Below, in pieces: positions 1-29,921 of a stretch of DNA of 29,921 nucleotides. Position 1 is the first letter of the stretch, and each line of letters opens with the position of its first letter. The notes beneath the pieces are model-generated. The model saw only the letters and a program-made list of their open reading frames with translations. It was not told where the DNA came from and ran no database searches. The position numbers and the translations under genes are program-made. The DNA is from a virus: IMG/VR virus record IMGVR_UViG_3300017719_000109, positions 1-29,921 of that record; one strand, 5' to 3'.

Positions 1-1
1 C

Positions 2-436
2 TATACTGAGTATGACGGCTTTGAGGATAGAGGGGAGTTATCTTTTCCCAATCTGCCGCCCAACCAGTGGTACATGGTCGACCTATTCCCAGGCTTCAAC
101 TTTAACCTTAGGGGGAGTGCCTATCGTAGTGACTCAGTAACACCATTAGGACCTAACAAAGTACTAATAGAGTTTAGAGGATATGGACTACGCAAAGACA
201 CACCAGAAGAACGTAGAACACGTATTAACCATCACAATAGTATATGGGGACCGTTCGGACGTAACCTACACGAAGACCTAATTGGAGTTGCTGGACAAGG
301 AACTACAATGCGTGAAGGTACCGAAGCAAGACACATACTACATGGCAGACATGAGAATGGCACTATACATGACGAAGTAGGTATGCGTCATTACTATAGT
401 GAATGGGGGAAGTATTTAGATATTAATCCTTATTAA
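2..436 (+). CDS. Rieske-type oxygenase alpha subunit, C-terminal part (partial)
   Basis: The reading frame is open from the left edge, so only the last 144 residues are present. The sequence GPFGRNLHEDLIGVAGQGT followed by HGRHEN, HDEVGMRHYY and SEWGKYL resembles the C-terminus of the catalytic domain of Rieske non-haem iron oxygenases. In that family an Asp in a GP-G...D-D/E-D stretch completes the two-His-one-carboxylate iron site; here the Asp of HED is the candidate. The Rieske Cys/His cluster and the two iron His residues would lie upstream, outside the window. Such enzymes hydroxylate aromatic rings or small organic compounds and need a reductase partner. A methanesulfonate monooxygenase-like subunit is possible, but that is recollection, not proof. 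The gene is followed by a promoter and tRNA genes and has the same AT-rich composition as the phage genes around it. Confidence 0.6.
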   Translation, partial: YTEYDGFEDRGELSFPNLPPNQWYMVDLFPGFNFNLRGSAYRSDSVTPLGPNKVLIEFRGYGLRKDTPEERRTRINHHNSIWGPFGRNLHEDLIGVAGQGTTMREGTEARHILHGRHENGTIHDEVGMRHYYSEWGKYLDINPY

Positions 437-449
437 TATCCAAAAGAGG

Positions 450-478
450 TTGACCTTTATAAATACTTGTGTTATAGT
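450..478 (+). promoter_or_regulatory. sigma70-type promoter
   Basis: TTGACC (450-455), a 17-base spacer, then TATAGT (473-478). It lies just after the stop of the oxygenase gene and reads towards the leader ORF, terminator and tRNAs. Expected transcription start is near 485. Confidence 0.6.
458..465 (+). promoter_or_regulatory. T4-type late promoter motif
   Basis: Exact TATAAATA, the T4 late promoter consensus. It lies inside the spacer of the sigma70-type promoter, so the same transcript could be made early and late. Expected start is near 471. Confidence 0.5.
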
Positions 479-510
479 AGTAACATAATAAGGAAATAGG
501 AATTTTAAAC

Positions 511-570
511 ATGATCAAGACTAATACAATATGTATAATATGTTGGCCACCTTCCGGGGGTATGTTTTGA
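511..570 (+). CDS. Possible leader peptide (19 aa, Cys/Trp codons)
   Basis: A short ORF encodes MIKTNTICIICWPPSGGMF. A weak AGG (498-500) lies 10 bases before the ATG, and a better AAGGA (490-494) is too far away. It lies between a promoter and an intrinsic terminator, and the next genes are tRNA-Trp and tRNA-Cys. It contains the codon run TGT ATA ATA TGT TGG (Cys-Ile-Ile-Cys-Trp), which matches both tRNAs. This is the layout of an attenuation leader, but a chance ORF of this size cannot be excluded. No known family is recognised. Confidence 0.35.
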   Translation: MIKTNTICIICWPPSGGMF

Positions 571-601
571 CATGACTTTGTAACCAAAAGTTATTTTAAA
601 C

Positions 602-638
602 AAGCCCCTAGTAATTAATTTTATTAGGGGCTTTTTTT
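602..638 (+). terminator. Rho-independent terminator directly before tRNA-Trp
   Basis: An 8-bp stem, AGCCCCTA (603-610) with TAGGGGCT (625-632), has a 14-base AT-rich loop and is followed by a run of T to 638. The next base, 639, is the first base of mature tRNA-Trp. Every promoter I can see for the tRNAs lies upstream of this terminator. Confidence 0.8.
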
Positions 639-712
639 GTGGGTGAAGTGTTACGGTAGCACGGCTGGCTCCAACCCAGCAAGATAGGGTTCAATTCCTT
701 ACACCCATGCCA
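639..712 (+). tRNA. tRNA-Trp (CCA)
   Basis: Acceptor stem GTGGGTG (639-645) pairs with CACCCAT (702-708), with one G-T pair at the end. The anticodon arm is GCTGG-CTCCAAC-CCAGC, giving anticodon CCA. The T arm is TAGGG-TTCAATT-CCTTA. Discriminator G709 is usual for bacterial tRNA-Trp, and CCA is encoded at 710-712. It is one base away from tRNA-Cys. Confidence 0.9.
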
Positions 713-713
713 A

Positions 714-787
714 CACTAAGTGGCAGAATGGTTATGCGACGGACTGCAACTCCGTTTATGCCGGTTCGATTCCGGCCTTAGTGTCCA
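714..787 (+). tRNA. tRNA-Cys (GCA)
   Basis: Acceptor stem CACTAAG (714-720) pairs perfectly with CTTAGTG (777-783). The anticodon arm is ACGGA-CTGCAAC-TCCGT, giving anticodon GCA. The T arm is GCCGG-TTCGATT-CCGGC. Discriminator T784 is the Cys identity base, and CCA is encoded at 785-787. It is probably co-transcribed with tRNA-Trp and separated by RNase processing. Confidence 0.93.
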
Positions 788-799
788 ACAATTTTTTCA

Positions 800-828
800 T
801 TGACAATAAGTATAGTTGATGTTATAAT
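800..828 (+). promoter_or_regulatory. Consensus sigma70 promoter
   Basis: TTGACA (800-805), 17 bases, TATAAT (823-828): both boxes are perfect. It lies between tRNA-Cys and the phosphoesterase gene, with expected start near 835. Confidence 0.85.
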
Positions 829-857
829 ATATTAACAATCAAACAAAGGACACAGAC

Positions 858-1379
858 ATGGCAAAAACTTTCGTAATTAGTGATACACATTTTAACCATG
901 CCCCTATCCTTGAGTTTAAAGATTACATTGGTAAACCTGTTAGAGATTTTGACAGTGTAGCTCAAATGAACGAAGCAATGATGGACAACTGGGTAAGTGT
1001 TGTTGGTCCAAAAGATACTGTTATCCACTGTGGTGATGTTCTTTTTGGAATGGACAAGGCTGACTGGATGGCCGCAAACTTTGATAAGTTACCAGGCAAA
1101 AAAAGACTTGTTGTTGGTAACCACGACAATGTAAAAATACTTGCTCCGTTCTTTAAGGACATACAGTTATGGATTGACATGAGCGACAAAGGTTTGTTGT
1201 TTAGTCATACTCCACAACATGCTAGTACACTTGCTGAGTCACACAGGTTTGGCGATAAACCTATACTTAACGTACATGGACATATCCATACTAACCCTAG
1301 TCCAGATGGTCCATATAAATGTGTATGTGTTGAGCAAATCGACTACACACCGTTAGATATAGACACTTTAATAACATAA
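858..1379 (+). CDS. Calcineurin-like metallophosphoesterase
   Basis: A 173-residue protein with the full set of metallophosphoesterase motifs: SDTHF (metal ligands D9 and H11), GD at 59-60, GNHD at 87-90, SHTP near 116-119, and GHIH at 141-144. These residues hold a two-metal centre that cleaves phosphomono- or diesters. The size fits the small single-domain members seen in bacteria and phages; the substrate cannot be read from the sequence. The start is supported by AAGGA at 846-850, seven bases before the ATG. A consensus sigma70 promoter directly upstream and a hairpin after the stop suggest a separate early transcript. It could process nucleotides, cyclic nucleotides or RNA ends, but nothing nearby decides. 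Confidence 0.85.
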   Translation: MAKTFVISDTHFNHAPILEFKDYIGKPVRDFDSVAQMNEAMMDNWVSVVGPKDTVIHCGDVLFGMDKADWMAANFDKLPGKKRLVVGNHDNVKILAPFFKDIQLWIDMSDKGLLFSHTPQHASTLAESHRFGDKPILNVHGHIHTNPSPDGPYKCVCVEQIDYTPLDIDTLIT

Positions 1380-1383
1380 AGTT

Positions 1384-1407
1384 AAGGCTTTTGGAAACAA
1401 AAGTCTT
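1384..1407 (+). other. Hairpin after the phosphoesterase gene
   Basis: AAGGCTTTT (1384-1392) and AAAAGTCTT (1399-1407) form a 9-bp stem with one G-T pair and a GGAAAC loop. No clean T run follows, so it may be a weak terminator or an RNA end-protecting structure. Its last two bases are also the start of the next promoter's -35 box. Confidence 0.4.
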
Positions 1408-1434
1408 GACTTCTCTATATTTTGGTGCTATAAT
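1406..1434 (+). promoter_or_regulatory. sigma70-type promoter
   Basis: TTGACT (1406-1411), 17 bases, perfect TATAAT (1429-1434). It reads into the gene at 1470, with expected start near 1441. Confidence 0.8.
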
Positions 1435-1472
1435 GTAAGTAATAATTAGGCAAATAACTAGAGGCAAATATG
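1429..1472 (+). repeat. Promoter-leader repeat, copy 1
   Basis: From the -10 box to the start codon, this stretch matches the one at 2227-2268 in nearly every block: TATAATGTA, then TAATAATTAGGCAAA, then AGAGGCA just before the ATG. The shared AGAGG is the ribosome binding site. Confidence 0.7.
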
Positions 1473-2195
1473 ATTAGCGATGTTAAAATTAAGAACGGAT
1501 ATCTAAGCAAGGATTCAATTCCATTGAAAACAGTTCCTACACAAGAAGCACTTGCTATGGCTGTAGCGGCACAACGTATTAACGGTGCTTATATCAAAGA
1601 CACTAGACGTTTTTCAGAACCTGATAACAAAACACAGTTTTCTAATAAAGAGATTGTGAAGTTTGCTTTCAGAAGCGATCATGCGCCAACTGACTATATA
1701 CGTCCTACTCCAACAGCCGACGACTATGCCAAAGTAGCAGAAATCCACAAATGGATGAAACGTTATGTGATGTTAGGATTAGGCGACTTAGACGATTTCA
1801 AACGAGACATGGTTGAAAGTGTATCACAAGATACTGTAATATACAACAACTTAGGGCGTGTAGCATTTATTCCTGAGTTTGTAAAACGTGATAAACTCGA
1901 AACAAGTCTTACAAAAGAAATTCGTATAGAGTATCGTGACAGTCAATACCTAGGCAAAGAGAAAGATATTGTTGAAGGTGTTATCAAGATACTAGATAAA
2001 CGTTACAGTGAACAATGGGAAAGCTATAACTACACAGCAGTTATAGACGGTAACCTAGTATCGTTTATGAACAAGTTTCCATATGATGTAGGCAGTATGC
2101 TACGTGTTAAAGGCAAAGTAAAAGCACAAACACAAAACAGATTGTTTGGTGCCAACGAAACACGTTTAAACTATGTTAAACTTTATAAAGTATAA
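1470..2195 (+). CDS. Unknown phage protein, possible C-terminal OB fold
   Basis: A 241-residue soluble protein that I do not recognise by name. The last 50 residues read as a short beta-rich domain: AVIDGNLVSFMNKF, then GSMLRVKGKVKAQ, then a final strand with TRLNYVKLYKV. That order (strand, aromatic turn, 'hydrophobic-KG-V' strand, 'T-LN-VK' strand) is common in OB-fold nucleic-acid-binding modules at the ends of phage replication proteins. The N-terminal two thirds are mainly helical and charged, with no motif I can name. Residues 70-85 include several prolines. It has its own near-consensus promoter and an AGAGG ribosome site. The leader is almost identical to that of the DNA ligase gene downstream, so the two are likely expressed together and may share a DNA-related role. 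That role is inference only. Confidence 0.75.
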   Translation: MISDVKIKNGYLSKDSIPLKTVPTQEALAMAVAAQRINGAYIKDTRRFSEPDNKTQFSNKEIVKFAFRSDHAPTDYIRPTPTADDYAKVAEIHKWMKRYVMLGLGDLDDFKRDMVESVSQDTVIYNNLGRVAFIPEFVKRDKLETSLTKEIRIEYRDSQYLGKEKDIVEGVIKILDKRYSEQWESYNYTAVIDGNLVSFMNKFPYDVGSMLRVKGKVKAQTQNRLFGANETRLNYVKLYKV

Positions 2196-2203
2196 ATTAG
2201 GGG

Positions 2204-2232
2204 TTGACATCTAGTTAAATAGATCGTATAAT
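2204..2232 (+). promoter_or_regulatory. Consensus sigma70 promoter
   Basis: TTGACA (2204-2209), 17 bases, TATAAT (2227-2232), both perfect. It drives the DNA ligase gene, with expected start near 2239. Confidence 0.85.
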
Positions 2233-2268
2233 GTATATAATAATTAGGCAAACAGAGAGGCATAAATG
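2227..2268 (+). repeat. Promoter-leader repeat, copy 2
   Basis: Second copy of the leader described at 1429-1472, ending at the ligase start codon. Differences are a two-base change after TATAATGTA and a small deletion before AGAGGCA. Confidence 0.7.
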
Positions 2269-3576
2269 AGAACACAACCGCAAGATATTATCGCAAAGTT
2301 AGAAGCAGACAATAGTAAGCTCGCTAAACAAGCAATCCTAAAAGAAGCACTTGAAGAAGGTGTTCCAGAATTTTTTGAAGGTGTCACAATGGCACTTGAT
2401 CCTCTTGTTACATTTGGTGTAAAGCAAGTACCTGAACGTACAGATGTGCTTACAGGACAAGGATTAGATTGGGATACATTTAAAGTCCTTGCTAATCAAT
2501 TAATCAATAGAGAACTTACAGGACATGCGGCACGTGATGCTATCATATTAGCAATGGGTGTTGCTACTACTGAACAGTGGAATGGATTTTATAGACGTAT
2601 CTTAATCAAAGACTTAAGATGTGGAATGAGTGAAAAGACTGTTAACAAAGTAGCACCAGGCACTGTACCAGTATTCACATGTAGTCTAGCACACGACTCA
2701 GCTAACCATGAAAAGAAGATGGTAGGCAAAAAGCAAATTGAAGTTAAACTAGACGGCGTAAGAGTATTAGCAGTATGTAAAAGCGGCAAGGTAGAATTGT
2801 TTAGCCGTAACGGAAAACAGTTTCATAACTTTCCGCACATTGTTAAAGAGATTGAAAACGTACTAAGTTGTACACCTGCTCCTTATGATTGTGTATTAGA
2901 CGGCGAAGTAATGAGCAAAGACTTTCAAGACCTTATGAAACAAGTACATAGAAAAGATGGTAAGGCCGCAACTGATAGTGTACTACACTTGTTTGACTTT
3001 ATTCCGTTGAAAGACTTTTTAGAAGGTGGATGGGATAAACCACAAACATATCGTAGTAATTTAGTTAAGTATTGGGTACTAGAAAACAATGACATCTTAG
3101 AGCACGTTGTAGCGTGTGAATGGGAAGAGGTAGACTTAGACACTCCCGAAGGTAACAAACGCTTTGTAGAGCTTAATAAGACGGCTGTAGACGGTGGTTA
3201 CGAAGGTGTTATGATTAAGGACGTTGATGCGCCCTACGAATGTAAACGTACACATGCTTGGTTAAAAGCAAAACCGTTTATTGAAATCACATTAACTGTC
3301 GTTGACGTTGAAGAAGGCACAGGACGTAACGAAGGAAGACTAGGTGCCGTAATAGTAGAAGGAGAAGACGATGGATACAATTATCGCCTTAACTGTGGGA
3401 GCGGTTTCACTGACGCTCAACGTGATGAGTACTGGACTGAACGTGCTAGTCTCATTGGTAACTTAATTGAAATAAGAGCAGATGCTCGAACTAAATCACA
3501 AGACAGTGATACATACAGTTTACGTTTTCCACGATTCAAAACGTTTCGTGGTTTCCAAGCTGGTGAGAAGATTTAA
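2266..3576 (+). CDS. lig: ATP-dependent DNA ligase
   Basis: A 436-residue enzyme that seals nicks in duplex DNA using ATP. The nucleotidyl-transfer motif I is KLDGVR, with K161 as the lysine that carries AMP. Further family motifs follow: FSRNGK near 179-184, LDGEV at 211-215 (motif III), EGVMIKD (motif IV) and WLKAKP (motif V). The C-terminal part (ITLTVVDVEEGTGRNEGRLG onward, ending RFPRFKTFR) is the OB-fold domain. The N-terminal 150 residues resemble the helical DNA-binding domain of T4 gp30-type ligases. It is somewhat shorter than T4 ligase but looks complete. It has its own consensus sigma70 promoter and an AGAGG ribosome site. Its stop overlaps the next start (TAATG), so the downstream membrane protein is probably translated by coupling. 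It likely serves phage DNA replication and repair. Confidence 0.93.
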   Translation: MRTQPQDIIAKLEADNSKLAKQAILKEALEEGVPEFFEGVTMALDPLVTFGVKQVPERTDVLTGQGLDWDTFKVLANQLINRELTGHAARDAIILAMGVATTEQWNGFYRRILIKDLRCGMSEKTVNKVAPGTVPVFTCSLAHDSANHEKKMVGKKQIEVKLDGVRVLAVCKSGKVELFSRNGKQFHNFPHIVKEIENVLSCTPAPYDCVLDGEVMSKDFQDLMKQVHRKDGKAATDSVLHLFDFIPLKDFLEGGWDKPQTYRSNLVKYWVLENNDILEHVVACEWEEVDLDTPEGNKRFVELNKTAVDGGYEGVMIKDVDAPYECKRTHAWLKAKPFIEITLTVVDVEEGTGRNEGRLGAVIVEGEDDGYNYRLNCGSGFTDAQRDEYWTERASLIGNLIEIRADARTKSQDSDTYSLRFPRFKTFRGFQAGEKI

Positions 3577-4088
3577 TGTATAGAGTAACGGCATATTTTA
3601 AAAATCACAAGGTCACACAATCATTTGTTGATCTATACGATGCTATAGACTGGAGAGATGTAGCCGACGCCCATTACCCTAAGAAAGTAACATTTGAAAA
3701 GGAGACTTCCATGAGAGAGTGGATTTATAATTGTTGGAATGTAGTAATGGATCATAATAAGAATCCGTTGAGTGTTATTCCGGACTTTAGTACACGACAT
3801 ATGATTATGCAGGTATTAGCATGGATGTGGTGTATTGTATTTGGTATCATTGTAGGTAGCATGTACATGGGAGTGTTTAGTATGGTACTACATACTCTAA
3901 TACTAGGAGCAATAGCAATTACTGTTGGTACATTTGAAACTGCCAAACGTAAGCCTAATGCGTTTAATTTTTCTAGCGGATATACATCATATGGCAGAGG
4001 TAGAACTTATACTATCTGGAGAGACGAAAAAGGTAATGCCAAAAAGGTTCCACTAGATCCCAACGATCCAGGAGGCGAACATGAGTGA
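3576..4088 (+). CDS. Putative two-helix membrane protein
   Basis: A 170-residue protein with two adjacent hydrophobic segments, roughly residues 78-98 and 100-120, and a glycine/tyrosine-rich hydrophilic tail. The ATG at 3576 overlaps the ligase stop (TAATG). A second in-frame ATG at 3711 has a much better ribosome site (AAAAGGAG ending about nine bases upstream) and would give a 125-residue protein keeping both membrane segments. The first 45 residues look like a small soluble unit, so both starts may be used. Function is unknown. The next gene starts inside this one (4081), and together they form a short run of small membrane proteins after the ligase. Confidence 0.65.
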   Translation: MYRVTAYFKNHKVTQSFVDLYDAIDWRDVADAHYPKKVTFEKETSMREWIYNCWNVVMDHNKNPLSVIPDFSTRHMIMQVLAWMWCIVFGIIVGSMYMGVFSMVLHTLILGAIAITVGTFETAKRKPNAFNFSSGYTSYGRGRTYTIWRDEKGNAKKVPLDPNDPGGEHE

Positions 4089-4221
4089 TCCAAACAAGCC
4101 TTATCACAACAAAGGTGCCGGAATAGCATTTCTAATTATTGCTTTTATGATGTTAGGTGTACCTATAATTATTGGAACATCAATGGGTTGGTTCAATCTA
4201 TTTGGTATATTAGGATTGTGA
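4081..4221 (+). CDS. Small single-helix membrane protein (46 aa)
   Basis: Starts MSDPNKPYHNKG, followed by one hydrophobic stretch from about residue 13 to 33 and a short hydrophobic tail. GGAGG lies six bases before the ATG, and the start overlaps the previous gene by eight bases, which supports translation. Function unknown. Confidence 0.7.
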   Translation: MSDPNKPYHNKGAGIAFLIIAFMMLGVPIIIGTSMGWFNLFGILGL

Positions 4222-4222
4222 C

Positions 4223-4408
4223 ATGTGGACCTTAGTCTTTGTATACTTTTTTGAAGTAACACCTTTTGTAGAACTAATTAGTGTTCATACATCAATGACT
4301 GAATGCTTTCAAGCAAGAGAAGTTCTTAGTATAGAACACGGCAAGGGTAACGGTTACTTTGAAGCAGGTCATCAAGCAGTTTGTATTAATATGAACGAAA
4401 GTACCTAA
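4223..4408 (+). CDS. Small unknown protein (61 aa)
   Basis: Starts one base after the previous stop, with AGGA at 4212-4215 seven bases upstream. The first 20 residues are hydrophobic and aromatic (MWTLVFVYFFEVTPFVELIS). The rest is hydrophilic with two cysteines. It ends in a TAATG overlap with the next gene. This is a compact operon position; the function is unknown. Confidence 0.6.
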   Translation: MWTLVFVYFFEVTPFVELISVHTSMTECFQAREVLSIEHGKGNGYFEAGHQAVCINMNEST

Positions 4409-5094
4409 TGAACATTGAATTTATTTGTAGAGATAAAAGTGCTTTAACAAATTTTCCTATTGTACCGGCTAAAGATTGCTTACCTGACTGGTACAATAAA
4501 CTTAACACATCTAACAGTATCAAAGATTGTTTACCTGTAAAAGATATGATTACCGCAGGGTATATTATACCAAACGTGTTCGAACAAGAAATTATTGCCG
4601 AAGAGAACTTGTCAACAGGACAAGAAGATCTTGAAAGAGTATTTCCTGTTGAACGCATTGGTGAGTTTATGGAAGTACAAAATCAATTTACTACTCCAAA
4701 TTCATTTTATCAACATCAACAATGTCCTGTACACATACAAGGCAAAAAGAAATCATATATTAAAATAGCAGTGCCTTGGAAGATTAAAACTCCTCCAGGC
4801 TATAGTTGTTTGTTTGTACAACCGTTTTGGCATTTTGATCAAGAGTTTGTAATAATGCCTGCTATTATTGATACTGACGAATTTGACTTAGGCGAATTAA
4901 ACTTTCCTTGTTATCTAACTGATCCTGTAAAATTATTAAAGCCAGGTGAGCCGTTAGTACAAGTAATACCATTTAAACGAGAAGAGTGGAAACATACTCT
5001 TAAATACGAAGCACCGACAAGTAGAACTAAGATGGGATTGTTCTTAAACAATGCCTACAAAAGAATTGTTCATCAAAAGAAATTATTCCAATAA
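4408..5094 (+). CDS. Conserved phage protein, DUF6065-like
   Basis: A 228-residue soluble protein. Features I recognise from a family of unknown function (DUF6065-type, common in marine T4-like phages) are LPDWYNKL near the start, IKDCLPVKDMITAGYIIPN, then CPVHIQG, VPWKIKTPPGYSCLF with QPFWH, and finally GEPLVQVIPFKREEWKH. The pattern of a proline-rich beta sandwich with conserved W, H and R suggests an enzyme or binding fold, but no reaction is known to me. It starts by TAATG overlap with the upstream gene and has no strong ribosome site of its own. It ends just before a new promoter, so it closes the ligase operon. Confidence 0.7.
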   Translation: MNIEFICRDKSALTNFPIVPAKDCLPDWYNKLNTSNSIKDCLPVKDMITAGYIIPNVFEQEIIAEENLSTGQEDLERVFPVERIGEFMEVQNQFTTPNSFYQHQQCPVHIQGKKKSYIKIAVPWKIKTPPGYSCLFVQPFWHFDQEFVIMPAIIDTDEFDLGELNFPCYLTDPVKLLKPGEPLVQVIPFKREEWKHTLKYEAPTSRTKMGLFLNNAYKRIVHQKKLFQ

Positions 5095-5097
5095 TAG

Positions 5098-5126
5098 TTG
5101 ACTTTTCTTATCATTGACTATATACT
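5098..5126 (+). promoter_or_regulatory. sigma70-type promoter
   Basis: TTGACT (5098-5103), 17 bases, TATACT (5121-5126). It lies in the 59-base gap before the gene at 5154. Confidence 0.6.
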
Positions 5127-5153
5127 GCTATAAACATCCAGGAGATTTATGAA

Positions 5154-6446
5154 GTGGCTATTCCAAAAAGAACAAAAAAGAAAGTCGTACGGGGCGCACC
5201 TCGTATCAAACGTGGTAACAAACTTACTGAACCTAGTTGGGAAGGTTGGGAAGAATGGACCGGTGAAAAATATCATCGTACCGCCCAACATGCTAGAGCT
5301 TGGTATTACGAAAACTACAAGCCCGCAGATTTGTATCCAGCTGTATGGAAATACATGGAACAAAATGATTACACTAAAGAACAACTTAAACAAGCAAAAT
5401 CTGCTCCTAGTCACGAACTAAGCATTACAGCTGGCATCACAGCAAAACTGTTGATGAACGGCATGCCCGATTACAATAAGAAGCACGACGACTATTGGGA
5501 CACGTTGCCAGGAACAATGGGCAATGTTGCTCCTGCTACAAAGTTTTTAAATGCTCGTATCGAACGTGCTATAGAAGCAGGTAAAAGTGTTGTTGAAGAA
5601 AAGAAAGCAATTGAAGAAGAAAAGAAGGATGTTTACACTCCTACTATTCAAGAACGTATTCGAGATCAAGCATACATTCAATCAGAAGCAATTGATGAAT
5701 GGCTAGAAGGATGGGTATCTGATAAGCCTAACTTTGATCCTAAAGGATTTGACTTTAAGAAGCATTTTCAAAAGATGGGTGTTACACAAGCACATGCTCG
5801 TAAAATTAAAGGTTTCTTTGAAAACGAATTAGATGACTTTAAAGAACTAGAACGAATGCCAACTAAAGCAAAACTATCTAAAATGAGTGAAGTTGAACAA
5901 GATCAATGGGCACAACTTAAAGAAGGTTACGCACATCTAAAGAAAACAGATATTAAAATCTTTACAACTGCTATTGAAGATCTACTACAAGCATTAGACT
6001 TTGTTATTGCTACAGCAAAAGCAACTAGAGCTCCACGTAAATCAAAACCAAAGAGTGCTACTAAACTTGTTGAAAAGTTGAAGTTCCTTAAGGTAGACGA
6101 CAAGCATAAGATTGCTAGTATTAGTCCAGATCAAATTATTGGTGCTAGTGAGCTTTGGGTGTTTAATGTTAAGACACGTAAGATAGGAAAATATCTTGCT
6201 AGTAATATTGATCCAAAAGGAATGGGTAGAGAAGGCACAGGTCTTAGTGTTAAAGGCACAACTATTATTGGATTTAATGAATCAGAAAGTATTCAAAAAA
6301 CACTACGTAAGCCAGAAGATAAGATTAAAGAGTTTCAAGGTTTAGGAAAGGTTAAATTGCGTACATTCTTAGAAGATATTAATGCTGTTGATATTAAACT
6401 TAACGGACGTATCAATTCCGATACTGTCTTACTTAAGGTAATCTGA
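5154..6446 (+). CDS. Conserved T4-like marine phage protein, unknown function
   Basis: A 430-residue highly charged protein (GTG start). GGAG at 5141-5144 is nine bases before the GTG. An ATG five bases earlier (5149) opens only a 90-residue frame and is rejected. The N-terminal half, with PSWEGWEEW, YYENYKPADLYPAVWKYM and TAGITAKLL, resembles a protein I know from marine cyanophages that has no assigned role. Residues about 143-160 are a lysine/glutamate-rich coiled-coil-like linker. A second unit (about 175-245) has DFKKHFQKMGVTQAHARKI. The C-terminal 120 residues are beta-rich, with repeated 'KIGKYLAS' and 'GTTIIGFNES' strands. It precedes fibre genes and has its own promoter. A scaffold, morphogenesis or virion-interior role is possible but not shown. 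Confidence 0.8.
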   Translation: MAIPKRTKKKVVRGAPRIKRGNKLTEPSWEGWEEWTGEKYHRTAQHARAWYYENYKPADLYPAVWKYMEQNDYTKEQLKQAKSAPSHELSITAGITAKLLMNGMPDYNKKHDDYWDTLPGTMGNVAPATKFLNARIERAIEAGKSVVEEKKAIEEEKKDVYTPTIQERIRDQAYIQSEAIDEWLEGWVSDKPNFDPKGFDFKKHFQKMGVTQAHARKIKGFFENELDDFKELERMPTKAKLSKMSEVEQDQWAQLKEGYAHLKKTDIKIFTTAIEDLLQALDFVIATAKATRAPRKSKPKSATKLVEKLKFLKVDDKHKIASISPDQIIGASELWVFNVKTRKIGKYLASNIDPKGMGREGTGLSVKGTTIIGFNESESIQKTLRKPEDKIKEFQGLGKVKLRTFLEDINAVDIKLNGRINSDTVLLKVI

Positions 6447-6452
6447 TAAATA
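6445..6452 (+). promoter_or_regulatory. T4-type late promoter motif
   Basis: GATAAATA overlaps the stop of the upstream gene and ends five bases before the ATG at 6458. Late RNA would start at or next to that ATG. No Shine-Dalgarno sequence lies at normal distance; AAGG at 6435-6438 is 19 bases away. Confidence 0.5.
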
Positions 6453-6457
6453 GTTGC

Positions 6458-7525
6458 ATGAGCAACTTAGATAATATTAGAGAAGGTTTGGCCAAACTAG
6501 GTGATGCTATTAACACAATAGCAAATACACAAACCCCAGACACCCCCGACGCTACAATGAACAGCATTAGTGGTAATGCTATCCATGGTGGCAAAGCAAC
6601 TATGTTTAGAAGTACAGGTATTAGAGATCTTGCTTCAAGTGATAGTCTATTAATTGAAAATGACAGCATTACCGTTGGCAATGCTGATATTGATAACATT
6701 GTAGGTGATTTAACTGTAGGCGGAAATCTTACTGTAAGCGGAGAACTGTTTGCTGAAAGATTAAATGTAACAGAGACTATTGCTCAACAAAAATTTATTA
6801 ACACAATCGATTTTCATCCTGCTAACGGCAATCTAAACGGACAAGGTTTACAATGGCGTCAAGAAGGTGAACGTACTAAACAAATTGTATGGAATCAAGA
6901 CAGATTTGTTATATCAAATAATGTAGACTTACATAGAAATGCTAGTTATCAAATTGATAATATTCCTGTACTAACGGCTAACACATTAGGTGTTACTATT
7001 TTAAACAGTAGTTTAGAATCAGTAGGTACATTACAAAATCTTAGAACAACAGGCGATGTTACAATAGATGACTTTATTATGTATGACAGCGGAACAATGC
7101 GTTTTTCAATTGGATGCGAAGCACCAAACGCACAGTTAAGTGTAGCAAGTAATGAAGCTGAATTTGTTGTTGATCCTGACTTTGATCACGTAAAAGTTGG
7201 TACGTATACAACTAGTAAACTAAGTATAATTACAGATAACAAAGAACGTATTATTATAAAAGAACACGGTGGCACAGAACTAAAAGGTACTGTAGGTATT
7301 AATGTTGCTTATCCAGGAGACGATGTAGATCTACAAGTTAATGGGGCTATTAGAATACAAGATAAAAAAATAGAAGTAGGAGCGGCTCCTCCAAGCGATG
7401 GTAACTTTAACCAGGGCGATATGATTTATAACAGTATACCAACAGCAGGAAATTATGTAGGTTGGATATGTGTTGAGTCGGGTAACCCGGGAAGATGGAA
7501 AGCATTTGGAGCAATTCAATCATGA
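6458..7525 (+). CDS. Fibre-type structural protein
   Basis: A 355-residue beta-rich, low-cysteine protein. Residues 1-25 (NIREGLAKLGDAINTIAN) form a short helix. After that come repeated shaft-like strands such as VGDLTVGGNLTVSGELFAERL and GDVTIDDFIMYDSG. The C-terminal 85 residues contain LQVNGAIRIQDKKIEVG, PPSDGNFNQGDMIYN and GWICVESGNPGRWKAFG, a tip-like domain found again in the next gene. Such proteins form trimeric fibres or spikes on T4-like virions and recognise or contact the host. The gene is directly under a late promoter motif and appears to lack a ribosome site. Its stop overlaps the start of its shorter relative. Confidence 0.75.
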   Translation: MSNLDNIREGLAKLGDAINTIANTQTPDTPDATMNSISGNAIHGGKATMFRSTGIRDLASSDSLLIENDSITVGNADIDNIVGDLTVGGNLTVSGELFAERLNVTETIAQQKFINTIDFHPANGNLNGQGLQWRQEGERTKQIVWNQDRFVISNNVDLHRNASYQIDNIPVLTANTLGVTILNSSLESVGTLQNLRTTGDVTIDDFIMYDSGTMRFSIGCEAPNAQLSVASNEAEFVVDPDFDHVKVGTYTTSKLSIITDNKERIIIKEHGGTELKGTVGINVAYPGDDVDLQVNGAIRIQDKKIEVGAAPPSDGNFNQGDMIYNSIPTAGNYVGWICVESGNPGRWKAFGAIQS

Positions 7526-7908
7526 GTAGATTTATAAATGTCAATAATCAAACAATAGAGGCAATTAGAGATGGACTTAATGGTTTAGGGGATTCTTTAA
7601 TTACAATTAACACTCTAGTAGGAGATAGCACAAGTGCTATTACGTTAGGTGAAAATGGTGCTATACATGTATCAGGACTAGCAGTAGGCGTGTCTAATGT
7701 ATCAGAAGGCGTAGATGTTGAAACGTTAGGACCTGTAAAATTTCAAGGTAAGAAATTTGAAGTAGGAAATAGCGAACCAACAATTGGCTTTTATAATAAA
7801 GGTGATATTATATGGACAGATAATCCACAGAGCAACGGAAACGTTGGATGGATATGTGTTCGAACAGGTACTCCAGGTGAATGGCGTACTTTTGGGAATA
7901 TCGGCTAG
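7522..7908 (+). CDS. Short fibre-type protein, relative of the upstream gene
   Basis: A 128-residue protein starting at the ATG in an ATGA overlap with the previous stop. GGAG at 7508-7511 supports this start rather than the TTG at 7495. The N-terminus (NNQTIEAIRDGLNGLGDSLITIN) resembles the helix at the start of the 6458 protein. The C-terminus (KKFEVGNSEPTIGFYNKGD, GWICVRTGTPGEWRTFG) matches that protein's tip domain. The middle shaft is missing, so this looks like a short paralogue with head and tip only. It could be a short fibre or a cap that assembles with its neighbour. Confidence 0.75.
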   Translation: MSRFINVNNQTIEAIRDGLNGLGDSLITINTLVGDSTSAITLGENGAIHVSGLAVGVSNVSEGVDVETLGPVKFQGKKFEVGNSEPTIGFYNKGDIIWTDNPQSNGNVGWICVRTGTPGEWRTFGNIG

Positions 7909-7941
7909 TTTAATTCTCCACATAATCAGCGTAAATACAAT

Positions 7942-7958
7942 GTACTAATAGTTAGTAC
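7942..7958 (+). other. Perfect inverted repeat in an intergenic gap
   Basis: GTACTAA-TAG-TTAGTAC is a 7-bp perfect stem with a three-base loop, in the 102-base gap between the fibre genes and the membrane protein pair. A smaller TCGG/CCGA pairing follows. There is no T run, so it is not a standard terminator. It may be an operator or an RNA structure. Confidence 0.4.
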
Positions 7959-8010
7959 GCGGTATTCGGCACGAGCGTCCGATAATAAAAGGCAGTAGGC
8001 AGAAAAAATA

Positions 8011-8334
8011 ATGAATAAAGAACAAGATACAATAAACATAAACAACATTGAGGCTCAGGTAGAACGCTGGGATATGTTCGCACGGTTAGTGCCAACAGTA
8101 TTTCTGGTGATCAACATAATATTAGTAACAGTAGGCGTAATAGACTTTGAGCAAGCATTCTGGGTAGGGCTAGGATTGTTTGCTGTAACAGCAGTAACTT
8201 GGTGGTTTTGGACTATATATACTATAAGGCACTTAGTCAAAACACTTAATAGGGCAAGCAAAAACTTACAAGAGGTACGTTCTGAATTTACGGAAGTAGC
8301 GAAAGAAGTTAAGGACATAAGAAATGACAGATAA
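8011..8334 (+). CDS. Two-helix membrane protein with coiled-coil tail
   Basis: A 107-residue protein. Two hydrophobic segments, about residues 24-44 (RLVPTVFLVINIILVTVGVI region) and 49-72 (rich in W, F, V), are joined by a very short turn containing DFEQ. The remaining 35 residues are charged and helical (RASKNLQEVRSEFTEVAKEV) with coiled-coil spacing. It overlaps the next gene by 11 bases, so the two are likely made together. A holin-like or envelope-remodelling role would fit the shape, but no family is recognised and no lysozyme gene lies in the window. Confidence 0.7.
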   Translation: MNKEQDTININNIEAQVERWDMFARLVPTVFLVINIILVTVGVIDFEQAFWVGLGLFAVTAVTWWFWTIYTIRHLVKTLNRASKNLQEVRSEFTEVAKEVKDIRNDR

Positions 8335-8800
8335 AAGGTACATAGTAACGAGAGCTATTGCAAATGTAATCAGCGGACTTAGTATGGTAACAATTATATC
8401 ATTAGGCATAATGTATATGAGTTTTGATAATGCGTTTGTATTCCAAAACACAGAAATTAACGTAGTAAACAATCCAATTGAAAAAGGGCAAGACATAGAA
8501 TTCTATATGGTTGGATCAAAGAAATATGAGTGTAATAGCACAGCCGCATATGGTGTAGCACACGCAGTAGACGGAAGTCACTCACATAATCTAAACAAGT
8601 TTACAAAACGTTACATACAAAACACAGCACCAGGTGATAGAGTAGAGAACGGATGGCACATGGCTGTACCAGATGATATGCAACAAGGTGGAGAATATCG
8701 TGTTAGCATGACTGGTGAGTTTACATGTATACACATGATATTTAAAACACACAAGAAACAAGTGTTTGATAATATCTACTTAAAAGTTGACCCACGCTAA
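8324..8800 (+). CDS. Membrane-anchored protein with one N-terminal helix
   Basis: A 158-residue protein. Residues 11-34 (IANVISGLSMVTIISLGIMY) form a signal-anchor-like helix. The rest is a soluble, probably exported beta-rich domain with two Cys (KYECNST and EFTCIHM) that could pair outside the cytoplasm. AAGGA about seven bases before the ATG supports the start. It overlaps the two-helix protein upstream and ends next to a late-promoter-like site. Function is unknown; the pair resembles a small membrane complex more than two independent genes. Confidence 0.7.
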   Translation: MTDKRYIVTRAIANVISGLSMVTIISLGIMYMSFDNAFVFQNTEINVVNNPIEKGQDIEFYMVGSKKYECNSTAAYGVAHAVDGSHSHNLNKFTKRYIQNTAPGDRVENGWHMAVPDDMQQGGEYRVSMTGEFTCIHMIFKTHKKQVFDNIYLKVDPR

Positions 8801-8803
8801 ATA
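8796..8803 (+). promoter_or_regulatory. Late-promoter-like motif (one mismatch)
   Basis: GCTAAATA differs from NATAAATA at one base. It ends five bases before the ATG at 8809, the same spacing as at 6445-6458. The downstream gene also lacks a Shine-Dalgarno sequence. Confidence 0.3.
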
Positions 8804-8808
8804 ATTCT

Positions 8809-9363
8809 ATGTTAGTAATTGGTAACGGTGAAAGCCGTAAAAACATTAATCTTGATTTAATACATCAAGAAAAAGTAGGATGTAATGCTATATTTAGAGA
8901 TTGGCATGTTGAACATCTTGTGTGTTGCGATAAACGACTAGTTAAACAATCTTTAAAACATCATTCAAACATTTATACAAGACATCGTTGGGCTAGTGAC
9001 TTTAGTGTACATTCATTACCTGAACTAATTACACAGGGCAATGACAGAAAAGACGAACCTATACATTGGGGCAGTGGACCTTATGCTATCTTACTTGCCA
9101 GTACACTATCAACAAACATAAAATTATTGGGTTTTGATTTGTATGGTAAAAAAGGCAAAGTAAATAATTTATATAACAATACTGATGGATACTCTAAACA
9201 AGATTCTAACGAAGTTGATCCTAGTTATTGGATATATCAAATAGCCAAAGTGTTCGAATGGTTTCCAAAATCAACATTTACAGTATATAATACTGCTGGT
9301 TGGGAATTACCAAAAGAGTGGAATTTAGGTAATGTTTCACTTGACATCATAGATAATTTATAG
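8809..9363 (+). CDS. Putative Rossmann-type, MptE/glycosyltransferase-like protein
   Basis: A 184-residue protein that begins MLVIGNGESRKNINLDLI. The strand plus GNGESR loop at the very N-terminus resembles the nucleotide-binding start of MptE/DUF115-type and sialyltransferase-like proteins. Later parts are GCNAIFRDW, LVCCDKRLV, IHWGSGPYAILLAS and IKLLGFDLYG, consistent with alternating strands and helices. A role in sugar or nucleotide-sugar transfer is plausible, because a glycosyltransferase and a phosphomannomutase-like gene follow. No ribosome site is visible before the ATG. The last 20 bases of the gene contain the -35 box of the promoter for queD. Confidence 0.55.
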   Translation: MLVIGNGESRKNINLDLIHQEKVGCNAIFRDWHVEHLVCCDKRLVKQSLKHHSNIYTRHRWASDFSVHSLPELITQGNDRKDEPIHWGSGPYAILLASTLSTNIKLLGFDLYGKKGKVNNLYNNTDGYSKQDSNEVDPSYWIYQIAKVFEWFPKSTFTVYNTAGWELPKEWNLGNVSLDIIDNL

Positions 9364-9369
9364 TATAAT
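9341..9369 (+). promoter_or_regulatory. Consensus sigma70 promoter
   Basis: TTGACA (9341-9346), 17 bases, TATAAT (9364-9369), both perfect. The -35 box lies inside the end of the upstream gene. It reads into queD, with expected start near 9376. A TTTAAATA at 9408-9415, one mismatch from the late motif, lies between it and the gene. Confidence 0.82.
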
Positions 9370-9443
9370 AAGTACATTAACACAGAGGACTTAATACGTC
9401 GACCCTCTTTAAATACTCCGCCGTTCAATATAGGAGAATACAC

Positions 9444-9893
9444 ATGAGTAATTATTATAGCACAAAAACATACGGACACAACATCGGACTATCAGCAGTG
9501 TTCCGTCAACCTAACGCAGAGCATTCACATTGCCATTTGCTACACGGATACAGTTTACAATTTAAATTTACATTTGGTTGTAAAGATCTAGATAACAAAA
9601 ACTGGGCAGTTGACTTTGGTAACTTAAAACAACTAAAAGCCTGGTTAGAAGATAACTTTGATCATAAGACATGCGTAGATTTTAACGATCCGCACAAGCA
9701 AGCCTTTTATGATTTAGAAGCGAAAGGATTATGTGAAGTAAGAGAGTTTGACGGTGTAGGCGCAGAGAAGTTTGCCGAACATGCTTGGAACTTCGCAGAT
9801 ATACTTGTACGTGGAATAACAGATAATAGATGTTACTGTGTAAAAGTAGAGTGTGCAGAACACGGAGCAAATTCAGCGATATACGAGGCCTAA
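9444..9893 (+). CDS. queD: QueD-like 6-carboxytetrahydropterin synthase
   Basis: A 149-residue member of the PTPS/QueD family. This enzyme turns dihydroneopterin triphosphate into 6-carboxytetrahydropterin, the second step towards preQ0 and queuosine or deazaguanine DNA bases. The core motif is HSHCHLLHGYS: C30 sits four residues before H34, as the catalytic Cys sits before the HGH zinc motif in QueD. Here the usual HGH reads HGY, so one usual zinc ligand is replaced by Tyr; H27, H29 or H31 might substitute. NWAVDFGNLKQLKAWL and the C-terminal VECAEHGANSAIYE also match the family. AGGAGA lies about nine bases before the ATG. It has a consensus promoter. No other deazaguanine gene is in the window. 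Confidence 0.85.
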   Translation: MSNYYSTKTYGHNIGLSAVFRQPNAEHSHCHLLHGYSLQFKFTFGCKDLDNKNWAVDFGNLKQLKAWLEDNFDHKTCVDFNDPHKQAFYDLEAKGLCEVREFDGVGAEKFAEHAWNFADILVRGITDNRCYCVKVECAEHGANSAIYEA

Positions 9894-9896
9894 CAA

Positions 9897-10757
9897 TTGG
9901 CTAAGATTTACATTGAAGGTGAAACTAAAGACGAACGTAAAGCTCGCAAAGAGGCTGACAAACTACGTAAGGAAAAAGAGAAGGCACATAAAACTGCTCC
10001 TCCCGAACCAGTTGTAGTACAAAGCCCTATATCTAAACAAGACTTAGACACTAAAAATTATATTGTATGCTTAAAGCATGGATCTAAATATAGTGCCGAG
10101 TATGTAAACAGATTATACAATATGACTAAACGGCATTGTACTATTCCGTTTGAGTTTGTTTGTTTCACCGACGATGTACGTGACATTAATCCTAATGTAA
10201 GAATTATTAAACTTAAAGATATCGGAGTAAGTGGTTGGTGGTATAAGCCAATGTTCTTTGACAAGAACTTAGAACTTGACGGTAACATATTATACTTTGA
10301 TTTAGATGTAGTAATTTACGATAGTATTGATAAACTTTGGCTACATGCTCCTGATAAGTTTTCTATTATAAGAGACTTTAATAGGAGTATAAGACACGAC
10401 TGGAGTCATTTTAATAGCAGTGTGTTTATGTTTAAATCAAGAACATTAGGATATGTATACGATAATTTTATAAAAGACCATGGAGCTCATATGCGTAGGT
10501 TCCATGGAGACCAAGATTGGATATACGCACAAATCAAACCTGAGAAAGGTACTTGGACATTTTTTCCAGACAGTTGGATACAAAGTTATAAATGGGAAAT
10601 GCGTGACAGACGCGACCTTGCTAAAATAGGCAACCATAGAAACTTTACAGTAAAAGCTAAACCAAAACTTATAAAAGGATGTTGTATAGCAGTGTTTCAT
10701 GGCGAACCTCATCCACATCAATGTGAAGACGAGTGGGTAAAGGATAATTGGAAATGA
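9897..10757 (+). CDS. Putative glycosyltransferase (GT-A type, DxD)
   Basis: A 286-residue protein with a TTG start, supported by CGAGG about nine bases upstream and only three bases between the QueD stop and the start. Residues 9-32 are a highly charged helical stretch (KDERKARKEADKLRKEKEKA). From residue 55 the fold reads like a GT-A transferase: YIVCLKHGSKYSAEYVNRLY, EFVCFTDD, GWWYKPMFF, then ILYFDLDVVI with the metal/nucleotide-sugar DxD at D135-D137. HFNSSVFMFK and HGDQDWIY follow, and FHGEPHPHQ lies near the end. This order is that of GT8-like and related phage and bacterial transferases. It probably adds a sugar to a surface or virion molecule; donor and acceptor are unknown. Confidence 0.75.
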   Translation: MAKIYIEGETKDERKARKEADKLRKEKEKAHKTAPPEPVVVQSPISKQDLDTKNYIVCLKHGSKYSAEYVNRLYNMTKRHCTIPFEFVCFTDDVRDINPNVRIIKLKDIGVSGWWYKPMFFDKNLELDGNILYFDLDVVIYDSIDKLWLHAPDKFSIIRDFNRSIRHDWSHFNSSVFMFKSRTLGYVYDNFIKDHGAHMRRFHGDQDWIYAQIKPEKGTWTFFPDSWIQSYKWEMRDRRDLAKIGNHRNFTVKAKPKLIKGCCIAVFHGEPHPHQCEDEWVKDNWK

Positions 10758-10963
10758 GTGGACAAAGAAGATTTTTAAAAGTATGGAGTAGAACTGTTGG
10801 CATGCCTGTCGGACTAGACGATGACGACAAGCCAGAGTTTCTACCTATTAAGCAAAATGATGTTTATAAAGCATTATGGTTTAGAACATTTTGGATTGTA
10901 TTACATATTGTAACTTGTATCTTAATTATAGCAGGCAATGGTAGAACATTAGACTTATGGTAG
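10754..10963 (+). CDS. Small membrane protein (69 aa)
   Basis: Starts MSGQRRFLKVWSRTVG at an ATG overlapping the previous stop (ATGA), with AAGGA nine bases upstream. The TTG at 10748 is less likely. A single hydrophobic segment lies near residues 42-61 (FRTFWIVLHIVTCILIIAG), after an acidic linker with DDDDK. It overlaps the next gene by seven bases. Function unknown. Confidence 0.65.
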   Translation: MSGQRRFLKVWSRTVGMPVGLDDDDKPEFLPIKQNDVYKALWFRTFWIVLHIVTCILIIAGNGRTLDLW

Positions 10964-11667
10964 ATAAATTTATATTTGACGTAGACGGAACACTAACTCC
11001 AAGTAGACAGCAGATTGATGATGAATTCGCTGTGTTCTTTTCAACCTTTTGTGCTGAAAATGATGTTTACTTAGTTACTGGTAGTGATAGAGATAAAACA
11101 GTAGAACAAGTAAGCGAAGAGGTATACAGCCTTGCGAAACGTGTTTACAACTGTAGTGGCAGTGATGTGTACGAAGGTAATAATAACGTATATACAAACA
11201 ACTGGAGAATTCCTGATGAAGCAAGAAAATGGCTTAAAGATGAATGTCGGGTAAGTGAGTTTCCATTACGTACAGGATTACACATTGAAGAACGACCAGG
11301 TATGGTAAACTTTAGTGTTGTAGGTCGTAATGCTACAATGGGAGAACGCAAACTGTATGTTAAGTTTGATAATAAAACTAAAGAACGTATTAGAATAGCC
11401 AAAGAGTTTCAAATGTTGTTTCCAACAATACAAGCAGTAGTAGGCGGAGAAACAGGAATAGATATATTTCCAAGAGGTAGCGATAAAAGCCAAATTATAA
11501 GAGATTTTGATCCTAATGACACATTACATTTCTTTGGTGATCGAATGGATCCAGCAGGCAATGATTATCCTTTGAAGAAAATAATGCTTGACAACGACCT
11601 AGGAATCTGTTATAATGTAAGGGATTATAAACACACATGGAAACTATTAAAAGAATATGGATCTTAA
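10957..11667 (+). CDS. HAD-family phosphatase, phosphomannomutase (PMM)-like
   Basis: A 236-residue HAD protein. Motif I is FDVDGTLTPSRQ, with nucleophile D8 and acid/base D10; TPSRQ is typical of eukaryotic-type phosphomannomutases. VTGSDRDK (motif II region), MVNFSVVGRNAT (compare the PMM 'N-SP-GR' substrate loop), GGETGIDIFPRGSDKSQI (motif III with lysine) and LHFFGDRMDPAGNDYPL (motif IV) follow in PMM order. PMM converts mannose-6-phosphate to mannose-1-phosphate for GDP-mannose; a simple sugar phosphatase remains possible. The size is close to that family (about 240-250 residues). The gene overlaps both neighbours, and its 3' end carries a consensus promoter for uvsE. Confidence 0.8.
   Translation: MVDKFIFDVDGTLTPSRQQIDDEFAVFFSTFCAENDVYLVTGSDRDKTVEQVSEEVYSLAKRVYNCSGSDVYEGNNNVYTNNWRIPDEARKWLKDECRVSEFPLRTGLHIEERPGMVNFSVVGRNATMGERKLYVKFDNKTKERIRIAKEFQMLFPTIQAVVGGETGIDIFPRGSDKSQIIRDFDPNDTLHFFGDRMDPAGNDYPLKKIMLDNDLGICYNVRDYKHTWKLLKEYGS
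11588..11616 (+). promoter_or_regulatory. Consensus sigma70 promoter inside the PMM-like gene
   Basis: TTGACA (11588-11593), 17 bases, TATAAT (11611-11616), both perfect and entirely within coding sequence. Expected start is near 11623, giving a leader of about 34 bases to the ATG of uvsE. Confidence 0.75.
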
Positions 11668-12787
11668 ATTTACAACAGCAGGAGATTATGTGAAGTCACA
11701 GCAACAGCGAATAGGTTTTGCTTGTAAATACATGACAGCAGATCAAACGCAGAAGAAAAAACGGCTTGAAGAAATTCAACGTCCACTAAATACTCGTAGC
11801 ACAACAGTACAGTGGCTTAACAGACAGACACGTGATGTTGCTGAAGAACGCTTATGGGATATTATGGTCCATAACATTGCGTCATACAAAAGGTTGATTG
11901 AATATGTGGGATCTCTTCCACTTGAACTTAGGATGGTACGACTCGGTTCTGATGTACTTCCTGTTTATACCCAGCACGAGTGGAGTTATTATTGGAAGCG
12001 TCCTGACGTGGTACAATATGCGGAAAGAGAGTTCGCAAAGGTCGGCGCCACGGCAAGAGCCCTTGATGTCCGGCTATCGATGCACCCAGGTCAATTTACT
12101 GTACTTGCAAGCGACAACCCCGAAATAGTAGATAGGAGCGTAGAAGAATTTGAATATCACACCGATGTCATACGCTGGATGGGATACGGGCGTACCTTCC
12201 AGGACTTCAAATGTAACGTCCATATATCAGGCAGGCAAGGTCCAGCCGGTATCAAACACGCAGTTAACACAAGACTTTCTCCGGAGGCGAGAAACTCCAT
12301 TACGATCGAGAACGATGAAAACAAATGGGGTCTCGACGCGAGCCTTGAACTCGTTGACACCTGCGCACTCGTACTTGACATACACCACCACTGGTGTCGT
12401 GAAGGGGAATATATACATGCCACTGACGATAGATTTACTCGCGTGATAGATAGTTGGCGTGGTGTTCGTCCTGTGATACATTATTCATACAGTAGAGACG
12501 AAGCACTACCTCAAGACTTTACACACAATACAATGCCTGACATGCCTGTATTACTTGAAACAGGATACAAGAAAGCAAAACTTAGAGCGCATAGTGATTA
12601 CTATCCTAACAACAGTGTTAATGACTGGGCATTGAGCTTTTTACCTTATGCTGATATTATGTGCGAATCCAAATGTAAGAACTTGGCCAGCATCGCTCTA
12701 CATAAATACAATATGGAGAAGAATAATGAGCTATCTAAACAAAATGTACAGCAAAAGACCACTGAGCCCGAAACAATCATCATCTGA
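11657..12787 (+). CDS. uvsE: UV damage endonuclease UvsE/UvdE
   Basis: A 376-residue TIM-barrel endonuclease that nicks DNA 5' of UV photoproducts and other lesions. Family marks are RIGFACKYM at the N-terminus, LSMHPGQFTVL around 140-150, FKCNVHISG, ITIENDENKWG, CALVLDIHHHW, and HYSYSRDE. The metal-binding Glu, Asp and His residues expected in the barrel are present. The ATG at 11657 has a weak ribosome site. A GTG at 11690 follows AGGAG and would give MKSQQQRIGFAC, closer to the usual family start, so the true start is uncertain. The 3' end overlaps the next gene by 62 bases. A central patch (about 11940-12480) is near 50% GC, while both flanks are in the 30s. Confidence 0.92.
   Translation: MDLKFTTAGDYVKSQQQRIGFACKYMTADQTQKKKRLEEIQRPLNTRSTTVQWLNRQTRDVAEERLWDIMVHNIASYKRLIEYVGSLPLELRMVRLGSDVLPVYTQHEWSYYWKRPDVVQYAEREFAKVGATARALDVRLSMHPGQFTVLASDNPEIVDRSVEEFEYHTDVIRWMGYGRTFQDFKCNVHISGRQGPAGIKHAVNTRLSPEARNSITIENDENKWGLDASLELVDTCALVLDIHHHWCREGEYIHATDDRFTRVIDSWRGVRPVIHYSYSRDEALPQDFTHNTMPDMPVLLETGYKKAKLRAHSDYYPNNSVNDWALSFLPYADIMCESKCKNLASIALHKYNMEKNNELSKQNVQQKTTEPETIII
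12701..12708 (+). promoter_or_regulatory. T4-type late promoter motif
   Basis: CATAAATA near the 3' end of uvsE. RNA starting near 12714 would carry the GGAG at 12715-12718 and then the ATG at 12726. Confidence 0.4.
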
Positions 12788-13016
12788 TAAAAACCCTAAT
12801 AGAGTTACAGGTGGATTAAAAGGACAAGGTGTTGATCACGTTGTTATGATAGGCGAAGACGGCTCCGAAAATCAAATACCAACACAACGATATGTAGCAA
12901 GTTTAGAAGAACAGCTACGCAAACAACGTTCGGCTATCCAAGTCTTAGAAAGAAAAGTATCAAGACAAGACAGTGCTTTACAGCAATTGAATAGTCTTTA
13001 CAGTAGAGGAAGATAG
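12726..13016 (+). CDS. Small coiled-coil protein (96 aa)
   Basis: The start is the ATG preceded by GGAG seven bases upstream; the frame is open further back to 12648 but without a ribosome site. The first 40 residues are basic and disordered-looking (SKRPLSPKQSSSDKNPNR). The middle reads GVDHVVMIGEDGSENQIPTQ. The last 40 residues (YVASLEEQLRKQRSAIQVLE and on) form a coiled coil. Its start lies inside the end of uvsE in another frame. Probably a small structural or assembly protein; function unknown. Confidence 0.65.
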   Translation: MSYLNKMYSKRPLSPKQSSSDKNPNRVTGGLKGQGVDHVVMIGEDGSENQIPTQRYVASLEEQLRKQRSAIQVLERKVSRQDSALQQLNSLYSRGR

Positions 13017-13018
13017 AT

Positions 13019-13180
13019 ATGAAAAATTGGATCAAAGCAAGAATTGAAGAACGCACATCACTAGATGGCGCAGTACTTATTGGTGTAGGAATAATAGTAC
13101 TAATAGCGGGACCATTCGCAAAACTTGCGGCATATGCGGCAATCGCATACGGTGCTTGGACTATTTGGAAGAAAGACTAA
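13019..13180 (+). CDS. Small membrane protein (53 aa)
   Basis: MKNWIKARIEERTSLDG is followed by one hydrophobic, glycine/alanine-rich segment of about 30 residues (LIGVGIIVLIAGPFAKLAAY) and a short charged end. AGAGGA at 13005-13010 supports the start, two bases after the previous stop. The stop codon overlaps the stop of the minus-strand gene. Function unknown. Confidence 0.7.
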   Translation: MKNWIKARIEERTSLDGAVLIGVGIIVLIAGPFAKLAAYAAIAYGAWTIWKKD

Positions 13181-13464
13181 ATTTCGTCTATTCGTAACTT
13201 AGAGTCAACTGGCAAATTAAGTTTTACCCTTTGTTCAACTCCTTTGCGTTGAGCAAAGCGTTTAGGGTCACAATCAGGGCAAACATGAACATAGTAGTCG
13301 TCTAAACGTTTAGGATCTATTTTTCCCTTTTCACGTTTAAACTCTATATGACACTCGTCACATTCAAAGACCGCATAACTACGTAGTCGCTTGTAAGGAT
13401 GGGTTTTACCTGTTTTACTTTTACGAACGTAAAATCTTACTTCTTTTTCAATTCTTTTGAACAT
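13177..13464 (-). CDS. Zinc-ribbon-like small protein
   Basis: The only minus-strand gene in the window: 95 residues, starting MFKRIEKEVRFYVRKSKTGK. Two CxxC pairs, CDEC near residues 35-38 and CPDC near 62-65, are 24 residues apart and would bind one zinc ion. The rest is rich in Lys and Arg, suggesting nucleic-acid binding. A longer frame reaching 13692 exists but covers the Fe-S gene and is rejected. A late motif (AATAAATA) lies four bases upstream of the ATG, and no ribosome site is visible. Its stop overlaps the stop of the convergent plus-strand gene, leaving no room for a terminator. It could be a small transcription or nuclease accessory factor; function unknown. Confidence 0.75.
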   Translation of the reverse strand: MFKRIEKEVRFYVRKSKTGKTHPYKRLRSYAVFECDECHIEFKREKGKIDPKRLDDYYVHVCPDCDPKRFAQRKGVEQRVKLNLPVDSKLRIDEI

Positions 13465-13468
13465 GTTG

Positions 13469-13476
13469 TATTTATT
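13469..13476 (-). promoter_or_regulatory. T4-type late promoter motif, minus strand
   Basis: AATAAATA on the minus strand. Transcription would start at about the ATG at 13464. It faces away from the plus-strand motif at 13500-13507. Confidence 0.45.
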
Positions 13477-13499
13477 TACGTTTGGATTATAAAAATGTG

Positions 13500-13507
13500 T
13501 ATAAATA
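13500..13507 (+). promoter_or_regulatory. T4-type late promoter motif
   Basis: Exact TATAAATA. Expected start is near 13513, next to the AGGA at 13511-13514 that serves the ATG at 13526. It probably drives the Fe-S gene and the giant fibre gene. Confidence 0.65.
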
Positions 13508-13525
13508 CATAGGAAGAAGAAAACA

Positions 13526-13852
13526 ATGACAAATGTAGTATTTTTAACTGAAACGGCTAAAGAACATATGAGTAAGATGCTTGAAGAAAACAACAAGCCT
13601 GCTATTAAATTAGCACTACAAGGTGGAGGTTGCGCAGGCTTTAAATACGATTGGTCTTTAGAAGATGAAGCTGAAACAGGTGACGAAGTCATTGAACTTG
13701 ATAATGGAAAATTTATAATAGACAGTATGAGTGTAATGTACTTATTAGGGTCAACAGTAGACTATAAAAAAGAACTATTTGGTTCATACTTTGATATTAG
13801 AAATCCGTCAAGCACAAGTAGTTGTGGTTGCGGTGAAAGCGTGGGATTTTAA
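13526..13852 (+). CDS. A-type iron-sulfur carrier (IscA/SufA/HesB-like)
   Basis: A 108-residue protein of the usual size for this family. It has the three conserved cysteines: C36 in GGGCAGFKYDW, and C100 and C102 in SSCGCGES near the end. In bacteria these proteins bind Fe or an Fe-S cluster and hand it to target enzymes. The domain fills the whole length, with no extra fusion. It is transcribed from an exact late promoter motif and sits three bases before the 2398-residue fibre gene, so it is expressed with virion genes rather than with metabolic genes. It may mature a phage or host Fe-S protein late in infection, or be a virion part; the sequence does not decide. Confidence 0.9.
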   Translation: MTNVVFLTETAKEHMSKMLEENNKPAIKLALQGGGCAGFKYDWSLEDEAETGDEVIELDNGKFIIDSMSVMYLLGSTVDYKKELFGSYFDIRNPSSTSSCGCGESVGF

Positions 13853-13855
13853 TTT

Positions 13856-16800
13856 ATGGCAAAACAAGACATATATTTAGGTGTAGAAGGTAACGACGGT
13901 ACAGGTGATAGTATACGCGAATCCTTCCGCAAAGCAAATGAAAACTTTACAGAGCTATATGCTGTATTTGGACAAGGTGGAACAATTAGTTTTACTGCTC
14001 TTAATGATACTCCAACAGGTATTACAGCAAATGGTATTTTAATTGGTAACTCAACTGGTACAGAATTATTACAAAAGACTCTAACAGCAGGGTCGGGTAT
14101 TAGTATTGATAATAACAGCGACACAAATATTGTTATTACAAATACTGGTGCTAATATTAACGCTGATACAAGTCCAATATTTGGTGGACCAGTAAGTGGT
14201 AACCAAGTTTATGCTATTGGACAAATTGCTACATCCCCACAAGCAATTACAGAATACAATACTACACACGGTACATCAATTAACATCAATGATATCGTTA
14301 CTGATAAAAAATTCCAAGATCAATACTACGCACCAAACACAACATTTGAACCTACTAAGCCTGTTTATGCTAGAACAGAGCCTGTTAACGCAGACGAATA
14401 TACAAACTCTATTAGTGAATATAGAAGTGGTAATGTTGTTATTAGCGATCATGGTTTTGATTATAGTGTTAATGGTACTAAATGGAAATATTCTACAACT
14501 GATACTCCACCTAATGGATTAACAGATAATACAGATTACTTTATTAGATTTGTCAATGAAGATCAAATCAGTTTACATACTACAAAAGTAGAAGCACAAA
14601 ATAACAATGACACAACTCGTGTTAAAATTAATATTGCTTTAGGAACAACTACTGCCACAACAGGGCAAGACATTATAAAAGATACAGCGTATGATGATTC
14701 ATTATTTGGATTCTACAAAGATAACGAAGCACTACCAAGAGGATCGGCAGTAAGAAGACAAGGTGATCAACTCGAAGGTGCTATGTACCTACATGATCAT
14801 CCAGGAGACTTAGCTGGTACTACTACAGGTAACCTTGAAGATTTACAAGCGGCATCAAAACTTTATGTTGATAACACATCTTATGCTTCAACAGAAGATT
14901 TGTTTGTTACTAAACAAGGCGACGATACACAAGCACGTACTCCAGTTGGATTAGAAGGACGCGGTCTTTCATATGCTTACGGAAGTTTAAAAGCGGCATT
15001 ATTAAAAGCACAAGAAATTGTTGAAAGTGCGCCAATTGAGCCAGGTGCTTATACACAAACAATTACTTACGATGACGGTGATGGTGTAGCACTTACACAA
15101 GGTGTAGGAGTAACATCTCTAAACAATGCGGCAAGAAACGCACAAAAATATTTAAGAGAAAATAAAAAGTTTATTCAACAAGCAACACTTGATTACATTG
15201 GAGATACATTTCCAAATTTAGCATATGCTGATACTAATGTTATTAACCCAAATGCTGAAGCAATACTTTTCCAAAACAAAAAGTTTATCCAAGAAGAAGT
15301 TACATATTGGATCAATCACAATGTAGGAAACGCAGGCGGTTCAGGTACATGGAGTAACTTTGATTACAGTAGTGCTAAATGTAAACGTGACGTAGGTTAT
15401 ATTGTTGATGCTTGGATCAATGATTTATCACGTGGTGGTAACATTGAAACACGTAGAATAGCATCAAGTTATCTAGCAGGCAGACAAAATGCTGTTGGCG
15501 CGGCGGCACTAGGTACTCCAGATCAAATAGTTGAAACTAATCTTGCTATTGAATTTGCTAGAGATCTAGTAAAGAATAATATTTTAACTAATACATCATA
15601 CACAAGTAAACAAGGTAAATTTGTTGTTGATGATGCTAATCTTACATCAAACAGTTTCCAATTTTATATTGGACGTAGTAGTTACGCAAACACATACGTA
15701 AACGGTGGTACAGTAACTAAAGCAGACAACACAGAAATTCTAGTTAGTAACTTTACATACAATGAAACAAATGGTATCGCAACTATTGTTACAGTATCAA
15801 ATCATGGACTAAGTGCTACAGATGTAGTTACACTCGCAGGTATTAATGTAACTTGTACATTTGAAGGTTCTGTTACAGCAAAAGTTTATCCAGAAAGTTT
15901 TCCACAAGTTATAACATCATTAGCAGTTGAGTCTGGAACAGGAAACAACGATGTTGTAGGCAGAGCTGATACATTAACTAGTGTAATTACATCAGTTATT
16001 GCAAATGGCTTAGACGCATTAAATGCTTATCCTCCAGCAAGACCACAAGTTCCTAATAACACTTGTGAAAGAGATTTAGGATTAATTATTGATGGTATGA
16101 TCTTAGATATCGGTAACGGTACTAACAGTAACATTAATGCTATCCAGGCGGCTAAGAGATATTTTAGTACACCGTCAGGAGCCAAAGCTCGTATTACACA
16201 AAGATCAGAAACACTTGCTTCATTAGCTAAAGCAAAAACTATTGTACGAAACGTTGTATCAAACATTGACCTACTTACACAGTCAAAAAGATTTACAGTT
16301 CTTTCATCAGGATTAGCGGCAAATACATTTGAAGTTAACGTAGGAGCTAATAGTGTTGTACATAATTATGTAAGTGGTGGTACTGTTAATAGTACTATTA
16401 ATATTAGTAACTTTATATATAACAATGTTAGTGGTATAGGTACTATAACAACTACCGCGGCACACAGTTTAGGTGCTGGTGATGTTGTAACACTTAGTGA
16501 TATATTATTTGAGTGTGTAGGTTATGAAGGAACAAAAACTTATCCAACAGATTATACAACACTTGTACCACAATGGTTTAACAGTGATATTAACGATGTA
16601 TCAACAACTATTAAAAATTCTTTAGATAATAAGTTTGATATCATAATTGATATTTTAACTAACGGCTTTACAGCAGTATCAAACTATACACTAGTTGAAG
16701 GTAGTACATACACAATTGACTTTGGTAATGGTACCGGTAACGATAGTACAGACCAAGGTATTAATACTAACGTTGATATTTTACCAGGTAAAATTATTGT

Positions 16801-19800
16801 TGGTCAAACAACTGGCGCTAGAGGACGTATTGTAAAATACACAAGTGGTGCTGATTTAGGTGGTACAGCATACGATAGAGTAGAAGTTGTATTAATTGAG
16901 CCAATTGAATTTAGACGAGGCGAAGAGTTACGTTATGGTAACCCGACTGCTGAGAAACAAATTTGTGTACATGTTGAAACAGGTATTTACTACGAAGACT
17001 ATCCATTAAAAGTTCCTGCTAACGTTTCAATTAAAGGTTCAGACTTTAGACGTTGTCAAATTAGACCAGCTCCAAGAATTTCACAATCACCTTGGGCTAA
17101 CACTTATTTCTATAGAGACAAGTTACTAGACAATTTAAAAATTACAGACTACACAGGCGCAGACATAGCAACAGCACAAGCAATTACAATTACCGGAATC
17201 AATGAAGCAGGCGGAGTTATTACAGTAACACCGGCAGATAATATTGCTCCAACAGCATGGGATGGTGCTTGGTTCTATACAGACAATGGAGCAGTAGGAC
17301 TTATTAGTAATGCTGATGGCGGAAGTAATTTTGATGTTACATTAACAGTTGATCTTTTACCAAACTTGTCTGGAATAGCAAGTGGTGAATGGCACATTAA
17401 AAAAACTACTAATTACGGTTATCACTACTTATCAGATCCATTAAACTCATCAAGTGTACCTAAAATGAACAACGAGATGGATGTGTTCTTAATGAACGAT
17501 GCTACAAGACTAGCAAATATGTCATTCCAAGGACACGGTGGTTTTGCTCAAGTGCTTGATCCAGCAGGACAAGTTCTTATTAAATCTCCATACACACAAG
17601 TTTGTGGTAGTTTCTCAGGAAGCATAAACAAACAAGCATTTAGAGGTGGTATGTACATTGACGGATTTGCTGGTAACTTAGAAACAGTTATTACAAGTAA
17701 AGACGACAACTATACACTTAATGTACAATCAGCTACAGGAACAGGTTTAAGACTTAGAAAGCCTCAAACACCTGCTCCATTCTTTATTAATGGTGTGCGT
17801 TATCAAGTTGATGCTATTTCAGAATACGACGGTGGCACAGGTACAGCAAAATTATTAATCAACAAACTTTCAAACGAAGGTAATGGTTATACAGATAATA
17901 CATTCCCACAAGAAATTTATATACAGACTGCTGGTAACAGAAGTATGTTGGCAAACGACTATACACAGGTTAACGATTTAGGTTACGGTCTGTTTGTTAA
18001 CAATGCGGCATTATCAGAGCAAGTTAGTACATTCTGTTATTACAACCATACAGCGTTCTTTAGTAACAATGGTTCTGAGATTAGAGCTCTTAACTGTTCT
18101 AACGCAAATGGTAACTTTGGTTTAGTTGCGGCAGGATCAGATCCAAACGAAACTGTTGATGCTGTTACACAATTAAGATCTATGCAAATACCAGGTAAGG
18201 TTTATAATGATCCATCTAACACATACGGATTTGGTGAGTTCAATCATAACTCAGGTAACTTTAGTGTATTTGTTTATGATTGTGATTATCATCCTTACCC
18301 AAACAGTTTGCTTGATGTTTATACAACAACAGGCGTAACTACATACGAAGTTACAAGTGTAAGTGTTGTTGATGTTCCAACTTCAAACACAGGTGGATAT
18401 ACAGGCGCTACTGGTCCAACAGGACGTAAAGGCGCAAACTTACCTATTTACAGATTGAGTGTGTCAGGTGACACAGGATTATCAAGTGCTATCACAGGTA
18501 CTCACAATCCGTCACTAGCATCAGATGCTGGTCCATACGTTACTATTAGAATGAATAAGAATTTCTTGTTTGATGATGTTAGCGGCGTAACAAGTATTAG
18601 ACCTTCAACAGCAGTTATTTACGAAGAGAATCCAGATCAAGTTTACAGAAGTATTAGTTTCAACAATCAAGATTCTGATAACTCAGCATTAGCTTCAGAT
18701 AGATTCCAAATTGTTATGGACACAGGATTTAGTCATGTTAATATGACTATGCGTAATACAGAAGCGGCATTGAATACATATGCTGGCACAGGTACTACAA
18801 TGGGTGCTACAGCAGGTGACGTTGTACTTGCTATTGAAAAACTAACATCAAAATTAATAAATCGTGTTAATAACAACGATATGATCTTTAGTTTTGCTGG
18901 TAAGACTCATACTGTTGCTAACTATGTTGACAGAGGCGATTATGCGACTGTACAGTTAAATGAAGTTGCTGGTAGTAACATTAACAGTAGTGGTAGTAGA
19001 TTTAGTCAAACTGGACTAGTCGAATCAATAATATTCTCAGGTAATGCTACAAGAACAATTCCAGTCAGTTTAGCGGCAAACGAAGCGGCAACAATTACAG
19101 TTGGTATTTCAACACTAAGAGCTAACGGACATGACTTTGATAAAATTGGTACTGGCGGATTTAACACTACTAACTATCCAAGTATTATTTACGGTGATCC
19201 AACTCAAGCGGCGACACAAGCAAAAGAAGTTAACGAACGTGGTAAAGGGCGTGTGTTCTTTGCTAGTACAGACCAAGATGGATTCTTCCGTGTTGGTAAG
19301 TTCTTTAGTGTAGACCAAGGAACAGGTACAGTTACATTTGCGGCTAGTATTGCTATTAGTAACTTAGACGGACTAGGATTTAAACAAGGTGTTAGAATTA
19401 CAGAATTTAGTAATGACGACACAATGTCAGATGCTGATCCATCAGCAGTACCTACAGAATTTGCGGCAGAGTCATTCTTAAGTAAAAGATTACACTTTGA
19501 TAGAAACGGAACTAAACTAGTTACTGGAACTATTGGACCAGGAGCATTAGCAAGAGACGGCACAACAGAAATGACTGGACAGTTAAACGCTGGTGGCTTT
19601 AAAGTTATCAACGGTGCTGATCCTACAAACGCACAAGACTTAACTACAAAATCATATGTAGATGCTAGAACACCTTTCGGTAGCGAAGCAATTGGTCCTG
19701 ACATTGCTAACAGAGCAACTAATGATATATTAGTTTGGGATGGCACAAGTTATGACAATGCTAGTCCAGCAGGAGATATTGAATTAAGTGTTAGTTCTAA

Positions 19801-21052
19801 TGTAGTAACATTTGCTATTACATCAGGTGCTGTAGTTAACGCAGATATAAACGCAAGCGCAGGCATTGTACAAAGTAAACTAGCAATGGAGTCAGCAAGC
19901 ACTAGAGCAAACGCAACTGGTATTACACAAGCAGACTTAGGACTAGCAAGTTTTGATGATGGTGACTTTGCTGTAACAAATGGTTGGGTAACACTTAAAG
20001 CTAATGGTATTGACTTAGCTGATTTACCTAGTTTAGATCAGTACCAAGCAATTGGTAGACAAACGGCGGCAACTGGCAATGCTGAAATTGTTACATATGC
20101 TCAAATTGTTGAAGCAGGTGGTTCATTTACAACTACTGGTGTTGCTGATAGAATTATTAAAACAGGAGCAGATGGTAGAATAGACGCACAAAGTTTTTAC
20201 TTAGATAATAATAAAATCTTAGACCAAACATCAAATACAATGACAATGACTACTCCAGGTGGAGCAAAAGTATTTGATACTGTTGGTACTGTTCCAAGTA
20301 ATACAACTACTACATTCCCAGGTACTATACAGTTAGGTACAACAAGTGCTACAGCATCGTTCTTCCAACAGAACAGTAGTTACGGTGATCCAGCTGACGC
20401 TACACAAAATAGTCCAAGACTAGCAAGTGACTGGGTATATACATCATTCATTGAAGCGCCAGGTGAAAAGAGTAGTTCAAGTACAGGTATTGCTGTAGGT
20501 GCTGGTACAGGATTTAGTAGTGCTGGCCAAGTTGCTATTATTGCTAACAACAACACAGCGGCGGTAATATTCAAACAAACGGCTATGACTCCAGCGGCTA
20601 ACGGTGGATACGATATAGGTACATCATCGTTGAAATTTGGTACATTCCACGGTACAGCAACATCAGCACAATACGCTGACTTGGCAGAGAATTATTTAGG
20701 CGACAGTGATTATGAACCGGGTACTGTATTAGTATTTGGCGGAGACGAAGAAGTAACAGCGTGTACTATAAAAGGTGATAGAAAAGTAGCAGGTATTGTT
20801 TCTACTAATCCAGCACACTTAATGAACGTTGACTTACAAGGTGATAATGTTATAGCACTAGGTTTACAAGGTAGAGTACCTTGTAAAGTTATAGGCAAGG
20901 TAGAAAAGGGTGACTTACTAGTTACAAGCGCCATACCAGGCTACGCTATAGTAGACAATGATCCTAAAGTAGGAACTGTATTAGGAAAGGCATTAACCTC
21001 CAAAGATGACACAGAACGCGGCACAATTGAAGCTGTGGTAGGGAGAGTATAA
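13856..21052 (+). CDS. Giant fibre-type structural protein (2398 aa)
   Basis: The largest gene in the window. Residues 1-38 (YLGVEGNDGTGDSIRESFRK, then ANENFTELY) form a module found again at the start of two other fibre genes. A duplicated unit covers about residues 509-683 and 737-900: a 'C-RD-G-I-D' helix pair followed by a beta module (VNGGTV...SNFTYN...ATDVVTLAGI). Around 1290-1680 is a long beta-rich region typical of fibre shafts. A short GATGPTGRKG collagen-like piece lies near residue 1520. The last 125 residues (YADLAENYLGD, EPGTVLVFGG, VAGIVST, GRVPCKVIGKV, GDLLVTSAIPGYA) form a distinct compact domain seen at the ends of other fibre and secreted proteins. Almost no Cys is present. 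It is presumably a long tail or side fibre for host contact, made late. Confidence 0.8.
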   Translation: MAKQDIYLGVEGNDGTGDSIRESFRKANENFTELYAVFGQGGTISFTALNDTPTGITANGILIGNSTGTELLQKTLTAGSGISIDNNSDTNIVITNTGANINADTSPIFGGPVSGNQVYAIGQIATSPQAITEYNTTHGTSININDIVTDKKFQDQYYAPNTTFEPTKPVYARTEPVNADEYTNSISEYRSGNVVISDHGFDYSVNGTKWKYSTTDTPPNGLTDNTDYFIRFVNEDQISLHTTKVEAQNNNDTTRVKINIALGTTTATTGQDIIKDTAYDDSLFGFYKDNEALPRGSAVRRQGDQLEGAMYLHDHPGDLAGTTTGNLEDLQAASKLYVDNTSYASTEDLFVTKQGDDTQARTPVGLEGRGLSYAYGSLKAALLKAQEIVESAPIEPGAYTQTITYDDGDGVALTQGVGVTSLNNAARNAQKYLRENKKFIQQATLDYIGDTFPNLAYADTNVINPNAEAILFQNKKFIQEEVTYWINHNVGNAGGSGTWSNFDYSSAKCKRDVGYIVDAWINDLSRGGNIETRRIASSYLAGRQNAVGAAALGTPDQIVETNLAIEFARDLVKNNILTNTSYTSKQGKFVVDDANLTSNSFQFYIGRSSYANTYVNGGTVTKADNTEILVSNFTYNETNGIATIVTVSNHGLSATDVVTLAGINVTCTFEGSVTAKVYPESFPQVITSLAVESGTGNNDVVGRADTLTSVITSVIANGLDALNAYPPARPQVPNNTCERDLGLIIDGMILDIGNGTNSNINAIQAAKRYFSTPSGAKARITQRSETLASLAKAKTIVRNVVSNIDLLTQSKRFTVLSSGLAANTFEVNVGANSVVHNYVSGGTVNSTINISNFIYNNVSGIGTITTTAAHSLGAGDVVTLSDILFECVGYEGTKTYPTDYTTLVPQWFNSDINDVSTTIKNSLDNKFDIIIDILTNGFTAVSNYTLVEGSTYTIDFGNGTGNDSTDQGINTNVDILPGKIIVGQTTGARGRIVKYTSGADLGGTAYDRVEVVLIEPIEFRRGEELRYGNPTAEKQICVHVETGIYYEDYPLKVPANVSIKGSDFRRCQIRPAPRISQSPWANTYFYRDKLLDNLKITDYTGADIATAQAITITGINEAGGVITVTPADNIAPTAWDGAWFYTDNGAVGLISNADGGSNFDVTLTVDLLPNLSGIASGEWHIKKTTNYGYHYLSDPLNSSSVPKMNNEMDVFLMNDATRLANMSFQGHGGFAQVLDPAGQVLIKSPYTQVCGSFSGSINKQAFRGGMYIDGFAGNLETVITSKDDNYTLNVQSATGTGLRLRKPQTPAPFFINGVRYQVDAISEYDGGTGTAKLLINKLSNEGNGYTDNTFPQEIYIQTAGNRSMLANDYTQVNDLGYGLFVNNAALSEQVSTFCYYNHTAFFSNNGSEIRALNCSNANGNFGLVAAGSDPNETVDAVTQLRSMQIPGKVYNDPSNTYGFGEFNHNSGNFSVFVYDCDYHPYPNSLLDVYTTTGVTTYEVTSVSVVDVPTSNTGGYTGATGPTGRKGANLPIYRLSVSGDTGLSSAITGTHNPSLASDAGPYVTIRMNKNFLFDDVSGVTSIRPSTAVIYEENPDQVYRSISFNNQDSDNSALASDRFQIVMDTGFSHVNMTMRNTEAALNTYAGTGTTMGATAGDVVLAIEKLTSKLINRVNNNDMIFSFAGKTHTVANYVDRGDYATVQLNEVAGSNINSSGSRFSQTGLVESIIFSGNATRTIPVSLAANEAATITVGISTLRANGHDFDKIGTGGFNTTNYPSIIYGDPTQAATQAKEVNERGKGRVFFASTDQDGFFRVGKFFSVDQGTGTVTFAASIAISNLDGLGFKQGVRITEFSNDDTMSDADPSAVPTEFAAESFLSKRLHFDRNGTKLVTGTIGPGALARDGTTEMTGQLNAGGFKVINGADPTNAQDLTTKSYVDARTPFGSEAIGPDIANRATNDILVWDGTSYDNASPAGDIELSVSSNVVTFAITSGAVVNADINASAGIVQSKLAMESASTRANATGITQADLGLASFDDGDFAVTNGWVTLKANGIDLADLPSLDQYQAIGRQTAATGNAEIVTYAQIVEAGGSFTTTGVADRIIKTGADGRIDAQSFYLDNNKILDQTSNTMTMTTPGGAKVFDTVGTVPSNTTTTFPGTIQLGTTSATASFFQQNSSYGDPADATQNSPRLASDWVYTSFIEAPGEKSSSSTGIAVGAGTGFSSAGQVAIIANNNTAAVIFKQTAMTPAANGGYDIGTSSLKFGTFHGTATSAQYADLAENYLGDSDYEPGTVLVFGGDEEVTACTIKGDRKVAGIVSTNPAHLMNVDLQGDNVIALGLQGRVPCKVIGKVEKGDLLVTSAIPGYAIVDNDPKVGTVLGKALTSKDDTERGTIEAVVGRV
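15380..15905 (+). repeat. Internal duplication in the giant fibre, copy 1
   Basis: Encodes CKRDVGYIVDAWINDLSRGGN, then a helical spacer, then the beta module FVVDDANLTSNSFQFYIG ... VNGGTV ... SNFTYN ... GLSATDVVTLAGI. It matches copy 2 at the protein level. Confidence 0.55.
16064..16560 (+). repeat. Internal duplication in the giant fibre, copy 2
   Basis: Encodes CERDLGLIIDGMILDIGNG, a helical spacer, then FTVLSSGLAANTFEVNVG ... VSGGTV ... SNFIYN ... SLGAGDVVTLSDI. The offset from copy 1 is 684 bases, i.e. 228 residues. Confidence 0.55.
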
Positions 21053-21507
21053 TGGCTATTCAAGTAATTAACATAGGAACTAGTGCTAACAAAGGAAATG
21101 GCGATCCATTAAGAACAGCTTTTAAAAAGATAAACGAAAATTTTGCTGAACTTAACGTTACTAATACAAATAGAGATATTAACGGATCTGTATTTGCTGA
21201 CGATAGTACGTTACTAGTTGATGCTGTTAACGGAACAATTACAGCGGCAGTATTAGTTGGTACACTTCCAGCATTAAATGGATCAGCATTAACAAACTTA
21301 ACTATCCCGGCACAGACGTTTGCTTCACTTACAAGTAAGCCAACTACACTAGCTGGTTACGGAATTACTGATGCGGCAACATCAGCACAAGGTACATTGG
21401 CGGCTAGTGCATTACAAGCAGAAACAATTACACTCGCAACACTAAAAACAGAAGTAGCGGCAAGTGCTGACTTTGCTGACTTCCAAACAAGAATAGCGGC
21501 GTTATAA
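21052..21507 (+). CDS. Short fibre-type protein
   Basis: A 151-residue protein. The start overlaps the stop of the giant fibre by one base and is preceded by GGGAGAG. Residues 5-35 (NIGTSANKGNGDPLRTAFKK, then INENFAEL) are the shared N-terminal fibre module. Residues about 88-108 (FASLTSKPTTLAGYGITDA) match a motif common in phage tail fibres and repeated in the next gene. The C-terminus is helical and alanine-rich. It is likely a short fibre or an adaptor that shares its attachment site with the giant fibre. Confidence 0.75.
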   Translation: MAIQVINIGTSANKGNGDPLRTAFKKINENFAELNVTNTNRDINGSVFADDSTLLVDAVNGTITAAVLVGTLPALNGSALTNLTIPAQTFASLTSKPTTLAGYGITDAATSAQGTLAASALQAETITLATLKTEVAASADFADFQTRIAAL

Positions 21508-21517
21508 GGAAATAGAT

Positions 21518-23422
21518 ATGGCAAACAGAATACCACTTATAGTTGATAGAGACGATCAAAACAAACTAAAAGAATTACCAATAGGTGATAATTTAAACTT
21601 AACAGGAAGTGGAATAGTTGGTGCGGCAAACATTGAAGCAACAGGACTTACTATTGCCGGAATCAGTTATAATCCATTTAGCGGTAGTTGGAATGATCTA
21701 GCAGACAAACCTAACGTAGCCGCAGACACTGATGGACTTCCTCAAGGTAATACTAATTTATATTTTACAAATGAAAAAGTTGATGACAGAGTTAACGCTA
21801 TCCTTAGAGAAGGAAGCGGAATTGATATTACATACGACGACTTAAATGCTACAATTACTATTGCCGCAACAGGTGGTGGTGGCGGTGGGGGCGGAAGTAA
21901 TATTCCAACTAACTTTACCGGATTGGCTACTAACCAAGTAATGAAATATAGCACAGCAGAAAGTGCTTGGCTAAATGGAAGTATTAATTGGTCTGAACTA
22001 GCAGGAACTCCAAGTTTTTCTACAGTATCAATTTCAGGTAGCTATAACGATTTGATTAACAAGCCTACTCTTGTAAATGATATTAGCGACTTAGCAGATG
22101 TAGATACACAATCACAACTACCAAACACTGGACAAGTTCTTAAATGGGATGGTAATAAATGGGCACCAGCAGATGATATTACAACAGGTGGTGGCGGACT
22201 AGATGCTACAACACTAAATGGATTTGCTAGTTCATATTATTTAGATTATAATAACTTTACAAGTAAGCCTACATTATTTGACAGCCAATTTAGTTCATTA
22301 GTAGCAACACCTACAACATTATCAGGTTATGGTATTACTGATGCTATTAGTACAAGTCAAAGTTACACACAAGACGGTACAGTAACATTTAATGATAACG
22401 GTGGTATTACAGTTGGTACAAATAATAATGTTAAATTAAGAATTGATAACAGTGTAATTTTAGAAACTACAGTTAATGATCAAGATTTAGATATCAAAGT
22501 TAAACCTTTGTCTGGAACAAAAACAGCAATTAAAATTGATACTGGTAATGAGAGAGTAGGTATATTTACAGCATCGCCAGGACGTAAACTAGATGTTGCA
22601 GGTGATGTAAATGCTACTGAATATTTTGGTAGTGGTGCTAATCTAACAGGACTTACCTTAGATTTAATTACAACAGCTGGAAGTGAAACAGATAACAGCG
22701 TAAGTTTTGGTAACATTAATCCTTATGCGGCTAACACATATAGTTTAGGTGCTAGTAATAATTATTATCAAAACTTGTATGCTAATAATATTTACGGTAG
22801 TGGCGCTAACATTACAGCAATTCCGTTTAGTTCATTAACAGGTGTCAGTATTGATTATACTGGTAGTACAATTACTAACAAGCCTACTATTCCAACAAAC
22901 AATAACGAACTTACAAACGGCGCAGGATTTATCACAGGCATTACTACTGAAAGTATTAATAGTTTAAGTGATGTTAATATTACTAGTGTAGCAAACGACC
23001 AAATTTTAAAATACGATAGTGCTACAAGTAAATGGGTTAACAGTGTAGGTGGATCAACTATAGGTAACTTTACATTTAGTTCAAGTGTAATTGATACAGA
23101 TGATTCAAGTGGTATTACAATTACTCCAGCAGTTACTACGAGCAGTGATCTTACAGTACAAAACGATTTAGTAGTACAAGGTAGTATTACAGCAGATAGT
23201 ATTGTTAGTACAGGTACAGGTGTACCAACTATTGAAAGTGCGTCTAGTATTAATTTAACAGCCTCGGATAGAGTTACAGTAACACAAAGTCCTATTAACT
23301 TAGCAAGTTTCTCAACTACTGATCGTAACGGTCTAACAGCTACTAACGGTGACATGATCTATAATACTACTACAAATAAATTCCAAGGCTACGCTAATGG
23401 CGCCTGGGTCGATTTACACTAG
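21518..23422 (+). CDS. Fibre-type structural protein (634 aa)
   Basis: AAGGAAATAG just upstream supports the start. Near residue 80, LYFTNEKVDDRVNAILREGS begins a widespread tail-fibre unit. An eight-glycine run at 119-126 makes a flexible hinge. Repeated 'W..L..KP' elements follow (GSWNDLADKPN, INWSELAGTPSF, SYNDLINKPTL, NFTSKPTLF), along with TPTTLSGYGITDA, shared with the 21052 protein. RKLDVAGDVNATEYFGSGANL and NLYANNIYGSGANI are further shaft repeats. It ends NGDMIYNTTTNKFQGYANGAWVDLH, a frequent fibre tip. Cysteine appears to be absent. A host-contact fibre, made late, is the most likely role. Confidence 0.8.
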   Translation: MANRIPLIVDRDDQNKLKELPIGDNLNLTGSGIVGAANIEATGLTIAGISYNPFSGSWNDLADKPNVAADTDGLPQGNTNLYFTNEKVDDRVNAILREGSGIDITYDDLNATITIAATGGGGGGGGSNIPTNFTGLATNQVMKYSTAESAWLNGSINWSELAGTPSFSTVSISGSYNDLINKPTLVNDISDLADVDTQSQLPNTGQVLKWDGNKWAPADDITTGGGGLDATTLNGFASSYYLDYNNFTSKPTLFDSQFSSLVATPTTLSGYGITDAISTSQSYTQDGTVTFNDNGGITVGTNNNVKLRIDNSVILETTVNDQDLDIKVKPLSGTKTAIKIDTGNERVGIFTASPGRKLDVAGDVNATEYFGSGANLTGLTLDLITTAGSETDNSVSFGNINPYAANTYSLGASNNYYQNLYANNIYGSGANITAIPFSSLTGVSIDYTGSTITNKPTIPTNNNELTNGAGFITGITTESINSLSDVNITSVANDQILKYDSATSKWVNSVGGSTIGNFTFSSSVIDTDDSSGITITPAVTTSSDLTVQNDLVVQGSITADSIVSTGTGVPTIESASSINLTASDRVTVTQSPINLASFSTTDRNGLTATNGDMIYNTTTNKFQGYANGAWVDLH

Positions 23423-23430
23423 GAGTTTAA

Positions 23431-25002
23431 ATGAGCGAACGCGAATATATTGTTACACTTAAAAAAGGTGTAGACTACGAAGCATTTAATCAAGAAATGA
23501 TTGAAGAAACTGGTGCTGGTAATATTCCAAACAGATCAGCTACAGTAGCAAACGCAAGACCTGGTTCTCAACGTAATACACATTATGCTCTTACAGATGA
23601 CGAAGCAACTGATCTTAGAAATGATGATAGAGTCGTTGATGTTGCTATTCCACCAGAACAAGATGAAAACTTAGAAATTGGTTTAACAGCAACATATCAA
23701 GGTAACTTTTATAAAGGAACTTCAGAACTTAGTGATAAAAATATTGACTGGGGTAAAAGACGCCACAGTGTAGTTACTGAAAATACAACTTGGTCAACAA
23801 ACTTAGATAGCTCATATAATTATGCGTTAGATGGAACAGGCGTAGATGTTGTTATACAAGATAGCGGCCTACAAGTTGATCATCCAGAATTCCAAGATGC
23901 TAACGGAGTATCAAGAGTACAACAGATTAATTGGTATACCGAAAGTGGATTAAGCGGATCGCAAAGTTCTAATCATTATAGAGACACAGACGGACATGGT
24001 ACACACGTTGCAGGTACAGCCGCTGGTAAACATTTTGGTTGGGCAAAGAACTCAAGAGTGTACAGTGTTAAAGTTGCAGGCCTAGAAGGTTCTGGCGATT
24101 CAGGCACAGGCATCAGTATTAGTGACTGTTTTGATGTAATAAAATTATGGCACAGAAACAAACCAATTGATCCAACTACAGGACGCAAGCGTCCAACTAT
24201 AGTAAATATGAGTTGGGGCTATAGTTCAGGATACGGAACTGCTACAAGTATTGTATATCGCGGAACAACTTATAGTTCTAGCAATGATCCTAGTTTTTCT
24301 TCAAGAACACATCTAAGAGATACCTATGGGCTTTACCCATATGTTACTTTTAGTGGATATAGATGTCCAGTAAGAATAGCATCAGTTGATACAGACGTAG
24401 AAGAATTAATTGATGAAGGTGTACATATATGTATTGCCGCAGGCAATAATAGTTTTAAAGTAGATGTAGATGGCGGAGATGATTATGGTAATATACTTTT
24501 TGGCGCTGGTGGTAGTCGTTTCTATCACAGAGGCAGTTCTCCGTATAGTGTAAATGCGTTTATGGTCGGATGCCTAAATGCTCAGTCAAACACAGCAGAT
24601 AATAAAGTAGGATTTAGTACAACAGGACCGGGTGTTGATATATACGCCGCAGGACATAATATTGTTAGTTGTACAAGCACAACAAATAAATTTGGCGATG
24701 CCGCATATTATGATGGCGGCGGCTTTAGACAGTGTAACATTAGTGGTACTAGTATGGCTAGTCCGCAAGCATGTGGTGTAGGAGCATTATACCTACAAGC
24801 AAATCCTATGCTTACGCCAGCACAACTAAAAGATATGATGCATAAAGATTCGAGTGAAACTTTAGAAGCAGGAACGCTCACAGGATATGGTGACACAGAT
24901 GATGCTATGGGTGGACCACGTAGAGTAATGGTATCTAGATATAATAAACAAGTACCTTACTCGTCAACTATATCAGGTAAATACAGTAACAGGGGAATAT
25001 AG
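23431..25002 (+). CDS. Subtilisin-like (S8) serine protease
   Basis: A 523-residue protease with a full S8 catalytic set: D144 in VIQDSGLQVDHPEF, H189 in DGHGTHVAGTAAG, oxyanion N339 in IAAGNN, and S441 in ISGTSMASPQACG. About 115 residues precede the catalytic domain. They begin REYIVTLKKGVDYEAFNQEM, resembling an inhibitor-I9-type propeptide, which folds and blocks S8 enzymes until cut. There is no obvious signal peptide. AGGAG before the ATG supports the start. The gene sits between fibre genes with gaps of only 8 and 0 bases, so it is made with virion proteins. It may mature fibres or baseplate proteins, or act on the host surface as part of the particle. All catalytic residues are present, so it should be active. 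Confidence 0.92.
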   Translation: MSEREYIVTLKKGVDYEAFNQEMIEETGAGNIPNRSATVANARPGSQRNTHYALTDDEATDLRNDDRVVDVAIPPEQDENLEIGLTATYQGNFYKGTSELSDKNIDWGKRRHSVVTENTTWSTNLDSSYNYALDGTGVDVVIQDSGLQVDHPEFQDANGVSRVQQINWYTESGLSGSQSSNHYRDTDGHGTHVAGTAAGKHFGWAKNSRVYSVKVAGLEGSGDSGTGISISDCFDVIKLWHRNKPIDPTTGRKRPTIVNMSWGYSSGYGTATSIVYRGTTYSSSNDPSFSSRTHLRDTYGLYPYVTFSGYRCPVRIASVDTDVEELIDEGVHICIAAGNNSFKVDVDGGDDYGNILFGAGGSRFYHRGSSPYSVNAFMVGCLNAQSNTADNKVGFSTTGPGVDIYAAGHNIVSCTSTTNKFGDAAYYDGGGFRQCNISGTSMASPQACGVGALYLQANPMLTPAQLKDMMHKDSSETLEAGTLTGYGDTDDAMGGPRRVMVSRYNKQVPYSSTISGKYSNRGI

Positions 25003-25695
25003 ATGGCAATTCAAACAGTAAATATAGGTACTATAGCAAACGACGGCACAGGTGATGATTTACGTGAAGCGTTTGTAAAAGTAAATAGTAACTTCCAAGA
25101 GTTACAAGCAAAGAATCCAGAACAAACAACAGCCGCAAACTTAGGCAGTCAAGGTTCGGGTGTGTTTGCTCAACTTAACGGTAGCGAATTACAATTTAAA
25201 AAGATTGTAGGCGGGTCAGCTGTAACACTAGCAGAGACTGCTAATACAGTAACAATTAACAGTACAGCAACAGGCTTACCTAGTTTACAAGTATTTGCTG
25301 ACAACAACAACATTACATTAGATGCTAACGGCAATGCCCTAACACTTGCTGGTGGAGGAAATACTACAACTAATCTTGTTGGTCAAACTATTACAATTTC
25401 AAGTGTAACATCATTACAAACTGATACAAGTCCAAAGCTAACAGCAACACTAAACGCACAAACTAACAACATTACTAATGTGGGTAATATGACTGGTAAT
25501 GTACATAATCTTGATGTTAGAGAATTTGACGGAATACAGAGTTATCTTAATCAGTTAGATATGGGAATTTCAAATCCGTCATCGTTTTCTAGTTCATTAG
25601 AATATCTAGCATATAACTTAGCTATCGACTTTGACGATGGCAACAGTAACTTTACTGGATCAAATGCTATTGAAGCAGACTTTGGAACACTGTAG
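25003..25695 (+). CDS. Fibre-type structural protein (230 aa)
   Basis: Starts directly after the protease stop, with AGGGGAAT upstream. Residues 5-35 (NIGTIANDGTGDDLREAFVK, then VNSNFQEL) are the shared N-terminal fibre module. The middle is beta-rich (ITLDANGNALTLAGGGN, VGQTITISSVTSLQTDTSPK), of which TDTSPK echoes ADTSPIFGG in the giant fibre. The last 60 residues are more helical (IQSYLNQLDMG, SSLEYLAYNLAIDFDDG) and could bind the next protein. Probably a virion adaptor or short fibre. Confidence 0.75.
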   Translation: MAIQTVNIGTIANDGTGDDLREAFVKVNSNFQELQAKNPEQTTAANLGSQGSGVFAQLNGSELQFKKIVGGSAVTLAETANTVTINSTATGLPSLQVFADNNNITLDANGNALTLAGGGNTTTNLVGQTITISSVTSLQTDTSPKLTATLNAQTNNITNVGNMTGNVHNLDVREFDGIQSYLNQLDMGISNPSSFSSSLEYLAYNLAIDFDDGNSNFTGSNAIEADFGTL

Positions 25696-25703
25696 GAGTT
25701 AGA

Positions 25704-28700
25704 ATGGCCAATACACTTTGGACAGTAAATACAGGACATAGTTTAGGTACGATTCAAGAAGGCGTTACACAAACAGTTTCTTTACCAATAGATTCAACTG
25801 TCGATAGTATTACACTTATTAGTGGCAAGTTACCAGGTGGTCTAAGATTAAGTGGAACTGATTTATTAGGTACTCCTTTTGAAGTAAACAAGTTAACTAC
25901 ATTTAAATTTGTATTAAGAGCTAAAAAAGATAGACGTAAAGAAGACATTACGTTAAACTTAACAATAGACGGAATGGACGAACCTCAATGGGTTACAGCA
26001 GAAGGTGACTTACCTTTAGGTCCAAACAATAAATTTTACATACTAGATAGTAGTCCTGTAGATTTCCAATTACAAGTTATTGATCCTGACTTACCTACAG
26101 GCGAAACATTAGAATATTTTATTGAAGACGATGGCGGCGAACTTCCGCCGGGTATATCTTTAGGAAGAACGACAGGTAAACTAACAGGTATTGTTGAGCC
26201 TTTACTAGCATTAGAAGGAAGAGCTTCAAGTGGATTCTTTGATACAAATCTTTATGGAACGTTTCCATTCGATTTTGGTGTTAAAAGTTTTAACGGTTTT
26301 GAAAGTTTTTACTACGATACAACATTTTATGATTATGCTGTTCCTACACAAAGTCCTAAAAAATTAAATAGATTTTACCAATTTACTGTAACTGTAAGTG
26401 ACGGAGTTACACTAGCAAAGAGACAGTTTAAGATTTATTTAGTAGGTGACGATTTCTTAAGAACAGATAATACTATTATGCAGATAGGTACTGGATTGTT
26501 TACAGCAGACAATACATATCTAAGAGCGCCTGTTTGGTTAACACCAAGTGACTTAGGATTTAGAAGAGCCAATAACTATGTTACATTATTTCTTGATGTA
26601 TATGATCCAACAAGTAATCAAGGTATTATTAGTTTTACAGTTAAGAAATCTAACTCAGATGGAACTCCTAGTGTACTTCCGCCTGGAATGGATATTGATA
26701 GTACAAATGGCGAGATCGCAGGGCGTGTTCCTTATCAGCCAGCAGTTACAACTGAATACAGATTTACAGTTGAAGCACTAAGACAATTAGGAAGTTCATC
26801 ATCAACTAGTACAGAATTAGTTGCTAATAACCTAGGAGTAGATCCTGCTAATGAATTTGGTGTATATGACACAGGTACAAAAACTAAAGGCTTCCCTGAT
26901 GATAATACTAGTTTTACAGATTTTGCGGCAAACTTATTTAGAGGAACTACACAAAACAGTTGGATTGTATTTAATGAAGTTCCGATAACAACAGACGATG
27001 CTAGTGATAATAGATCGTATATAGGTTCTGATGTTATAAACAAAAGCGTATGGGTAATTAAGAATGGTAAAGTAGAATTTACAAGTGCTGATAAAGCGCA
27101 AACTACACTTGAACAAGGAAATAATGATTACTTAAGAAGTCAGTTTAGAGGTACTATTCCAAATGTTATATTTCAAACTTTTGATCAGGCTGGAGCAGTA
27201 GTTAGTAATAAAGTTATTACTATGAGCTTTTACGATTACAGCAAACGTATTACAGAAACAACTAATCCTACAGTAGCAAAAGACAAAGAATTTAAAGTTA
27301 AATTATTAGGTGAAATAGAAAGTGCTATTACATGGAACACTTCAAAAGACTTAGGTAACATTAGAGCAAACTTTACATCTACATTAAGTGTAAGTGCTAC
27401 TAGTAACGTTCCTAATGCTATTGTATTGTATAGTTTAGATAGCGGAAGATTACCACCAGGTATTACACTTGCTATTGATGGACAGTTACAAGGTAAAATT
27501 AGACAATTTGGTGTTCCTGGATTTCCTGGATTGACTACAATTGACAAAACAACTACTAAAACTACGTTTGATGGAGACACTACAACTATCGACAGAAGTT
27601 ATACATTTACAGTAAAAGCACAAGACCAATTTAAATTTAGTGCTACAACAAAAGAATTTAATATTACTACAACTGATCCTGATGATACTCTTTACAGTAG
27701 TGTAAGTATGGTTCCAATGTTAAAGAAAACTGAACGTAATACATTTAGAAACTTTATATCTGATCCTACTATCTTTACACCAAGTAGTATCTATAGACCA
27801 AATGATCCAACGTTTGGATTACAATCACAAATTAACATTTTAGCATATGCCGGTATTGAAACTAAAAATATTAGCGAGTTTATGTCTGCTATTGCTAAAA
27901 ATCATAAACGTAAAAAATTTAAGGTAGGCAGTGTTAAAAAAGCTCTTGCTAAAAATGTAGGCACTAATGATACAGTATACGAAATAATTTATGTAGAACT
28001 AATTGATCCATCAGAACCGTTGACAGGTCAAACTGCTCAATCATTTAATATTAAGACAAAAAATAAAATTACAGCTGATAGTATACAATATGAAGTTATT
28101 GACGACAATACCGGAGTTGGTACTGGTCAAGGATTCTTTCCTTTAGAACTACAAGGAGGAGGTGGTAGATCACCTGCTTCTACAGGAACAATTATATTAT
28201 ATACTAGAATAGGCCCTGTACAATATAATTCAGGTCCACAAATAACAGTAGAATTACAAAACGGACAAGAAATAGTTGTAGGCGATATTGACAATAGTAT
28301 TAATGCCGATCCACAACGTTTACGTCCTATAACAAATACAATTAAAATTGATAGTGATGCTATCAATGTTAGTGATAGTAAAGATCAAAGAAGATATATA
28401 AGTAATATCACTAATATGAGAAATAGATTACGTAAAGTTGGTTCAAATCTAAGAGACTTTTATCCGTTATGGATGCGTACAGCACAAGTAGCAGGTGAAG
28501 CAGAATTAGGATTTAGACTAGCAATTCCGCTTTGTTACTGTAAACCAGGTGAAGCAGACAACGTAATATTAAATATTGCTAATAGCAACTTTAACTTTAA
28601 ACAACTAAACATAGAGATCGAAAGGTATAGTATTGATGCTACAGCCGGGGTAAGTAACGAACAGTACTTACCGTTCGCGAACTATCAGTTCAATGTATAA
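25704..28700 (+). CDS. Large structural protein with putative Ig-like (He_PIG) repeats
   Basis: A 998-residue protein, started by GGAG before the ATG. Four 'LPxG + turn + G-I' signatures of He_PIG/cadherin-like Ig folds are visible: LPGGLRLSGTDLLGTP (from 43), LPPGISLGRTTGKLTGIV (from 147), LPPGMDIDSTNGEIAGRVP (from 325) and LPPGITLAIDGQLQGKI (from 583). Each is followed by 'F-F-V-A' strands, as in YQFTVTVSDG, YRFTVEA and YTFTVKAQD. The last 330 residues are different: FRNFISDPTIFTPSSIYRPN, then a region ending with WMRTAQVAGEAELGFRLAIPL. They may be the part that docks to the tail or baseplate. It is the last large gene of the cassette. A virion surface or baseplate-linked role is likely. 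Confidence 0.75.
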   Translation: MANTLWTVNTGHSLGTIQEGVTQTVSLPIDSTVDSITLISGKLPGGLRLSGTDLLGTPFEVNKLTTFKFVLRAKKDRRKEDITLNLTIDGMDEPQWVTAEGDLPLGPNNKFYILDSSPVDFQLQVIDPDLPTGETLEYFIEDDGGELPPGISLGRTTGKLTGIVEPLLALEGRASSGFFDTNLYGTFPFDFGVKSFNGFESFYYDTTFYDYAVPTQSPKKLNRFYQFTVTVSDGVTLAKRQFKIYLVGDDFLRTDNTIMQIGTGLFTADNTYLRAPVWLTPSDLGFRRANNYVTLFLDVYDPTSNQGIISFTVKKSNSDGTPSVLPPGMDIDSTNGEIAGRVPYQPAVTTEYRFTVEALRQLGSSSSTSTELVANNLGVDPANEFGVYDTGTKTKGFPDDNTSFTDFAANLFRGTTQNSWIVFNEVPITTDDASDNRSYIGSDVINKSVWVIKNGKVEFTSADKAQTTLEQGNNDYLRSQFRGTIPNVIFQTFDQAGAVVSNKVITMSFYDYSKRITETTNPTVAKDKEFKVKLLGEIESAITWNTSKDLGNIRANFTSTLSVSATSNVPNAIVLYSLDSGRLPPGITLAIDGQLQGKIRQFGVPGFPGLTTIDKTTTKTTFDGDTTTIDRSYTFTVKAQDQFKFSATTKEFNITTTDPDDTLYSSVSMVPMLKKTERNTFRNFISDPTIFTPSSIYRPNDPTFGLQSQINILAYAGIETKNISEFMSAIAKNHKRKKFKVGSVKKALAKNVGTNDTVYEIIYVELIDPSEPLTGQTAQSFNIKTKNKITADSIQYEVIDDNTGVGTGQGFFPLELQGGGGRSPASTGTIILYTRIGPVQYNSGPQITVELQNGQEIVVGDIDNSINADPQRLRPITNTIKIDSDAINVSDSKDQRRYISNITNMRNRLRKVGSNLRDFYPLWMRTAQVAGEAELGFRLAIPLCYCKPGEADNVILNIANSNFNFKQLNIEIERYSIDATAGVSNEQYLPFANYQFNV

Positions 28701-28704
28701 AGCA

Positions 28705-28712
28705 GATAAATA
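28705..28712 (+). promoter_or_regulatory. T4-type late promoter motif
   Basis: GATAAATA in the gap between two structural genes. Expected start is near 28718, followed by GAGAGG and the ATG at 28735. Confidence 0.55.
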
Positions 28713-28734
28713 ATATACAAGAGAGGAATACATT

Positions 28735-29340
28735 ATGCCAAATTTAACAAGTAGTTCAATTAACGAAACAGGAGTAAATGCTGAATATCCTGTTGCGGGT
28801 CAAGATAACGATTCACAAGGATTTAGAGATAATTTTAGTATTTTAAAAACTAACTTTGTAGCCGCTAAAACAGAAATTGAAGAACTACAAGATATTACAG
28901 CAAAACTTAATGTTGCTAATGACTTCCTCGGTAATAACATTAGTGGTGCTAATTTAGTTAACAATACACACGCACACCATCCTAGTGCTGGTACAGTTAA
29001 TTCAAGCCAAAACATTAACGTAAGTGACGGACCACATCAAACTATTGTTGTTGGTGCTGATGTTACACTTACACTATCTAATTGGAATACAAATAACGAT
29101 AAAACAAACATAGTACGTGTATATGTAAAAACTGCCGACGTAGATCGAACAGTAACATTTGCTAGTAACGCAGGCGCAGGAACACTTAAAAGATCCAGCA
29201 ACTGGCCAACATCAAATACTACAGCAGTAATTGGAGTTAAGGCTGATCCAGCAGATGAAGATAAGTTCTTTGTGTTTGAATTTACAAGTTTTGACCAAGG
29301 TGCTACAGTATGGTCTAACTACGTAGGTGTTTACCAGTAA
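28735..29340 (+). CDS. Structural protein with diverged fibre N-terminus
   Basis: A 201-residue protein under its own late motif, with GAGAGG about eight bases before the ATG. Residues 16-52 (EYPVAGQDNDSQGFRDNFSI, then LKTNF and EIEELQ) are a diverged form of the N-terminal module of the other fibres, with a longer helix. The rest is beta-rich (VVGADVTLTLSNWNTNNDK, DRTVTFASNAGAGTLK, KFFVFEFTSFDQGATVWSNY), resembling small virion proteins of marine T4-like phages. No cysteine. It is likely part of the baseplate or fibre set. Confidence 0.7.
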   Translation: MPNLTSSSINETGVNAEYPVAGQDNDSQGFRDNFSILKTNFVAAKTEIEELQDITAKLNVANDFLGNNISGANLVNNTHAHHPSAGTVNSSQNINVSDGPHQTIVVGADVTLTLSNWNTNNDKTNIVRVYVKTADVDRTVTFASNAGAGTLKRSSNWPTSNTTAVIGVKADPADEDKFFVFEFTSFDQGATVWSNYVGVYQ

Positions 29341-29582
29341 TGTTTCATCCTTTTAGTGAAGATACATCTGCGCTAACAGTAGCACAGCTACATGACAAAA
29401 TATCCGAATTAACACATAAGTATTTTTCTACTTCTAATCCTCAAGTCCAAGAACAGATTTCTACTTTTATTGACTTTTACAGACAAGAAGCTCTAGTAAA
29501 AGAAGCCAAAGAAAAACTTGAACAAGAAAAAAATCAACAAAATGGCGATTTAGGACTTGACAAACTCATCAAAGTAAGTTAA
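29340..29582 (+). CDS. Small helical protein (80 aa)
   Basis: Overlaps the previous stop (TAATG), with no strong ribosome site of its own. It starts MFHPFSEDTSALTVAQLHDKIS and continues as helix to a charged, glutamate/lysine-rich coiled-coil end (EALVKEAKEKLEQEKNQQN). Small proteins of this kind occur beside structural genes in marine T4-like phages; role unknown. Its last bases contain the -35 box of a promoter for the next gene. Confidence 0.65.
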   Translation: MFHPFSEDTSALTVAQLHDKISELTHKYFSTSNPQVQEQISTFIDFYRQEALVKEAKEKLEQEKNQQNGDLGLDKLIKVS

Positions 29583-29585
29583 AAT
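29557..29585 (+). promoter_or_regulatory. sigma70-type promoter
   Basis: TTGACA (29557-29562), 17 bases, TAAAAT (29580-29585). Expected start is near 29592, the ATG of the next gene. Confidence 0.6.
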
Positions 29586-29591
29586 ACGTGT

Positions 29592-29921
29592 ATGCTTATG
29601 AAAACAGACTCTCTCGGTATCCCGCGATTTACAAATAAAGACTTAGTTGATATGATCTATACAGGTCATGCTGACAAATGTCATGTGGTATTATGCGAAC
29701 CATCAGATGATGTAGATCAGTTTAACAAAGCAATGGAAGAACAAGGCTTTGATAAACTACAAAAGTATATTCCATTAGATGTAGACAAAAAGACTTTTGA
29801 CGGTGTATGTCAAGGTGAATGGTTTATGCCTGATGAATACAAAGACATCAATGTATATGAATATGTACTAGGCAAAGCAAAAACACCCTGCCCACAACAC
29901 GTACAAGATCGTATATGGGAA
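29592..29921 (+). CDS. Unknown protein, incomplete at the right edge
   Basis: Open to the end of the window, with 110 codons visible. Starts are possible at 29592 (MLMKTDSLG) or 29598 (MKTDSLG); neither has a ribosome site, and the upstream promoter would start RNA at about 29592. The sequence is acidic and soluble (FTNKDLVDMIYTGHADKCHV, VVLCEPSDDVDQFNKAMEEQ, GEWFMPDEYKDINVYEYVLG) with four cysteines, and I do not recognise it. It probably begins a new early unit, separate from the structural cassette. Confidence 0.6.
   Translation, partial: MLMKTDSLGIPRFTNKDLVDMIYTGHADKCHVVLCEPSDDVDQFNKAMEEQGFDKLQKYIPLDVDKKTFDGVCQGEWFMPDEYKDINVYEYVLGKAKTPCPQHVQDRIWE

Follow-up and report, generated by a model that had tools for sequence, protein, structure and literature searches.

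How does a phage transcribe tRNA genes that begin directly behind an intrinsic terminator, when every promoter visible ahead of them lies before that terminator? The question is raised by positions 450 to 787 of the window analyzed here, a stretch of 29,921 nucleotides of viral DNA (IMG/VR record IMGVR_UViG_3300017719_000109). A preliminary description had placed a promoter, a short ORF, a terminator, a tRNA-Trp, and a tRNA-Cys in this region, with coordinates that proved exact to the base, and had proposed that ribosomes stalled in the ORF let transcription pass the terminator. At the level of sequence, that proposal was supported by every comparative test we ran: positions 450 to 787 probably represent a phage tRNA operon under ribosome-mediated transcription attenuation (Table 1).

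Table 1. Features of the putative attenuator and its surroundings, in window coordinates
Feature	Position	Strand	Remark
Leader promoter, sigma-70-type, TTGACC-17-TATAGT	450..478	+	TG precedes the -10
Likely Shine-Dalgarno AGGAA for leader ORF	498..502	+	Sequence
Segment 1, start-codon region	510..521	+	Partner 564-574; folding and covariation
Leader ORF, MIKTNTICIICWPPSGGMF followed by stop	511..570	+	ORF; in-frame TGG and stop in all relatives
Control codons TGT TGG (Cys-Trp)	541..546	+	TGG invariant, neighbors variable
Segment 2, G-run and stop-codon region	556..579	+	Partner is segment 1 or segment 3
Segment 3	587..609	+	Antiterminator with segment 2; 3' part is the terminator 5' arm
Intrinsic terminator (segments 3:4)	602..638	+	Stem 602-633, T-run 632-638
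tRNA-Trp (CCA)	639..712	+	First gene past the attenuator; begins one base 3' of the T-run
tRNA-Cys (GCA)	714..787	+	A variable member among relatives
Promoter of next gene	800-828	+	Perfect match; first promoter-like site past the terminator
Phosphoesterase gene, PHROG 547	858-1379		Next gene after the tRNAs

A sequence scan of the + strand found no promoter-like site between the terminator and the tRNAs, in agreement with the preliminary description, and no start site was visible in the sequence inside 610-638, where the mapping of a transcript start would have spoken against attenuation. Since the phosphoesterase gene has its own promoter, the attenuated unit appears to consist of the tRNAs only. 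Upstream of the leader, a promoter matching at 10 to 11 of 12 positions was present in 70 of the 75 relatives with enough 5' DNA. A T4-type late promoter motif, TATAAATA, lies at window positions 458-465, in the spacer that separates the -35 from the -10 in the leader promoter; in several relatives it overlaps the -10.

Relatives were gathered in two ways. Eighty IMG/VR loci were collected via the downstream phosphoesterase protein and yielded about 34 distinct stretches upstream of tRNA-Trp. Wherever these reached far enough 5', the arrangement was constant: promoter, Shine-Dalgarno sequence, short ORF, G-run near the ORF end, terminator, and tRNA-Trp; the sole exception was a second tRNA-Trp of one locus (L067), inside another cluster. 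Pattern scans then gave 77 distinct leaders, to which relaxed patterns added a few, for a total of about 80 in IMG/VR. Six relaxed-pattern hits without Trp (L225-L227, L229, L232, and L233) had no downstream tRNA and look like chance matches. The pattern for a divergent leader group was unmatched in viral_contigs, yet that group is present among the protein-fetched loci (L063 and L069-L080), so its pattern or spacing was too strict. Conservation in about 80 distinct relatives excludes chance as the source of the leader arrangement.

The first tRNA downstream was tRNA-Trp in 72 distinct leaders, and the first gene past the terminator was a tRNA with a CCA anticodon wherever the contig continues (that of L129 ends there). 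An apparent exception, L142, was rejected: ARAGORN had overlooked its first tRNA, which carries a CCA anticodon loop. The other downstream tRNAs vary (Pro, Ser, Cys, Gln, Tyr, Ile, Met, Arg, Lys, Gly, and Glu).

The leader ORF itself carries the marks of a coding sequence. AGGA was found no more than 20 nt from the start codon in 74 of 76 leaders, and the distance from start codon to TGG was a multiple of three (27-36 nt) in all 77 aligned leaders, in which ATG or GTG serves as start, all three stop codons occur, and the distance from stop codon to terminator is free. The TGG column held a single codon in those 77 leaders, while each adjacent position held 7-23; Trp was required at selection, and only the contrast with the neighboring positions is informative. 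To avoid this circularity, a second set was picked solely by a motif 3' of the Trp codon (GGGGTNTGTCTTRANNYGACTTT): all 68 distinct hits had Trp among the final 14 codons when read in the ORF frame, and the two other frames gave 3 and 0. Nature has separated the coding constraint from the RNA constraint in two relatives (L230 and L237): their ORF frame is shifted relative to the 3' motif, yet TGG and ATG share a frame, and a TAG closes the ORF at the G-run with the RNA motif retained. The ORF, with a codon for the amino acid that would be sensed, was thus kept in every relative, and none had tRNAs and terminator without it, the case named at the outset as refuting attenuation.

Both Trp and Cys had been put forward as control amino acids on the strength of the sequence TGT ATA ATA TGT TGG (532-546). 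Trp held up fully, its codon and tRNA-Trp being constant; Cys did so in part: of 77 leaders, 67 have a Cys codon directly adjoining the one for Trp, but the downstream tRNA-Cys is often missing. Presence of the Cys codon was associated with a downstream tRNA-Cys (p 0.002), and codon/tRNA associations were also seen for Pro, Ile, and Gln, all of these still including clade effects.

A switch that is real and coupled to translation might nevertheless respond to a general slowing of translation, caused by shut-off of the host, by loss of ribosomes, or by a stall at the Pro-Pro that follows Trp, rather than to Trp-tRNA. Pro-Pro stretches can slow ribosomes, and a Pro codon (CCN) is the first or second after the TGG in most leaders. 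Yet Pro-Pro is not universal (WPL, WCS, WCLHRG, WCPI, and WCPK also occur), whereas TGG never varies and tRNA-Trp is without exception the first gene regulated; we consider general slowing unlikely as the signal.

Three mutually exclusive helices, 1:2, 2:3, and 3:4, were identified in the leader RNA, all of them conserved with compensatory changes. The preliminary description had suggested that GGGGGT (556-561) pairs with GCCCCT (604-609) of the terminator stem. This pairing exists, but it continues inward: 556-579 pairs with 587-609 in a much longer hairpin (-19.8 kcal/mol; z = -4.1 when compared with dinucleotide shuffles), of which further examples were seen, and which shares positions 602-609 with the terminator and is exclusive with it. 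A further helix had been missed: in the full-length fold, 510-521 pairs with 564-574, joining the start region of the ORF to its stop region and excluding 2:3. Covariation was assessed by permuting partners among relatives and comparing matched with swapped pairs. The resulting z values, about -7.7 for 1:2, about -5 for 2:3, about -11.5 for 3:4, and about 0 for non-partner controls, are corrected for descent only in part, as the relatives are not independent of each other. The G-run/C-run part alone covaried weakly (z -1.7) because it is hardly variable. Pair counts, made on 52 representatives, showed 91% of cells paired for 2:3, with four double changes, and 94% for 3:4. Within 1:2, a partner base was U in leaders starting with ATG and C in those starting with GTG (37 A-U and 14 G-C pairs), a change from A-U to G-C on both sides of the helix, and another pair was C-G in 28 and U-A in 5. 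Placed on a tree of the neighboring gene, the ATG/GTG label needed four changes, which are no proof of four independent double changes because so short a leader may recombine as a block.

These pairings bear on a plainer reading, in which the terminator serves an ordinary gene for a small conserved peptide, the tRNAs are made by constitutive leaky read-through, and the alternative helices are incidental. Intrinsic terminators do leak, and the peptide looks conserved. Its residues besides Trp, however, vary widely, and what is conserved near its end is RNA: the G-run codon may be AGG, GGG, TGG, or CGG, with GGT mostly coming next, so that the residue changes among Arg, Gly, and Trp and GGGG stays constant. 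With 1:2 and 2:3 covarying as well, constitutive leakage is a very improbable account. Least credible of all is a T-box-like RNA that needs no translation and binds tRNA-Trp directly, through base pairs between its UGG and the CCA anticodon: an invariant UGG does lie 5' of a terminator/antiterminator pair, and a new RNA class is conceivable where only tRNA families reach the Rfam threshold around the leader, but no T-box match appeared up to E = 5 (cmscan, window 1-3000, Rfam 15), and frame, Shine-Dalgarno sequence, start, and stop are conserved, with the TGG in frame even in the frame-shifted relatives.

Under ribosome-mediated attenuation, the favored reading, transcription would begin near position 485 with a ribosome trailing RNA polymerase on the leader ORF. 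With Trp-tRNA (and probably Cys-tRNA) plentiful, the ribosome would proceed to the stop codon within segment 2 and mask that segment; the 3:4 terminator would then form and the tRNAs would not be made. A ribosome halted at the TGG would leave segment 2 free, so that the 2:3 antiterminator could form before the 3' arm of the terminator exists and polymerase could continue into tRNA-Trp and tRNA-Cys. Helix 1:2 would act as a protector and probably also conceals the start codon from later ribosomes. Predicted folding is consistent with these states: when the leader was truncated from its 5' end to 12 nt beyond the Trp codon, 2:3 folded at -19.5 kcal/mol on average, and with segment 2 covered, the terminator alone remained. 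Two further predictions constrain the model. After a stall at Trp, the terminator state beats the antiterminator state in free energy (means of -27.0 versus -20.5), so the switch would have to act kinetically. With no ribosome and an incomplete terminator, 2:3 was predicted to be more stable than 1:2 in 70 of 76 leaders. Segment 1 would stay largely exposed while a ribosome waits at the Trp codon; the block of 1:2 must therefore be steric, in contrast to the direct covering in Escherichia coli trp. Most known attenuators, moreover, have more control codons than this single one for Trp.

The leader thus looks able, from its sequence, to sense slow reading of a Trp codon, and a shortage in the host would lead the phage to turn on tRNAs of its own. 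More tentatively, the operon may be under feedback by the charged level of its own first product: the leader would sense loss of host tRNA-Trp (and tRNA-Cys), for example to a defense nuclease that cuts tRNAs, and the tRNAs would be switched on only then. This is a possibility that we hold to be less likely than the attenuation mechanism itself. A conserved switch governed by slow decoding of a single codon would in itself mean that, at least in these phages, the tRNAs answer acute shortage and are not merely a constant help with codon usage.

Several other features were seen in the tRNA regions of the relatives. In some of them, terminator and tRNA-Trp are separated by a structured element about 80-90 nt long whose ends are inverted repeats (L005:2523-2612; also L007, L008, L009, L013, L016, and others); the L005 copy folds at -26.7 kcal/mol (z -3.75) and had no Rfam match at threshold. 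A similar CACACTC...GAGTGTG element lies 5' of tRNA-Ser in L026 and L058. Between tRNA-Ser and tRNA-Gly, L003:2555-2734 and L016:2265-2438 share a similar, apparently structured stretch of about 175 nt with no Rfam match, and L016:3038-3246, between tRNA-Leu and tRNA-Glu, gave a sub-threshold match to manA RNA (49.6 bits; gathering 55.2). Some tRNA-Trp(CCA) genes are 84-88 nt long with an apparent long variable arm, unusual for tRNA-Trp (L003:3675-3758, L026:3566-3653, L030:198-281, L063:133-217, and L067:3852-3936). L067 has two tRNA-Trp genes, 2326-2410 and 3852-3936, with the attenuator only at the second.

The carriers are a group of uncultivated giant phages. The terminase of a 275-kb relative (the contig of L162) was 54% identical to those of Pseudomonas jumbo phages of the PA5oct/MIJ3 group, and another window protein likewise had its best matches there, which makes Pseudomonas jumbo phages the nearest named relatives; a Gp23 search for phage classification found nothing, with controls equally without match. 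MIJ3 is listed with 12 tRNAs, Trp not among them (PMC6892783). Among 84,980 genomes of bacteria and archaea the leader had no exact match, and the 50,697 records of named phages contained no match either. The tRNA-Trp genes of six other phages (Ruegeria-type, Rhodobacter, Phaeobacter, Streptomyces, Enterococcus, and Bradyrhizobium) had no matching leader and terminator directly upstream, nor did such a leader precede the other tRNA clusters of the carrier phages (Asn, Ser, Gly, Thr, Leu, and others).

Phage tRNAs are known to evade retron and other defenses (PMC11555353) and to offset host tRNA loss (PMC11555353, PMC10264068). The phages described here would be alike in supplying tRNAs when those of the host are attacked or short, and differ in that the supply would be conditional on shortage; the text of both papers held nothing relevant on attenuation or leader terms. 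T-box riboswitches resemble the proposed switch in that tRNA charging state controls a choice between terminator and antiterminator, but they bind uncharged tRNA directly and without translation, whereas the phage leader has a conserved ORF that looks translated. The closest likeness is to the trp attenuator of Escherichia coli and other Proteobacteria (TrpL), which shares the short leader ORF with its Trp codon(s), the exclusive 1:2, 2:3, and 3:4 helices, and the intrinsic terminator ahead of the regulated genes. In sequence terms the design is that of a trp-type attenuator, every defining feature that we looked for having been found, down to regulated genes tied to the use of the sensed amino acid. 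Those genes encode tRNAs, whereas the trp attenuator controls biosynthetic enzymes; moreover, the phage leader has one Trp codon, usually adjoining a Cys codon, its stop codon lies inside segment 2 and its start codon within segment 1, and it is carried by phages. The type of switch is classical; as the preliminary description had surmised, its use on phage tRNA genes is without precedent in the open-access papers covered, in which no report of leader-peptide attenuation of such genes was found. New are the target, the carrier, the Cys codon beside the one for Trp, and the inclusion of the start codon in the protector helix. If the reading is right, leader-peptide attenuation, known for biosynthetic operons, extends to tRNA genes and to phages.
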